From contig NZ_NFHP01000006.1 of NCBI RefSeq assembly GCF_002159335.1, positions 1 to 64,000 on the forward strand: DNA of 64,000 bases, in the 5' to 3' direction. The stretch's first letter is position 1. Each line of letters begins with the position of its first letter. Below the pieces are notes generated by a model. That model did not search any database. It saw only the letters and a list, made by a program, of their open reading frames with translations, and was not told where the DNA came from. The DNA comes from Collinsella sp. An7 (GTDB lineage: Bacteria; Actinomycetota; Coriobacteriia; Coriobacteriales; Coriobacteriaceae). A program made the position numbers and the translations under genes. This document shows, piece after piece, positions 1 to 64,000 of the stretch.

Positions 1-3000
1 CGCCGTCGACCTTGTACTGGCCCTCGTCGCCCTCGCCGATGACGAGCGCCTGCTCGGAGCCGCTGTACGGGACGCTCTTGGAGTCGGTCACCGTGATGAC
101 GCGCTTGTTGATCTTGAACTGACCAGGACTGACGGTAACCGTAAAACGATCAGTCACGTCGTTGCCGTTAGCGTCGACAACCTGAACCTTATCGGTATTG
201 ACGGTGGTGTTTGCAGCCTCGTCCATGGCGTTAGTGCCAGAAGCGGTCGAAGTCGCACCTTTTACATAATAAGTTTGACCGTCGACGTTGACGGGAACGC
301 CGTCCGCAGCCTCACCCACAAAACCAGAGACGGACTGCTCAGACCCGTTATAGACGAGATCGGTCGCAGACTTACCAGTGATGGAAACTTCCATCTTCTT
401 GGCAAAATGCGCCGTGTAGGTTGCGTTCTCCTTGACACTCTTGGGAGCGAATTCCGCGTCGGTGCTTACCTCATTGCCATCTTCGTCGGTCCAATTAACG
501 AAGTAATAGCCTTCGCTCGGAGTAGCAGTGGAGCCCTTGGCGTCTGCGCCATATCTGACCGTCTCGGAATCCTCACTAACCCGACCACCGTTGTCGGCCT
601 TATAGCTAACAGTGAATTCCTTCTTCGTGAGCTTGACAGTAACGGTTGCGCCGCCGGGAGTGTTATCCAGTGTCCAGTTCTCGCCGCTTCCGTTCAGCTT
701 GAACTGCGCAACCTTGCTGCTGTCGACTTTACCAACCGTCTCATTGGTTTTATCAGATTCAACCTGGACGTCATAGCCCTCAGGCACGTCGATATCGAGC
801 GCGATGTCTGCGCAATTCAGGTTGGTATAGGTATAGGTAATCCTAAGGTTGTCGCCAGAATGCTCAACCTTAAAATTATCCGTGCCTCCGCCATCTGTGT
901 ATTCCGATGCTCTTACGGTATTACCGACGGGAACGAGTTTGCCGTCCATCTTAAGCTTAACGGTAATTGCATCGCCTTCGAAGACAACCTGCTTCCATTG
1001 GGCGTAGAGGCAGTCCTTGCCATCGGTCAGCGTGTACTTATCACCGGGCTTGTAATCTATACCAGAGCCATCATCCTCGGTGTTCCAGCCGGTGAACTCG
1101 TATCCGTCGCGCGTGAACTCGTTTGGCTTGACATCAACCTGCTCTTCGGCCTTGCCGAGGGAAGGAAGCATGGTGCCTTGGCCACCATTTGCGTCGTAGA
1201 ACAAACGGTCGCCGTTCTTCTGATAGTAGATATTGATGACGTTTTCGCCATTCTTTTGGATCGTGATGGCGTGATTGGGCTCGCTGTGGTCATAGGTGTA
1301 GTTCTTGAAGGAACGCACCATATCGCCAGGATTGACACTCGTTCCAACCGTACGCACAGAGGTATCCGTACGCATGATTGCCCGAGTGTCCATATCAATA
1401 TGATTGACCGTCAGATTTGCAAGGTACTTTGCGTCAATCTCACCGTCGAGATGCCACGCCGAACCCTCTGCAACATAGTCGTTTGCGCCGGCCTGCACAT
1501 GAAGCTTCGTCCACGTTGCGTCATCAATAACGAGAGACTCGTTAGGCCCATAGCGGACGATACCCTTCATGGCCTCATCAAGAGCCTGAGCAACACGCTG
1601 GTTATTCAGATTGACGGTTTGATCCTGATATAGACCCGTGTTGGGCACCAAATTGCTCGGCATGTATATAACGCCAACGGTGTACCAGCCTGAATAATTA
1701 AGAATAAGACCGGACGTATCGCCGTTCACCTTAAGATAAACGTAAACAGGAGTAAGATTGTTTTTAACCGGCTTCCATTGCGCGGTATACGTCGCATCGT
1801 CGGAAACAACGCGGCTTACGGCCGGCGTCCAGCCCTCAAACACATATCCGTTGCGCGTGGGAACCGAAAGGTCCTGTCCTTCGGGCCACAGCTCATGTCC
1901 CATCACGAACTTGTGGGTGCCCTTCAGGGAATTGTTCCAGTTACCGCCGTTGGTATCAAAGGTGATGGTGCAGAAGTCTTCTTCGTCAGCCTGGTAGACC
2001 GTAATCGTGTAGGTCTCTGAGCCCTCCTTCTGCCACCAACCCCAGCTGTTGTATCCCCACTCATGATTGATGGTGACAGTGCCAGCACGTTTACCCGTGA
2101 CATCAGCGCCGGAGTTGCTCGTGTTGCTGAAGGATACGGCATTGCTGGGAGAAGCGGTCCATTTATGGGTGTAAGTCTGGGGTCTCCACCCTCCAGAAGA
2201 AGCCGGGCTGTCAGACGAGAGGCGAATAGTCTCACCAATCGCCACCTGCTTCTGCCCGCTGATGCTCAGGGTCGAGATGCCGTTGCTGGCATCGGGCATC
2301 GCTTCCTCGACAGCCTCATCCTCGGTTGCCTCGTCGGCCGGGGTCTGCTCGTCGTCGGCAGTCGTCTCGTCCTCAGCGGGCTCCTCGGTTGCGGCCTCGT
2401 CCTCGGCGGGCTCGGTCGTCTCATCGGTCGACTCGTCGGTCGCCGGCTCCTCGGCCGGAGCCTCCTCGGCGGGCTGCTCCTCGGCGGCCGGGGCCTCCTC
2501 GGTCTCGACCTTGATCTCCAGACCGTCGGCCACCGCCTCGGGGGCAACGGTGTAGGTGCCGGACGCGTCGGCAGAAAGCTCGGTCTCGGTGTGGTCGGCC
2601 GCGATCTGCTTGACCGTCTTTACGGCAAAGCCGCCCTCGGGGACGACGCTAAACTTGAGCTCCTGATTGGCAGGGGCCTCCATGGTTTTGTCGGTGGCGG
2701 TGTAGGTGTCCGCCCCAACGGTAAGTGTGCTCTGGGCGAGCGAGAGGGCAACGGTTGCGGTGGTGTCCGCCGCGGGTGCTACCGGCGCTTGGCCATTCTC
2801 AGAAGCGCCCCCCTCCGTTACGTTTTCTGAGCCTGCGGGAGTCGTGCTCTCGGCGGGCTGATCGGCCGCCGGGGCCTCCGTAGCCGCGGGCTCCTCGGTC
2901 GCGGGTTCAGCAGGTTCAGCGGGCTCGGCCGGTTGCTCAACCGGCGCCTGCTCTGTTGCCGGCTGCTCAACCGGCGCCTGCTCTGTTGCCGGCTGCTCGG

Positions 3001-3229
3001 TTTCCGTCGCAGCCTGGTCGGCCGCCTGATCGGTGGCCGCGCTCGTTGCCTGATCGTTGGACGGCGTGTCCTCAACGGTCGCGAGCGCGTTGCCCGCGGC
3101 GTCGGTTGCCGCTGCCACGATCACCGGCAGGTTCATGCACTGGACGGCCAAAACAAATGCCAAGAAGAAGGCGAGCGCCTTCGTGCCCTTGCGTTTCAGC
3201 TCCTTGCGCAACTTCTGTGGAACATGCAT
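1..3229 (-). CDS. Large secreted surface adhesin with InlB-type repeats (5' part, runs off left edge)
   Basis: The frame is open from an ATG at 3229 to the window edge (at least 1076 codons). A GGGAG ribosome site lies 8 nt upstream. The N-terminus is a signal peptide: KRKGTK, then a hydrophobic run ending near VAAA at residue 40. Two Pro/Glu/Ala/Thr-rich acidic spacers follow (about 45-130 and 245-315), the first containing a 30-nt tandem repeat. Next come a Big-like beta domain (about 320-405), InlB B-repeat-like segments (TFDTNGG...GYVFEGWT, about 415-490; GYEFTGWN near 700; SYKADNGG near 870), and an MBG-like segment (LVYNGSEQSVSG) near the edge. The C-terminal anchor lies outside the window. 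It is probably an exported wall-associated adhesin or matrix-binding protein. The ligand is unknown. Confidence 0.85.
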   Translation of the reverse strand, partial: MHVPQKLRKELKRKGTKALAFFLAFVLAVQCMNLPVIVAAATDAAGNALATVEDTPSNDQATSAATDQAADQAATETEQPATEQAPVEQPATEQAPVEQPAEPAEPAEPATEEPAATEAPAADQPAESTTPAGSENVTEGGASENGQAPVAPAADTTATVALSLAQSTLTVGADTYTATDKTMEAPANQELKFSVVPEGGFAVKTVKQIAADHTETELSADASGTYTVAPEAVADGLEIKVETEEAPAAEEQPAEEAPAEEPATDESTDETTEPAEDEAATEEPAEDETTADDEQTPADEATEDEAVEEAMPDASNGISTLSISGQKQVAIGETIRLSSDSPASSGGWRPQTYTHKWTASPSNAVSFSNTSNSGADVTGKRAGTVTINHEWGYNSWGWWQKEGSETYTITVYQADEEDFCTITFDTNGGNWNNSLKGTHKFVMGHELWPEGQDLSVPTRNGYVFEGWTPAVSRVVSDDATYTAQWKPVKNNLTPVYVYLKVNGDTSGLILNYSGWYTVGVIYMPSNLVPNTGLYQDQTVNLNNQRVAQALDEAMKGIVRYGPNESLVIDDATWTKLHVQAGANDYVAEGSAWHLDGEIDAKYLANLTVNHIDMDTRAIMRTDTSVRTVGTSVNPGDMVRSFKNYTYDHSEPNHAITIQKNGENVINIYYQKNGDRLFYDANGGQGTMLPSLGKAEEQVDVKPNEFTRDGYEFTGWNTEDDGSGIDYKPGDKYTLTDGKDCLYAQWKQVVFEGDAITVKLKMDGKLVPVGNTVRASEYTDGGGTDNFKVEHSGDNLRITYTYTNLNCADIALDIDVPEGYDVQVESDKTNETVGKVDSSKVAQFKLNGSGENWTLDNTPGGATVTVKLTKKEFTVSYKADNGGRVSEDSETVRYGADAKGSTATPSEGYYFVNWTDEDGNEVSTDAEFAPKSVKENATYTAHFAKKMEVSITGKSATDLVYNGSEQSVSGFVGEAADGVPVNVDGQTYYVKGATSTASGTNAMDEAANTTVNTDKVQVVDANGNDVTDRFTVTVSPGQFKINKRVITVTDSKSVPYSGSEQALVIGEGDEGQYKVDG
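2935..2994 (-). repeat. Two 30-nt tandem units in the adhesin spacer
   Basis: Two identical 30-nt units lie head to tail inside the adhesin gene. Each encodes the ten residues EQPATEQAPV, so copy-number change by slippage would keep the frame and alter only spacer length. Confidence 0.8.
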
Positions 3230-3809
3230 CTGTACCACTCCCAACATGTCAGCGGGCTACACCGGGCCCGCCCCTCTCGCCTCGCCCCCAATTCGTGGCT
3301 GCGGCGTCGCTTGCCGTTGCGAGTTCTGGAGCCCGGGCGCACGCAGCTTTTGCACCCCCGGGGACAGAATGTCTGAGCGCACGGCACCGCAGCACACGCA
3401 TTCGAGACATAAGCTCCTACGGAGCCAAGTCTAGCTCATTTTGTGTAGAAAATGCGCCGGGGTGCATAAAGTTTGTCAGATTGGGTGTGTAACACCCCTC
3501 TGGGCGGCCAATTCGGCGGGATAAACGGTACCTCCCCCGCCAGTTTATCAAGAACTTGTAAAGTGCTATTTCGAAAGCACATTATGTTGGGGCACACGAG
3601 GGGCGCGCGGCCGCGGCGGGCGGACGGCCCAACGCACCGCGGCGCGGCGCGCGGTGCGAAGCCGGCGCGACACCCGCGAACACATCAACTTGGCGAGTTG
3701 GACCGTTTCGGCCATTTGGTTCCTGCACCAAATGGCCTCCCGCAGGCAATCCCCTCCCCATCGGCAACGCGCTCACCCAAAACCAGCTCAAAAACACCCG
3801 CTGGACTAA

Positions 3810-3901
3810 TTAGTTAGGTACCCGTCCATTACATCAGCGGCAAATCATGCCCGATTTAGACCATGATTTTCCGCTGGTGTAATGGCCGGGCACCTAACTA
3901 A
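3810..3901. repeat. 92-nt near-perfect inverted repeat (40-nt arms, 12-nt loop)
   Basis: The arms are 3810-3849 and 3862-3901 and differ at about four of 40 positions. The outer ends read TTAGTTAGGTACC and, inverted, GGCACCTAACTAA. It sits between the adhesin start and the DUF4143 ATPase in a gap of about 900 nt (3230-4125) that holds no other gene I can support. It could be a MITE-like insertion, a bidirectional hairpin or a non-coding RNA. No T-tract supports a plain terminator. Confidence 0.7.
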
Positions 3902-4018
3902 CGCGCGGAGGCAACGCAAACCACGCAGCCGCGGCGTGTAACCACCCAGCAGCGTGCCACCAGCCGCACGTTGCAACCGACTCAGCATCCCTCCGCACAG
4001 CCCTGCCCCTCGCCAAAA

Positions 4019-4092
4019 TTCGGAAAACGTCAAACGAAAAGTTCGGAAAGTGAACAATGAAACTCTCGGAAAACGTAAACTGCTTCTATAAT
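4019..4092 (+). promoter_or_regulatory. Three 23-bp-period iterons plus -10 box of the DUF4143 gene
   Basis: Copies of (T/C)TCGGAAA(A/G) begin at 4019, 4042 and 4065, exactly 23 nt apart. A perfect TATAAT at 4087-4092 follows, and the third iteron covers the expected -35 position. Evenly spaced copies suggest a binding site for a multimeric regulator, perhaps the ATPase itself or a partner. The same array recurs downstream of the gene at 5462. Confidence 0.6.
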
Positions 4093-4125
4093 TCCAGCTA
4101 GAGAAGCCAATCTCAGGAGGTTTTT

Positions 4126-5445
4126 ATGGCGGCATCCCCACTCACTCCAGAGGGCTACATTCCGCGTATCGCCGATACACAGGTTGAGCGCTATCTCTCT
4201 GTGTTTGGCGCCGTGGAGATTGCCGGCACTAAATGGTGCGGCAAAACCTGGACTGCCCTTGCGCACGCCCAAAGCGTCAGCTACATCGACGACGATTACG
4301 CGCTTGCGAGCAGCGACCCCTACCTCGTCACCCTAGGTGAGCAGCCGCATGCCATCGACGAATGGCAGCTCGTCCCCGCAATCTGGAATGCCGTCCGCCG
4401 ATCCATCGACCGCACCCGCAACCTCCGCGGCGGATGGATTCTCACCGGCTCCTCCACTCCGTTTTTGCGCCGGGTCGAAGACTCCCAACCGCTTCACAGC
4501 GGTGCCGGGCGCATCGGGCGCATCCGCATGCACCCCATGACGCTTTCCGAAACCTCCGATTCCACAAAGAGCGTCTCTCTTTCTGCGCTGTTTAACGGCG
4601 AGTTCTCCCCAGCCGTTGTCCCCGACGACTCGCAGGAGCTCATCAACATCATCTGCCGGGGCGGATGGCCCGAAGCGCTCGACCTCGATACCGCGCAGGC
4701 ACAGCTGATTGCCCGGCAGTACCTCCAGCTTTTTTGCACGGAGAGCGTCCCGCAGTCCGGCCGCGATGGAAACGTCGCCCGCCTGCTCATCTATTCTCTA
4801 GCCCGTGACCTTGGCCAGGCCGTGACACGCAAAACCCTTGTTGCCGACATGAGTGAGCCCGATTCCCTCGCTGACAAAACGGGCGAGGCTCTTGCGAGTC
4901 TTGCCACCATCTCGGACTACCTCGCGTTCTTTAAGAACTCGTATCTTATTGACGAGATTCCGGGGTGGGTCCCCGCTACCCGCTCCCGCAAACGCATGGC
5001 CACCAAGCCAAAGCGCTACCTAGCCGATCCGTCGCTTGCTGTGGCGCAGCTTGGCATGGATCCGCAGGCGCTCATGCGCGATTACCAAACGTTGGGCTTG
5101 GCTTTTGAGAACCTGTGCATGCGCGACCTGCTCGTGTATGCCGAGGCTCTTCCCGATATCGGGTTTGAGCCTGTGAGTTATTACCGCGACGACGCCGGTT
5201 TGGAGATCGACGCCATCATCGAGCTCGCCGACGGTCGGTGGGCGGCGCTGGAGATCAAGCTCAGCGAAGACAAGGTGGACGATGCCGTGAACTCCCTGCG
5301 ACGCCTGCAGCGGAAACTCTGCCGCGGCGACGCTGCGCGCACGCGCGAGCCGGAGTTTATGGCGGTCATTACGGGCTTTTCTCAATATGCCCGACAGGTT
5401 GACGAAAACATCTACGTCATTCCCATTCGCTGTTTAACGGCGTAG
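4126..5445 (+). CDS. AAA_14/DUF4143-family ATPase
   Basis: A 439-residue protein starts at an ATG preceded by a strong AGGAGG (4115-4120). The Walker A motif is GTKWCGKT near residue 35. A Walker B-like AIDEW lies near residue 82, followed by an AAA_14 core and a GGWILTGSSTP sensor-like segment. The C-terminal half has the DUF4143 layout: GLAFENLCMRDLLVY, then a restriction-endonuclease-like strand pattern (YYRDDAGLEIDAIIEL...WAALEIKLS). The family is abundant in gut bacteria and often behaves as an accessory or mobile gene. Its biochemical role is not settled, with links proposed to DNA or defence functions. The gene stands alone between duplicated iteron arrays, which hints at autoregulation or mobility. 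Confidence 0.85.
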   Translation: MAASPLTPEGYIPRIADTQVERYLSVFGAVEIAGTKWCGKTWTALAHAQSVSYIDDDYALASSDPYLVTLGEQPHAIDEWQLVPAIWNAVRRSIDRTRNLRGGWILTGSSTPFLRRVEDSQPLHSGAGRIGRIRMHPMTLSETSDSTKSVSLSALFNGEFSPAVVPDDSQELINIICRGGWPEALDLDTAQAQLIARQYLQLFCTESVPQSGRDGNVARLLIYSLARDLGQAVTRKTLVADMSEPDSLADKTGEALASLATISDYLAFFKNSYLIDEIPGWVPATRSRKRMATKPKRYLADPSLAVAQLGMDPQALMRDYQTLGLAFENLCMRDLLVYAEALPDIGFEPVSYYRDDAGLEIDAIIELADGRWAALEIKLSEDKVDDAVNSLRRLQRKLCRGDAARTREPEFMAVITGFSQYARQVDENIYVIPIRCLTA

Positions 5446-5461
5446 CGGTGTTGCGCGGAGA

Positions 5462-5535
5462 TTCGGAAAACGTAAAACGGAAAGTTCGGAAAATGATCTA
5501 CGAAGCCCTCGGAAAACGAAACTGACTTTGCGTTT
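5462..5535 (+). repeat. Second copy of the three-iteron array, downstream of the DUF4143 gene
   Basis: TTCGGAAA or CTCGGAAA units begin at 5462, 5485 and 5508, again exactly 23 nt apart, with the same order and internal variants as at 4019-4065. A short GCTAGAAG-type stretch after the array also resembles the upstream copy, but the TATAAT is not conserved. The whole gene is therefore bracketed by direct repeats of about 85 nt. Confidence 0.65.
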
Positions 5536-5653
5536 CCCAAGCTAGAAGGGCTATCCCAGACCAGACTGGCGATATGGCAAAATGGCCCTTGCGTGCCTGA
5601 AAGAAGACCCCACCACCTCGCTAGCCAGTGCTGACGGTAATGAAATGCAAGCG

Positions 5654-5848
5654 TGGCCAAAAATGGCGTCGAAAAAGTATTTTGGGGATGCCAGCGCACT
5701 CGCAAACGGCGATGAGCGCCTCTGGCCGTTTGAGAAATGCTGCAAATAGATATGTTTTATACCAGTAACCAAGCGGTTACGATGGCCACAGCGCGCTCCG
5801 CCACCTTTTGGGCAGGTCGATGTACTTTTTCGACCGCGTTTTTGGCCA
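5654..5848. repeat. Inverted pair of a 26-nt motif (family TGGCCAAAAA...GAAAAAGTA), copy 1
   Basis: The motif runs forward at 5654-5679 and inverted at 5823-5848, with three differences. The same pair architecture recurs at 16299-16483 and a related one at 16861-17019. The interval holds a small CAAACGGC/GGCCGTTTG hairpin and no convincing gene. This is most simply a dispersed intergenic repeat with terminal inverted repeats. The remainder of the gap 5446-6038 shows no coding potential I trust. Confidence 0.65.
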
Positions 5849-5986
5849 GAAGCATCTCCCAATATGGCCGGCCACTCCAAAAACGAGGTCGGGCGCGCCT
5901 TAGCAGGCAAACCCGGCCCCATGTAATGCCATTTGTTCTTGCGCAGGGCAGCATCCGCGCGCCAGCGCCTCCCGCCCCCACGCAGC

Positions 5987-6027
5987 AAAAGCGGGGCGCG
6001 CCGGCCAACCAGGCCGACGCGCCCCGC
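5987..6027 (-). terminator. Terminator downstream of carB
   Basis: Read on the minus strand, a GCGGGGCGCG/CGCGCCCCGC stem with a GGCC-rich loop is followed by TTTTGC. It begins 12 nt after the carB stop. Confidence 0.7.
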
Positions 6028-6038
6028 CTACCTACAGC

Positions 6039-9326
<3,288 letters not shown>

Positions 9327-9383
9327 GTTCGCCTCCGTCTTTCCGTTTACTCTCACGCACGGTTGTCGATCCCTGCGGCTTTC

Positions 9384-9466
9384 CCAGCCACCGCATCTTC
9401 GTCTTCACTCGTCGGTCGCCGCCCAAAGGCGCTCTCTCCTCGTTCAGCCGAACCTGCGGCACCTGG
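9384..9466 (+). repeat. Structured palindromic element, copy A (carA-carB gap)
   Basis: An 83-nt imperfect palindrome with outer stems CCAG...CCTGG and CCGCA/TGCGG and a short central GCC/GGC hairpin. The pairing extends outward through GGCTTT/AAAGCC. It is homologous to elements at 29169-29254 and 33535-33620. The marker GTCGGTCGCCG is read on the plus strand here, opposite to carAB transcription, whereas it is co-directional with gyrB at copy B. It may be a mobile palindrome or a structured RNA. Confidence 0.6.
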
Positions 9467-9496
9467 AAAAGCCGTCTCCGTTCTTGAACGCGCCGG

Positions 9497-10957
9497 CTAC
9501 GCGACCGATTCGTCTGCGAACTTCCACCCGGCGAGGCGGTCCTTCGAGATGTCGATGTTGAGGTAGTCGGGGTCGCCGTCCATGAGCCGCGCGAACGCCG
9601 TAAAGAGGTAGTGCGCGTCGGTGGGGCCGGGCGAGGCCTCGGGGTGGTACTGCACCGAGAAGCACGGCTGGTCGAGGAGCTGAATGCCCTCAGCGGTGCC
9701 GTCGTTGAGGTTGACGTGCGTGAGGCGGATGCGGCCGAAGCACTCGTTCTGCACCACGGGGGCGATGCCACGCTCGACCCAGAAGCGCAGGTCGCCGTGA
9801 AGGCCACCGGGGTGCTCGGTCTCGCCGCCCGAGAGCTCGGGCACAAGCGCGCCGAGGCTCGGGAAGAGCAGGCCGAAGCCGTGGTTTTGGGCGGTAATCT
9901 CTACCCGGCGGGTGAGCAGGTTCATGACCGGCTGGTTGCCGCCGCGGTGGCCAAACTTGAGCTTTTCCATCTCGGCACCGCAGGCCAGGCTGATCATCTG
10001 GTGCCCCAGGCAGATACCAAAGATGGGGAGTTTGCCGATGAGCTGCTGCACCTGGGTGTAGGTGGCGTCGACCGCGTCCGGGTCGCCGGGGCCGTTGGAG
10101 AGAAAGACGCCGTCGGGTTGGAGGGCGAGCACGTCGGCGGCCGGGGTGTTCCACGGCACGAGCGTGAGGTCGCAGCCGGCGCGGACGAGCCCCTCGATGA
10201 TGCCGCGCTTGATGCCGCAGTCGTAGGCAACGACCTTGTGGCGCGCGGGCGCGGGGTCGGCGGAGGCAAAGGCGTGATCGGCCGGGAGGTCAGCGGCGCC
10301 GTAGGCATAGGACTCGCGGCAGCTCACCGTCTCGACGAGATTGGTTCCCACGAGGTCGGGCGCGGCGGCAAGGGCGCGGGCGAGCTCGTCGAGGTCGAAA
10401 ATCTCGGTGGAGATGATGCCCTTCTGGGCACCGTTGTCGCGCAGGTGCCGGACGAGGGCGCGCGTGTCGATGCCCTCGATGGCCACGATGCCGCGCTCGG
10501 CGAGGTAGTCCGGCAGGCTTTGGGCGCTGCGCCAGTTGGAGGGCGTGCGGCACATGTCGTGCACGATCATGCCGCGCAGGGCCGGGCGCGGGTTGCCGGC
10601 GTACTCGCCCGGCATACCGGGGGCCATCTGCGTGTCAGCGAGGTCGATGCCGTAGTTGCCGATCTGCGGGTAGGTCATGGTGACGATCTGCCCCGCGTAG
10701 CTTGGGTCCGTCAGCACCTCAAAGTAGCCCTCGAGCGAGGTGTTGAAGCAGACCTCGCCCGTAGAGGTACCCGCAGCTCCGCAGGCGCGACCGTAAAAGA
10801 CCGTGCCGTCGGCGAGCATCAAGATGCCCGGTGCGCTCGACTGTTTGCTGGTTTTGGAAAGCATGCGTTGCGCCAGCTCGCTCGGAGCAGCGCTGCGAAC
10901 GGCGCGGTTGCCGTCTAGGGGACGTGCGGCGGGGCACGCCACGTCTGGTACCGCCAT
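9497..10957 (-). CDS. carA: Carbamoyl-phosphate synthase small (glutaminase) subunit
   Basis: I take the ATG at 10957 (MAVPDVAC), with AGGAG 6 nt upstream, giving 486 residues. The frame stays open further upstream without a better ribosome site, and a later start at MLSKTSKQ is possible. About 100 residues are extra relative to a typical CarA of around 380. The N-terminal CPSase domain shows LMLADGTVFYGRACG and EVCFNTSLEGYFEVLTDPSY. The class I amidotransferase domain has the nucleophile in FGICLGHQ, LKFGHRGGNQPV, and the His/Glu pair in HPEASPGPTDAHYLF. It releases ammonia from glutamine for CarB. It is the first gene of the carAB unit, with no other pyrimidine gene nearby. Confidence 0.96.
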   Translation of the reverse strand: MAVPDVACPAARPLDGNRAVRSAAPSELAQRMLSKTSKQSSAPGILMLADGTVFYGRACGAAGTSTGEVCFNTSLEGYFEVLTDPSYAGQIVTMTYPQIGNYGIDLADTQMAPGMPGEYAGNPRPALRGMIVHDMCRTPSNWRSAQSLPDYLAERGIVAIEGIDTRALVRHLRDNGAQKGIISTEIFDLDELARALAAAPDLVGTNLVETVSCRESYAYGAADLPADHAFASADPAPARHKVVAYDCGIKRGIIEGLVRAGCDLTLVPWNTPAADVLALQPDGVFLSNGPGDPDAVDATYTQVQQLIGKLPIFGICLGHQMISLACGAEMEKLKFGHRGGNQPVMNLLTRRVEITAQNHGFGLLFPSLGALVPELSGGETEHPGGLHGDLRFWVERGIAPVVQNECFGRIRLTHVNLNDGTAEGIQLLDQPCFSVQYHPEASPGPTDAHYLFTAFARLMDGDPDYLNIDISKDRLAGWKFADESVA

Positions 10958-11233
10958 AGACACTCCTTCCCGGCCTCGCCGGACCGGCTTAAAGGTGGAT
11001 AGGCTGCACCTCATTGTAGGCGTTTTTGCGCAGGACGGGGAGGTGCAGGGGAGCTGCGCAGTTTTTCCGCAGGCGAGGGGGTTGCAAGGTTCTCGAAGCG
11101 CCCGCGCCGATGAGCCCGTCCCAATGTGCGCACTCTGTTTCGATACCGATTCGCCCCGCCCGGCGTGCGCGCCCGTACTATGCTGGGGACTCGTACGCTG
11201 GTCCATAAGTCCGCGGAAGAAAGAGGTCTACCC

Positions 11234-12127
11234 ATGTCCAACGGAATCAGCAGCTCAGAACATCCCCTTTACCAGCGCAAAGGGGCGTATATCCCCCGCA
11301 TCGCCGCCGTGCACGATATGTGCGGCTACGGCAAGTGCTCGCTCGGCGTGGCCATCCCGGTGCTCTCCGCCGCCGGCTGCGACGTCTGCCCGGTGCCCAC
11401 GTCGCTCTTCTCGGCGCACACCAAGTTCCCCGTGTTCTACATGCACGACACCACGCCCATCCTCTCCGACTACCTCGACGCCTGGCAGCAGGAAGGCATA
11501 GAGCTCGACGGCATCTACTCCGGGTTTCTTGGCTCGGCCGAGCAGGTCGCCATCATTCAGCGGCTCTACCGCGAGCATCCGCAGGCGCTGCGCATCGTCG
11601 ACCCGGTCATGGGCGACGGCGGCTCCAAGTACCCCACCTACACCGACGAGCTCTGCGAGGCCATGGCCGGGCTGGTGGACGGCGCCGACGTGCTGACCCC
11701 CAACCTCACCGAGGCCTCGATCCTTACGGGCATTCCCTACGAGGGCCAGGACGTGGACGTTGCGTTTGTGCAGCGCAACATCGACAGACTGCTCGAGATG
11801 GGCGCCAAGACGGTGGTCGTCAAGGGCGTGGTGCACGCGGGTGAGCAGATCATCCGCAACTACCTTGCCGCCGCCGACGTGGACGACGGGCGCGCGACGG
11901 AGGTCTCGAGCGAGCTTTTGCCCTACATGCTGCACGGCACGGGCGACCTCTTTGCAAGCGGCCTGACCGCGGCCATCTTCTGCGGGCGCACGCTGCCCGA
12001 GGCCGTGGCGTTTGCCGGCGAGCTGGTGCGCGACGCGATGCGCGTTACCCGCGAGCAGCCCGATTACGAGGTGCGCGGCGTGAGCTTTGAGCCCGTGCTC
12101 GGCAAGGTCACCGACCTGCTGCGCTAA
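11234..12127 (+). CDS. Pyridoxal/pyridoxamine kinase (PdxK/PdxY type)
   Basis: This 297-residue protein has its start at the ATG at 11234 behind AAGAGG, although the frame extends 36 codons upstream. Family features are AAVHDMCGYGKCSLGVAIPVLSA at the N-terminus, PTSLFSAHT, IYSGFLGSAEQV, IVDPVMGDGG, the LTPNLTEA substrate loop, and the anion-hole/catalytic GTGDLFAS near residue 237. It belongs to the ribokinase-like superfamily and phosphorylates B6 vitamers in the salvage route to PLP. It is monocistronic, divergent from carA across a 276-nt gap in which I see no clear regulatory element, and ends in a strong terminator. Confidence 0.88.
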   Translation: MSNGISSSEHPLYQRKGAYIPRIAAVHDMCGYGKCSLGVAIPVLSAAGCDVCPVPTSLFSAHTKFPVFYMHDTTPILSDYLDAWQQEGIELDGIYSGFLGSAEQVAIIQRLYREHPQALRIVDPVMGDGGSKYPTYTDELCEAMAGLVDGADVLTPNLTEASILTGIPYEGQDVDVAFVQRNIDRLLEMGAKTVVVKGVVHAGEQIIRNYLAAADVDDGRATEVSSELLPYMLHGTGDLFASGLTAAIFCGRTLPEAVAFAGELVRDAMRVTREQPDYEVRGVSFEPVLGKVTDLLR

Positions 12128-12152
12128 GGCGGCGTCGGCGCCTCGTCACCCG

Positions 12153-12198
12153 GCGGCCCCGGTGTGCAGCTCAAACGCGCGCACCGGGGCCGCTTTTG
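12153..12198 (+). terminator. Terminator between convergent genes
   Basis: A GCGGCCCCGGTG stem pairs with CACCGGGGCCGC and is followed by TTTTGTATT. It lies between the kinase (plus) and the membrane protein gene (minus). Confidence 0.8.
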
Positions 12199-12223
12199 TA
12201 TTGTGGTCGAGTTTTTTGCGGCG

Positions 12224-13108
12224 CTATTCTGCGCTCGACAGCACGTCCTCGAGGCGCTTTTCCGGCTCGCCGCCGAGGTAGCGCTCGCTCCCCTGGAGGC
12301 TGCGCTCGAGCTCGCGCTCCAGGCGCTCCGCGTCGAGGTCGTCTTGGTCGATGCCCGGGGTCTCGATGAGCGACGAGACCGAGTTGACCTGCTCCTGGAT
12401 GCGCCCGGCAATATCCTCGTCCATGCCGATGATGCGCAGCTCCCAGTCGATGTTGGCCGAGTCGCCCGAGTGGTACTTGGTCCAGATGAAGGTAAAGATC
12501 TCGCGCTCGTCGCCCTGCGCCGGCAGTTGACCAAAGAGGTGGTCGCAGGTGATGTTGCCGTCGGCATCGAGCCGGGCGCTCACGTTGTAGACGACCTGGT
12601 TGATGTTGTCGTTGAGGAGCGCATTGGTGGCGAGGGCCGCCGCCTGAATCTGGCTGTTGGAGAAGAGCTCAAGCTCGTTGGCGGAGTCGGTATCGACCAC
12701 GCTGACCTCAACGATGCCCGAGCGCTCGTCGGCCTCGTCTACGGTGAAGTCGCGCGGGAACTGCGTAAAGCCGTTGCCCCACTCAACGCCGCCCTCGAGC
12801 GCCAGGCTGACCGTCTGGCCGTTGACCGTGTCGGAAAGGTTGGCTGTGTTGAGGCGGCGGCTCACGCCGTACCAGACCTGCATGCCAAGTACGAGCAGCA
12901 GCACGCCAATGAGCACCGCCATGGCGACGCGCGAGATGGCGTTGTCCACCTTGGAACCCGAGGGGTCGTCGCCCGAGAGCGGGTCAACGGGGCGGAGGTT
13001 GCGCTTGCGGGGGCTGGCGGGGTCGAGCACGCCCGAGTCGTCGAGCTGCGAGAAGAGCTCGGTGACTTCCTCGGGGGTAAGGGGGGTGTTCTGTGCCTTC
13101 TTTGCCAT
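12224..13108 (-). CDS. Single-pass membrane protein of unknown function
   Basis: A 294-residue protein starting MAKKAQNTPLTPEEVTELF, with AAGG upstream of the ATG at 13108. It has a cytoplasmic acidic/basic N-terminus and one transmembrane helix (VAMAVLIGVLLLVLGMQVWYG, about residues 60-80). The predicted extracytoplasmic domain of about 200 residues has alternating strands, then a Glu/Arg/Leu-rich helical tail. I recognise no family motif or catalytic residue. It lies downstream of the ABC exporter on the same strand but is separated from it by a palindromic hairpin, so co-transcription is uncertain. Confidence 0.7.
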   Translation of the reverse strand: MAKKAQNTPLTPEEVTELFSQLDDSGVLDPASPRKRNLRPVDPLSGDDPSGSKVDNAISRVAMAVLIGVLLLVLGMQVWYGVSRRLNTANLSDTVNGQTVSLALEGGVEWGNGFTQFPRDFTVDEADERSGIVEVSVVDTDSANELELFSNSQIQAAALATNALLNDNINQVVYNVSARLDADGNITCDHLFGQLPAQGDEREIFTFIWTKYHSGDSANIDWELRIIGMDEDIAGRIQEQVNSVSSLIETPGIDQDDLDAERLERELERSLQGSERYLGGEPEKRLEDVLSSAE

Positions 13109-13252
13109 GCGCCAACCTTGCAGCCACGGGTGGTGTTGCCTAAGGCGACGAGGCGCCATGCCGCCCAGCCGCGCCGCCATTATACGCAGGCACTGCGCGG
13201 CGCGGGCGGGTCGGGGGCAATTATCATGCAAGAAGCAGAGGCACGCAGGGTG

Positions 13253-13324
13253 GGTCGTTTGGGGACGTGTTCCATCTGATTTTTTTTTGAAAATGGGTCA
13301 GATGGAACACGTCCCCAAGCGACC
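13253..13324. repeat. GGGGACGTGTTCC-family hairpin repeat, copy 1
   Basis: The 27-nt arms 13253-13279 and 13298-13324 pair with one mismatch around an 18-nt loop containing eight T. The core reads TTTGGGGACGTGTTCC. Related hairpins occur at 29071, 32106, 33354, 49947, 51909 and 54493, always between genes. Confidence 0.8.
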
Positions 13325-13348
13325 GCGATGGCGCGCCCGTCGGCCCGC

Positions 13349-15142
13349 CTACGCCACCTCGTGGGCGCGGGCGCCCTCAAACTGCATGCGGTAGTAACGA
13401 GCGTAGGTGCCGCCGTGCGCGAGCAGCTCCTCGTGCGTGCCGCGCTCCACCACGCGACCGGCCTCCACGGTGGCGATCTCGTCGGCGCCCTTAATCGTCG
13501 AGAGACGGTGCGCGATGATGATGGTCGTGCGGTCGGCGGCGAGGCGCTCGAGCGACTCCTGCACCGCCTCCTCGCTCTCGTTGTCGAGCGCCGAGGTGGC
13601 CTCGTCCAAGATCAGAATCTTGGGGTCCTTGAGAAAGACCCGTGCGATGGCCACGCGCTGCTTCTGCCCACCCGAGAGCCGGCTGCCGCGCTCGCCCACC
13701 ACGGTGTCGTACCCCTCGGGCAAGCTCGCGATGAAGTCGTGGATGTTGGCGCGGCGGGCGGCGTCCTCGATCTCGGCCTGCGTGGCTCCCGGGCGCCCGT
13801 AGGCGATGTTCTCGCCGATGGTCCCATCAAACAGGTAGACGTCCTGCTGCACCAGGCCGATGGCGCGGCGCAGGCTCTCCTGCGTAACCGAGCGCACGTC
13901 CTGCCCATCGATCGAGATGGAGCCAGCATCAACGTCGTAGAAGCGCGGCAACAGCGAGCAGGTGGTCGACTTACCGCCGCCCGACGGACCCACCAGCGCG
14001 ATGGTCTCGCCGGGGCGGATCGAGAGGTTGAGGTGGTCGATTACCGGGTGCAGGCGGCCGCGGCCGTTCTCGCCCAGCTCGACGTCGTCGTAGCTAAAGC
14101 ACACGTCACGGTACTCGATGGCGCCCTCGCGCACCTCGAGTGGGCGCGCGTCGGGCGCGTCCTCGATGTCCGGCATGCTCAAGATGACCTCGTCCATGCG
14201 CTTAAAGCCCGCGATGGCCTTCTGGATGTTCTCGGTGGAGTTGACGAGCGTCTCAATCGGGGTGGTAAAGAGGCTGATGTAGAGCGCAAAGGTGGCCATG
14301 TCCACAGCGGTCATCTGCCCCTCGGCCACCAGGTAGCCGCCGAGCACGACGATGATGGTAAAGAGCGCACCGGTCATGAGGGCGCTGGTGGCCTGGTAGG
14401 CGCCCATGGCGTGGTACTGGTTGACCTTGGAGGTGAGATAGCGGTCGTTGGACTGGCGAAACTTGGCGCGCTCGGTCTCTTCGTTGGCAAACGACTTGAC
14501 CACGCGGATGCCCGAGAGCGAATCCTGGAGCTGCGAGTTTACCTCGGAGATCTTGCGGCGGTTATCGGCAAAGACCTCGCGCATGCGAAAGTTCTGGCGC
14601 ACCATGATGATCACGAAGATTGCCGTCACCACGGCCATGACGCCCGCAAGCACCGGCGAGATGGTAAAGAGGATCACAAAGGCGCCGATAATCTCAACCC
14701 CGCAGATGATGACCCATTCCGGCACGTGGTGCGCCGCCTCACAGATGTCAAAGAGGTCGTTGACCACGCGGCTCATCATGTCGCCCGAGCTGTGCGCGTC
14801 AAAGTAGGCAAAGTTGAAGCGCTCGTATTGATCGAAGAGGTCCTCGCGCATGCGCGACTCCATGCGCGCGCCCATGATGTGCCCCTGCGCCGAAACGAAG
14901 TAGCGGCAGCCCATGCGGATGAGGTACATGATGATGAGCCCCACCGCGATCATGCCAAGGGAACCGAGGATGGCGCTGCGGCCCTCGGTAAAGAGGCCGC
15001 CCGTGAGCGTGCGGAGGATGCTCGGGAAGGCAAGGTCGATGCCGGCGATCACCAGCGCGCAAACGGTGTCGGCGATAAACAGGCCGCGCTCGGGGCCGTA
15101 GTAGGCAAGAAAGCGGCGGAACATCGTCTTGTGCTTGCTCAT
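13349..15142 (-). CDS. ABC exporter: fused membrane and ATPase domains
   Basis: A 597-residue half-transporter starting MSKHKTMFRRFLAYYGPERG at 15142. A weak GAAAG lies upstream, and the frame is open further up without a better start. The N-terminal ABC-type transmembrane domain (about 1-320) has six predicted helices. The nucleotide-binding domain carries Walker A GPSGGGKST (near 390), the Q-loop in VQQDVYLF, signature LSGGQ, Walker B ILILDEATSALD and the H-loop in IIAHRLST. It resembles MsbA/LmrA/YknU-type exporters that act as dimers for lipids, drugs or peptides. The substrate is not inferable. A lone half-transporter gene implies a homodimer or a partner elsewhere. Confidence 0.93.
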   Translation of the reverse strand: MSKHKTMFRRFLAYYGPERGLFIADTVCALVIAGIDLAFPSILRTLTGGLFTEGRSAILGSLGMIAVGLIIMYLIRMGCRYFVSAQGHIMGARMESRMREDLFDQYERFNFAYFDAHSSGDMMSRVVNDLFDICEAAHHVPEWVIICGVEIIGAFVILFTISPVLAGVMAVVTAIFVIIMVRQNFRMREVFADNRRKISEVNSQLQDSLSGIRVVKSFANEETERAKFRQSNDRYLTSKVNQYHAMGAYQATSALMTGALFTIIVVLGGYLVAEGQMTAVDMATFALYISLFTTPIETLVNSTENIQKAIAGFKRMDEVILSMPDIEDAPDARPLEVREGAIEYRDVCFSYDDVELGENGRGRLHPVIDHLNLSIRPGETIALVGPSGGGKSTTCSLLPRFYDVDAGSISIDGQDVRSVTQESLRRAIGLVQQDVYLFDGTIGENIAYGRPGATQAEIEDAARRANIHDFIASLPEGYDTVVGERGSRLSGGQKQRVAIARVFLKDPKILILDEATSALDNESEEAVQESLERLAADRTTIIIAHRLSTIKGADEIATVEAGRVVERGTHEELLAHGGTYARYYRMQFEGARAHEVA

Positions 15143-15153
15143 GGGAACACTTT

Positions 15154-15191
15154 CTATCTCTTGGGCGTTGAGCCTATCTCTTGGGCATTGA
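15154..15191 (-). repeat. Two tandem 18-nt copies in the ABC exporter leader
   Basis: CTATCTCTTGGGC(G/A)TTGA occurs twice with a 20-nt period just upstream of the ABC exporter start. On the coding strand each copy reads TCAA(C/T)GCCCAAGAGATAG, giving two purine-rich AAGAGATAG stretches in the leader. It may be a simple duplication. Confidence 0.55.
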
Positions 15192-15313
15192 AGCAACGCC
15201 CTAGTATACGACAGCGTGCGTCGGCATGGTGCGCCTATAGAAGCTTCAAACGGGACTGGCGGCAGGGAGAGAACCGGTCTTCCCGCCTGTTGACATTTGG
15301 TGAGCCCGCACAC

Positions 15314-15344
15314 AAAAACAGCCGCCGGCCAGAGCGGCTGTTTT
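15314..15344 (-). terminator. Terminator of the Nudix gene
   Basis: On the minus strand an AAAACAGCCGC stem, a short CG-rich loop and GCGGCTGTTTTTG form a canonical terminator 18 nt after the Nudix stop. Confidence 0.85.
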
Positions 15345-15361
15345 GCACTAAGGCGCGTTTG

Positions 15362-16054
15362 TTACTGCATATCCGCGAGCCGATGGCCCATGACTTCGCA
15401 GGCCAGCGCGCCGACGACCGTCTTGGCGTCCTCGATCTTGCCGTCGAGCACCGCGTCCACAAGCTCCTTGACCGGCACGAGATCGACGTTGAGGAACTCG
15501 TCGTCGTCCGGGCGGGCGCCTTCAAACGAGAGCTGCGTGGCCAGGTAGATGTGAATGAGCTCGTCGGAGAAACCGCAGCTCGTGGCTATCGTGGTGAGGT
15601 AGGCAATCTTGCCCGCCGCAAACCCGGTCTCTTCTTTGAGCTCGCGCTTGGCGCAGTCGAGCGGGTCCTCGCCCGGGTCGAGCTTGCCGGCGGGAATCTC
15701 GACTGTCACGCGGCCGAGCGACGTGCGGTACTGGCGCACAAGGGCGATCTTGCCCGACGTGGTGAGGGCCACCACGGCTGCGGCGCCGCGATGGCGCACC
15801 ACATCGCGCGTGGAGGTATGGCCGTTGGGGAGGCGCACGTTCAGGCGCTCGACGTCAAAAATCTTGCCGCGCCAGGCGATCTCGCTGTCGATGACCTCCT
15901 CGCGCAGGTCGGCATCGTGCTCGGCCTCGTCGCCCAGCACGAGCGCGGGCAGGTCCTCCATCTCGGGCGTGGGCGAGGCGTTCTCCTCGGTGCGGTCGCC
16001 GTCCTCGACCTCGATGCCCTCCGCCTGCTCGTTTACGCAGCTCTCCTCGGCCAT
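15362..16054 (-). CDS. Nudix hydrolase, ADP-ribose pyrophosphatase type
   Basis: This 230-residue protein starts at 16054 behind GGGGAGG. Residues 1-50 are an acidic Glu/Asp-rich extension without an obvious domain. The Nudix fold follows: IFDVERLNVRLPNGHT, then VRQYRTSLGRVTVEIPAGKLDPGE. The Nudix box runs from GKLDPGE through RELKEETGF near residues 135-157. This arrangement (VRQYR...E(I/L)PAGK) matches the ADP-ribose/sugar-nucleotide pyrophosphatases. It probably hydrolyses ADP-ribose to AMP and ribose 5-phosphate. It is monocistronic, with its own terminator. Confidence 0.9.
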   Translation of the reverse strand: MAEESCVNEQAEGIEVEDGDRTEENASPTPEMEDLPALVLGDEAEHDADLREEVIDSEIAWRGKIFDVERLNVRLPNGHTSTRDVVRHRGAAAVVALTTSGKIALVRQYRTSLGRVTVEIPAGKLDPGEDPLDCAKRELKEETGFAAGKIAYLTTIATSCGFSDELIHIYLATQLSFEGARPDDDEFLNVDLVPVKELVDAVLDGKIEDAKTVVGALACEVMGHRLADMQ

Positions 16055-16298
16055 AGTGCCTCCCCTATCGCGCCGGTTGGTCTTCTACAGGGTACCCAAA
16101 GTTGCGCGCACCGGGCGCGAGGGGACGTCAAACGACCCTATCCCCTTGCTACGCTTTCCGCACATAACGCGCAGCGAACATTTAGACGGACTCGACGGCA
16201 TTAACTTGTCGTCGAGCTCGTTTGTGACGATGCGCGTGGTGCTGCACCTGCTGTTTGAGGGGCACAAAGCATGGGTGGAGCGAAACGAATAGCAAGTG

Positions 16299-16483
16299 TG
16301 GCCAAAAATGAGGTCGAAAAAGTAAACCGGACATAGGCTCGATGCCCCGCGGGCGTCGGATTGCAGCTCGGGGCAGCCATTTTGGGCAAGAAGGGCGCTC
16401 CGAGAGGCGGCTAGAGCGTCATATGAAGCCCCGTCGGGCCGACCTTGCCCGACGAATTACTTTTTCGGCGCTGTTTTTGGCCA
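16299..16483. repeat. Inverted pair of the 26-nt motif, copy 2
   Basis: TGGCCAAAAA...GAAAAAGTA runs forward at 16299-16324 and inverted at 16458-16483, 185 nt overall and close to the 195 nt of copy 1. The gap 16055-17064 contains this element, a third one at 16861, one tentative small ORF and nothing else I can support. Confidence 0.65.
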
Positions 16484-16639
16484 TGGTTGCGATTTTTTGT
16501 GGGTTTGCATCCTAAGGTACACGACATCGCCGTTGGCCGGCGTAGGGCGCACGGTCGCAATTCGCGCAGCATCTCCCCGGTCAGACCGACCAATCGAGCC
16601 GCTATACCCGCAGCATGACCACACACAAAAAGGCGCGTC

Positions 16640-16747
16640 ATGGACAACTCCGCAAACCGCACGGGCAGTCGCATACCTACCGGCGACGATTTTGAGGATG
16701 ACCGGCAGCGCTGGCTTGATGCCGTCGGACGCGCCAAACGGCATTAG
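16640..16747 (+). CDS. Possible 35-residue small protein
   Basis: ATG at 16640 with an AAAAAGG-like ribosome site 7 nt upstream encodes a hydrophilic peptide (MDNSANRTGSRIPTGDDFED, then DRQRWLDAVGRAKRH). It lies between two repeat elements. It could equally be a remnant or chance, and I recognise no family. Confidence 0.2.
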   Translation: MDNSANRTGSRIPTGDDFEDDRQRWLDAVGRAKRH

Positions 16748-16860
16748 TAGCAGGCGATTGGACGCCACGCGGCCATCGGTGGACCGACGCGATCAATCGA
16801 ATTGGTGCAAAGCGTCATATTCGGCTTGATGCCACCCGCTACGCCACCTTTCATATCAAG

Positions 16861-17019
16861 CAGTGGCCAAAAATGCGCGTAGGGGCAACTAGTAGCCCCT
16901 CATTTTGGTCTAATACCATGACCTGCTTAAGCGAATCCTGCGCTTTCTTTCAGCTTAAGCATATATAGATGGTGTTAAGAGGGGTTACTAGTTGCCCTTA
17001 CGCGTATTTTTGGCCACTG
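16861..17019. repeat. 159-bp inverted-repeat element, copy 3 variant of the TGGCCAAAAA family
   Basis: The 39-nt arms 16861-16899 and 16981-17019 differ at only three positions. They start CAGTGGCCAAAAAT and continue GGGCAACTAGTA. The interior is itself partly palindromic (GCTTAAGC occurs twice, and TAATACCAT pairs with ATGGTGTTA). The whole forms a long hairpin typical of a MITE or REPIN-like unit. Confidence 0.75.
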
Positions 17020-17064
17020 CGTCAGTCAACCATCTGTTTTACACTGCCTGACTGGCGCTTCTTG

Positions 17065-17718
17065 CTACGATTTAAAGTGTGCACCCCGCACCGAATAGTC
17101 GCGGCGAGCGCGCGCCAGGTAGTCATAGTGCTCGGGCCGGTGCGCATCGCTTGCGATGAAGCTCACGAGGTTTTCTTCAAACAGGCGCTTTGCGGGCTTT
17201 TTCTCTCGACCGAGGCGTCCGCCAGCTACAAAGTCAGCTGAAACCTGCAGCTTACAACCCATCTTAACCAAGCGGCGCGCAACCTCGATATCCTTCTGCA
17301 CCGCTCGATAGCGCTCCGGATGTGCGATGATCACCGTATAGCCCATGCCCTGCAGTTCAAAAATGGTGCGCTCGTATTCGTCGAACTTGAGCTTGTCGGC
17401 AACCGTGGAGAGTTCGAGCAGAAACTCGTGTCCGCCGTCAAACGCCAGCCGGCTTACCCACTGCATTCCCAGCTCCATGAGCTTAGCATGGTTTACCTCA
17501 AAGCCCATCCGCAACGGAAAGCCCCCAGCGTGCTCCTGTAGCAATTCAAAGGCGTCCCACATGGCATTGTAGTCAAAGTACGGGTCGCGACAGTGCGGCG
17601 TGCACACGATGCTCGTCACGCCCGCGCGCCGAGCGGCATCAAGCATGTGCAGACTCTCATCCAGGTTGGATGCCCCGTCATCGACTCCGGGCAAAATATG
17701 GCAGTGCATGTCTCTCAT
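17065..17718 (-). CDS. PHP-domain protein-tyrosine phosphatase (CpsB/YwqE type)
   Basis: I choose the ATG at 17718 (MRDMHCHILPG), 217 residues, because GAGAAGGTG sits 6 nt before it. A GTG three codons earlier overlaps that site. Metal-binding PHP motifs are DMHCHILPGVDDG at the N-terminus, IVCTPHCRD, GFEVNH, IIAHPERYRA and FIASDAHRP. The family dephosphorylates the tyrosine tail of the cognate BY-kinase and controls capsule/EPS chain synthesis. It lies 79 nt downstream of the kinase gene in the same direction, completing a C-D-B regulatory module. Confidence 0.9.
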   Translation of the reverse strand: MRDMHCHILPGVDDGASNLDESLHMLDAARRAGVTSIVCTPHCRDPYFDYNAMWDAFELLQEHAGGFPLRMGFEVNHAKLMELGMQWVSRLAFDGGHEFLLELSTVADKLKFDEYERTIFELQGMGYTVIIAHPERYRAVQKDIEVARRLVKMGCKLQVSADFVAGGRLGREKKPAKRLFEENLVSFIASDAHRPEHYDYLARARRDYSVRGAHFKS

Positions 17719-17797
17719 CGTGTGCACCTTCTCTCTATACGTCGTACTTGCGCTGCACTACCGTGGAGCAGCGAACCCTTAGCTCTACCTCAGCGCC

Positions 17798-18610
17798 TTA
17801 CCCGCGCGAAAAACGGCTCCCGCTCTGTGCGTGGCCGGTACGGTGCGAAGTAGCCGGGGCCGGCGCCTGTGCACCCACCGCGGCGCCGCGCGCCGCCGGC
17901 ATGCTCGGAGCCTCCAGCGACTCTCCGCCGCCCTTACGCACACGCTTACCATCTTTGGTGTAATAAGAGTAGTAATGGTCGCTCGCATCGGCCGCGCACA
18001 TGTTGGCCACCGCGCCGATGATGTTGGCGTCTGCCTTCTTAAGCTGCTCAAACGCCCCCATCACCTCCTCGCGCTTTGCAAAGTTCTCGCGCACCACGAG
18101 AATCGTGGCGTCGGCATGCGTCGAGATGATGGCCGCATCCACGAAGGTGCCAACCGGAGGAGTGTCGAACAGCACGTAGTCGTAGCTCGCCTCCATGGCG
18201 GCCTCAAGACGCTTGAAGCGCTGGGACGAGAGGATGTCGGGCGGATTGGGAATGTGCGGCTCGGAATCGAGGAAGAAAAGATTCTGCTGACTGGTGGCCG
18301 AAACAGCATCTTCAAGGTCAATCTGGCCACTTAGTACCGCATAGATGCCGTAGCGAGCGCGGACGCCTATCTCATCGGCGAGCGAGCGACGACGCATGTC
18401 ACATTCAACCAAAAGCACGCGCTTGCCGCTCGAGGCAATAGCCACCGCCAGATGATGCGCAACGGTGGTTTTGCCCTCATTGGGCACCGACGACGTGAGG
18501 ACGATTGACTTTACCGGCGCGTCTACGCTGGCAAAACGGATGTTGGCATAGAGGGTCTTGGCGGCGTTTTGGGCAACCTCAGCACTCGCCGGGGCGTGTT
18601 TGCGCGGCAT
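17798..18610 (-). CDS. Bacterial tyrosine kinase (CpsD/CapB type)
   Basis: A 270-residue cytoplasmic BY-kinase. The N-terminal linker (AKTLYANIRFASVD) is followed by Walker A SVPNEGKTT near residue 45, Walker A' LLVECDMRR near 68, and Walker B YVLFDTPP near 145. A Tyr cluster HYYSYYTKDGK (about residue 212) is a candidate autophosphorylation site, followed by a Gly/Ala/Pro-rich tail. AAAGGAGG lies upstream of the start, inside the end of the preceding gene. Activation should require contact with the adjacent membrane protein (3-nt gap). It regulates polysaccharide polymer length or export. Confidence 0.92.
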   Translation of the reverse strand: MPRKHAPASAEVAQNAAKTLYANIRFASVDAPVKSIVLTSSVPNEGKTTVAHHLAVAIASSGKRVLLVECDMRRRSLADEIGVRARYGIYAVLSGQIDLEDAVSATSQQNLFFLDSEPHIPNPPDILSSQRFKRLEAAMEASYDYVLFDTPPVGTFVDAAIISTHADATILVVRENFAKREEVMGAFEQLKKADANIIGAVANMCAADASDHYYSYYTKDGKRVRKGGGESLEAPSMPAARGAAVGAQAPAPATSHRTGHAQSGSRFSRG

Positions 18611-18613
18611 GGC

Positions 18614-19273
18614 CTATCGCCCTCCTTTCATCTCGGGGATGCGTCCGATTACAGGCACTCCAAGCAGCTGTTCGATATCCTCAGCGTCGCGGACGCGCGT
18701 ATCGAGGATGTCCATGAGAACCACAATGGCAACCGCGGCAAAGAGGCCAGCCATAAATGCAACGGCCACGTACAGCATGCGATTGGGGCCGCTCGGTGCC
18801 GTGGGCGTGACGGCCTCGTCGATCACATTGACGCTCTCGACGTTCATGACCTCGCGTGCCACCGCCGAAACGTTGGCGGCAAGGCCGTTGGCAACAGCGG
18901 CTACGTCCTCAGCATTGTCGCCGGTCACCGAAAGGGTGATGACGCGGGTGGTTGACTCACTCTCGACCGAGATGTCGAAGGCGTTGAGGTCCTCGAGGCC
19001 GAGCTGCTTTGCAGTGTCGGCGGTGACGCGATCGCTCTCGAGCAGTGTCGCAACGTCGTTGGTGAGCATCTGGCTGGCGGAAAGATCACTCGAAAGCGCC
19101 GAGGAGCTGTCAGTGGTGCTCGAAGCAAGCACGTACATGCTGGTCGAAACGGTGTAGGTGTTATGCATAAAGAGCAGGCTGCCAAAAGCCATGATGATGG
19201 CGCAGGCAACAGGCAGGGTCACCACCAGCCGCAAGTGCTTGCGCAACAGCGTGAGGAGTTCAAGCAGTGTCAT
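18614..19273 (-). CDS. Capsular polysaccharide co-polymerase/activator (Wzz/CpsC type)
   Basis: Start ATG at 19273 (MTLLELLTLLRKHLRLVV) with AAAGG 6-7 nt upstream, 219 residues. Two transmembrane helices (about 15-35 and 172-192) flank an extracytoplasmic domain. The membrane-proximal Pro motif is VTPTAPSGPNRMLYV, typical of Wzz proteins. The C-terminus (DTRVRDAEDIEQLLGVPVIG) is the cytoplasmic segment that activates the BY-kinase. First gene of the cpsC-cpsD-cpsB unit. No glycosyltransferase, flippase or polymerase follows, so the polymer genes must lie elsewhere or be lost. Confidence 0.88.
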   Translation of the reverse strand: MTLLELLTLLRKHLRLVVTLPVACAIIMAFGSLLFMHNTYTVSTSMYVLASSTTDSSSALSSDLSASQMLTNDVATLLESDRVTADTAKQLGLEDLNAFDISVESESTTRVITLSVTGDNAEDVAAVANGLAANVSAVAREVMNVESVNVIDEAVTPTAPSGPNRMLYVAVAFMAGLFAAVAIVVLMDILDTRVRDAEDIEQLLGVPVIGRIPEMKGGR

Positions 19274-19306
19274 CGTTAGCCTTTCGTGCAAGTTCGACTT
19301 GGTACA

Positions 19307-19362
19307 GGGGGGGGTAGACAATTTGTGCCCCCTCTCCCAATCTATCTACCGAGGGGATTATA
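19307..19362 (-). promoter_or_regulatory. cps leader: TATAAT promoter, G/C-tract hairpin
   Basis: On the minus strand a TATAAT (19357-19362) is followed by a leader in which GAGGGGG can pair with a run of eight C (19307-19314), giving a hairpin 35-50 nt before cpsC. The -35 is poor. A leader hairpin near a loaP remnant suggests antitermination control. The eight-base homopolymer could also slip. Confidence 0.4.
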
Positions 19363-19390
19363 ACGCCGACGGATGGTTTTGACGCTTTAA

Positions 19391-19862
<472 letters not shown>

Positions 19863-20206
19863 GGCACCCCCTCTGCGGCAGTGCCTTGCCCACTATTTGA
19901 GCCAGCCCTCGACCAAAAGGCCTATAGCTCCGCCCAACCAGCAAACAAGCCAGCTACCAGCAACGACTATTCATTCCCCTGCATCGCATCGGCAACGCGC
20001 GCGCAGCGACGATTGCCAGCCACCAGGATATGTAGGCTTAAGCATATCGCAGAACCCTGAAGCATGGGTTGAAGGTTGTGTAAAGGTGGGGTGTTTCAGC
20101 GGAGCGACACAAACGTGAGGGGCGGCACGCCCGCGGAGCATGTGGCGGATTGCGGCAGCGTCTGCCGTGGTCCCAACACCGCCTGTACCCTCCCCTGCTG
20201 TTTGTT

Positions 20207-20223
20207 TCCCATGTAAAACATGG
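20207..20223. other. Small hairpin in the DUF4012 upstream gap
   Basis: CCCATGTAAAACATGGG forms a 6-bp stem. In the gap 19863-20280 I see no gene. A TATCAT (about 20243) 35 nt before the start is a candidate -10 box for the downstream gene. Confidence 0.35.
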
Positions 20224-20280
20224 GATTCCGGGGCAGCTCACCTATCATGAGAGTGTATGTACAACCTACGGGAGGACGTT

Positions 20281-22506
20281 ATGCGAAACACCGACCTCAC
20301 CAACGAACCCCTCGCATCAGATCCGGCGCCCGCCCCGCGGCGAGGCAACCATTTCTCGAGCGGCCCCTCCTCCAACGGCGGCGACGCAGCATCCGCGCGC
20401 GGTGCGGCCCGCGCGGCAGGAGCCAGCTCGGCAGCCACCCGGCAGCGAACCGTTGCCCCCGACGAGACGGCAGCCTACACGAGCGCCTACTTTGCGAGCG
20501 CCCAGCAGGCGCCGACGGCAAACGCGGGCCGCACAACCCACGCTGCGGGTGCGTCTGCATCTGCGACGGGCGCCCAGCCTACTACAGCGCGTCACACCGC
20601 ACAGCCCCAGGCAGCCCAGCCTGTTGCCGCGACGCCCGTCCGCGCAACGCAGGCTCCCCGCATCGCTTCTGGCAGTGGTGGCAACGGTGGTAATGGCTAC
20701 GGCGGCGCGCCCCACTCCTCCTACTACGACCAGCAACCTCCCCGCAAGCGCGGACGCGGCAAGCTCATCGCCGGCATCGTCGGTGCGGTGCTCGCCGTTA
20801 TCGTGGTCGTCGGCGGCGTGTGCGGCTTCTTTATGCTGCGCGACTATCAAGAGATCAACGCGCAGGTACCCAACCTCATGGAGGAGGCCGGCTCCCTCAA
20901 AGACGCCGTGATGGCCGGCGACGGGGAGACGGTGCGCAACACCGCGGCCGAGATTGCCGGGCAGGTCTCCGACATTCACAATCGCCTTGAAGGCATCCCC
21001 TGGAAGCTCGCCTCGTTTGTGCCGGTCGTCGGAAGCGACGTGAACACCGTCCGCACCGTCGTGGCCGAGGCCGACCGCCTCTGCCAGTACGCACTCATCC
21101 CCGCGTGCGACAGCCTGGGCGACCTCAACCTCAGCAACCTCATGACCGACGGCGCCATCAACGTGGGCCTGCTCCAGTCGCTCGCCGACACGCTCCAGAG
21201 CGTCGCGCCCGTGGTTGAGCAGAGTGCCGAGACCATCGCCGACCTGCCCGAGCCCAACATCGGCAAGGTGCGCGAGGTCGTCACCAAGGTGCAGGGCGTT
21301 TTTGAGAAGGCCAACTCTGCCGTAACCGCCATAAATGAGATTGCCCCTTACCTGCCCCAGATGCTCGGCGCCGACGGCGTGCGTCATTACCTCCTCGTTG
21401 CCCAGAACAACGTCGAGCTCCGCTCTACGGGAGGCTTCCCGGGTTCTGTTGGCGTTATGAGCGTGTCAAACGGCGCCATCTCACTCGGCGACTTTGTCAG
21501 CGTTGGAACAACCGCCGATGGTGGCCTGCACTGGTACGATCAGGCGGGGTTTGGCGTCACCAGCGAGGAAATCGCCATCTTTGGTGACCGCGTGGGCAAG
21601 ATTCCCGCCGACACGCCCTTTATCTACGACTTCCCGCGCGCCTACTCTCTCTTTACCCAGATGTACCTCGACCAAAAGGGCGGATCCATCGACGGTGTCA
21701 TTGCCATCGACCCCGTGTTCCTCCAGTACATGCTGCAGATCACCGGCGGTGTAGATGTCAACGGCGTTGCGGTCAACGGCGATAACGCCGCAAGCCTGCT
21801 CATGCACGACGCCTACAACCTCTTTGACACCGACACGCAGGACGCTTTCTTCTCCGCCGTGGCGGGAGCGGCCTTTAACAACATGATGTCCAACCTGGGT
21901 AACGTGAGCCTCACCGACCTCCTTGGTGTTCTGGAGCGGGGCATCCCCGAGGGCCGCTTCCGTGTGTGGATGGCCAACGAAGACGAGGAGAAGGTCATCG
22001 AGAAGCTCGGCATGAGCGGTGCGGTCGAGACCGACCCGACCACTCCTCAGCTTGGCTTCTATGTTGCCGATGACACAGCCTCTAAGATCAGCTGGTACAT
22101 CTCGCTGAACACCACGATCAACTCTTCCACCAAGAATGCCGATGGCTCGACCACGTACAACGTTACCTCGACAATCACCAACAACCTCACTCCCGCTGAG
22201 GCTGCAAACCAAGATCAGTACATCACCGGCTACAGCACCATGAAGCGCGATGTGACCGACATGCTCAACCGTGTTTATATCGCGGCGCCAGCGGGCGGCA
22301 CCATCAGCGACGTGACCGTCGACGGCTACTCTAACGGCGGCGGCCTGGCGACCTACAACGGCAACCAGGTCTACGTAGACTTCGTGCAGACGCTTGGCGG
22401 GGCTACGACGACCTTTACCTACAACGTCACAACCTCGCCGGAAGCGACGGAGGAGCTTACCATCGTTCAGACGCCGACCGCGCAGGGAATCGCCGGCTGG
22501 CAATAA
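20281..22506 (+). CDS. DUF4012-family envelope protein
   Basis: Start ATG at 20281 (MRNTDLTNEP) with GGAGG 5 nt upstream, 741 residues. Residues 1-155 are a low-complexity cytoplasmic Ala/Gln/Pro/Thr-rich region. A basic stretch RKRGRGK leads into one transmembrane helix (about 163-187). The extracytoplasmic part holds the DUF4012 signature HYLLVAQNNVELRSTGGFPGS near residue 380 and GSIDGVIAIDPVFLQYML near 480. DUF4012 proteins are common in Actinobacteria and Coriobacteriia near polysaccharide genes. The function is unproven, and a wall-polymer role is inferred from context with the cps module and glycosyltransferase. It ends in a strong terminator. Confidence 0.85.
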   Translation: MRNTDLTNEPLASDPAPAPRRGNHFSSGPSSNGGDAASARGAARAAGASSAATRQRTVAPDETAAYTSAYFASAQQAPTANAGRTTHAAGASASATGAQPTTARHTAQPQAAQPVAATPVRATQAPRIASGSGGNGGNGYGGAPHSSYYDQQPPRKRGRGKLIAGIVGAVLAVIVVVGGVCGFFMLRDYQEINAQVPNLMEEAGSLKDAVMAGDGETVRNTAAEIAGQVSDIHNRLEGIPWKLASFVPVVGSDVNTVRTVVAEADRLCQYALIPACDSLGDLNLSNLMTDGAINVGLLQSLADTLQSVAPVVEQSAETIADLPEPNIGKVREVVTKVQGVFEKANSAVTAINEIAPYLPQMLGADGVRHYLLVAQNNVELRSTGGFPGSVGVMSVSNGAISLGDFVSVGTTADGGLHWYDQAGFGVTSEEIAIFGDRVGKIPADTPFIYDFPRAYSLFTQMYLDQKGGSIDGVIAIDPVFLQYMLQITGGVDVNGVAVNGDNAASLLMHDAYNLFDTDTQDAFFSAVAGAAFNNMMSNLGNVSLTDLLGVLERGIPEGRFRVWMANEDEEKVIEKLGMSGAVETDPTTPQLGFYVADDTASKISWYISLNTTINSSTKNADGSTTYNVTSTITNNLTPAEAANQDQYITGYSTMKRDVTDMLNRVYIAAPAGGTISDVTVDGYSNGGGLATYNGNQVYVDFVQTLGGATTTFTYNVTTSPEATEELTIVQTPTAQGIAGWQ

Positions 22507-22545
22507 AGCGGTAAGCCAAGGCACTCAAGCCAAACATCGCATGGC

Positions 22546-22577
22546 AAAGGGCCCGCGGGTACACCGCGGGCCCTTTT
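22546..22577 (+). terminator. Terminator of the DUF4012 gene
   Basis: A 13-bp AAAGGGCCCGCGG/CCGCGGGCCCTTT stem with a 5-nt loop ends in TTTT. It can serve both strands between convergent genes. Confidence 0.9.
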
Positions 22578-22641
22578 GGTATCAAATTATGTGCTGGAAA
22601 GCTCACTCGGCGCGCATGCGCAACGTGGCCGTGAGCTCTGC

Positions 22642-23376
22642 CTAGCGCTCACCCGCGGCCAAACGCCAATCAATCTCGCGATTCAGCTGCCTAAAATCGC
22701 GGAGCGCGCGGCGGCCGATCCCAAAGATGCTCTTGAGGTTGATGGAGTTAACCCCACCCTGGCGCGGCCTAAAGGTAACGGGGAGATACTTTACCGGCTC
22801 GCGGCGCTTGGCATACACCACCGAGAGCACCACGTTGGTGAGGTTGAAGTCGTCAGGCACAAAGCTCAGATTCTCGCGCAAACTCTGTGCCGTCATGAGC
22901 CTAAACGGCGTATTGGCATCGGTCACGCTCACGCCGAAGAGTATGCGAACGACCAGCTTGAGTGTCTTGGTAACAATGACGCGCGAAAACCCATCCTCAC
23001 GCCCGCGGCGCCACCCGATGACCATGTCGTAGTCGTTTCGCGCGGCCCAAAACTTCCAAAACTCGTTTGGGTTTGTCTGCCCGTCGGAATCGGTCTGAAA
23101 TACAAAGTCAGCCCCGCTTTTGAGCGCAAACCGATAGGCCTCGATCAGCGTGGCACCATGCCCGGAGTTGGCCTTGGTTTGCGGCAAGAAGCGCGGGTGC
23201 GTCTTGGCAAACTCGCACATAAGGCGGTAGGTGTCGTCTTTGCTGCCATCGTCAAACACAACAAGAGCGCTGCTGCCGCCAACGCGCTCCACCACCGGAT
23301 ACCACTGCTCGAGCGTCTCGTGAATGTTGGCCGCCTCGTTGTAGGCCGGCATCACGATGTAGAGAGAGTCCGCCAT
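22642..23376 (-). CDS. Family 2 glycosyltransferase (DPM-like)
   Basis: Start at the ATG 23376 (MADSLYIVMPAYNEAANI) behind GGAG, 244 residues. The frame continues upstream only as noise overlapping the previous gene. GT-A motifs are VMPAYNEAANIHETL, VVFDDGSKDDTY (first Asp pair), FVFQTDSDGQTNPNEF (DXD-like) and WRRGREDGFSR. The pattern resembles dolichyl/polyprenyl-phosphate mannosyl- or glucosyltransferases without the membrane tail. It lies 4 nt downstream of the polytopic membrane gene. It probably charges a polyprenyl phosphate with a sugar that the membrane protein transfers. Confidence 0.88.
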   Translation of the reverse strand: MADSLYIVMPAYNEAANIHETLEQWYPVVERVGGSSALVVFDDGSKDDTYRLMCEFAKTHPRFLPQTKANSGHGATLIEAYRFALKSGADFVFQTDSDGQTNPNEFWKFWAARNDYDMVIGWRRGREDGFSRVIVTKTLKLVVRILFGVSVTDANTPFRLMTAQSLRENLSFVPDDFNLTNVVLSVVYAKRREPVKYLPVTFRPRQGGVNSINLKSIFGIGRRALRDFRQLNREIDWRLAAGER

Positions 23377-23380
23377 TCCG

Positions 23381-25084
23381 TTACTCCACTTCTTCAATCG
23401 ACTCGCTGCGAGGCCTCCGGAGATGGTCCACCGCCTGAATAAGATATGACACCGCAGCCGCCGCAAACGGAATGAGCACAATATAAGCGGGAAGCGTGTA
23501 CTGAGCCTTGGCCTCCCAAACGAGGTAGAAAAGGCCCAATCCCGCGGCATACAACAGGGGAGCCATATCGCCGATCTGCAACGGCCACCCCTGAGCATTG
23601 GTACGCCGGCGCGCACGGATGCCCGCCACAACTGCAACAAGCGACCCGCCCATAATGAGCGTCTGCATGCCGTCGAGCAGCGCCACGATCGCCTCGTGAA
23701 GCGGCCCATAGTACACCGCGCGCACAAGTGGGATCAGGGGACGCTCAGACATTACATCGACCCCGGGCGAAGCATGACTCCAATTGCTCGCCAGCAACGA
23801 CTCCGAGGTTGGATCGCACCATTCTGAGCAGTATTTCTCCGCAAAAAACGCTGCCGCAAAAGCGGAATCGGCAAGCAGCGTTTCGATCGACCCGCGAATC
23901 TCCGCGAGGGCGGCCGCGTCGTACGCCTCGGGGTCATAGGTTGTCTCGTCGCCGTTATCGAGCGACCAGAGAAATCCGTTGTACCAACCCGTCGTCTCGA
24001 GGTCGAGGCCCATAGAGATATACGCCGACGAGGGCATGCTCCGAGAGGTGCTGATACCGGTCTTATACTCAACGTAGCCGTTAACCGCCATGACGCTCAG
24101 CGCACACGCACCCGCCATTGCGAGGACCACGATTAGAGGGGTCACCTTTAGCCAGCGCACGGCATATACCACCCACACAACACCCATGGCCACAAGTGCG
24201 AGCAGCATGCTCGATTTGAACAGGTAGGAGAACGCGCACCCCAGGCAAAAGCCCACCGCATATGTCGCGCGCTTCGGACACAGCTTTTGGCCGCCGGAGC
24301 GGTGGCCCTCATAAGCGCGAATCAGCTTAACCTGACAGAGCATGGCAAATGCCGCAAATGCCAGAGAAATCATGTTGGGATAGGCAAACGTCGTGTAGAA
24401 GATCGGCGGCAGATACAAAAACTGCAGCACGATGCAGATATTGGTGATACGCCGATTCTGAAACACTTCGCGCGCGATGGCAGCGATGAGGTATGCGAGC
24501 CAAGCGGTAAACAAGGCGTTGAGCACCTCCATGGCCGCGTAATAATGACTCGTGATGAGGGACATCGCGTGGATCACCATCACGTAGGTCATCTGATACG
24601 GGAAGCGCTCCACATACCTGCCCGGCTCGTAGTAGTGGACCCCTTGCTCGCCAAAGGTTCTACCCGCGTCAAACAATGCGCCCGAATCCCAATCAGGCCA
24701 GACGTCCGCGAGTACCGCCCACGCCACACCGGCGAGCAACGTGTATCCCGCGAGCAGCAGGGCAAACCGACGCTCATCAATGCGATCGAGCAGCCCCATT
24801 TTGCAAAGTATCCAGATGAAACCAACAATGAGGACCATGGAGATGATGGCGATGGGGGCCGTCGTAAAAGAAAGGCTGTAGGCGCCAGAATAATCGGGAT
24901 AGGTGCTCGTGCACACCAGTGTGGCAAACGACGTGACAGCCAAGAAGAGCACCACGCAGCCAGCTAACACAAGCTCGAGGGCCCTACCTGCCATGGTCCC
25001 ACTTGCGGAGCGCACAAGCGGCACCTCGGGAGAGGAAGCACCAGTATCTGGTATGCAGGCGTTGCGACGTTGTTGATACGCCAT
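23381..25084 (-). CDS. Polytopic membrane protein, probable GT-C glycosyltransferase
   Basis: Start ATG at 25084 (MAYQQRRNAC) with AGGGGAG 6 nt upstream, 567 residues. Twelve or so hydrophobic helices are visible from residue 30 on. The first extracytoplasmic loop after helix 3 carries acidic residues (LADVWPDWDSGALFDAGR), as in PMT-like GT-C enzymes. A large loop lies near 355-450 (YISMGLDLETTGWYNGFLWS). Coupling to the downstream polyprenyl-phosphate-sugar synthase-like gene supports a role in transferring sugars on the outer membrane face. I cannot name the substrate. The gap 25085-25375 to the divergent gene shows no clear signal. Confidence 0.75.
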   Translation of the reverse strand: MAYQQRRNACIPDTGASSPEVPLVRSASGTMAGRALELVLAGCVVLFLAVTSFATLVCTSTYPDYSGAYSLSFTTAPIAIISMVLIVGFIWILCKMGLLDRIDERRFALLLAGYTLLAGVAWAVLADVWPDWDSGALFDAGRTFGEQGVHYYEPGRYVERFPYQMTYVMVIHAMSLITSHYYAAMEVLNALFTAWLAYLIAAIAREVFQNRRITNICIVLQFLYLPPIFYTTFAYPNMISLAFAAFAMLCQVKLIRAYEGHRSGGQKLCPKRATYAVGFCLGCAFSYLFKSSMLLALVAMGVVWVVYAVRWLKVTPLIVVLAMAGACALSVMAVNGYVEYKTGISTSRSMPSSAYISMGLDLETTGWYNGFLWSLDNGDETTYDPEAYDAAALAEIRGSIETLLADSAFAAAFFAEKYCSEWCDPTSESLLASNWSHASPGVDVMSERPLIPLVRAVYYGPLHEAIVALLDGMQTLIMGGSLVAVVAGIRARRRTNAQGWPLQIGDMAPLLYAAGLGLFYLVWEAKAQYTLPAYIVLIPFAAAAVSYLIQAVDHLRRPRSESIEEVE

Positions 25085-25375
25085 GCAGGCTCCCCTTCTG
25101 CTAGCTATGGATGACCGCTCGATATGCCACAAGGCTTATCGGCGAGTGCGTTTTGTATTCACCTAGGTTATTTTAGTCCTCGCGCGCACCAGACCACCCC
25201 GCACATGAAAAGCCCGTGGAAAGGCACTTGGGCGTTGGGTTTTGGGTATCATAGCGTATCGATTTGCGCGGTTCCGGGGCCGGGCGGTCCTGCAAGCGCG
25301 TTGTCGCCGCGGGGGCCGCAGGCAACGCCGACGCGCAGTCAGCGCAATAAACCAACGGGTACGGGAGGTGCCATC

Positions 25376-25891
25376 ATGATTCGTGTTGATATCGAGACCA
25401 TCGTAATGGCCTCCGGGCCCGTTCCGTCGCTCATCGTGCTCCGGGAACGCAAGGATGCCGAGGCCGACGGCGCACCGCGACGCGCGCTCTCCATCCAGAC
25501 CGGCTCGTACGAGGCGGCCTCCATCAGCCGTGGGCTCGACAGCTCGCAGCAGAACCGCCCCATCACGCACGACCTCTTTGTCAACACGCTCGATCAGCTC
25601 GGCGTCAAGCTCGAGCGCGCCGAGGTCAACCGGGTCGACGCGCCGATCTTCTACGCGCGGCTCGTGCTCTCCACGCCCACCGACGACGGCGCTACCCGCG
25701 AGGTCGCGGTCGACGCGCGCCCAAGCGACGCCATCGCCCTCGCCGTCCGCGCCAACGCGCCCATCTACGTTGAGGATGACGTCATGAACCGCGCCGGCAC
25801 CATCGTCCGCCATCACGACGCCAACGCCGCCGAGGACGAGCTCCGGCAGTTTGACCAGTTTGTCCAGACACTCTCGCCCGACGATTTCTAG
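25376..25891 (+). CDS. Bifunctional nuclease-domain (BFN/DUF151) protein
   Basis: Start ATG at 25376 (MIRVDIETIVMASGP) behind GGGAGG, 171 residues. The frame extends upstream but without a start signal. DUF151 features are visible: a beta-rich N-terminal half, THDLFVNTLDQLGVKLERAEVNRV, FYARLVLSTP, and the conserved VDARPSDAIALAVRANAPIYVEDDV near residue 120. The C-terminal tail is acidic. Plant and thermophile homologues have reported DNase/RNase activity, but the bacterial role is unclear. It stands alone, divergent from the membrane protein gene. Confidence 0.88.
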   Translation: MIRVDIETIVMASGPVPSLIVLRERKDAEADGAPRRALSIQTGSYEAASISRGLDSSQQNRPITHDLFVNTLDQLGVKLERAEVNRVDAPIFYARLVLSTPTDDGATREVAVDARPSDAIALAVRANAPIYVEDDVMNRAGTIVRHHDANAAEDELRQFDQFVQTLSPDDF

Positions 25892-25920
25892 ACTTTCGCC
25901 GCCCGGCAGGCCGTCTCGGA

Positions 25921-26076
25921 AAACTCGACCCCTGATGTGAGTGCATCTTTTCAAATCTCGGAGTAGTACTTTATTTTAGTAAAGTGCTCACCTGGGGTTT
26001 TCCGGGCAAAAGAGGACGAAAACCGTCGGTCTACTCAAGGTTCCCAAAAGATGCACTCACATCGGGGGTCGAGTTT
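25921..26076. repeat. 156-bp element with 31-nt inverted terminal repeats
   Basis: Arms 25921-25951 and 26046-26076 differ at one of 31 positions. Both begin AAACTCGACCCC and include GATGTGAGTGCATCTTTT. The interior contains a small AGTACTTTA/TAAAGTGCT hairpin and no ORF. It has MITE-like architecture in the gap downstream of the BFN gene (25892-26267). Confidence 0.75.
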
Positions 26077-26203
26077 CTCGCACGGTGCGTTCCAGCCAAA
26101 CTTGCAGGCCATATCGAACCGAAACGAGCGTCCTGACCAGCCAACCGTACCCAACTAGCCAGCCCACGAGACCTGGCAGCGTCCAGCACCCGCCGTCGCG
26201 CGC

Positions 26204-26246
26204 AAAAACGAGGGGCGCCCCGGCACCAAGCCAGAACACCCCTCGT
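26204..26246 (-). terminator. Terminator of gyrA
   Basis: On the minus strand ACGAGGGG and CCCCTCGT pair around a loop of about 25 nt, followed by TTTTTGCG. Confidence 0.6.
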
Positions 26247-26267
26247 CGCAGCTATCCGCGCGCAGCG

Positions 26268-29036
26268 CTACTCCTCGAGCAGGTCCTCAAGGCCCGTATC
26301 GCCCGCGCCGATGTCCACATGGTCCTCCTCGCCCGCGGCATCGAGCGCACCGAGGTCGAGCGCCTCCTGGCCCTCGGCCACCGCAGCGGCCCGGGCCGGC
26401 TTCTTCTTGGCGCTCGTCATACGCGCCACAGCCGTCACGCGGTCTCCGTCGGCCACGCTCATCATCTTTACGCCCTGCGTGGCGCGGCCGGTCTGGCTGA
26501 TCTCGTCGGTCTTGACGCGAATCACCGTCGCGCCCTCCGTGATGATGAACAGCTCGTGCTGCGGCCCCACCGTCTTCATGGCGGCGAGCTTGCCCTTGCG
26601 GTCGGTCATCTGGATCGTGTAGACGCCCTGGCCGCCGCGGTGCTGAAGTGGGTAGTCGGCCACCGGGGTGCGCTTGCCAAAGCCGCGCTCGGTGATCACA
26701 AACAGGTCGCCGCGCCCGTTGGAGATCTCCATCCCCAGCACCTGCGCGTCGCCCTTCATGCGAATGCCCAGTACGCCCGAGGTGTCACGGCCGGTCGCGC
26801 GGACCTGGTCCTCCTCAAACATGATGGCCTTGCCCTCGGTGGTGGCCATGATCACGCGGTCGCCCTCGCGCACGCGACGCACGTCGAGCAGCGCGTCGCC
26901 CGCCTTGAGGTTGATGGCGATGATGCCGTCGCGCCTCGAGCGGTCGTAGGCGCTCATCACCGTCTTTTTGACCATGCCGCTCTTGGTGGCAAACAGCAGG
27001 TACTCGTTGTCGGGGAACTCGCGGCAGCTGATAACGCTCGCGATCTTCTCGCCGTCCTCAAACGGCAGCAGGTTCACAATCGCCGTGCCGCGCGCCTGGC
27101 GCGTGCCCACCGGCAGCTCGTGCACCTTGAGGCGGTACACCTTGCCGCGGTTGGAGAAGAAGAGCACGTACTCGTGGGTCGAGGCGATAAACATCTCCGA
27201 GATGACGTCGTCCTCTTTGAGGCTCACGCCCGAGACGCCCTTGCCGCCGCGCTTCTGCGCGCGGTACGCGGCCACCGGGATGCGCTTAACGTAGCCGGTG
27301 TGGGTAATCGTCACGACCATGTCCTCGTCGGCGATAAGGTCCTCCACGTCGAGGTCCTTCTCGGCGGCGCGAATCTCGGTGCGGCGCTTGTCGCCGTACT
27401 TCTTGGAGATCTCGCGCATCTCGTCCTTGATCACGCCGAGGATCTTCTCCTCGTGCGCAAGCAGGTCCTCGTAGTAGGCGATGGCCTGGCGCAGGCCCGC
27501 CAGCTCCTCCTCGATCTTGTTGCGCTCGAGACCGGTCAGGCGGCGCAGGCGCATCTCGAGGATGGCGCTCGTCTGCTCGGGCGTAAAGCCAAAGCGCGCG
27601 ATGAGCCGCTCGCTCGCCTCGCTGTCGGTCTGGGAGGAACGGATGATGCTGATGACCTCGTCGATGTGGTCGAGCGCCATGAGGTAGCCCTCGAGGATGT
27701 GCGCGCGAGCCTGGGCCTTCTTGAGGTCGTAGCGGGTGCGGCGGGTGACCACGTCGACCTGGTGGTCGATGTAGTAACGCAACATCTGCGGGAGCGACAG
27801 GCACTTGGGCACGCCGTCCACGAGCGCCAGGTTGTTGGCGCCAAAGGTCGTCTGCAGCGAGGTGAACTTGTAGAGGTTGTTGAGGACGACCTGCGGGATA
27901 ACGCCCTTCTTGAGCTCGATGACGAGGCGGATGCCCTTCTGCGTGGACTCGTCGCGCATGTCGGAGATGCCCTCGATGCGCTTCTCGTTTACGAGCTGGG
28001 CGATTTTCTCCTGCAGCGTGCCCTTGTTGACCTGGTAGGGAATCTCGGTAAAGACGAGGCGGTTGCGGCCGGTCTTGGTGGACTCCACGTGCGCCTTGGC
28101 GCGCACGGTGATCGAGCCGCGACCGGTCTCGTAGGCCTGACGGATGCCGTCGGAGCCCATGATGACCGCGCCGGTGGGAAAGTCCGGGCCGGGCATGATC
28201 TGCATGAGCTCGTCGACCGTGGCGTCCGGGTGGTCGATGAGGTAGCAGGTGGCCTCGACGGCCTCGGTGAGGTTGTGCGGCGGGATGTTGGTGGCCATAC
28301 CCACGGCGATACCCGAAGAGCCGTTGACGAGCAGGTTGGGGAAACGCGCCGGCAGCACCTGCGGCTCGGCGAGCGACTCGTCGTAGTTGGGCTGCCAGTC
28401 GACGGTGTCCTTCTGGAGGTCGCGCAGGAGCTCCATGGCCGGACGCGCCAGACGGCTCTCGGTGTAGCGCATGGCCGCGGCACCGTCGCCGTCGATGTTG
28501 CCGAAGTTGCCGTGACCGTCGATGAGCGGGGTGCGCATGCTGAACCACTGCGCCAGGCGGACCATCGTGTCGTAGACCGCGAAGTCGCCGTGCGGGTGGT
28601 ACTTACCGATAACCTCGCCGACCGTCCAGGCCGACTTCTTGTGCGGGCGGTTGGGGTAGATGCCGCTCTCGTTCATCGCGTAGAGGATGCGGCGGTGCAC
28701 CGGCTTCAAGCCGTCGCGCACGTCGGGCAGGGCGCGCGCCGTGATGACCGACATCGAGTACTCGATGAAGCTCTGGCGCATCTCGTGGCCGAACTCCGAA
28801 ATCTGGAGCTGGCCGCCGTTGATGTCCTCGCCGGCCGACTCGCCGCGCTCGACGGTGCCAAAGCTCTCCTCGAGCTCGCCGTCGTCCTCCGACTCCTCGT
28901 CGTCCTCGGCGTCCTCCACGTAGACGTCGGTGCCCTCGTCGTCAGCCTCGGCGCGGGCCAAGAGCCGCTTGAGGTCCTCGGAAAGCCCCTCGCCGCCGGT
29001 ATCGGCGCCAGGCGCGTTGTTCATATCGTCTGCCAC
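26268..29036 (-). CDS. gyrA: DNA gyrase subunit A
   Basis: A GTG start at 29036 with AGGAGG 5 nt upstream gives 922 residues. The first 75 or so residues are an acidic Asp/Glu-rich extension absent from most GyrA. The family core begins at [20 protein letters not shown]. The catalytic Tyr lies in AMRYTESRL. The C-terminal beta-pinwheel holds the GyrA box QKRGGKG. The quinolone-determining loop reads [14 protein letters not shown]: Phe152 occupies the position of E. coli Ser83, a substitution known from resistant mutants of other species, while the Asp87 equivalent is intact. It works with GyrB to introduce negative supercoils. The last gene of the leftward origin cluster, separated from gyrB by about 230 nt holding two repeats. 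Confidence 0.97.
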
Positions 29037-29070
29037 GTAATCCTCCTACTCAGATCGTGGTCACCGTCAT

Positions 29071-29135
29071 GTGGGTCATTTGGGGACGTGTTCCAAGTGC
29101 CCCATTCAAAATAACCCCGTCCCCAAATGAGTCAC
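29071..29135. repeat. GGGGACG-family hairpin repeat, copy 2
   Basis: GGTCATTTGGGGACG at 29074 pairs with CGTCCCCAAATGAGTCACC. The loop includes TGTTCCAAGTG. It lies between gyrA and gyrB. Confidence 0.75.
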
Positions 29136-29168
29136 CAAGACCAACCTCCTAGGTTGGACGCGGGTTTT

Positions 29169-29254
29169 CCAGGTGCCGCAGATCGGGGTGAAAGAGGAGG
29201 GCGCACGCCTTGCGTGCGGCGACCGACGATTGAACCCCGAGGTGCGGTGCCTGG
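29169..29254 (-). repeat. Structured palindromic element, copy B (3' of gyrB)
   Basis: Read with gyrB transcription, it begins 10 nt after the gyrB stop. The outer stem CCAGG/CCTGG, second stem CCGCA/TGCGG, third stem TCGGGGT/ACCCCGA and central hairpin CGCACGC/GCGTGCG all pair. Compare copies at 9384 and 33535, whose stems differ in sequence but still pair. Confidence 0.65.
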
Positions 29255-29264
29255 GAAAGACGCG

Positions 29265-31304
<2,040 letters not shown>

Positions 31305-31364
31305 CTACCACATACCTCGCGCGGCGCTCGACGCCGGGCCTTTGCCAGGCCCTGTCCGTGCGCG

Positions 31365-31398
31365 GGCGACGGACGGAAGCGCGCTCCCGTCCGTCGCC
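31365..31398 (-). other. Perfect 12-bp hairpin in the gyrB leader
   Basis: GGCGACGGACGG and CCGTCCGTCGCC pair perfectly around a 10-nt loop, about 70 nt upstream of the gyrB start. A second hairpin, GGGCCT/AGGCCC, lies at 31336-31352. There is no T-tract, so this is more likely an mRNA leader structure than a terminator. Confidence 0.5.
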
Positions 31399-31503
31399 AC
31401 GGGCCGCGACTGAGCGCTGCTCGTGCAATCTTATTTATGATAACGGTTTTATGAGGGCGTCCCTATACCGTGCAAAAGGTTCTACAAGGCCACCAGATTG
31501 CCG

Positions 31504-32085
31504 TTAATCCCCCGTTGAAGGGTTTTGCGTCTTTTTCCACTCGGCGCTTGCCTTCATGGCCTTTTTGAGGGCTTGGGCGAGTCGGTCGTCGGAGATGGGG
31601 GCCATGGCGGCATCGAGGGCGGCATCCTCCTCCGGGGTGAGAGGGACAAGGGAGGGCGCTGGAGCGTGCGCGCCGGGCGCGGTGCCCACGACGGGCGTCT
31701 TTGGCGATGCTCCGGCGGGGGTGTTGGTACCGGGGCGGGCGACCGGGGCGTGGCTCTTGCGGGGGTAGCCCTCGCGCGAGGTCTTGAAGCGAAACCCGCT
31801 GAGCATAACGCCCTCGCGCTCCATGCGGGCACGGATGATCTCGCGGAGCATGGTCATTTCCTGCGTCCACGAGGGGGCGTCGAGGTAGACGAGGAGCTCG
31901 TTGGTGTCGGGCAGATAGCGCAGACCCGTTACGTGCTCGCCCTCGCGCGTGCCGCCGCAGACGGCGTTCCACGCGCGGTAGACCGAGCGCGACTGCTCGG
32001 CACGGGCCATCTGCTCGCGGCGCTCGGGCGAGGCAGCGCCGAGGATGCGCCGGCGCTCGGCGTCGAGGTAGTCGTTGAGCTCCAT
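31504..32085 (-). CDS. DciA-like (DUF721) replicative helicase operator
   Basis: Start ATG at 32085 (MELNDYLDAERRRILGAA); a GTG two codons upstream overlaps the AAGGAGG site. 193 residues. The DUF721 domain covers about 35-105: VYRAWNAVCGGTREGEHVTGLRYLPDTNELLVYLDAPSW..., then REIIRARMEREGV. A Pro/Ala/Thr-rich linker and a helical C-terminus follow. DciA is the ancestral loader/operator of DnaB in bacteria without DnaC or DnaI, and DnaB is encoded at 50.5 kb. The slot between recF and gyrB is the standard one in Actinobacteria. Confidence 0.8.
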   Translation of the reverse strand: MELNDYLDAERRRILGAASPERREQMARAEQSRSVYRAWNAVCGGTREGEHVTGLRYLPDTNELLVYLDAPSWTQEMTMLREIIRARMEREGVMLSGFRFKTSREGYPRKSHAPVARPGTNTPAGASPKTPVVGTAPGAHAPAPSLVPLTPEEDAALDAAMAPISDDRLAQALKKAMKASAEWKKTQNPSTGD

Positions 32086-32105
32086 GCGCACCTCCTTGCG
32101 CTGCG

Positions 32106-32212
32106 GGGTGAGAATATGGGGACGGGTGCGTTTTTCTCAGTTTTGGGAACAGGGGGCCAGGCCCCCTCTTCCCAAAACTGAGAAAAACGCACCCGTCCCC
32201 ATATTCTCACCC
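32106..32212. repeat. 107-nt near-perfect palindrome, copy 3 of the GGGGAC family
   Basis: Arms of about 40 nt (GGGTGAGAATATGGGGACGG...) pair across an inner AGGGGGCC/GGCCCCCT hairpin. It separates recF from dciA and overlaps the recF stop codon at 32207-32209. Confidence 0.85.
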
Positions 32213-33337
32213 TCCGATTGGTACGACCTTGGCACGATTCAGTATAGCGTCCGAGAAATACCCGAGGTTGGTGGTGGTGATGACCGTCTGGACCTCGTCT
32301 TCGATACCGTGCATAAAGGCCTCGCGGCGCTCGGCGTCGAGCTCGCTCATCACGTCGTCGAGCAGAAGCAGCGGCGGATGCCCCAAGATGTCGCGTGTGA
32401 CGGCCACCTCGGCCACCTTCCACGCAAGCACAAGCGAGCGCTGCTGCCCCTGCGAGGCAAAGGTCCGCGCGTCACGCCCATCGATGGAGAAGCGGATCTC
32501 GTCGCGGTGCGGGCCCACGAGTGTGATGCCGCGGCGGAGCTCGTCTTCAAAGGAGGCGTCGAGCGCGGCGAGAAAGGCCGCCTTCCATGCCGCTGCTTGC
32601 TCCGCGCGGGAGAGGTTGGGCGCGGGGGCCGCAGCACCGCCGGGCGCCCCGGGAGCAGCGGGTGCAACGGTGGACTCGTAGGAGATGTCCACCCGCTCCC
32701 CTGGCGCGATGCGCCCGTACGCCTCCACAAAGCGCTCGCGTACGCGGGCGAGGAGCGCCACGCGGTGCACAAGGAGCGAGGCGCCGGTCTGGGCGAGCGA
32801 GTCGTTCCAGGCGGCAAGCATCTCGCGCGTGCACCAGCGCTCCTTGAGGAGGGCGTTACGCTGCTCGACCAACCGCTCGTAGGCGCCGAGAAGCTGGGCG
32901 TATTGCTCGTTGAGCTGCACGCCAAAGCCGTCGAGCGCTGAGCGGCGAACGCGGGCCGAGCGCTTGATCATGTCGAGGTCGTCGGGGCAGAAGAGCACGC
33001 TCGGCACCACGCCGCGTACGCCGGCAGCGCGGCACTTTTTGCCGTTGCGGCTAAAGGAACGCTTGCCCTCGCGGACGGCGCAGCCGAGGTCGATGACGCG
33101 CCCCTCGCCCTCGAGCCGCAGGGCGAGCTTGCAGCTCGTCTCGCCCTCCGCCACAAGCTCCGCGGGCGCGGGACGCCTAAAGCTCGCACCTGAGGTGAGG
33201 AGTTGCAGCGCCTCGACGAGGTTGGTCTTGCCCACCGCGTTGCGTCCCACCAGAATCGTCACACCCTCGGCTAGCTCAAGCGTATACGACGCAAAGTTTC
33301 GGTAATCGCGCACCGAAAGCTCCCGAGCAAAAATCAC
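32207..33337 (-). CDS. recF: DNA replication and repair protein RecF
   Basis: I choose the GTG at 33337 (MIFARELSVRDYRNF), with GGAGG 9 nt upstream, giving 376 residues. Walker A is LVGRNAVGKTNLVEAL near residue 30. GASFRR, PDDLDMIKRSARVRR, the signature FASQGQQRS and Walker B LLLLDDVMSELDAERR are all present. An Ala/Pro/Gly-rich insertion (APAAPGAPGGAAAPAP) sits in the middle. RecF binds DNA at gaps and helps load RecA. It lies between dnaN and dciA, as in most bacteria, but repeat hairpins flank it on both sides. Confidence 0.95.
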   Translation of the reverse strand: MIFARELSVRDYRNFASYTLELAEGVTILVGRNAVGKTNLVEALQLLTSGASFRRPAPAELVAEGETSCKLALRLEGEGRVIDLGCAVREGKRSFSRNGKKCRAAGVRGVVPSVLFCPDDLDMIKRSARVRRSALDGFGVQLNEQYAQLLGAYERLVEQRNALLKERWCTREMLAAWNDSLAQTGASLLVHRVALLARVRERFVEAYGRIAPGERVDISYESTVAPAAPGAPGGAAAPAPNLSRAEQAAAWKAAFLAALDASFEDELRRGITLVGPHRDEIRFSIDGRDARTFASQGQQRSLVLAWKVAEVAVTRDILGHPPLLLLDDVMSELDAERREAFMHGIEDEVQTVITTTNLGYFSDAILNRAKVVPIGG

Positions 33338-33353
33338 CGCAACACCTCCTCTC

Positions 33354-33453
33354 CATGGCTCGAAACGGGACGGGGTTGTTTTGAGCCATGACCCAAAACA
33401 ACCCCGTCCGTTTCGAGTCATGGGTCACTTGGAACACGTCCCCAAATGACCCA
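33354..33453. repeat. GGGGAC-family hairpin repeat, copy 4
   Basis: A 24-25 bp stem (CTCGAAACGG...GGTTGTTTTG, 33359-33383, with 33394-33417) is followed by half of the standard core (TTGGAACACGTCCCC, 33430-33444). It lies just upstream of recF. Confidence 0.8.
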
Positions 33454-33480
33454 TTCGCGCCTCAACCACCAACCCCGCAA

Positions 33481-33521
33481 GGTCCGCCGGGGTGCCGCAA
33501 ATCGCGGCGCCCCGGCGGACC
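33481..33521. other. Strong GC hairpin upstream of recF
   Basis: GGTCCGCCGGGG(T)GCCGC pairs with GCGGC(G)CCCCGGCGGACC around AAATC. No T-tract follows on either strand. Confidence 0.6.
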
Positions 33522-33534
33522 GACAACCGACGGC

Positions 33535-33620
33535 TGAGGTGCCCAAGATCGGCCCGAAAGCCGAGGGCGCACGCCTTCGTGCGGCGCCCGAAGGCTTGAG
33601 GGTCGAGGTTGGGTGCCTCA
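33535..33620 (-). repeat. Structured palindromic element, copy C (3' of dnaN)
   Basis: Read with dnaN transcription, it starts 9 nt after the dnaN stop. The outer stem is TGAGG/CCTCA and the second CCCAA/TTGGG, where copy B has CCAGG/CCTGG and CCGCA/TGCGG. The GGCAC bulges and the central hairpin CGCACG/CGTGCG are retained. Flanking GACGG/CCGTC extends the pairing. Confidence 0.65.
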
Positions 33621-33629
33621 GTCCGTCGA

Positions 33630-34733
33630 TTAGATGCGGACGGGCATGACCAGATAGAGATAGTTGATCTTGTCGTAGCTCTTGAACACGCCCGGAGCCT
33701 GGTAGCTCTTGAGCTCGAGGGTGATCTCCTTCTCGCGGTTGAGCACGTTCAGGCAGCCAAAGATGTAGTGGTAGTTAAAGGCGATGGTGCCCGACTCGCC
33801 CTCGGCCTCCACGTCGATGGTCTCCTGCGCGAGGTCCTGGTCGCCCGAGATGCTCGAGAGCGAGAGCGTGCCGGCCTCGGTGTCGATCTCGATCTTAACG
33901 GCGGGGTTGTTGCTCGCAATGACGGCCACGCGCTTGAGCGCCGCGTTAAACGACTCGACGTCGATCTTGACGCTCGTCACGCACGACGTAGGGATGAGCT
34001 GCTTGTAGTTGGGGTAGGTGCCCTCCAGGCGGCGCGAGACGTAGCAGGTGTTGCCCGCCTCAAACACCACCTGCGTATCGGTGGCGCCCACCAGAATCGA
34101 CGGCTCGTCGCGCATGATCGAGAGCGCGTCGTTCATGGCGTCGGCCGGAATATTGATCTCAAAGCTGCCCTCGAGCGAGGAAGTCTCGACCTGCGTGTCG
34201 CACACGGCCAGGCGGAATGAGTCGGTCGCCACCAGGCGCAGGGTGTTGTTCTCCACCGTCATGTGCACGCCACCGAGGATGGGGCGGGCCTTGTCGGTGG
34301 AGGTGACGCGCCACACGCGCGAGGTCATCTCGGCCAGCACGTTCATCGGCAGCTCGACGCTCGCCTCGATGGCGTACGCCGGAAACTCCGGAAAGTCCAC
34401 CGGGTCAAGGGTGTTCAGGCGCACGTGTGACTTCTGGCAGGTAATGGCAATCTGCCGCTCGACCGTCTCAAACGCCACGGCCGCGTCGGGCAGGGTCTTG
34501 ATGAGGTTCGAGAGCATCTTGCACGGGATGACCGTGGCACCCGGCTCCTCCACGTGCGCCGCGATGCGGTGGCGGATGGAGGTCGTGTAATTAGAAGTCT
34601 GAAACTCAAGCACCCCGTCCGTCGCCCGAATGAGCACGCCCGCGAGGATGGGGAGCGTCGATGAGGTGGCGATGCCCTTCTGGACGGTGGCGATCGCGTC
34701 GGCGAGTGAGGACTGGCTTACGGTGAACTTCAT
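33630..34733 (-). CDS. dnaN: DNA polymerase III beta sliding clamp
   Basis: A 367-residue protein with its ATG at 34733 and GAAAGG 6 nt upstream. It has the three-domain clamp pattern: MKFTVSQSSLADAIATVQKGIATSSTLPILAGVLI at the N-terminus, FPEFPAY, ILGGVHM, LRLVATDSFRLAV, EGTYPNYKQLIP, and a C-terminal YLVMPVRI, the usual P(V/M)R(I/L) end. It forms the dimeric ring that tethers polymerase and repair factors. It follows the origin-like gap downstream of dnaA. No terminator is seen after it, only structured element C. Confidence 0.98.
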   Translation of the reverse strand: MKFTVSQSSLADAIATVQKGIATSSTLPILAGVLIRATDGVLEFQTSNYTTSIRHRIAAHVEEPGATVIPCKMLSNLIKTLPDAAVAFETVERQIAITCQKSHVRLNTLDPVDFPEFPAYAIEASVELPMNVLAEMTSRVWRVTSTDKARPILGGVHMTVENNTLRLVATDSFRLAVCDTQVETSSLEGSFEINIPADAMNDALSIMRDEPSILVGATDTQVVFEAGNTCYVSRRLEGTYPNYKQLIPTSCVTSVKIDVESFNAALKRVAVIASNNPAVKIEIDTEAGTLSLSSISGDQDLAQETIDVEAEGESGTIAFNYHYIFGCLNVLNREKEITLELKSYQAPGVFKSYDKINYLYLVMPVRI

Positions 34734-35019
34734 GGCGCGCCTTTCTTTTATATATATAAGTTCTAAAAACCAATGATAGTAATAAGTCGGTTAATGGTGG
34801 GGATTACTTGCGTTTGCCCAGCTGGGGCATCAAAAGTTTTTCGACCGGGCGCTGTTGAGAACCGGGTTGGTTTTCCACGGGAGCGCTCGGTGGAAAACTT
34901 TTCCCCAAGAGCATATCGGTTTTCCACGGTTTGTTCCCCGCCTTTCCTCGCGCTTTCCACCGGCCTGTCCCTGTTCTGTCGTGCGGCCGGGGCCAGCCGC
35001 TTTGCATCGTTTCGCCGCG
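34734..35019. other. oriC: Probable chromosomal origin oriC (dnaA-dnaN gap)
   Basis: An AT-rich tract next to dnaN (34745-34792, containing TATATATATAAG) is a candidate unwinding element. DnaA-box-like sites cluster beside it: TTTTCCACG at 34871 and 34920, GGTGGAAAA at 34889 (inverted) and CTTTCCACC at 34953. TTTTCCACT at 36947, at the dnaA start, is a further site. Transcription diverges around this zone: everything from 38.4 kb down to 26 kb runs leftward and from 38.7 kb rightward, as expected around an origin. Confidence 0.75.
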
Positions 35020-36954
35020 TTACGACCGCAGAATGATCTTGTTGCGCAGCTGCTGCAGGTCGTCCACAAAGCTGCGGTCCTCCTTCATCCGCTTCTCGAT
35101 AACCTTGACGGAGTGCAGCACCGTGGTGTGGTCGCGCCCGCCAAAGGCTGCGCCCACCATGGAGGTCGTCATCTCGCACATGTCGAGCGTGAGGTAGACG
35201 GCCACGTGCCGGGCGTTTTTGATGGCGGCCTGCCGCCGCGGGCCGATGAGGTCGTTGTGGCTCACGCGGTAGAAGTCCTCGACCACCTTCTGCACCGTCT
35301 CGACGCTAATCTTCTTGTGCGCCGAGTCAAAGTACTCGTTGGCGATGCGGTCGATGTCGTCGCCGGTGAGGGTTTTGCCCTCCTGCTCGCGCTCAAACGA
35401 CTCGCCCGCGCAGCGCTCGCAGAAGCTCTCGAGCTCACGGATGTTGGTGCCCGAGACGCTTGCCATGTGCTTGAGGGCCTCCTCGGAGAGGTGACCGCCG
35501 CCTGTGCGGATGCTCGAGAGGAGCGAGCCCGCACCCGCCGTTGCGTCGGCTGACTCCTCGGCGGCGGGTAGGATGGTGTTCTCGTAGTAGTGCTTTAAGA
35601 TCATGAACTTCATCTCAAAGCCCGGCTCCGAGACCAAGCAGAGCATGCCGGCGTTAAAGCGGCTGGTCAGGCGTTCGTCCATGCCGAGGTTCTTGGGTGC
35701 GCGGTCCGAGGCGATGGCAACCTTCTTGTTGTTGCGGATGAACTCGTCCATCAGGCTAAAGAAGTTGTCGATCGAGGCCGTCTTGCCGATGATGTTCTGG
35801 ATATCGTCGATGATGAGCACGTCGGCGTCGTGGTAGTCGCGCAGGATCGCGCGGTGCGCGTCCTTTTGGAGGGCGACCTCGTTGATGAAGTCGTCGATGT
35901 AGGCCTGGCTGTTGGCGTATTTGACGCGGAGGTGCGGGCAGTTCTCGTTGAGGTAGTTCTTGATGGCGAGGAGCAGGTGCGTTTTGCCCAGGCCCGACTT
36001 GCCGTAGATAAAAAGCGAGCTGTAGCTGCCCGGGTCCTCCGCGGTTACGGCAAAGCGTACGGCTGAGTTGTAGGCGTGCTTGTTCTCGTCGCCGTAGACA
36101 AAGTTCTCAAAGGTAAATTTGGAGTTGAGGGGCACGGCGGGGTAGGACCCTGCGCCGCCCGTGCTGGTGGCGGCTGCTGTGGGCGCGCCGCCGGCCGCGA
36201 CGGCGGATTGGACCGCTGCGGGGTGGTGCACCGCTGGGGCTCCCTGGTTCATGGTCTGCATGAGACGCTTGAGGTCGCTCGCGCTGATGGTGTTGGTGAC
36301 GTTGATGCGCCCCTCGCCCGCGGCCTCGGCAGGGGTCTCGTCTTGGTTGGCGAGGCTGATGGCCGGGGTGGGGATGGTTGGGGTTACCGCCGGATGAGGT
36401 GCGGGGTGCGCGGCTGTTGCGGTTGCGATACCCGCGGCCTGCGCGGGTGCCGGCGATTCGTAGCTCGCGACGGGGACCTCCGAGCTCGCGGGGTTCATGG
36501 GCGGTGCGGGGGCGAAGGGTGCGTTCCCTGTTGCCGCGTTTGCGGCGGAAAACGGCGCCTGGGTTGAGCCGACTTGGGCAACGGTTACCCCAGAATCAGC
36601 TGAATCCTGCGGATTTGCTGCCATCTGGGGCACAACGGGTGTCTCAGGCACTGCGGCACCCGGTGAAGTTTCCCGTGAAACGTCACCGGGTGCCGCACCG
36701 GCCGCCGGCAGCGCCGTCACCACATTGAGCGCGATGGGCGCAAAGGCGATCTCCTCGAGGTAGCGCTCGATGGTCTCGCGCTGGCGCATGAGGGCGGCGC
36801 CGGCAAAGCGCGACGGCGCCTCGACGGTGAGGGTCGTGTCGGTGAGCTCGCGGCCGCGGGACTGCCGGAGCATGTTGATGAGGCGCGCGTCGACGCCGTC
36901 CCGCTCGCAGAACGAGATGGTGTCGTCGAGGATCATCTGCGCTTCGTTTTCCAC
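35020..36954 (-). CDS. dnaA: Chromosomal replication initiator DnaA
   Basis: A GTG start at 36954 (AAGGAGG 10 nt upstream) gives 644 residues, long for DnaA because of a linker of about 200 residues rich in Pro, Ala and Thr (about 80-285). Domain I covers about 1-75. The AAA+ core begins SKFTFENFVYGDENKHAYNSA, with Walker A YGKSGLGKTHLL near 322, Walker B VLIIDDIQN, and FSLMDEFIRNNKKVAIASDRAPK. Domain IV has the DnaA signature GGRDHTTVLHSVKVIE. It binds DnaA boxes and melts the origin. The linker DNA holds a parS-like site (36668) encoding VSRET. The GHKL gene ends 15 nt upstream, so the two form an operon. Confidence 0.97.
   Translation of the reverse strand: MENEAQMILDDTISFCERDGVDARLINMLRQSRGRELTDTTLTVEAPSRFAGAALMRQRETIERYLEEIAFAPIALNVVTALPAAGAAPGDVSRETSPGAAVPETPVVPQMAANPQDSADSGVTVAQVGSTQAPFSAANAATGNAPFAPAPPMNPASSEVPVASYESPAPAQAAGIATATAAHPAPHPAVTPTIPTPAISLANQDETPAEAAGEGRINVTNTISASDLKRLMQTMNQGAPAVHHPAAVQSAVAAGGAPTAAATSTGGAGSYPAVPLNSKFTFENFVYGDENKHAYNSAVRFAVTAEDPGSYSSLFIYGKSGLGKTHLLLAIKNYLNENCPHLRVKYANSQAYIDDFINEVALQKDAHRAILRDYHDADVLIIDDIQNIIGKTASIDNFFSLMDEFIRNNKKVAIASDRAPKNLGMDERLTSRFNAGMLCLVSEPGFEMKFMILKHYYENTILPAAEESADATAGAGSLLSSIRTGGGHLSEEALKHMASVSGTNIRELESFCERCAGESFEREQEGKTLTGDDIDRIANEYFDSAHKKISVETVQKVVEDFYRVSHNDLIGPRRQAAIKNARHVAVYLTLDMCEMTTSMVGAAFGGRDHTTVLHSVKVIEKRMKEDRSFVDDLQQLRNKIILRS
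36668..36681. promoter_or_regulatory. parS-like site inside dnaA
   Basis: GTTTCCCGTGAAAC differs from the 14-nt parS core GTTTCACGTGAAAC at one position. It lies in the variable linker of dnaA, where sequence is free to drift. Confidence 0.5.
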
Positions 36955-36969
36955 TGCCCCTCAGCCTCC

Positions 36970-38442
36970 TTACGCGTGTGCGCGAGCCCAGTTGGCGCCG
37001 AGCTCGGTGAGATAGTATTTCTGCCCCTGCTTGACGGTGAACCCGCGCTTGCCCAGTGTAGCAAGCTCGCGCGACCAGGTGGGGCCCGACTGGCCGTAGG
37101 CCCCGGTGAGCTCCGAGGGGCCGGCGTGACCGTGTTCGAGCAGGTAGGAGAGGGCGAGCTTGCCGCGGTCGCTCACGATGAGCTCGCCTACGGGCTCTAG
37201 GGCACCCGGTGCCGCTTGCGGCGTTGCCGCAGGATAGCCGGGGTACGGCGCGGTTGTGGAAAACTCGCGGCCCTGCTGGGGAAAACCGGCGGGCGGCATG
37301 GGATATCCGGGGACCGGTGCCATGTCAGCGCCCGGGTAGCCCGGCGCAGCATAGGGTTGTGCGGGGTAGGAGCCCACTGTACCCGGCGCGGCCTCGGCGC
37401 CGGGCCAGGTGGCCGCGGGATAGGCTCCTGCGGCGTAGGCACCGGTACCATAGCCAGGATACGGGTAGGCTCCGTAGGGGTTTTGCGGGGGATATGCGCC
37501 TGCGTAGCCGGGCGGGTACGCGCCCGGTGCGAGGTACGCGGCCTCTACGCCCGAGCCCGCGCCCGCAGCCGGCGAGCCGGGCATCCCTGCCGCTATGCCG
37601 GCTGGCGTCATGGCCCCCGCGCCGTCAGGCACGCCCGCTCCCGCTCCCGCGGGCATCATCCCGGCCGCAGTTCCCGCCGACCCCGCGGCCATGCCGGCGG
37701 GAGCTCCTGCGCCCGGCATTTGCGCCGCTACGCGCGGGTCCTCCCCCGGACGCACGGCAGCGCCTCGACCGCCCGCGCGCTTGATCTCGGCCACGCGCGC
37801 GGCATCGGTGCTTACGGTAACCACCGTGCCGCCGCCCAGGTTGTTCTCTATAGAGATGGCCCCACCCGCCGCCTCAAGGTACTGTTGCACCATGGGCAGA
37901 CCGGAGCCCGTGCCGCGGATATAGCGCTTCATGTTGCGGTCGGCCGAGGTCACGCCAAACTCAAAGGCGCGCTCCTTGTCGCCGATGCCCGGGCCTTGGT
38001 CGGCAAAACGGACGGTGTTGCCGCCGTCCAGGATCGAGATGATGGGTTCCACAAAGTGCGCGTGGATAAAGTTCTCCACGATCTCGCGGATCACCATGAG
38101 CGAGAGCGAGCCGCCCTGCTCTTTCATAAGGCGGTAGACCGTGTTGGTGACTTCTTCGAGGTAGGGACGCACCGGCGCCGGGTCGATCACGATCACGTGC
38201 GGGGTCGAGAACATGTCGTCGTAGACCGAGATGCGCGTGGCGTATGCCGCAAGCTCGGCCTCTGCCTGCCCGGTTGCCGCATCCCCCGGCCGCACCGTCG
38301 TCTCGCCAGGTCGCGCTCCTGCCGGTTCTTCGGTGGCCTGCGACGCCACGGGGGCACTGCCCGCGCTCGGGGCGCCTGTAAGATGCGTGTTGTCTGGCGC
38401 CGGCGTGGTGGGGTCGACGAACGGGTAGAAGTCCTCAGCCAT
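36970..38442 (-). CDS. GHKL ATPase with C-terminal winged-helix domain, in operon with dnaA
   Basis: Start ATG at 38442 (MAEDFYPFVDP) behind AAAGGA, 490 residues. Residues 1-65 are a low-complexity region. A histidine-kinase-type ATPase fold follows with an N box (REIVENFIHAHF, 119-130), G1 (FADQGPGIG, 146-154) and G2 (RGTGSGLPMVQQYL, 176-189). There is no His-phosphoacceptor helix, sensor or receiver domain. A spacer of about 190 residues, rich in Gly, Ala, Pro and Tyr (AYPPQNPYGAYPYPGYG), leads to a C-terminal winged-helix-like domain (LALSYLLEHGHAGPSELTGA...YYLTELG, about 420-490). It ends 15 nt before dnaA. It may be an ATP-switched DNA-binding regulator of initiation or an anti-sigma-like protein. 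The function is not known to me. Confidence 0.75.
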   Translation of the reverse strand: MAEDFYPFVDPTTPAPDNTHLTGAPSAGSAPVASQATEEPAGARPGETTVRPGDAATGQAEAELAAYATRISVYDDMFSTPHVIVIDPAPVRPYLEEVTNTVYRLMKEQGGSLSLMVIREIVENFIHAHFVEPIISILDGGNTVRFADQGPGIGDKERAFEFGVTSADRNMKRYIRGTGSGLPMVQQYLEAAGGAISIENNLGGGTVVTVSTDAARVAEIKRAGGRGAAVRPGEDPRVAAQMPGAGAPAGMAAGSAGTAAGMMPAGAGAGVPDGAGAMTPAGIAAGMPGSPAAGAGSGVEAAYLAPGAYPPGYAGAYPPQNPYGAYPYPGYGTGAYAAGAYPAATWPGAEAAPGTVGSYPAQPYAAPGYPGADMAPVPGYPMPPAGFPQQGREFSTTAPYPGYPAATPQAAPGALEPVGELIVSDRGKLALSYLLEHGHAGPSELTGAYGQSGPTWSRELATLGKRGFTVKQGQKYYLTELGANWARAHA

Positions 38443-38512
38443 GGTGTTCGGTCCTTTGGTGCGTCTGTGCTTCGTTGTCCTCCATAGTAGCGTAGCCTGC
38501 ACGCTTTCAAAG

Positions 38513-38596
38513 CTTTCCACAGCTTTTCAAAACTTGTTGAAAAGTGAAGAAAAGCGTTGAAAAGTTTTACACATACCTTGCACAACCTGTGGAAAA
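38513..38596. promoter_or_regulatory. DnaA-box pair and GTTGAAAAG repeats, GHKL-rpmH gap
   Basis: CTTTCCACA (38513-38521) and TGTGGAAAA (38588-38596) are facing DnaA-box-like sites. Between them GTTGAAAAG occurs at 38536 and 38556, with an inverted CTTTTCAAAAC at 38523. It could be the dnaA-operon control region or an upstream half of a bipartite origin. Confidence 0.55.
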
Positions 38597-38694
38597 CTTC
38601 AGAAAGGTTCTGAAAGATTCACCCTGCAGTGCTCAAAACTCAGAAAAGCCCTGCACGTTGCTGTGATGAGTTGTCGATAACCTGCGAAGATTTG

Positions 38695-38724
38695 TTGACA
38701 TCGCGCGCGGGTATTCCCTACAAT
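38695..38724 (+). promoter_or_regulatory. rpmH promoter
   Basis: A perfect -35 TTGACA at 38695-38700 and TACAAT at 38719-38724 are separated by 18 nt, 65 nt upstream of rpmH. Confidence 0.8.
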
Positions 38725-38788
38725 CTGAAAGCTCACGTGCACAAATCGCATGTACGCATGCTAGAAACGCAGCAGGAGGATTGCAACC

Positions 38789-38923
38789 ATGAAGCGTACC
38801 TATCAGCCTAACAAGCGCAAGCGCGCCAAGACCCACGGCTTCCGTGCCCGTATGGCCACCAAGGGCGGCCGCGCCGTTCTCGCCCGTCGTCGCGCCAAGG
38901 GTCGCAAGCGCCTCACCGTCTAG
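38789..38923 (+). CDS. rpmH: 50S ribosomal protein L34
   Basis: 44 codons from the ATG at 38789, with GGAGG 8 nt upstream. The sequence [20 protein letters not shown], then [20 protein letters not shown] and RLTV is textbook L34 of the large ribosomal subunit. It leads the rightward rpmH-rnpA-yidD-yidC operon. Confidence 0.98.
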
Positions 38924-38942
38924 GGCACTCGCTAGGTTCCGT

Positions 38943-39278
38943 ATGAAGACCATCAAGTCTCGTTCGGACTTTGAGCGCGTGTATTCCCAGGGACGGCGGT
39001 ACAACCATCCCCTGATGCGCATGGTGATACTTGATTCTCAGAGCGAAGGCGGCCCAGGGCGGGTCGCCTTCGCTGCTCCAAAGCGTCTGGGTAATGCCGT
39101 CTTTCGGAACCGCTCCAAGCGGGTTATGCGCGAGTGCGCCCGCGCCTGCGGGCTTCCTCTCGCCGGCAAGGAGGTCATTCTTTTTGCCACGCGCGGCACG
39201 GCCACGGCCGCACCCGCCTCGCTCACGGCGGCCCTTACGTCGCTCTGCAACCGGGCGGGCGCACGCCATGCCGGCTAG
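38943..39278 (+). CDS. rnpA: Ribonuclease P protein component
   Basis: 111 residues from the ATG at 38943 ([20 protein letters not shown]). The conserved RNR-type motif [11 protein letters not shown] sits near residue 55, with [12 protein letters not shown] before it. It is the basic protein cofactor that helps the RNase P RNA mature tRNA 5' ends. The start lies 19 nt after rpmH with a weak ribosome site, and the end overlaps yidD by 11 nt. The frame is open upstream of the ATG through rpmH, which is coincidental. Confidence 0.93.
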
Positions 39279-39498
39279 CGTCTCTTGGTTGCGCCGGTGT
39301 GCCATCGCACCCATCCGCTTTTACCAGCGCTTTATCTCGCCGCTGCTGCCGGATGCCTGCATCTACACGCCGACGTGCTCGCAGTACGCCATCCAGGCCA
39401 TCGCGCGACACGGTATCGTATACGGCATGTTCCTGGCCGTGCGCCGCATTCTGCGGTGCAACCCGTTCCACGCGGGCGGCTACGATCCCGTTCCGTAA
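39268..39498 (+). CDS. yidD: Membrane protein insertion efficiency factor YidD
   Basis: 76 residues from the ATG at 39268, overlapping the rnpA end. Family hallmarks are [33 protein letters not shown] and [16 protein letters not shown]. It is a small amphipathic protein that aids YidC-dependent insertion. It keeps the classic rnpA-yidD-yidC order. Confidence 0.95.
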
Positions 39499-39525
39499 GG
39501 GACGGGCACACGGAGGAAAACCATT

Positions 39526-40296
39526 ATGTGGGATTGGATCGTCAACATTCTTTTTGAGGTCCTGCGACTCATTCAGAGCTTCGCGGTCGACTGGGGCCTC
39601 TCGATCATCATCCTGGTGCTCATTGTGCGTCTGCTGCTGACGCCGCTCATGCTCAAGTCGACCAAGTCGACGGCGCGCATGCAGGTGCTCCAGCCCAAGC
39701 TGCAAGAGATCCAGGAGCGCTATGCCGACGACCCGCAGCGCATGAACGAGGAGATGCAGAGGTTCTACTCCGAGAACAAGTTCAGCCCGCTCGGCGGCTG
39801 CCTGCCCCTGCTCATTCAGATGCCCATCCTGTTTGCGCTCTTTACCCTGCTGCAGAACCTGCCCACCTATTTTAAGGGCAACACGTTCTCGTTCTACAAC
39901 ATCCTGCCCGACCTTACCGCTACTCCGGCGGGCACCATGAGCGAGGGCTTTATGACGGCTCTGCCGTACCTCATCTCGCTCATTCTCTTTGCGGTGCTCA
40001 CGCTCATTCCGCAGCTCTACATGTCGCGCAACCAGACGGGCGCCCAGGCCTCGACCATGCGCACCACCTCGGTTGTCATGGCCATCATGATGCTCTTTAT
40101 CGGCTGGGGTCTGCCCGCGGGCGTGCTGCTCTACTACGACGTCTCTACGGCGTGGCAGGTGGTGCAGCAGCTCTTCATCACGCAGCGCGTGATCGACAAG
40201 GCTAAGGCCGAGGAAGAGGAGCGCCTGGCAAATGCGCCCATCGAGGTCGATGTGGTGCGTCGCGAGCGCAAGGCGCGCCCGCACAAGAAGCACTAG
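39526..40296 (+). CDS. yidC: YidC/Oxa1-family membrane insertase
   Basis: 256 residues from the ATG at 39526, with GGAGG upstream. It lacks the large periplasmic domain of Gram-negative YidC. The first helix carries the functional Arg (IIILVLIVRLLLTPL, residue 35). A cytoplasmic coiled-coil hairpin follows (ARMQVLQPKLQEIQERYADD), then GGCLPLLIQMPILFALF and further helices near 135-160 and 185-205. The C-terminus is basic (RRERKARPHKKH). It inserts and folds membrane proteins with or without Sec. Confidence 0.95.
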   Translation: MWDWIVNILFEVLRLIQSFAVDWGLSIIILVLIVRLLLTPLMLKSTKSTARMQVLQPKLQEIQERYADDPQRMNEEMQRFYSENKFSPLGGCLPLLIQMPILFALFTLLQNLPTYFKGNTFSFYNILPDLTATPAGTMSEGFMTALPYLISLILFAVLTLIPQLYMSRNQTGAQASTMRTTSVVMAIMMLFIGWGLPAGVLLYYDVSTAWQVVQQLFITQRVIDKAKAEEEERLANAPIEVDVVRRERKARPHKKH

Positions 40297-40307
40297 CGTG
40301 CGTTGGG

Positions 40308-40340
40308 GGACGGCTGTCTACGGGTGGCCGTCCTTTTTGT
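40308..40340 (+). terminator. Terminator after yidC
   Basis: GGACGGC/GCCGTCC around a 12-nt loop, followed by TTTTTGTTT. It ends the rpmH-yidC unit, so jag likely has its own promoter. Confidence 0.85.
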
Positions 40341-40445
40341 TTATACTGCTGTTGTCTTGCCGATACCGGTACCGTTCCGTTTGACCCTGTCTGTTGTGCT
40401 TGGGGTCTGACTGGTAATAAGGTACCTAACTATTGTGAGGTGCAC

Positions 40446-41057
40446 ATGTCCGAGCTGGTTGAAGAGGTCGAGGTGGCTGAGGATACCGTCTCCCCTTCGG
40501 ACGAGACGGTCGAGGTTACTGCCGTTGAGTCTGAGGTCGTAAGCCCGTATGCCGAGCTTGCAGCTAAGTACAAGGCTGGTGAAGAGCTTACCGACGAGGA
40601 GACCGATACGATCGTTGACCTTGCCGTATCGATCCTTCGTGAGCTGCTCGGTCACTTTGATGCCGCTGACTCGCCCATCGACGAGTACGAGGGTGACGAC
40701 GGTGAGGTCATTCTCGATGTGACCGCTCCCAACCTTGCGGTGTTGATCGGCCGACATGGGCGTACGCTTGAGTCGCTCCAGACGATGTTCTCTCTGCTGG
40801 TGAGCCGCAAACTCGGCTTCCGCTTCCCGGTTATGGTTGATATCGAGGGCTACAAGAGCCGTCGCCATGATAAGGTTATCGAGATGGCCGAGCGTGCTGC
40901 CGGCCGCGCTATCCGCCAGCAGACTCCGGTAAGTCTTGCTCCTATGACTGCGTATGAGCGCCGCTTGGTGCACCTTGCCCTGCGTGACAACGCTCGGGTT
41001 GAGACGCATTCTGAGGGTGTTGATCCTGAGCGTCATGTGGTGGTTGTTCCGCTCTAG
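40446..41057 (+). CDS. jag: Jag/KhpB-type RNA-binding protein (KH-R3H)
   Basis: I use the ATG at 40446 (MSELVEEVEVAE) 5 nt after GAGG, giving 203 residues. An acidic N-terminus of about 45 residues and a helical segment (DTIVDLAVSILRELLGHFD) precede the KH domain (LIGRHGRTLESLQTMFSLLVS, near 100-120). The R3H domain follows (MTAYERRLVHLALRDNARVETHSEG). The family binds RNA and, in firmicutes, links to cell elongation and division. GGTACCTAACTA lies 14 nt upstream and is nearly repeated at 44532. Confidence 0.93.
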   Translation: MSELVEEVEVAEDTVSPSDETVEVTAVESEVVSPYAELAAKYKAGEELTDEETDTIVDLAVSILRELLGHFDAADSPIDEYEGDDGEVILDVTAPNLAVLIGRHGRTLESLQTMFSLLVSRKLGFRFPVMVDIEGYKSRRHDKVIEMAERAAGRAIRQQTPVSLAPMTAYERRLVHLALRDNARVETHSEGVDPERHVVVVPL

Positions 41058-41082
41058 CATCTGGTTAGATACGGTATGCTTG

Positions 41083-41117
41083 AGGGGCGCCGGTTGGTGC
41101 CCCTTTCTTTTTGTCTC
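41083..41117 (+). terminator. Terminator after jag
   Basis: AGGGGCGCC/GGTGCCCCT with a 4-nt loop and a TTTCTTTTT tail. Confidence 0.8.
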
Positions 41118-41177
41118 TGTTGCGTTGTGACAGAAGTTTCTGGTTCGTGGTTTTCTGTCATGGGAGTGTGGCTGCTC

Positions 41178-41930
41178 ATGTCTAAGTCTCTTGATCTTAT
41201 TCTTGAGGTTGATTCCAAGGAGCTTGTTGATGAGTTGCTTGGGCTTGGCGATGAGTCTGGTCTTTGCATCTCGCGTGAGGTTGCTGAAGGTTGTGTTGAG
41301 CATCTCATGCTTGTACTTGAAGCCAACAAGGTCATGAACCTCACACGGATTGTTGATGTTCATGATGCTCTCGTGCTTCACATTCTCGATTCGCTTACCT
41401 TGCTGCCTTGTATTGATTCATGTGTTGAGGGTGCTGTTCTGGATATGGGAACTGGTGCAGGCTTCCCAGGGATTCCTCTCTGCCTTGCTACTGAGCGGTC
41501 TTTTACGCTACTTGATTCTGTTGGCAAGAAGGTTAAGGCTGTTGATGGGTTTATTGCTAAGCTTGGGCTCTCTGACCGATGCGTTGCTGTGCAGGACCGT
41601 GTTGAGTCCTTTGCCTCTGAGCGTTGTGGTGAGTTTGCTGTTGTGACAGCGCGCGCCATGTCCTCACTGCCAGTGCTTGTTGAGTATGCCGCTCCGCTCC
41701 TAACTATTGGCGGTAGCTTGGTTGTGAGTAAGGGCAATCCTAGCGATGAAGAGCTTTCTTCTGGTAAGAAGGCTGCAAAGATTTGTGGATTGCAGCTTGT
41801 TGAACATGCTGAACTAGAGTTACCCAGGCATCTTGGTCACCGCGTTCTTTTACGGTATGAGAAGAGCTGTAATTCTTCTATTCCCTTACCTCGACCTGTT
41901 GGTACTGCGAAGAAGTCTCCTCTTTCGTAG
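41178..41930 (+). CDS. rsmG: 16S rRNA (guanine-N7) methyltransferase RsmG
   Basis: I take the ATG at 41178 (MSKSLDLILEVDSKEL) with GGGAG about 11 nt upstream; an ATG at 41160 is possible. About 250 residues. The Rossmann SAM motif is VLDMGTGAGFPGIPLC, preceded by NLTRIVD and HILDSLTLLPC and followed by LLDSVGKKV and VTARAMSSLPVLVEYAAPLL. It methylates G527 (E. coli numbering) of 16S rRNA. This gene and its right-hand neighbours use more A/T at third positions than the rest of the window. It ends in a palindromic terminator centred on a parS-like site. Confidence 0.92.
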   Translation: MSKSLDLILEVDSKELVDELLGLGDESGLCISREVAEGCVEHLMLVLEANKVMNLTRIVDVHDALVLHILDSLTLLPCIDSCVEGAVLDMGTGAGFPGIPLCLATERSFTLLDSVGKKVKAVDGFIAKLGLSDRCVAVQDRVESFASERCGEFAVVTARAMSSLPVLVEYAAPLLTIGGSLVVSKGNPSDEELSSGKKAAKICGLQLVEHAELELPRHLGHRVLLRYEKSCNSSIPLPRPVGTAKKSPLS

Positions 41931-41947
41931 TGCGTCCTTTGTGATTT

Positions 41948-41983
41948 ATGGCCCTAATGTTTCATGTGAAACATTAGGGCCAT
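41948..41983 (+). terminator. Terminator palindrome containing a parS-like core
   Basis: The 17-nt arms 41948-41964 and 41967-41983 pair perfectly around TG and are followed by TTTGTTTTG. The centre, TGTTTCATGTGAAACA (41958-41973), differs from parS at one position. It combines the end of rsmG with a possible ParB site. Confidence 0.7.
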
Positions 41984-42285
41984 TTTGTTTTGCTGTTGTG
42001 ATTGGTGTGCATAGCCTGGACTTATTGTCATCTGTTTCAATAAAGACATGATCAGTTTGAGATTCTTCGTTTTATGGCTTACGGTGGATATAGCAGCTGA
42101 CTATAGGACTTTTCTTTCTCTACAACTTTCATGACTCTAAGTACATACTTGGTTATCTTGATTCTTTTAATTGACGAAAACTACTGCCTATACTCCAAGT
42201 GTGTTTTTATACTCACCAATTAGATGAATAGTATTTGATCAATTCGCGGTTTGCTTAAATTGGAATACGAGTTGTGATGCACGGT

Positions 42286-42301
42286 TGTTTCACGTGAAAC
42301 A
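42286..42301. promoter_or_regulatory. parS: parS site 1
   Basis: A perfect TGTTTCACGTGAAACA in the rsmG-parA gap. This gap (41931-42588) is AT-rich and holds no gene I can support. Confidence 0.9.
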
Positions 42302-42476
42302 CTGCTTATTTCTTATCCATTCCTTGTGTATTTATATAGTTTCATTTGGATTCATTTAGTTGTTTAAAGAAGAATTTTGACTACTAGTTTCAGAAGTGAT
42401 AGGTCGCTATCTAACGTTTGTTCCCTACAACATCAGCTTGTATTTCATAAAGTATGTTACTTTACGCTTGCCAGGT

Positions 42477-42492
42477 TGTTTCACGTGAAACA
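42477..42492. promoter_or_regulatory. parS: parS site 2
   Basis: A perfect TGTTTCACGTGAAACA, 112 nt upstream of parA. Confidence 0.9.
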
Positions 42493-42522
42493 TAATAGGT
42501 TCAAGAGAAGTTTCATGAGACG

Positions 42523-42538
42523 TGTTTCACGTGAAACA
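42523..42538. promoter_or_regulatory. parS: parS site 3
   Basis: A perfect TGTTTCACGTGAAACA, 66 nt upstream of parA and 46 nt from site 2. Its position suggests ParB feedback on the parAB promoter. Confidence 0.9.
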
Positions 42539-42588
42539 TTCCTTACGTTGCGCCAAATGTAGTTAAAACAGAGTTAAAGGGAGGCAGT

Positions 42589-43389
42589 GTGGGGTTCCGG
42601 GACGTTAAGCGCTCAAAGAACGCTAAACCGACGCGAGTGATTGCGATCATCAATCAAAAAGGCGGTGTTGGTAAGTCTACTACAGCGGTAAATCTATCGG
42701 CAGCGCTTGGTGAGAGCAATAAAAAGGTTCTTCTTGTCGATTTTGATCCGCAAGGTAACAGCACGAGCGGTTTTGGAATCGAAAAGGAGGATCTTGAACA
42801 GTGTATCTACGATGCGTTGCTAAATGATGTGCCGGTTGAAGAGCTGATTCACGACACGGATAGCAAGAAGGTCTTTGTTGTCCCCGCAACAATTCAGCTT
42901 GCAGGTGCAGAAATTGAGCTGGTGTCAGCAATGGCACGCGAAACAAGGCTAAAAGAGCTACTTGCACCGGTAAGAGATGATTTCGACTTTATTTTTATCG
43001 ATTGTCCGCCCTCGCTTGGTCTCCTCACTATTAACGCTCTTGCAGCTGCAGATAGTGTTTTGATTCCGATTCAATGCGAGTACTACGCGCTTGAGGGAGT
43101 AACCAAGCTTCTCGAATCGATGCGCATGGTAAAGAGTCGGATCAACAAGGATCTTGACACCTTTGGCGTGCTGATGACGATGTATGACTCCCGTACATCA
43201 CTGTCGAACCAAGTGGTTGAGGAAGTGCGTAACTACTTTGGTGATGCGACATTTAGGACGCTCATTCCGCGTACGGTAAAGCTCTCAGAGGCTCCCTCGT
43301 TTGGAATGCCGGTTATTGAGTACGCACCCAACAATAAAGGTGCAAAGGCGTATAAGGAACTTGCGAAAGAGGTGATTCGTCGTGCCTAG
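42589..43389 (+). CDS. parA: Chromosome partitioning ATPase ParA (Soj)
   Basis: A GTG start at 42589 with GGGAGG 4-5 nt upstream gives 266 residues. The deviant Walker A is NQKGGVGKSTTAVNLSAAL near residue 23. LLVDFDPQGNSTSGFG (A'), FIFIDCPPSLGLLTINAL (B) and TVKLSEAPSFGMPVIEY are typical of chromosomal ParA. It dimerises on ATP binding, coats the nucleoid and moves ParB-parS complexes and origins. Its last 8 nt overlap parB, which implies translational coupling. Confidence 0.96.
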   Translation: MGFRDVKRSKNAKPTRVIAIINQKGGVGKSTTAVNLSAALGESNKKVLLVDFDPQGNSTSGFGIEKEDLEQCIYDALLNDVPVEELIHDTDSKKVFVVPATIQLAGAEIELVSAMARETRLKELLAPVRDDFDFIFIDCPPSLGLLTINALAAADSVLIPIQCEYYALEGVTKLLESMRMVKSRINKDLDTFGVLMTMYDSRTSLSNQVVEEVRNYFGDATFRTLIPRTVKLSEAPSFGMPVIEYAPNNKGAKAYKELAKEVIRRA

Positions 43390-44257
43390 CCCCAAGAAGA
43401 AAGCGCTTGGTCGTGGGCTGAATGCTCTTGTAGGAGAAGCGCAGTACGAGACGGGTCATAGTGCGGCAGAGACCAAGCTGCCAATCGAGCAAATCGTTCC
43501 CAATCCCAATCAACCTCGTACCCATTTTAACGAGACCGAGCTTAACGAGCTCAGTGAATCGATTCGTGAGCATGGGGTTCTTCAGCCGTTGCTTGTTCGC
43601 AAGAAGGGTTCTAAGTACGAGATCATTGCAGGTGAGCGTCGCTATCAAGCCTCTAAGCTTGCTGACCTCACCGAGGTCCCCGTCATCATCAAAGATGTGG
43701 ACGATCAAGAGATGCTGGCCCTCGCGCTCATTGAGAATCTTCAGCGTTCTGACCTGAATCCGCTTGAAGAAGCCAAGGGTTATCGCCAGTTGATTGATGC
43801 CAGCGGTATGACCCAGGATGCGCTCTCCAAGGCGGTCTCCAAGTCTCGTTCGGCTATCACAAACTCCCTCAGGTTGCTCGATCTTCCCGAGGCTGTTCAG
43901 CAGATGATCTTTGAGGGTAAGCTCACGGCTGGACATGCCCGAGCGATCCTGGCGGTGCCGTACGAGGATGCTCGTATCAAGTTGGCGGAGCGAGTGGTCG
44001 ACGAAGGTTTGTCGGTCCGTGCGACAGAACATCTTGCTCCGTTGTTTTCTGTCGGAGATGCACCAAAGGCGCCACGACCTGTGACTCCGCAGTCCTTTAA
44101 GAAGGCGGCGCGTGTGCTTCGTCAGCACTTTAATACCAACGTGAGAGTTAAGAGCTCTAGAGGTAAGAACAAGATCGAGATTGAGTTTAAGGACGAAGAT
44201 GAGCTCAGGCGTATTCTCTCCGAGATGATTGCTTTGGATGGTGAAGAAGATGCGTAA
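43382..44257 (+). CDS. parB: Chromosome partitioning protein ParB
   Basis: A GTG start at 43382, overlapping the parA end, gives 291 residues. The N-terminus KKKALGRGLNALVGE is the ParA-stimulating box. The CTP-binding domain includes PNPNQPRTHF, LQPLLVRKKG, EIIAGERRYQASKLA (box II, usually GERRxRA; here Gln) and ALIENLQRSDLNPLEEA. The parS-reading helix-turn-helix is MTQDALSKAVSKSRSAITNSLRLLDLP. A dimerisation tail ends the protein. It is a CTP-gated clamp that spreads from parS and recruits SMC. The sites lie just upstream. Confidence 0.96.
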   Translation: MPSPKKKALGRGLNALVGEAQYETGHSAAETKLPIEQIVPNPNQPRTHFNETELNELSESIREHGVLQPLLVRKKGSKYEIIAGERRYQASKLADLTEVPVIIKDVDDQEMLALALIENLQRSDLNPLEEAKGYRQLIDASGMTQDALSKAVSKSRSAITNSLRLLDLPEAVQQMIFEGKLTAGHARAILAVPYEDARIKLAERVVDEGLSVRATEHLAPLFSVGDAPKAPRPVTPQSFKKAARVLRQHFNTNVRVKSSRGKNKIEIEFKDEDELRRILSEMIALDGEEDA

Positions 44258-44504
44258 GGTTGCAACTGCATTGGCTGTTGGTGGTGTGGCTATCGTTGCG
44301 GGTTCGTTGGTTGGCTATAAAATAGCGACCGATAAGGAGCTCAGGGATTATATGGTGCGCAATCTACAAGATGCCTTCAATATCTCAAAGCGCAAAGTAA
44401 CGGGCATGACCGAAGATGTGGCTATGCGCACGGCTCGCATGACGCGCAATCCCAAGATTAACCAAGACTGGGTTGAGAACCAGTGGGAGGCCATCGGCTA
44501 CTAA
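44250..44504 (+). CDS. Small membrane-anchored protein downstream of parB
   Basis: I choose the ATG at 44250 (MRKVATALAVGGVAIVAGSL), overlapping the parB end by 8 nt, 84 residues; an ATG four codons earlier is possible. The N-terminus is a hydrophobic helix (about 4-22), then a basic/amphipathic cytoplasmic segment (DYMVRNLQDAFNISKRKV) and a conserved-looking tail (RNPKINQDWVENQWEAIGY). I do not recognise the family. Translational coupling to parB suggests a link to segregation or division, by position only. Confidence 0.65.
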   Translation: MRKVATALAVGGVAIVAGSLVGYKIATDKELRDYMVRNLQDAFNISKRKVTGMTEDVAMRTARMTRNPKINQDWVENQWEAIGY

Positions 44505-44562
44505 CAACAGCGATAGAAAGTATAATACTTAGGTACCTTACTATCTGATAGTCACATCTGCT

Positions 44563-44606
44563 TGTTTCACGTGAAGCGCTCCGACCGCCAACGTCAGAGC
44601 GCTTCT
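44563..44606 (+). promoter_or_regulatory. Degenerate parS plus hairpin
   Basis: TGTTTCACGTGAAGCG (44563-44578) has two differences from parS. It overlaps the left arm of a GAAGCGCTC/GAGCGCTTC hairpin. It mirrors, at the other end of the par locus, the parS-terminator fusion at 41948. Confidence 0.5.
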
Positions 44607-44649
44607 GTCTGTTAGTAACCACGTGTTGCATGCCATGTGGAAACAGATA

Positions 44650-44693
44650 AAAATGTGCCACCTTGGCGATGCGCAGCCAAGGTGGCACATTTT
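44650..44693. terminator. Bidirectional terminator, par operon/rlmN
   Basis: A perfect 17-bp AAAATGTGCCACCTTGG stem around a 10-nt loop, with A- and T-tracts on both sides, lies between convergent transcription units. Confidence 0.9.
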
Positions 44694-44744
44694 CACCCCT
44701 CCCCTGTGGTGCAAGCAGCAGGCAGGGCTCCGTCTCTCCCCGTC

Positions 44745-45791
44745 TTAGCGCGCCAAGACGATGCGCTGCTTGAGCTGGCCGCAGGCGGCGTCGATGTCCG
44801 CGCCGCGGGAGTTACGGATCGTCGCCTCAATGCCGCGAGAGGCAAGCATCTTCTGGAGCTTCTCGACCTTCTCGATCGGCGAGGGCTTAAAGGGGCTATC
44901 GGGAATGTTGTTCAGCTGGATGAGGTTGACGTGGCAGAGCGTGCCCTCGCAGAAGTCGCAGAGCGTGAGCATCTCGGGGTTGGTGTCGTTAACGCTGTCG
45001 ATCATCGCGTACTCGTACGTCGGGCGGCGGCCGGTCTTTTCCACGTAGTCCTGCAGTGCTTCGTGCAGACGCAGGAGCGTGTATTTTTTAACCCCCGGCA
45101 TGAGCTGGTTGCGCGTGCTCTGCACCGCGGAGTGCAGCGAGACGGCGAGCGTAAACTGCTCAGGCAGCTTGGCAAACTCGCGGATGCTGGGGATGATGCC
45201 GCAGGTAGACACCGTAAGGTGACGCGCGCCGATATTGAGGCCGTCCTCGCTGTTGAGCATGCGCAGGGCCTCCACCGTGGCGTCAAAGTTCACAAACGGT
45301 TCGCCCTGGCCCATAAAGACCACGCTCGTCACGCGCTCGCCAAAATCGCGCTGCACGTGGAGCACCTGGTCGACCATCTCGCGCGCGGTGAGCGAGCGGG
45401 TGAGGCCGGCCAGGCCCGTGGCGCAAAACGCGCAATGCATGCCGCAGCCGGCCTGCGACGAGATGCACACGGCGAGCTTGCCGCGCGAGGGCATGCCCAC
45501 GGTCTCCACCGCCACGCCGTCAGAGAACTGCAGCAGGTACTTGCGCGAGCCGTCGCGCGAGACCTGTTTGGCCACCTCAACGGGCACGCTAAAGCCAAAG
45601 CGCTCGGCAAGTTGGCCGCGGAGCGCCTTGGGGAGGTTGGTCATCTCGTCAAACGACTCGGCCTGCTTGGGTCCGAGCCACTCGATGAGCTGCTTGGCGC
45701 GGAATGCCGGCTGGCCGAGCTCGGCTACCAGCGCACGGATCTCTTCGTGCGTGAGCGAGCGGATGTCGCGCAGGGGCGTGGTGGGTTCCAT
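44745..45791 (-). CDS. rlmN: 23S rRNA/tRNA (adenine-C2) methyltransferase RlmN
   Basis: 348 residues from the ATG at 45791, with AAAGG upstream. The radical-SAM cluster motif is CGMHCAFC (about 119-126), with GQGEPFVNFD, STCGIIP and LAVSLHSAVQSTRNQLMP. The C-terminal catalytic Cys is in RGADIDAACGQL. It methylates A2503 of 23S rRNA and A37 of some tRNAs by a two-cysteine mechanism. It is monocistronic and divergent from ddl. Confidence 0.96.
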   Translation of the reverse strand: MEPTTPLRDIRSLTHEEIRALVAELGQPAFRAKQLIEWLGPKQAESFDEMTNLPKALRGQLAERFGFSVPVEVAKQVSRDGSRKYLLQFSDGVAVETVGMPSRGKLAVCISSQAGCGMHCAFCATGLAGLTRSLTAREMVDQVLHVQRDFGERVTSVVFMGQGEPFVNFDATVEALRMLNSEDGLNIGARHLTVSTCGIIPSIREFAKLPEQFTLAVSLHSAVQSTRNQLMPGVKKYTLLRLHEALQDYVEKTGRRPTYEYAMIDSVNDTNPEMLTLCDFCEGTLCHVNLIQLNNIPDSPFKPSPIEKVEKLQKMLASRGIEATIRNSRGADIDAACGQLKQRIVLAR

Positions 45792-45951
45792 GGAACACCT
45801 TTCTCATGGCTGCGGCCCCGCGGCATGGCAAAACGGTAAAGCTCTGGCAACCTGGTGCCGCGCGCGGTCCGCAAGGGGTGCAATCTATACAATAGGATAC
45901 CGTGAGAAGAGCGCGACAAGCGATGGATTCATCGCGGAGGGAGCGAGCGAT

Positions 45952-47004
45952 ATGGCTGATAAGACCCGTGGGGAGCTGCGCGTGGCGGTGCTCGCCGGCG
46001 GCATCTCGGACGAGCGCGAGATCTCGTTTGACTCGGGGCGCAACGTTTGCGCCGCGCTAGAAGAAGCGGGCTACGGCGCCGTGGAGTTGCTCGACCCCGC
46101 CGCGGACGACTTCTTGGACCGGCTGCGCGCCGGTGGCTTTGACGTGGCGTTTATCGCGCTGCACGGGCGTGGCGGCGAGGACGGGCAGATCCAGAGTGTG
46201 CTGGAGTTCTGCGGGATTCCCTACACCGGCTCGGGCGTGATCGCGAGCGCCTGCGCGGCCGACAAGGCCGTCTCTAAGGCCCTCTACGAGCGAGCGGGCA
46301 TCCCCGTGGCGCGCGATGCCGTGGTGGAGGATCCCGCCCTCGCCGACCCGGCGCAGATCGTGGCCGAGCTGGGCAGCGAGCTCTTTGTTAAGCCGGCTGT
46401 CAATGGCTCGAGCTACGGCGTGTCGGGCGTGCACGGAGAGGAAGAGCTCATGCCCGCCCTCCTGCGCGCCGCCGAGCACGGCGGCAAGGTGCTCGTTGAG
46501 GAGCGCCTGGTGGGGACCGAGATCACCGTGGGCGTGTACGACGCTCCCGACGCCCTGCGCGTGCTCCCCATCGTGGAGATTCGCCCGCAGGAGGGCTCGG
46601 AGTTCTACGACCTCACCGTCAAGTACTCCGATCCCACCGATATCCACCGCATTCCCGCGCAGATTGCTCCGGCCGACTACGCCCGCGCCCAGGAGCTCGC
46701 CTGCCGCGCGCACGAGGCGCTCGGCTGCACGGGCTTTTCGCGGACGGACTTTATCGTTACCGAGCGCGGCCCGGTCATTCTGGAGACCAATACCATCCCC
46801 GGTATGACGGACACCTCGCTCTACCCGGACGAGGTGCGCCATGCGGGCATGACCTTTGCCGATGTGTGCGCGCGCCTGATCGACCTCGCCCTGGGCACGG
46901 GGGCTCCCGCGCACCATCTGGCCGACCCGGACGTGCCGGCCGACCTCGCCGAGGCTCGCTATCCGCAGCTCTGGGGTGCGGAGCCGGCGCAGATCGGGGC
47001 CTAG
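45952..47004 (+). CDS. ddl: D-alanine--D-alanine ligase
   Basis: Start ATG at 45952 (MADKTRGELRVAVLAGGIS), 350 residues. ATP-grasp features are DEREISFDSG, ALHGRGGEDGQIQ, GIPYTGSGVIASACAADK, FVKPAVNGSSYGVSGV, VEERLVGTEITVGVY and NTIPGMTDTSLYP. The omega-loop FYDLTVKYS keeps the Tyr associated with D-Ala over D-lactate as second substrate, so this is not a vancomycin-resistance type. It makes the D-Ala-D-Ala end of peptidoglycan precursors. It is followed 1 nt later by the DinG-type gene. Confidence 0.95.
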   Translation: MADKTRGELRVAVLAGGISDEREISFDSGRNVCAALEEAGYGAVELLDPAADDFLDRLRAGGFDVAFIALHGRGGEDGQIQSVLEFCGIPYTGSGVIASACAADKAVSKALYERAGIPVARDAVVEDPALADPAQIVAELGSELFVKPAVNGSSYGVSGVHGEEELMPALLRAAEHGGKVLVEERLVGTEITVGVYDAPDALRVLPIVEIRPQEGSEFYDLTVKYSDPTDIHRIPAQIAPADYARAQELACRAHEALGCTGFSRTDFIVTERGPVILETNTIPGMTDTSLYPDEVRHAGMTFADVCARLIDLALGTGAPAHHLADPDVPADLAEARYPQLWGAEPAQIGA

Positions 47005-47005
47005 C

Positions 47006-49921
47006 GTGGCGGCACGGACCATCGGCGGCCACGCGTTTTCTGAGGTGTTGCTCCCCGGCACGCCGGCGTTTGTGGCCGAGCGCTACGCCACACTCGCCGA
47101 GCGCGCCCGCACGCGTGACTTTGGCCTGCTCACCCAAGACGTCGTGATCCTCGACACCGAGACCACGGGCCTCTCGTCGCAGGAGAACGAGCTGATCGAG
47201 ATCGCCGCCGCGCGCCTCTCGGCCGGCGGCATCTCCGAGCGCTTTGACGCCTTTGTGCACCCCACCGGGCTCATTCCGCCCGAGATTATGGAGCTCACGG
47301 GCATCACCAACGCCGACGTGGCCCACGCGCCGAGCGCCCGCGAAGCCGTGGCGATGCTCGCCGACTTTGTGGGAGGCTGCCCGGTGGTGGCGCACAACGC
47401 GAGCTTTGACCGGGCGTTTGTGGAGGCAGTGCCCGGTGGCGCCGAGGTGAGCGAGCTCTGGATCGACTCGCTTGCCCTCTCGCGCATCGCCCTGCCGCGC
47501 CTGAGCTCGCACAAGCTCGCCTTTATGGCCGAGGTCTTTGGCTGCGCGGCGGTCTCGCACCGTGCCGTGGACGACGTGGACGCCCTCGCCGGGGTGTGGC
47601 CCATTCTGCTCACGGCTCTGGGCGACTTGCCGGACGGACTCACCCGCGCGCTCGCCGACATGCACCCCGAAGTTGCCTGGTCGTACCGGCCCATCTTCTC
47701 GTTCTTGGCGCAGGAGGCCGTGGCCGAGGCGCCGTTTTCGCTCATCGAGGCGCGCGCCCGCGTGCTCGAGGCCGGCCCCACGCCGCAGCACGTGGACGTG
47801 GACGAGCTGCCGGCGCTCAACGTGCCCACGCGTGACGAGATCGAGGCGGCGTTTGCCCCGGGTGGGCTCGTGGCGGCCATGTACCCCGAGTACGAGCCGC
47901 GGCCCGAGCAGGTGGCGATGGCCCTCGAGGTGCGCGATGCGCTCGCTACGGGCACGCACCGCGTGGTGGAGGCCGGTACGGGCGTGGGCAAATCGGTTGC
48001 CTACCTGGTGCCGCTTGCGCTCACGGCCAAGCGCAACAACGTGACGGTGGGTGTGGCCACCAAGTCCAACAACCTCGCCGACCAGCTCATGTTCCACGAG
48101 CTACCGCGGCTTGCGCGCGAGCTGCCCGACGGCCTTGCCTTCACCGCGCTCAAGGGGTACGACCACTACCCCTGCCTGCGCAAACTCGAGCGGCTGCGCC
48201 GTAGCACCGCAGAGATCAAGACCAATCGCGACCCGGCGGACACCCTCACGGCCATCGCCGTCATCTACGCCTACGTGGCGCAATCGCCCGAGGGCGACCT
48301 CGATGCCCTCGGCATCCGGTGGCGGAGCGTGGACCGTGCGAGCCTCACCACGGGTTCGCGCGAGTGCGCCCGTCGGCTCTGCCCGTTCTTCCCGGATAAG
48401 TGCCTGGTTCACGGGGCGCGCCGCCGCGCCGCGCATGCAGATGTGGTGGTAACCAACCATTCGCTGCTCTTCCGCAACGTTCAGGCCGACGGCAAGATCT
48501 TGCCGCCCATTCGCATCTGGGCGGTGGACGAGGCCCACGGCATCGAGGCCGAGGCACGCCGCCAGTGGGCCGTCACGGTCTCGGCCGAGGAGGTTCGTGC
48601 CCTCTTTGAGCGGCTCGGAAACGACAAGACGGGCTCGCTCGGCAGGCTCCTCTCCGAGGTGGCGTCGTCCGACGCGGCGACGCTCTTTATGGGGCTTCTG
48701 GCCAAGGCCAACGCTTCGGTGCAGCGTGCGAGCGTAGTTGTGGCAGACGTCTTTGACCGCGCGCGCGACCTTGCCCGCGCTGCGCGCGAGCACGGCTTCG
48801 ATAGCACCAACGTGTGGGTGAGCCCCGAGGTCCGCGCCACCTCCGAGTGGACGGAGCTCGCGCTCGCCGGGCGCGTGGCAATCGACGCGCTCGACCAGGC
48901 CGATAAGAACCTCAAGGCGGCCGTCGAGACGCTCGGGGGCGAGCGCCCGGAGTGGGTGGTCGACCTGGCCGATATCGAGCGGCGTCTGGGCGAGGCGCTC
49001 GCCGGCCTTAAGCTCATCATCGACGGCGAGGACGAGCGCTACGTCTACTCCGTGCAGGTAAACCAGCGGCTCCGTGCGGGCGGCGAGGCCCTGTCCGCCG
49101 AGCGGATCGACATCGGGTCGGTCTTTGCCGAGCGCTGGTACCCCGAGATGCGGAGCCTCATCTTTGCCTCGGCCACGCTCTCGGTTTCGGACGACTTTGC
49201 GCATTTTAACCACGCCATCGGACTGGACGAGCTGCCTCCGGGCTCAAGCCGGGCGCTCCATTTGGACTCGAGCTACGACTTTGATCGCAACATGGCCGTG
49301 GTGGTGACGGGTGACCTGCCCGATCCGCGCAACCGTGACGCGTACCTGCGCGCCTTGGAGCGGCTGCTGGTGGACGTGCACCGCGCCATGGGTGGCTCGG
49401 TGCTCACGCTCTTTACCAACCGCCGCGATATGGAGGAGCTCTACGAGCGCGTGGAGCCGACGCTTGCGCGCGAGGGGCTCTCGCTGGCGTGCCAGACACG
49501 CCAGTCGAGCGCACGGCGCCTGCGCGAGCGGTTCATCGCTGAGAAGGACTCCTCGCTCTTTGCGCTCAAGGCGTTTTGGGAGGGGTTTGACGCGAGCGGC
49601 GAGACCCTTCGCTGTGTGGTGATCCCTAAGCTGCCGTTCTCTCGTCCGACCGATCCGCTCTCGTGCGAGCGCGACCGCCGCGAAAAGGGCGCGTGGGGCC
49701 GCTATGTGCTCCCCGAGGCGGTGCTGGAGCTCAAACAGGCGGCGGGGCGGCTCATCCGCTCGTCGTCCGACACGGGCGTGCTCGTGCTGGCCGACTCCCG
49801 CCTGGTGAGCAAGGGTTACGGCAAGAAGTTCCTGGGCTCGCTGCCCACCGGGGCCTACCAGCGGCTCGAGGCCTCCCAGGTGGGGCGGTATCTGGAGCTC
49901 TGGCGCAAGAGCCACGAATAG
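47006..49921 (+). CDS. DinG-family helicase with N-terminal DEDDh exonuclease
   Basis: A GTG at 47006, just after the ddl stop, gives 971 residues. The exonuclease domain (about 40-215) has VVILDTETTGLSS, the HNASFDRAF motif and HRAVDDVDA, the Exo I-III pattern of DnaQ-like nucleases. The XPD/DinG helicase part has GTGVGKSVAYLVPL (Walker A, near 325) and VDEAHG (near 508). Cysteines YPCLRK and RECARRLCPFFPDKC could ligate the 4Fe-4S cluster. SATLSVSDD, TLFTNRRDMEELY and KQAAGRLIRSSSD are helicase motifs. It probably acts in repair and in resolving R-loops or quadruplexes, and may act as a 3'-5' nuclease. It is co-transcribed with ddl. Confidence 0.9.
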   Translation: MAARTIGGHAFSEVLLPGTPAFVAERYATLAERARTRDFGLLTQDVVILDTETTGLSSQENELIEIAAARLSAGGISERFDAFVHPTGLIPPEIMELTGITNADVAHAPSAREAVAMLADFVGGCPVVAHNASFDRAFVEAVPGGAEVSELWIDSLALSRIALPRLSSHKLAFMAEVFGCAAVSHRAVDDVDALAGVWPILLTALGDLPDGLTRALADMHPEVAWSYRPIFSFLAQEAVAEAPFSLIEARARVLEAGPTPQHVDVDELPALNVPTRDEIEAAFAPGGLVAAMYPEYEPRPEQVAMALEVRDALATGTHRVVEAGTGVGKSVAYLVPLALTAKRNNVTVGVATKSNNLADQLMFHELPRLARELPDGLAFTALKGYDHYPCLRKLERLRRSTAEIKTNRDPADTLTAIAVIYAYVAQSPEGDLDALGIRWRSVDRASLTTGSRECARRLCPFFPDKCLVHGARRRAAHADVVVTNHSLLFRNVQADGKILPPIRIWAVDEAHGIEAEARRQWAVTVSAEEVRALFERLGNDKTGSLGRLLSEVASSDAATLFMGLLAKANASVQRASVVVADVFDRARDLARAAREHGFDSTNVWVSPEVRATSEWTELALAGRVAIDALDQADKNLKAAVETLGGERPEWVVDLADIERRLGEALAGLKLIIDGEDERYVYSVQVNQRLRAGGEALSAERIDIGSVFAERWYPEMRSLIFASATLSVSDDFAHFNHAIGLDELPPGSSRALHLDSSYDFDRNMAVVVTGDLPDPRNRDAYLRALERLLVDVHRAMGGSVLTLFTNRRDMEELYERVEPTLAREGLSLACQTRQSSARRLRERFIAEKDSSLFALKAFWEGFDASGETLRCVVIPKLPFSRPTDPLSCERDRREKGAWGRYVLPEAVLELKQAAGRLIRSSSDTGVLVLADSRLVSKGYGKKFLGSLPTGAYQRLEASQVGRYLELWRKSHE

Positions 49922-49946
49922 ATTATTTTAGGACGGGGTCAAAATG

Positions 49947-49978
49947 GGTCATTTGGAACACGTCCCCAAATGACCCGT
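49947..49978. repeat. GGGGAC-family hairpin repeat, copy 5 (partial)
   Basis: GGGTCATTTGG and CCAAATGACCC pair around AACACGTCC. A further CCCCAAATGACCC follows. It appears to be a rearranged copy after the helicase gene. Confidence 0.65.
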
Positions 49979-50101
49979 CCCCAAATGACCCATATCGCTA
50001 CCCTGTGCCAGATGTTTTGCCGCAATGATGCTTGACAAATCTCTGGGGCGAGAAATTCACAGGTGAGGCGGTGTGCTGGGCGAGTTATTCGACCGGATGT
50101 T

Positions 50102-50382
50102 CGTGGAAAACTCGTTGTTGCAACGCCGGATAGCTGCTTGCAAACACGCCGGCTCACCTGCGGAATGTATATCTCTACGCTTGCTACCTGCGGTTTCACG
50201 AATCCTACAAATAAAAAAGCGTCTCAACAGGGGCTGCGGCGCATAAGCACGGCATATGTGCAGGTAGAGCGCTTGCTTGTGGAAAACGCGAACTTCATAG
50301 AACCACAAAATGTGGAAAACGTTGAAAACCGCCGTTTGCGCAGAACGTACCGGATGGAGTTATCCCCCTCCCCGGTGGAAAG
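50102..50382. promoter_or_regulatory. Cluster of DnaA-box-like sites upstream of dnaB
   Basis: CGTGGAAAA at 50102, TGTGGAAAA at 50278 and 50311, and GGTGGAAAG at 50374 all have the same orientation and match the boxes in the dnaA-dnaN gap. A TTGACA at 50033 and a TAGTAT at 50436 are possible promoter parts. The rest of the gap 49979-50518 holds no supported gene. Confidence 0.6.
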
Positions 50383-50518
50383 AAAAAACGGGTTCTGGGC
50401 GGGTGTTGTGCCGCGCAGCCCCGCGCCCGATAGCGTAGTATGGGTGCTCCATTACAAAGACGCGGGGGTTGACCCTGCGCTTTCTTGCAGATCGCCCACG
50501 CCACAGCAAGGAGGACCG

Positions 50519-51907
50519 ATGCCCGACGACTACGGATACGAGCTCGCCACCGCCGACCGCGGCGCCCGGCAGGGCCTCCCTAACAACGCCGAGGCCGAGG
50601 CCACGGTCCTTGCGGCCATGCTGCTCTCACCCGAGGTGGTCTCGGACGCGATCTCGCAGCTCCGTCCGGACGATTTCTACCGCCCGGCCCACCGAACGCT
50701 CTTCCAGGCGCTCATCGACATGAACGAGCGGAGCATCCCCATCGACTCCATCTCGGTCATCGACTACCTCGCCTCTATCGACAAGCTGTCGGCCGTGGGC
50801 GGCGAGGCGTACATTCTCGAGCTGGTGGGCAATACGCTCTCGCTCGTCAACTGGCAGCACCACGCGGGCATCGTCCGGCGCGACTCGATGCTGCGCGAGA
50901 TCATCGGCGCCACCAACCAGATCAACGCGCTCGCCTACGACGCGCCGCTCGACACCAAGGAGGTTGTGGAGCGCGCCGAGAGCATGCTCCTCTCGGTGAC
51001 GGAGCGCGAGGTCTCGACGGCTTACAAGTCGCTCACCGAGTTTATGATCGAGGCCTATAACGAGGCGGCCGAGGTCTGCGCGGCGGGCGGGGCAGCGCAC
51101 GGTGTGCCCACGGGCTTTCCGAGCCTCGACCGGCTTTTGCTGGGCTTTCGCGAGGGTCAGCTCATCATCGTGGGCGCCCGCCCGGCCGTGGGTAAGACGT
51201 CGTTTGCCCTCAACCTGGCGCTGAACGCCGCTGCTGCTGGCTTTACCGTGGGCTTCTTCTCGCTCGAGATGAGCGGTAAGGAAATCGCCCAGCGCCTTAT
51301 CTGCGCGCACGCGATGCTCTCCATCTCGGATTTCCGTACGGGCCGCATCACGCCCGAGCAGTGGTCGAGTATCAACGAGGCCACGCAGGAGCTCTCTAAG
51401 CTCGATATTCTTATCGACGACACGCCCGGCACCACGGTGACCGAGATTCGTGCCAAGGCGCGCCGTATGCTCCACAACAAGGAGCACGCTATCGTGCTCA
51501 TCGACTACCTGCAGCTGGTGAGCCCGCCGCCCGGCCGCCGCGCCGAGAGCCGTACCGTCGAGGTGTCCGAGATGAGCCGTGGCCTTAAGATCATGGCCAA
51601 GGACCTCGAGATTCCCGTGATTGCGCTCTCGCAGCTGAGCCGTGCCGTGGAGAGCCGTACCGGCAAGCGTCCGCAGCTCTCTGACCTGCGTGAATCGGGC
51701 TCGATCGAGCAGGACGCCGACATCGTCATGTTTCTCGACCGTGCGGCCGACGAGACCGAGGCCTCGCGAGACGACCGCCCCGACCTGGGCGTAACGCGCA
51801 TCATCGTGGCCAAGAACCGTTCCGGCCCCATTGGCGATGTGGACCTGGCCTTTGTGCCGGCTTCGACCAAGTTCTACGAGCTCGACGCAGTCCACGACGA
51901 GAACTGA
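50519..51907 (+). CDS. dnaB: Replicative DNA helicase DnaB
   Basis: Start ATG at 50519 (MPDDYGYELATADRG), AAGGAGG 5 nt upstream, 462 residues. The long open frame before it is non-coding. The N-terminal collar domain has LPNNAEAEATVLAAML and FYRPAHRTLFQALIDM. The RecA-like motor has Walker A GARPAVGKTSFAL near 222, FFSLEMSG, Walker B IVLIDYLQLV, and LSQLSRAVESR...PQLSDLRESGSIEQDADIV. No intein interrupts it. It is the hexameric fork helicase, presumably loaded with DciA and DnaA. Confidence 0.97.
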   Translation: MPDDYGYELATADRGARQGLPNNAEAEATVLAAMLLSPEVVSDAISQLRPDDFYRPAHRTLFQALIDMNERSIPIDSISVIDYLASIDKLSAVGGEAYILELVGNTLSLVNWQHHAGIVRRDSMLREIIGATNQINALAYDAPLDTKEVVERAESMLLSVTEREVSTAYKSLTEFMIEAYNEAAEVCAAGGAAHGVPTGFPSLDRLLLGFREGQLIIVGARPAVGKTSFALNLALNAAAAGFTVGFFSLEMSGKEIAQRLICAHAMLSISDFRTGRITPEQWSSINEATQELSKLDILIDDTPGTTVTEIRAKARRMLHNKEHAIVLIDYLQLVSPPPGRRAESRTVEVSEMSRGLKIMAKDLEIPVIALSQLSRAVESRTGKRPQLSDLRESGSIEQDADIVMFLDRAADETEASRDDRPDLGVTRIIVAKNRSGPIGDVDLAFVPASTKFYELDAVHDEN

Positions 51908-51908
51908 C

Positions 51909-51988
51909 ATGGTTCATTTGGGGACGTGTTCCGTCTGACCCATTTGGTGACAAATGGGTCAGACGGAACACGTCCCCAAATGAACCAT
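51909..51988. repeat. 80-nt perfect palindrome, copy 6 of the GGGGACGTGTTCC family
   Basis: The 38-nt arms are perfectly complementary around GTGA. The arms start ATGGTTCATTTGGGGACG and continue TGTTCCGTCTGACCC. It starts 2 nt after the dnaB stop and may act as the dnaB transcript end. Confidence 0.9.
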
Positions 51989-52024
51989 TGCGCCGACCCC
52001 CTGCCTCCCGCAGAACCTTATTGC

Positions 52025-52030
52025 TATACT
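52025..52030 (+). promoter_or_regulatory. Extended -10 of purA
   Basis: TTGCTATACT provides TATACT with an upstream TG, about 37 nt before the purA start. No good -35 is visible. Confidence 0.55.
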
Positions 52031-52066
52031 AAAAAGGTTGTTCTATGCGCTAGGTGAGGAGACACC

Positions 52067-53356
52067 ATGCCGTCGACCGTGTTAGTCGGAACCCAATGGG
52101 GCGATGAGGGCAAGGGCAAGATTTGCGACCTGATCGCCGGCGACTTTGACTGCGTCGTGCGCTACCAGGGAGGCAACAACGCCGGCCACACCATTGTGGT
52201 AGGTGACAAAAAGTACGGTCTACACCAGGTTCCCTCGGGCATCATGTACCCCAGCTGCACCTCGGTGATCGGCAACGGCTGCGTGGTCAACCCGGCCGTG
52301 CTGCTCGAAGAGATCGATATGTTTGAGCACGACGGCATCTCGACGGCCAACCTCAAGGTCTCGGGCAACGCGCACGTGATCATGCCGTACCACATCGACC
52401 TCGACGGGGCCTACGAGGCGCTTCTGGGCGACCACAACATCGGCACCACCAAGCGCGGTATCGGCCCGTGCTACCAGGACAAAATGGCGCGCATCGGTAT
52501 CCGCATGCAGGACCTGCTCTCCGAGGAGGTCTTCCGCGAGAAGCTCGCGCGCGCACTCGACCGCGTAAACCCGCAGCTCGAGCTCATCTTCCACCTGCCC
52601 ACCTACACCGTGGACCAGATCTGCGAGTCCTATCTGCCCATGGCCGAGCGCCTGCGCCCCTACATTGCCGAGACCGCCCAGCTCTTGGGCGACCTCGCCG
52701 CTGACGGCAAGAAGATTCTCTTTGAGGGCGCCCAGGCCACGCTGCTCGATATCGACCACGGCACCTACCCGTTTGTGACGAGCTCCAACTGCACCGCCGG
52801 CGGCGCCGTGACGGGTTCTGGCGTGGGCATGAAGAACATCGACCGCGTGCTCGGCATCATGAAGGCCTACATCACGCGCGTGGGGTCGGGCCCCATGCCC
52901 ACCGAGCTCGCCTACGAGACGCTCGAGGGTCATACCCTCACCGAGGAGGGCTACGAGTACGGCGTTACCACCGGTCGCCGCCGCCGCGTGGGTTGGTTTG
53001 ACGGTGTGATCGCCAACTACGCCGCCCGCGTGAATGGCCTGACCGATATCGCACTCACCAAGCTCGACGTGCTCTCGGCCTTTGACGCCATCAAGGTGTG
53101 CGTGGCCTACGACTGCGACGGCGTGCGCTACACCACCGTGCCCGAGCACGAGCTCGTCTTTGACGCGGCAGTGCCCGTGTACGAGGAGCTGCCTGGTTGG
53201 CGCGGGGTGGACATCTCGGGTTGCCGCAGCTTTGACGAGCTGCCCGAGACCGCGCAGAGCTACGTGCGCCGCGTGGAGGAGCTCGCCCACGCCAAGGTCT
53301 CGTTTGTGTCGGTTGGTCCGGATCGCGACCAGACCATCAACTGCGGCTGGGAGTAG
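52067..53356 (+). CDS. purA: Adenylosuccinate synthetase
   Basis: 429 residues from the ATG at 52067 behind GAGGAG. Motifs are GTQWGDEGKGKICDLIA at the N-terminus (P-loop and catalytic Asp), YQGGNNAGHTIVV with the catalytic His, GTTKRGIGP, EGAQATLLDIDHGTYPFVTSSN, TTGRRRRVGWFD and SVGPDRDQTI at the end. It makes adenylosuccinate from IMP, Asp and GTP, the first step to AMP. Another purine gene, purD, lies 1.3 kb away but not in an operon. Confidence 0.97.
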   Translation: MPSTVLVGTQWGDEGKGKICDLIAGDFDCVVRYQGGNNAGHTIVVGDKKYGLHQVPSGIMYPSCTSVIGNGCVVNPAVLLEEIDMFEHDGISTANLKVSGNAHVIMPYHIDLDGAYEALLGDHNIGTTKRGIGPCYQDKMARIGIRMQDLLSEEVFREKLARALDRVNPQLELIFHLPTYTVDQICESYLPMAERLRPYIAETAQLLGDLAADGKKILFEGAQATLLDIDHGTYPFVTSSNCTAGGAVTGSGVGMKNIDRVLGIMKAYITRVGSGPMPTELAYETLEGHTLTEEGYEYGVTTGRRRRVGWFDGVIANYAARVNGLTDIALTKLDVLSAFDAIKVCVAYDCDGVRYTTVPEHELVFDAAVPVYEELPGWRGVDISGCRSFDELPETAQSYVRRVEELAHAKVSFVSVGPDRDQTINCGWE

Positions 53357-53390
53357 CGCTGCTGCACTACCCGGGCTTGAGAGGTAAGGG

Positions 53391-53450
53391 AGCCGGGGTG
53401 GCCCCGTGGGCTGAGGCGCGTTGCGCACAGGCCCCTCGGCCGCCCCGGCT
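53391..53450. other. Nested GC hairpin between purA and degV
   Basis: AGCCGGGGTGGCC pairs with GGCCGCCCCGGCT. Inside, GGGC...GCCC and GCGC/GCGC form a second hairpin. There is no T-tract. Confidence 0.5.
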
Positions 53451-53578
53451 ACTTGCATCTTTGGGGCACTTTACCGAAAACCTGCCGCTCCGGGCCGCCC
53501 CGCCGCGCAAGAGGGGTAGGCTGGGAGCATACGTGTCTACACTCCACGGGCCGCGGCCCGCCATGGGAGGGAAGCTCA

Positions 53579-54490
53579 ATGAACCAGTTTGCCGTCGTGA
53601 CGGATAGCGCCGCCGATATTCCGCTCGACCTTGCCCAGAAGTACGGGATCCGCGTGGTGCCGCTGCACTGCGTGTTTGAGGGGAAGGATTACCGCGACGG
53701 CATCGATATCTCCACGCCCGAGCTGCTGCGCCTTATGGACGGCGCCAACACGCTGCCGGTTACCTCGCAGCCCACGCCGGCCGACTTTATGGTGGTCTAC
53801 CAGGAGCTTATCGATGAGGGCTATACGCAGATCCTCTCTATCCACCTGGCGCGCGCCCTCTCCGCCACGATTGAGAGCGCCCGCGCCCTGGCTTCGCAGA
53901 TGCCCGAGGGCGTGCGGTTTGAGGTGGTGGACAGCTGCTCGGCCACGGTGGCACAGGGCACGATGGCGCTCGAGGCGGCGGTAATCGCACAGAACGGCGG
54001 TACCATCGAGCAGGCGCTCGAGCGCGTGAGGGCCATCCAAGACAGCTACCATATCTACTTCTCGCCCAACACGCTCGACAACTTGGTAAAGGGCGGGCGT
54101 GCCACCAAGGCGCAGGGCTTTGCAACGGCGCTTCTTAACATCAAGCTGGTGATTGGGCTCTTGCGTGACGGCTCCATCGAGGTGGAGCACAAGGCCAAGG
54201 GTGTTAAGGGCGCCATCTCGTATATGGTCAAGCAGGTGGCGGCCGACGCGGCGGAGCACGGCGAACTGGTCTATTACGCGCTTCATACCAACGCGGCGGA
54301 CCGTGCGGCCAAGATTCGCGAGTCGCTGGAAAAGACCGGCGCACACGTGCGCTGGCTCACCGACGCGACGATCGGGCCGGTCATCGCCACGCACGTGGGC
54401 AACGGGGCGATGGGGATCTTTACCTTCCCGGCGGCACTGCATTCGCCCGAGTTGGACGATCTGGCCGACTACCTCACCCCACAGTTCTAG
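53579..54490 (+). CDS. DegV-family fatty-acid-binding protein
   Basis: Start ATG at 53579 (MNQFAVVTDSAADIPLDLA) behind GGGAGGG, 303 residues. DegV marks are VTDSAADIP, VVPLHCVFEGKDYRDGIDIS, TSQPTPADF (fatty-acid carboxylate site), SIHLARALSATIESA and FSPNTLDNLVKGGRATK. Homologues (FakB) present fatty acids to the kinase FakA for phospholipid synthesis. No fakA is in this window. A TAGGCT 60 nt upstream may be a -10 box. Confidence 0.9.
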   Translation: MNQFAVVTDSAADIPLDLAQKYGIRVVPLHCVFEGKDYRDGIDISTPELLRLMDGANTLPVTSQPTPADFMVVYQELIDEGYTQILSIHLARALSATIESARALASQMPEGVRFEVVDSCSATVAQGTMALEAAVIAQNGGTIEQALERVRAIQDSYHIYFSPNTLDNLVKGGRATKAQGFATALLNIKLVIGLLRDGSIEVEHKAKGVKGAISYMVKQVAADAAEHGELVYYALHTNAADRAAKIRESLEKTGAHVRWLTDATIGPVIATHVGNGAMGIFTFPAALHSPELDDLADYLTPQF

Positions 54491-54492
54491 GG

Positions 54493-54548
54493 TGACCATG
54501 GGGACAGGGTATATTGTCACGTGACAATATACCCTGTCCCCATGGTCA
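54493..54548. repeat. 56-nt perfect palindrome, copy 7 (GGGGACAGGGT type)
   Basis: The two 28-nt halves are exactly complementary with no loop, centred on GTCACGTGAC. The arms read TGACCATGGGGACAGGG and onward. It starts 2 nt after the degV stop. Confidence 0.9.
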
Positions 54549-54623
54549 TGCGTGCCGGCCCTCCGTGTGTGCGCTGCGGCTTGGTATGATGGAAAGACAG
54601 GCTATCTGAGGAGGACGGGACCG

Positions 54624-55919
54624 ATGGATAACAAGATCAACATCCTGCTTTTGGGCAGTGGCGGCCGCGAGCACGCGCTGGCCGTTAAGCTGGCCGAGAG
54701 CCCGCGCTGCGGCGAGCTGTACGTGGCGCCCGGCAACGGCGGCACGCTCGAGGTGGGCGAGAACGTTGCGCTTGACGAGAACGACCCGGCAGCGGTGGCT
54801 GACTTTGCCCGTGGCGCCGAGGTGGGGCTCGTGGTGATCGGCCCCGAGGCCCCGCTTGTAGCGGGCGTGGCCGACGCCGTTCGCGAGGCGGGTATCGCGT
54901 GCTTTGGCCCGGGTGCGGCCGGCGCGCAGATGGAGGGCTCCAAGAAGTTCTCCAAGGAGCTCATGGCCCGCGCGGGGATTCCCACGGCGGCCTACGGCTC
55001 GTTTACCGACGAGGAGTCGGCCCTTGCGTACGTGCGCGAGCAGGGCGCTCCCGTGGTGGTCAAGGCCGACGGCCTGGCCGCGGGCAAGGGCGTTGTGGTC
55101 GCCGCGACGCTCGAGGAGGCCGAGGAGGCCGTGCACGCGTGCTTTGCCGGCGCGTTTGGCGAGGCCGGCGCCACCGTGGTGATTGAGGAGTGCCTGACCG
55201 GCCCGGAGTGCTCGCTCCTGGCGTTTACCGACGGCAAGACCGTGCGCCCGATGGCCACCTCACAGGACCACAAGCGCGCGCTCGAGGGCGACCTGGGCCC
55301 CAACACGGGCGGCATGGGCGTCTACAGCCCGGTGCCTATTGTGACGGAGGCCGAGCACGCCGAGATGGAGCGCATCATGGAGGCCACCGTGGCCGAGCTC
55401 GCGGCCGAGGGCATCGACTATCGCGGCTGCCTCTACGGCGGCTTTATGCTCACCGAGGACGGCCCCAAGGTGCTGGAGTTTAACGCGCGCTTTGGCGACC
55501 CCGAGACGCAGGTGGTGCTGCCGAGGCTCAAGAACGACCTGGTAGAGGTTATGCTGGCCTGCGCCGAGCAGCGTCTGGACGAGGTTGAGCTCAGCTGGCG
55601 GCCGGAGTGGGCGGTGAGCGTGGTGCTCACGAGCGCGGGGTACCCGGGCAGCTACGAGAAGGGCAAGGTCATCACGGGTGTTGAGGATGCCGCAGCGATG
55701 GACGGCGTGACGGTCTACCACGCGGGCACGGCGGTCAACGAGGCCGGCGAGCTGGTAACGAGCGGCGGCCGCGTGTTGGACGTGACGGCGCTGGGCGAGA
55801 CCTTTGAGGCTGCGCGCAACCTGGCGTACGAGGCCTGCGAGAAGATTGACTTTGAGGGCAAGACGCTCCGCCACGACATTGGTCTGCGTGCGCTGCGCGG
55901 CCGCGATGCCTGGAAGTAG
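54624..55919 (+). CDS. purD: Phosphoribosylamine--glycine ligase
   Basis: Start ATG at 54624 ([19 protein letters not shown]) with GAGGAGG upstream, 431 residues. ATP-grasp features are [96 protein letters not shown] and the C-terminal VFHAGT-like VYHAGTAV. It makes GAR in purine synthesis. It ends in a terminator. Confidence 0.97.
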
Positions 55920-55944
55920 GCTCGTGCGATAGGACGCCGAGGGC

Positions 55945-55978
55945 GGCGGGGTGGCTGAGAGGCTGCCCCGTCGTTTTT
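55945..55978 (+). terminator. Terminator of purD
   Basis: GGCGGGGTGGC pairs (with G-U pairs) with GCTGCCCCGTC and is followed by GTTTTTGG. Confidence 0.75.
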
Positions 55979-56104
55979 GGTTGGGGAGCGGCGGTGGCCC
56001 GGCGCGGCCCAAGGGCGGCGCTGCGGGCTGCCGACGGCCCCATGCCGGCGGCGGCCCCATGCCGGCGGTCAAGCCACGTCTTTCGCTTACCCGGCTCCAG
56101 TTTC

Positions 56105-56199
56105 GTCGTTCACTCATCTAAACAGCAAAATCCAGCCTCAAAACGTCGTTTAGCTGAGTAAACAGCAAAATCAAAATGCCGTTTAGATGGGTGAACGAC
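56105..56199. repeat. Inverted repeat, family GTTCACTCA(T/C)CTAAAC, copy 1
   Basis: GTCGTTCACTCATCTAAAC at 56105 pairs with GTTTAGATGGGTGAACGAC ending at 56199. A third CTGAGTAAACAGC half-copy sits in the loop. A relative lies at 56607. Confidence 0.65.
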
Positions 56200-56360
56200 A
56201 AAATGGTCCACACCCAGCATGCCCGAGCCGCCAGCCCCTTCTATGAGAAAGGACCAGCAGCAGCCTTTCCTTATAACGATCAGTCCACCGAACCAATGCG
56301 TCCAGTCTTACGCCGTCGTGGGGCGGCTTGTTTGCAACGGGTCGGCATTCAACGCCCTCA

Positions 56361-56478
56361 GCTAACGCCAACCTCCCATCGTTAGAGCTTTGTCGCAGAT
56401 TCTAATGACGGGAAAAGGCGTTTTCCTGTCGTTAGAGGTTGCTTGGCGGCGCTAACGACGGAAAGTTGACGTTAGAAG
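56361..56478. repeat. CTAACGAC/GTCGTTAGA palindrome cluster
   Basis: A hairpin at 56401-56436 (TCTAATGACGGGAAAA with TTTTCCTGTCGTTAGA) is flanked by GCTAACG...CGTTAGAG at 56361 and GCTAACGACGG...CGTTAGA at 56451. Three related palindromes lie within 118 nt, with no gene. Confidence 0.6.
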
Positions 56479-56606
56479 TTGTGGGACCGTCGATTCTGGT
56501 GTCCGTACTTGTGACAACATTGCGGAAGTTCGCCGCGAGCCTGGTTCGGTGTGTCCGTTTTGGTGCGGGCGCACGGTCGCCGTGTCCAACTGGCGCGACA
56601 TTCCAA

Positions 56607-56676
56607 TTTTGCGGTTCACTCACCTAAACGGCAAAATGCAGCTCTGAAATGATGTGTAGGGGAGTGAATCGCAAAA
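56607..56676. repeat. Inverted repeat, family GTTCACTCA(T/C)CTAAAC, copy 2
   Basis: TTTTGCGGTTCACTCACCTA pairs with TAGGGGAGTGAATCGCAAAA. It shares GTTCACTCA-CTAAAC-GCAAAAT with the copy at 56105. The stretch 56681-57238 holds no gene I can support. Confidence 0.6.
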
Positions 56677-57238
56677 TGCTTGGATGTGCAGGCTCTTGCC
56701 GGGAGGGGAGCGATGGCATCTGGTGGAGGCACCGCACAGTCGATTAGCGGGATAGGGTGCATCCAAGTAGGAGGGGTTGGTGCGAGTCGTATCACCTATC
56801 TCGACGGTCGGACAGTGGAAATGAGGTGCATTAACTGCGCCGTATCTCGTTGACCCCTCGCGATGCGGTTCGTACTCCATCCACGGCGCATCAGCGTTTG
56901 CGTGAGGTTTGCCGTCTGTTGGCATGGCGGGTGCAACGGGCCTGTCGACGCCCAGAGTGTGGGAGGCTCGTGTAGGGACCGGTTTTTGTTACCAGACGGA
57001 CATATAAATGGACCCTCAGAGGTAATCTTTTCTGCCAATCAAAAATAAGCATATTTACCTGCAAAAATACTGCATCGTGGCAGGGTTCTTATATAGGGGG
57101 AGGTACATTATTGAGTAGCGACTGTTGAGCACGGGCGACATAGAACGTTCCATGTCTATCGCTATACCGTTGCGATAGCTGTGCGCAAACGAAGCAGAAA
57201 CGTACGCGCATGTTGGGAGAAAAGGATAGGTGTCGCTC

Positions 57239-57673
57239 ATGGTTTTGGGGAAGAGATCGCAGCGGAGTCGCAAGTTTGTCTTGGCGCTCGCCGCCCTGCT
57301 GATTGCCTCGACCGCGTTGTTCGCTGCTCCGGCGTATGCCGCAGCCGAAGATCAGACGGGGGTTCTCCCAATTTATTAGACCAGATCGTCTCGTTCTTTA
57401 CCGGCGAGCCGGCTGAGGACAACGGCGGGATTGAGATTTATTCCGCTGGTGAAAAGAAACGGCGAGGCGACGCTGCCGGTGTTTACCAACACCTACACCG
57501 AGCCTGCCGAGCCGCCGGCGCCCAAGCCGGAGGAGCCTAAGCCCGAGGAGCCCAAGCAGGAGGTTATCCCTGCCACGGGCGACGCCGCGATGCTTGCGGT
57601 GGGCGCTACGGCCGCCCTTGGCGCGGCGCTTGCCGGCGCCGGGTACCTGGCGCGCAAGAAGCGCGGTGAGTAA
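57239..57673 (+). pseudogene. Frameshifted mini LPXTG surface protein
   Basis: The ATG at 57239 starts a clear signal peptide (KRSQRSRKFVLALAALLIAS...APAYA). The frame stops at 57377 (TAG). The middle continues in another frame (SPNLLDQIVSFFTGEPAEDN), and the end returns to the first frame with NTYTEPAEPP, a Pro/Glu/Lys spacer, the sortase motif IPATG, a hydrophobic helix and RKKRGE. One missing base in the G5 tract at 57358-57362 and one extra base near GAAAAGAAACGG (about 57453-57464) would explain both shifts. Repaired, it would encode about 145 residues with almost no ectodomain. Read as a decayed or phase-variable small wall protein. Confidence 0.65.
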
Positions 57674-57674
57674 C

Positions 57675-58010
57675 ATGGCAGGTACGGGCGCATCGCTCGT
57701 GGGTGTCAGCACCCGCATCAACGGGAGGCATGCCTTCACCCACGAGCGTGTGCTCGCGCTCATTGTGCGCGAGACGGAGCTGCGCGAGTCGGTCACCTTC
57801 AGCAAGGCCGACCTCGCGCGACGTCTCGGGTGCTGCGAGCGGACCCTCGACCGGGCCGTTACGTGCTTGCGTCACGACGGGCTGATCGTTTCCGAGGCTG
57901 CCTTCGCGCCGTCGGGCGCGCAGCTCGGCAACGTGTACCGCGCTACGCCGGAAGGCATCGCGCTCGCGCGGACGTTCACGCGCGAGAAGCCCAAGCGCAA
58001 GGCGGAGTAG
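57675..58010 (+). CDS. Small winged-helix DNA-binding protein
   Basis: 111 residues from the ATG at 57675 (MAGTGASLVGVSTRINGRHA). The pattern FSKADLARRLGCCERTLDRAVTCLRHDGLIVSEAAFA is a winged helix-turn-helix (about 43-80), followed by YRATPEGIALARTF and a basic tail. It resembles small MarR/replication-initiator-type regulators. The target is unknown. It starts 2 nt after the LPXTG remnant's stop and ends in a strong terminator, so it may regulate that locus. Confidence 0.7.
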   Translation: MAGTGASLVGVSTRINGRHAFTHERVLALIVRETELRESVTFSKADLARRLGCCERTLDRAVTCLRHDGLIVSEAAFAPSGAQLGNVYRATPEGIALARTFTREKPKRKAE

Positions 58011-58037
58011 CCTTGCAGGAGGGATATGCGGTACGGC

Positions 58038-58073
58038 AAGGGGCCGCTCGGGATTACCCGGGCGGCCCTTTTG
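58038..58073 (+). terminator. Terminator of the winged-helix gene
   Basis: AAGGGGCCGCTCGGG pairs with CCCGGGCGGCCCTT and is followed by TTTGTTGTG. Confidence 0.85.
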
Positions 58074-58330
58074 TTGTGTTGCAGGGGTGGGCGCTGAAAC
58101 GGGTTTGGTCGCGTTTAGTTGCGCCCAAATCACAAATTGGGGTATGCACCAAAGTTGTGCACTCAGTCACAAGCGCTTTACCTGCGCATTTAGGGTTTTG
58201 GTAGGAGCGCACCTCATCGGTTTCAGTTGCCTGTCAGTTATCAAAATATGGGGGTTAACAATTAGCGGTGGACTGTTACAGAGCGTCCGGTGTGGTCCTA
58301 CGCTTGCATCTCATCTGTTCCCGAGTGTTC

Positions 58331-58384
58331 ATAACCTTGGAATATCGCTGTTCTATTCCAAGGTTATTCGAAAACCTTGGAATA
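58331..58384. repeat. Triple CCTTGGAATA operator-like array
   Basis: ATAACCTTGGAATA (58331-58344) and its perfect inverse (58354-58367) form a 14-bp hairpin. A third direct AACCTTGGAATA lies at 58373-58384. The gap 58074-58850 contains this and otherwise no gene I can support. Confidence 0.6.
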
Positions 58385-58850
58385 CAATGCGCTGCATGCC
58401 GGGGACCCGAGGTGCCCTCGGGCGATGCGACGGTCGAGAAGCCGCAGCGCCCGGTGCCGCAGAGGCCAAAGCAGGGCTGAAGATTGTGGCGTGCGGGGCG
58501 CTCGACTGGAGCTAGGACCTTGGGAAATTCTTTCTAGTAGACGGAATCGGTCGAAAAATGGGACGAATGCGTCGGATTCCTTCTGCTGGCGGGGTCGACC
58601 CTGCGCGCCGTCCAGCTGAACGGCCCCGCCGCCCACGCCCCCCGCACCGCCACACCCGCCTGCACCGCCCACCCCGCGTCCCCGCGCGCCTACCGACACG
58701 CTGGCATGAGCGCCCGCACCGCGGGGTAGGCTCACCCATAACGTATGTGTTCGTGCGCGCACGGCGTGCGGACCAGATAACCGGACCGCCGCCCCCTGTG
58801 CGCTCCCACCTTTGGCAATCGCGCCGTGCGCCCAACCGAAGGAGGTTGCC

Positions 58851-60920
58851 ATGGGTGCGCCCGAGACCGCCAAAGTGAGGAACGTCGTCTTGGTTGGCCA
58901 GGGAGGAGTAGGAAAGACCTCCCTGGCAGAAGCGATGCTGCACCTTTCAGGCAAAACCGCCCGCCTGGGCGGCCACGCGGGCACCAAGCCCACGCTCGAC
59001 TACGACTCCGAGGAGGTCAAGCGCGGGGTTTCCATCTCGACCTCCATCGCTCCCATCGACTGGCGTGATCACCGCATCAACGTGCTCGACGCCCCCTGCT
59101 ATCCTGACTTTATCGGCGATGCCTACGCGGCCATGAGCGTCTGCGAGACGGCGCTCTTTGTGGTCGACGCCGCCGACGGCCCGCAACCCACCACCGTCAA
59201 GCTCTGGTACGCCGCCGAGGACTTGCGCCTCGCCCGCGCCGTCTTTATCAACCGTATCGACAAAGAGAACGCCGACTACGACGCCACCATGGCCACGCTC
59301 CGCGAGCGCTTTGGCATGCGCCTGGGCGCTGTGACCCTGCCGTGGGGTACCGGCGACGCGTTTGAGGGCGTCATCGACATCGTGCGCATGAAGGCGCGCC
59401 ACTGCGAGGGCACCAAGCAGGAGGAATTCGACATCCCCGAGGAGTACCGCGCCGCGGCCGACGAGGCCCGCGAGACCCTCTGCGAGCTCGTGGCCGAGGC
59501 CGACGACGACCTCATGGAGAAGTACCTCGAGGGCGAGCCGCTCACCCAAGAAGAGGTCGAGAGCCTGCTCGGCAAGGCCATCGCCCAGCGCCTCTTTGTT
59601 CCGGTCTTTGTGGGCAGCTGCACCAAGGAGCTCGGCGTCCACTCCGTCATGGACGACATCATCACCTACTTCCCCACGCCGACCGACTACGGCGAGATGC
59701 CCCTCATCGACGGTGACACCCTCAAGATCAGCTCGGAGGATGAGCGCCCGGTGGCGTTTGTCTTTAAGACGCTCAACGACCCGGCGCAGGGCCGCATCAG
59801 CTTTATCAAGGTGCTCACGGGCACGCTCACCCCGGGCATCGAGCTCGTCAACGCGCGCACCCGCAAGTCCGAACGCCTGGCGCACCTCTATGTGATGTGC
59901 GGTCGCGAGATGACTGAGGTTGGCAAGGCGGCCGCGGGCGACATTATCGTTACCACCAAGATCTCGGCTGACACGGGCGACACGCTCTCGGTCTCCGGCA
60001 AGGTCGAGGCGGCGGCGTTCCAGTTCCCCAACTCGCAGTACCGCATCGCTATCGAGGCCGAGAACCGCGGCGACGAGGAGAAGCTCTACACCTTTGTGGA
60101 GCGCGCGTGTGACGCCGATCCCACGATGAAGATCGAGCGCGACGAGGAGACCGGTCAGACCATCATCTCGGCGGTGGGCGAGGCCCAGGTGAGCGTGCTG
60201 CTCAACCGCCTAGAGGAGCGGACGAAGGTCAAGGCCAAGAGCGTGCCGATCAAGATCCCGTATCGCGAGACCATCCGCCGCGTGGCGAGCGCGCAGGGTC
60301 GTCACAAGAAGCAGACCGGCGGCGCCGGCCAGTTTGGCGACTGCTACCTGCGCGTTGAGCCGCTGACCGACGGCACCGACTACGAGTTTGTGGACGAGGT
60401 CGTGGGCGGTCACATCCCGCGCGCGCTCATCCCCGCGGTCGACAAGGGCGTGCAGGAGACCATGAAGGGCGGCGTGATCGCGGGCTTCCCGCTCACGGGG
60501 ATCCGCGTGGCCGTGTACGAGGGCTCGTACCACCCGGTCGACTCCAACGAGATGGCCTTCCGTGCCGCCGCGCGCATCGCGCTCACCAAGGCGTGCGCCG
60601 AGGCGGGTCCGGTGGTCTTGGAGCCCATGGAGAACATCACCGTGACCATCCCCGAGAGCTACGCCGGCGCCGTGATGGGCGATGTCTCGGCGAGCCGCGG
60701 CCGCGTGACCGGCATGGACACCAACGAGCACGGCGACACCGTCGTTACGGCTACGGTGCCTTATGCCGAGCTCACCGACTACGCGACGCGCCTGCGCTCG
60801 CTCTCGCGCGGGACGGGCGACTTTACCATGGAGCCCGCCGGCTACGAGCAGGTGCCGCATGACGTGCAGGATCGTCTGGTGAAGGAGTATCAGGAAGCCC
60901 GTGCCGCGGGCAACAAGTAG
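58851..60920 (+). CDS. Elongation factor G-like GTPase paralogue
   Basis: Start ATG at 58851 (MGAPETAKVRNVVLVGQGG) behind GGAGG, 689 residues. It has the full EF-G domain order: G domain, domain II, III, IV (GGAGQFGDCYLRVEP, YEGSYHPVDSNEMAFRAA) and V (GDVSASRGRVTGMD). G1 is GQGGVGKTS. G3 is DAPCYPDF instead of DTPGHVDF, so the catalytic His after Gly is absent. G4 is NRID instead of NKxD. It matches the actinobacterial FusA2-like group of non-canonical EF-Gs, whose role is unclear. The canonical fusA should lie in the str operon elsewhere. It is monocistronic with its own terminator. Confidence 0.88.
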   Translation: MGAPETAKVRNVVLVGQGGVGKTSLAEAMLHLSGKTARLGGHAGTKPTLDYDSEEVKRGVSISTSIAPIDWRDHRINVLDAPCYPDFIGDAYAAMSVCETALFVVDAADGPQPTTVKLWYAAEDLRLARAVFINRIDKENADYDATMATLRERFGMRLGAVTLPWGTGDAFEGVIDIVRMKARHCEGTKQEEFDIPEEYRAAADEARETLCELVAEADDDLMEKYLEGEPLTQEEVESLLGKAIAQRLFVPVFVGSCTKELGVHSVMDDIITYFPTPTDYGEMPLIDGDTLKISSEDERPVAFVFKTLNDPAQGRISFIKVLTGTLTPGIELVNARTRKSERLAHLYVMCGREMTEVGKAAAGDIIVTTKISADTGDTLSVSGKVEAAAFQFPNSQYRIAIEAENRGDEEKLYTFVERACDADPTMKIERDEETGQTIISAVGEAQVSVLLNRLEERTKVKAKSVPIKIPYRETIRRVASAQGRHKKQTGGAGQFGDCYLRVEPLTDGTDYEFVDEVVGGHIPRALIPAVDKGVQETMKGGVIAGFPLTGIRVAVYEGSYHPVDSNEMAFRAAARIALTKACAEAGPVVLEPMENITVTIPESYAGAVMGDVSASRGRVTGMDTNEHGDTVVTATVPYAELTDYATRLRSLSRGTGDFTMEPAGYEQVPHDVQDRLVKEYQEARAAGNK

Positions 60921-60935
60921 GGTTTTATTGGCCTA

Positions 60936-61017
60936 GCCGGGCGGGGTAACCTGCCCGGCAGCTGGTAAACCAAACGCGCCGTTGGGAAGCGACTCGCCCG
61001 GCGGCGCGTTTTGTGTT
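60936..61017 (+). terminator. Two hairpins ending the EF-G-like gene
   Basis: GCCGGGC/GCCCGGC at 60936-60959, then AAACGCGCCG/CGGCGCGTTT (60972-61011) followed by TTGTGTTT. The second hairpin is the likely terminator. Confidence 0.7.
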
Positions 61018-61041
61018 TGCAGGGCAGATGGTTTACGAATT

Positions 61042-61096
61042 ACGAACATATATTCGCATGGTTATGATAGAGTAAGTATATCGAATATATGTTCGT
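61042..61096. promoter_or_regulatory. Paired LexA-like boxes facing each other
   Basis: ACGAACATATATTCG (61042-61056) and its exact inverse (61082-61096) flank 25 nt containing TATGATAG. The boxes resemble Gram-positive SOS boxes (CGAAC-N4-GTTCG) with one change. No gene starts nearby on either strand (61097-61289 shows none). Confidence 0.45.
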
Positions 61097-61289
61097 GCTT
61101 GAAGGGGCTCAGAGAGAAGGGAGAGTGAGAGGCCGGCGGCGGGCGGCGCGGCTGAACGAGCGACCGATACGGCCGGGGTGGACAGCGCGACTGGCGCAGC
61201 AAAGTGGGCGGCCGGGGTGAGCGGCGCGGGCGGCTGCTGCGGGCGGCACCGCTGCTGCGGCAGACGCGACTGATGCGGACTGGGTTCAA

Positions 61290-62129
61290 TCAGCGGTTCA
61301 TGCTGCCGCGTTGGTAGAGCTTGGCGGCAGGCGAGACGCGGGCGACGCTGCGGGCGTGCTTGGCGAGCTGGCTGAGGACCGGTTCAGCGAGCGAGCCGTC
61401 TTTTGCAGCGATGCACTCGAGGTCATCGGGCGAGCCCTCGATGGTGAGGATGCCGGCAGCAATGCGCGCGCGGACCTGCGTGCAGTCCAGGCTGTGCAGG
61501 TAGTCCTCGCACGTGCGGATGACCTCGAGCTTTTGGGGCGTGAGCGGCTCGCCCGTGGCCACGCGGGTAGCCAGGCACGCGCCGGCGGGCATATTCCAGA
61601 TGCCGACGCCCCATGCGCGGAGCATCGCGCGCTCCTCGGCCTTGGTCCAGCCAGTTTCCATAAGGGGGGAGCGCACGCCGAGCTCACGCAGGGCGCGCGC
61701 GCCGGGGCGGTCCGTGGCCGCGGCATCGTCGGCGTTGCTGCCGTCGAGCGCCGTGCGGCACCCGTGTTCGCGCGCGACGTCGAGGATGCGCGAGAAGCCC
61801 TCGCGCTTGCAGCGGTAGCAGCGGTCCGGCTCGTTGGCGGAAACATCGGGGCAGGTGAACGGGTCAAAGTCGATGGTTACCACGGGCAGGCCGAGACTTT
61901 GGGAGAGCGCCGCGGACGAGGTCTGCTCCGGGGTGGCAACAAACGGCGAGTTGAGGTGGACGAGCATAGTCTCGCCAGGGATGACCATGCGGCACACCGT
62001 GGCCAAGAAGGTGCTGTCCACACCGCCGGAGAAGCCGAGCGCCACGGGCGCGAGCTCGCGCAGCAGGTTCTCGAGAGCGGTGAGCTTGGACTCGAGCGTA
62101 TTGGGGGTGCAGGTAGTGGACTCCGGCAC
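61290..62129 (-). CDS. larE: ATP-dependent sacrificial sulfur transferase LarE
   Basis: I choose the GTG at 62129 with GAGGAGG 5 nt upstream, 279 residues; the open frame beyond it is antisense noise. The PP-loop is ALGFSGGVDSTFLA near residue 30. The sulfur-donor Cys region is RCYRCKREGFSRI, and DGSNADDAAATDRPG and NMPAGACLATRVATG are family motifs. LarE adenylates and sulfurates the nickel-pincer precursor used by lactate racemase-type enzymes. No larA, larB or larC is in this window. The gap 62130-62445 to the divergent HAD gene shows no clear signal. Confidence 0.9.
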   Translation of the reverse strand: MPESTTCTPNTLESKLTALENLLRELAPVALGFSGGVDSTFLATVCRMVIPGETMLVHLNSPFVATPEQTSSAALSQSLGLPVVTIDFDPFTCPDVSANEPDRCYRCKREGFSRILDVAREHGCRTALDGSNADDAAATDRPGARALRELGVRSPLMETGWTKAEERAMLRAWGVGIWNMPAGACLATRVATGEPLTPQKLEVIRTCEDYLHSLDCTQVRARIAAGILTIEGSPDDLECIAAKDGSLAEPVLSQLAKHARSVARVSPAAKLYQRGSMNR

Positions 62130-62445
62130 GGTTCCTCCTCGTGGTCGCTGGTGCGCGTTGCGGGCGAGCGCGCCGGCTGGGTGGTTCTTCTGGCACAATA
62201 CCCAAGTAGGGTGGCAGCCAAACGCCGGGCGGTCCCAGCGGTGGCGGTGGGTTGCCGCCGATGGCTTGGCGCGGGCAGGTCGGAGCAGGTTGCGCGCCGC
62301 CGCGGACACCGGGCGGTCCGTTCCGCCCGACGCCTGGCAGGCGGACTCCCGCCGCCCGGCGGCCCGGCAGCCCGGCAACCGCTGCCCGCTTTGCCCCACG
62401 CCCTCGTAACTCGCCCTGTTCGGTACGCGCACGAAAGGATCCGGA

Positions 62446-63159
62446 ATGTCGCACACCATCGACGCGATCATCTTTGACATGGACGGCACGCTTGTCGATA
62501 CGGAGCGGCTCGGCTTTAAGGGCTGGGACCTTGCCGGCGATGAGCTCGACGCGCATATCTCGCGCGAGCTCATGACGAGCTTTGTGGGGCACAACGAGCC
62601 CGCCGTGCTGCAGATGCTCACCGATGCGCTCGGCGATGCCGACCTCGCGCGCCGCCTCTTTGATCTGCACTGGGAGAAGCGCCGCGAGCTGGCAGCCACC
62701 GAGCTCGAGGCCAAGGCGGGCGCCCTCGAGGCGGCGCGCGCACTCAAGGCCGCTGGGTACCGGCTGGCCGTAGCCTCGTCTTCTGGTCGCGAGATAATCG
62801 AGCTCAACCTTTCGCGCGTGGGCCTGCGCGACTACTTTGACGAGATAACCTGCGGCACCGAGACGGAGCACGGCAAGCCCGCGCCCGACATCTATCTGCT
62901 CGCCGCCCGCAAGTTTGGGGTCGACCCGGCTCACTGCGTCGCGGTGGAGGACTCGCCCAACGGCATTCGTTCGGCTGCCGCTGCAGGCATGACGGTCTTT
63001 GCCGTGCCGGATGTGATCGAGCTTGCGCCGGAGCTCACGGCGCTCTGCCATGCGGTGCTGGCCTCTCTTGCCGAGCTGCCTGCTGCGGTGGCGGCGCTCG
63101 ACGCGCCCGCCTGCGCCGCGCCCGCCGCCGACCCGTCCGCCGAAGGTGCAGACGCATAG
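62446..63159 (+). CDS. HAD-superfamily hydrolase, phosphoglucomutase-like
   Basis: 237 residues from the ATG at 62446 behind AAAGGA. Motif I is IIFDMDGTLVDTE, motif II LAVASSSGREI, motif III GKPAPDIYLLAARKFGVDP and motif IV VAVEDSPNGIRSA. The helical cap inserted after motif I is typical of beta-phosphoglucomutase/phosphatase relatives. An Ala/Pro-rich C-terminal tail (about 205-237) is extra. The substrate is probably a small sugar phosphate. It lies 2 nt upstream of the VanZ-RDD gene, so the two are likely co-transcribed. Confidence 0.88.
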   Translation: MSHTIDAIIFDMDGTLVDTERLGFKGWDLAGDELDAHISRELMTSFVGHNEPAVLQMLTDALGDADLARRLFDLHWEKRRELAATELEAKAGALEAARALKAAGYRLAVASSSGREIIELNLSRVGLRDYFDEITCGTETEHGKPAPDIYLLAARKFGVDPAHCVAVEDSPNGIRSAAAAGMTVFAVPDVIELAPELTALCHAVLASLAELPAAVAALDAPACAAPAADPSAEGADA

Positions 63160-63161
63160 CC

Positions 63162-64000
63162 ATGGCGTCCTATCTCAACAACATCGTTGTCGCGGCGCTG
63201 CTCTTTCCCGTGCTCGCCGCGCTGCTCTCGCTGCCCTACGCCATCTACCAGTACCGGCGCTTCGGGAGCATCTCCGTTTGGAAGACCGTGCTCGTCTTCT
63301 CGTTCATCTTCTATCTCATCTGCGCCTACTTTATGGTGATCCTGCCGCTCCCGGCCGACCGCACCGCCGTCTACCCGGGAGCGCTCCACCCGCAGCTCGA
63401 CCTGCTCTATGCCGTCCGCTTGGCGGCGCCTGCGCTCGAGCGGCTCAACCCGCTCTCTGCCGCCTCGTGGTGGGCGTTCCTCAAAAACCCAACGGTCTAT
63501 ACCACGCTCTTTAACGTGCTGCTCACGCTACCGTTTGGCGTTTACCTGCGCTACCTTTTTGGTCGGCCGTGGTGGCAGGCGGTGCTGGCGGGCTTTGGGC
63601 TCTCGCTCTTCTTTGAGGTCTCGCAGATAACCGGCCTGTTTGGGCTCTATCTGCACCCGTACCGGCTCTTCGACGTGGACGACCTCATCACCAACACGGC
63701 AGGCACCCTCCTGGGCAACCTGCTCGCGCTGCCGCTGTGCCGCTTCCTCCCCAGCATGGACGAGGTGGAGGAGCAGGCGATCGAACGCGGCGCCGCGCAC
63801 ACCACGTTCTCGCGCCGGCTGGTGGCGTTTGCGGTCGACATGGCCGTGACGGGTGCGGTGCTCGTGGTGCTGCGGTGGGCGCTGCCGGGCGCCGACCACA
63901 CCGCGGCGGGGCACATCGGCCTGCTGATGGCCGCGACCGGCGTGACATTTATGCTCGTTCCCATCGTGACGCGCGGCCAGACCGTGGGGCACGCGATCGT
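63162..64000 (+). CDS. VanZ-like membrane protein with RDD domain (cut by right edge)
   Basis: The ATG at 63162 opens at least 279 codons running off the window. The VanZ-like part shows MASYLNNIVVAALLFPVLAA, YLICAYFMVILPLPADR, NVLLTLPFGVYLRYLF, GLSLFFEVSQITGL and RLFDVDDLITNTAGTLLG. After residue about 210 an RDD-type segment begins (FSRRLVAFAVDMAVTGAVLVV). VanZ-like proteins occur widely in Gram-positives, and VanZ itself gives low teicoplanin resistance. The function of VanZ-RDD fusions is not established. Confidence 0.85.
   Translation, partial: MASYLNNIVVAALLFPVLAALLSLPYAIYQYRRFGSISVWKTVLVFSFIFYLICAYFMVILPLPADRTAVYPGALHPQLDLLYAVRLAAPALERLNPLSAASWWAFLKNPTVYTTLFNVLLTLPFGVYLRYLFGRPWWQAVLAGFGLSLFFEVSQITGLFGLYLHPYRLFDVDDLITNTAGTLLGNLLALPLCRFLPSMDEVEEQAIERGAAHTTFSRRLVAFAVDMAVTGAVLVVLRWALPGADHTAAGHIGLLMAATGVTFMLVPIVTRGQTVGHAI

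Follow-up and report, generated by a model that had tools for sequence, protein, structure and literature searches.

The window, which is the whole stretch of 64,000 nucleotides of Collinsella sp. An7 DNA that was analysed, contains a gene for a GHKL ATPase-like protein with a winged helix (36970..38442, minus strand) that leads the dnaA operon. Its open reading frame, supported by both the ORF list and orthologues, starts with an ATG at 38442, ends with a stop codon at 36970-36972, and encodes 490 amino acids. Fifteen nucleotides past this stop, on the same strand, begins dnaA (35020..36954), with a GTG at 36954, and the coordinates confirm this spacing as it was originally reported. On the other side lies rpmH (38789..38923, plus strand), which is divergent from the GHKL gene. 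The original prediction had treated rpmH, the GHKL gene and dnaA as one series; the same-strand adjacency of the latter two holds, but rpmH does not belong to the operon, as it is transcribed in the opposite direction and separated from the GHKL gene by a 346-bp intergenic region with a cluster of DnaA boxes. A chance ORF or overlapping frame was also considered and is excluded by the conservation of the gene in 155 related loci.

The DnaA-box cluster between the GHKL gene and rpmH contains five box-like sites (38513..38680), located in the operon promoter region and in what would be the upstream part of oriC. A second cluster is found between dnaA and dnaN (34871..34928). With clusters on either side, the GHKL gene and dnaA lie within an apparently bipartite origin region. 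GC skew, calculated in 2-kb steps, did not clearly place the origin. Across 130 relatives, the rpmH-GHKL interval, bounded by automatically picked start codons, contains 476 DnaA-box-like sites compared to 27.6 expected from mononucleotide shuffles, in a count where close relatives are not independent. Standing at the head of the operon, the GHKL gene is presumably transcribed together with dnaA, starting in a promoter region rich in DnaA boxes, and this arrangement suggests that DnaA probably also regulates the GHKL gene. No phylum-wide operator other than DnaA boxes was found in the GHKL-rpmH intergenic regions across clades, and the recurrent words in Coriobacteriia resemble SD or rpmH-leader sequences. 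In a group of 21 loci within L154-L195 (taken as Rubrobacter), overlapping words of this intergenic region join to TTCGGATATACT, which may serve as a promoter or as an operator specific to this clade; its core word is found in 18 of the 21 loci.

The protein is composed of an ATP-binding domain, a long spacer and a C-terminal winged helix. Together with the strands and helix at its N-terminal side, the GHKL ATP-binding domain occupies residues 69-212 (37807..38238, minus strand), as delimited by Pfam, alignment and AlphaFold2. It features an N box (IREIVENFIHA), a G1 box (DQGPGI) and a G2 box (RGTGSGLP), and residues 117-213 match the Pfam family HATPase_c above its cut-off (E=1.1e-10). In the AlphaFold2 model, a strand-strand-helix segment precedes the N box. 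The N, G1 and G2 boxes in a Bergerat fold, which define the GHKL superfamily, are therefore present in sequence and in predicted fold. HATPase_c was also detected in 30 of 30 diverse members of the family, while no match to HisKA or any other phosphoacceptor family was found by Pfam in these members or in the window protein, in agreement with the initial description of the three boxes without a phosphoacceptor helix. The E...N..H motif occurs in 154 of 155 relatives. In the 30 diverse members, the Glu four residues before the N-box Asn (N-4) and the Asn itself are invariant, and the His, the G1 Asp and Gly and the glycines of G2 vary little or not at all. In the window protein, the N-4 Glu is E120 and the Asn is N124. 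As its ATP-site motifs are intact, the domain is expected to bind ATP. In GyrB, MutL and SpoIIAB, a Glu at the N-4 position serves as the catalytic base; its presence here makes hydrolysis or Ser/Thr phosphotransfer plausible by analogy.

The spacer (residues 232-417; 37192..37749, minus strand) is rich in Tyr, Pro, Gly and Ala and is disordered in the AlphaFold2 model, with pLDDT mostly below 50, which fits the earlier estimate of about 190 residues. Among relatives, the linker between the GHKL domain and the winged helix varies from about 12 to 306 amino acids, and such wide variation is expected of a tether. The winged helix occupies residues 425-490 (36973..37170, minus strand) and is supported by Pfam, AlphaFold2 and the relatives. 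Residues 431-489 match the winged-helix family PF25213 at 1.7e-5, which is under the curated cut-off. The C-terminus, described initially as winged-helix-like, was modelled by AlphaFold2 as a winged helix at residues 425-488, with the order H-H-H-E-E-H and pLDDT of 94-98, and the predicted structure thus contains the three helices and two-stranded wing typical of the fold. Most of the 30 diverse members match Pfam winged-helix families (HTH_IclR, TrmB, MarR and ArsR), and a profile detects the winged helix in 153 of 153 intact proteins, 30 of which formed its training set. The model of a 279-residue homologue that lacks the long spacer (L065) contains the same two domains, with a winged helix pLDDT of about 97. 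The modelled fold suggests that this C-terminal domain binds DNA.

The spacer-coding DNA also contains two DnaA-box-like sites, TTTTCCACA and TTTTCCCCA, which are 22 bp apart (37255..37285, minus strand). Paired boxes with exactly this distance occur in a subclade of Collinsella and relatives (L011, L012, L013, L036, L063 and L024), where their positions relative to the GHKL stop are about -310 and -288, and they encode the sole conserved motif of the spacer (FPQ..EFST in the window protein). In 53 GHKL genes of the close set there are 144 boxes compared to 51.7 in synonymous-codon shuffles, where again close relatives are not independent.

The best sequence and fold matches of the protein are the catalytic domains of histidine kinases such as CpxA and HK853, with which it shares the GHKL fold and the N, G1 and G2 boxes. 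Unlike CpxA and HK853, however, the window protein has no DHp, sensor or membrane part, ends in a winged helix, and is encoded in the dnaA operon. Sensor histidine kinase identity was rejected on the absence of a DHp domain with its phosphoacceptor His, and autonomous histidine kinase activity is not plausible for the same reason. It could instead supply only the catalytic part of a histidine kinase and act in trans on a DHp or response-regulator protein encoded elsewhere, as its top fold matches might suggest. This is highly improbable, since no response-regulator or DHp gene is conserved at the locus to supply what the protein itself does not have, and the Foldseek matches span the catalytic domain only (query TM about 0.3). 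Among the best 50 Foldseek matches in the PDB, only histidine-kinase-type catalytic domains were found, none of which spans both domains.

Like SpoIIAB and RsbW, the protein features a small soluble GHKL domain placed after a strand and helix, and the N-4 Glu is common to the window protein and SpoIIAB. These likenesses raise the possibility of a Ser/Thr protein kinase of the SpoIIAB, RsbW or CapK type, whose partner might be DnaA or another replication protein and whose winged helix would only recruit the kinase to DNA. The strand-strand-helix-N-box layout together with the N-4 Glu, as in anti-sigma kinases, points in this direction, and the anti-sigma F factor structures 1th8 and 1l0o are among the profile matches. 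A precedent for a GHKL kinase with an HTH in DNA-linked signalling is given by CapK, an HTH-STAS-GHKL kinase activated by ssDNA that features an N-terminal HTH and STAS and acts with CapS, a STAS-wHTH repressor, the two being located before immune operons (PMC13373217). CapK and CapS are the nearest functional analogue found, as they combine GHKL and HTH in regulation tied to the state of DNA. Nevertheless, the window protein differs from CapK in that it has no STAS domain, its winged helix is C-terminal, and its neighbour is dnaA instead of CapS. It differs from SpoIIAB and RsbW in its winged helix and in a locus without a STAS antagonist or sigma gene. Pfam found no STAS or AlbA_2 match in the window protein or the 30 diverse members, the ORFs listed around dnaA include no STAS or sigma gene, and both STAS matches of the genome are located on other contigs. 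This also weakens the anti-sigma-type switch that was at first offered as an alternative, and a partner-switch anti-sigma system was rejected for lack of a STAS or sigma gene at the locus. Moreover, no substrate candidate was identified except the neighbour DnaA. A Ser/Thr kinase is therefore considered unlikely. Elsewhere in the same genome, outside the window, a 251-aa open frame (G000:C14:236401-237102) contains STAS and GHKL domains and resembles VapK/CapK-type kinases.

Regulators of the COG2865 type also contain a GHKL domain (HATPase) and an HTH in one protein, with an N-terminal AlbA_2 domain. The likeness is limited to this combination, as the GHKL-winged-helix protein has no AlbA_2 match and a different genomic context. 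Overall, the protein clearly combines a GHKL domain and a winged helix, and the features tested for histidine kinases, anti-sigma kinases, CapK and COG2865 were not found in it.

The linkage of the gene to dnaA is ancient. Among 297 searched genomes of Actinomycetota, about 110 clear relatives were found, and 155 loci (56 close and 99 distant) were compared. Of the 56 close loci, 54 have dnaA directly downstream on the same strand, as do 88 of the 99 distant ones, which amounts to 142 of the 142 loci where the next gene is visible; in none is the GHKL gene located away from dnaA. At the remaining 13 loci, either the contig or chromosome ends soon past the gene, after 6-371 nt for distant loci, or the sequence is masked (L057). 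The neighbourhood conservation that had been proposed as a check is thus observed for dnaA, and relatives are not found mainly elsewhere. At least 22 families of the phylum carry the gene, by a tally of family labels in genomes with examined loci, and in a sample of the class Coriobacteriia it is found in 221 of 250 genomes (209 of 223 good genomes). The GHKL gene and dnaA commonly overlap or lie 0-20 nt apart, which is consistent with translational coupling of the two genes.

The full layout, yidC- rpmH- GHKL+ dnaA+ dnaN+, is conserved in 107 of 155 loci, and contig ends or a missed rpmH account for most of the others. Unrelated neighbours therefore share part of the linkage, and the protein could be an ordinary one-component transcription regulator with targets unrelated to replication, held in position by a frozen origin-proximal gene order. 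Rearranged loci argue against this. In three Eggerthellaceae loci (L064 from an Adlercreutzia MAG, L106 and L111), the order is dnaN- GHKL+ dnaA+ rpmH+ yidC+, so that the flanks have changed while the GHKL-dnaA pair is kept, and the DnaA-box cluster remains upstream of the GHKL gene. L106 and L111 belong to the same genus, and the three inversions are not necessarily independent events. In addition, extra sequence parts dnaN from dnaA in L178 and L181, whereas the GHKL gene stays attached to dnaA. These inversions and displacements indicate that the boxes, the GHKL gene and dnaA behave as a unit. An ordinary regulator would also have to be single-copy, with no dnaA-independent copy among the sampled genomes. 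This explanation is accordingly rated somewhat less likely still than a Ser/Thr kinase. Two observations favour a role linked to replication: the gene is located between the oriC boxes and dnaA, and it has been inverted jointly with dnaA.

Despite this conservation, the gene is not universally essential. In phylum members that lack a close relative, 30 dnaA loci were examined and none has a GHKL-winged-helix ORF upstream of dnaA; the sole weak match among them (L196) is a regulator of another type on the opposite strand. In 40 genomes without a close relative, profile matches are mainly to the GHKL part, and most lie in long ORFs, which is the pattern that generic histidine kinases would give. 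Of 12 Coriobacteriia genomes without the gene that were re-examined, 5 have no dnaA match at the cut-off used and 1 has dnaA at a contig edge. The other 6 have dnaA, with no GHKL or winged-helix ORF in the flanking sequence, which indicates that real losses occur. In G500 (L235) and G432 (L236), dnaA has no upstream GHKL gene while other sampled members of the genus retain it; judged by this distribution, the two are recent losses, usable as natural knock-outs. Absence from other lineages, together with the losses in Coriobacteriia, means that initiation is possible without the gene.

Over the same loci, the GHKL domain is conserved to the same degree as DnaA, with mean identities of 0.48 and 0.47. 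GHKL distances correlate with those of DnaN (r=0.83) and YidC (r=0.74), and on this basis the gene appears to be vertically inherited. The correlation with DnaA distances is weak (r=0.40) and gives no special co-evolution signal; compared to the value of 0.83 for DnaN, it may reflect unusual DnaA evolution in part of the locus set. GHKL linker length and the distance to the DnaA Walker A motif increase jointly (Spearman 0.76 in 114 loci, 0.44 in L011-L066), which is largely a clade effect, as both neighbours have long low-complexity linkers in Coriobacteriaceae.

The reading that we favour, with a probability slightly above even, is that dnaA and the origin have a dedicated regulator in the GHKL-winged-helix protein, which would bind DNA under the control of ATP. 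In this mechanism, the GHKL domain would bind ATP, and the conserved N-4 Glu would support its hydrolysis. Nucleotide binding would then alter the conformation of the protein or dimerise it, and the flexibly tethered winged helix would bind DNA at the origin or at its own operon promoter, the site of the DnaA-box cluster. Finally, DnaA synthesis, and possibly DnaA assembly at oriC, would be tuned to the state of the cell. The inferred parts of this proposal are ATP binding, its control over DNA binding, the choice of oriC or the operon promoter as target, and an effect on dnaA expression or on initiation.

DNA-binding regulators of oriC and dnaA are a kind already known. MtrA, CtrA and Spo0A are kinase-controlled winged-helix regulators that act at oriC or dnaA, and they are response regulators with receiver domains. 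As a putative DNA-binding regulator linked in the genome to oriC and dnaA, the window protein would resemble them, and it differs from them in the direct fusion of an ATPase domain to the winged helix, in a gene encoded together with dnaA. No description of this architecture in such a role, or of this GHKL-winged-helix gene, was found in the open-access literature. A bolder version is doubtful. In it, the protein would be an ancient actinobacterial initiation factor that works directly at oriC, beside DnaA; as a GHKL ATPase equipped with DNA-binding arms, it would use its ATP cycle to assemble, remodel or license the DnaA-oriC complex. If true, it would constitute a class of initiation protein without earlier description.

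Usually, dnaA comes first after the origin. In this phylum, many lineages, including gut Coriobacteriia, nevertheless keep an extra gene between the origin DnaA boxes and dnaA. If this gene does control initiation, it would be a missing component of replication control, in which an ATP-sensing domain is tied directly to DnaA supply or origin firing. In these bacteria, for which no study of initiation control was found, the GHKL gene offers a concrete and testable entry point to the subject.
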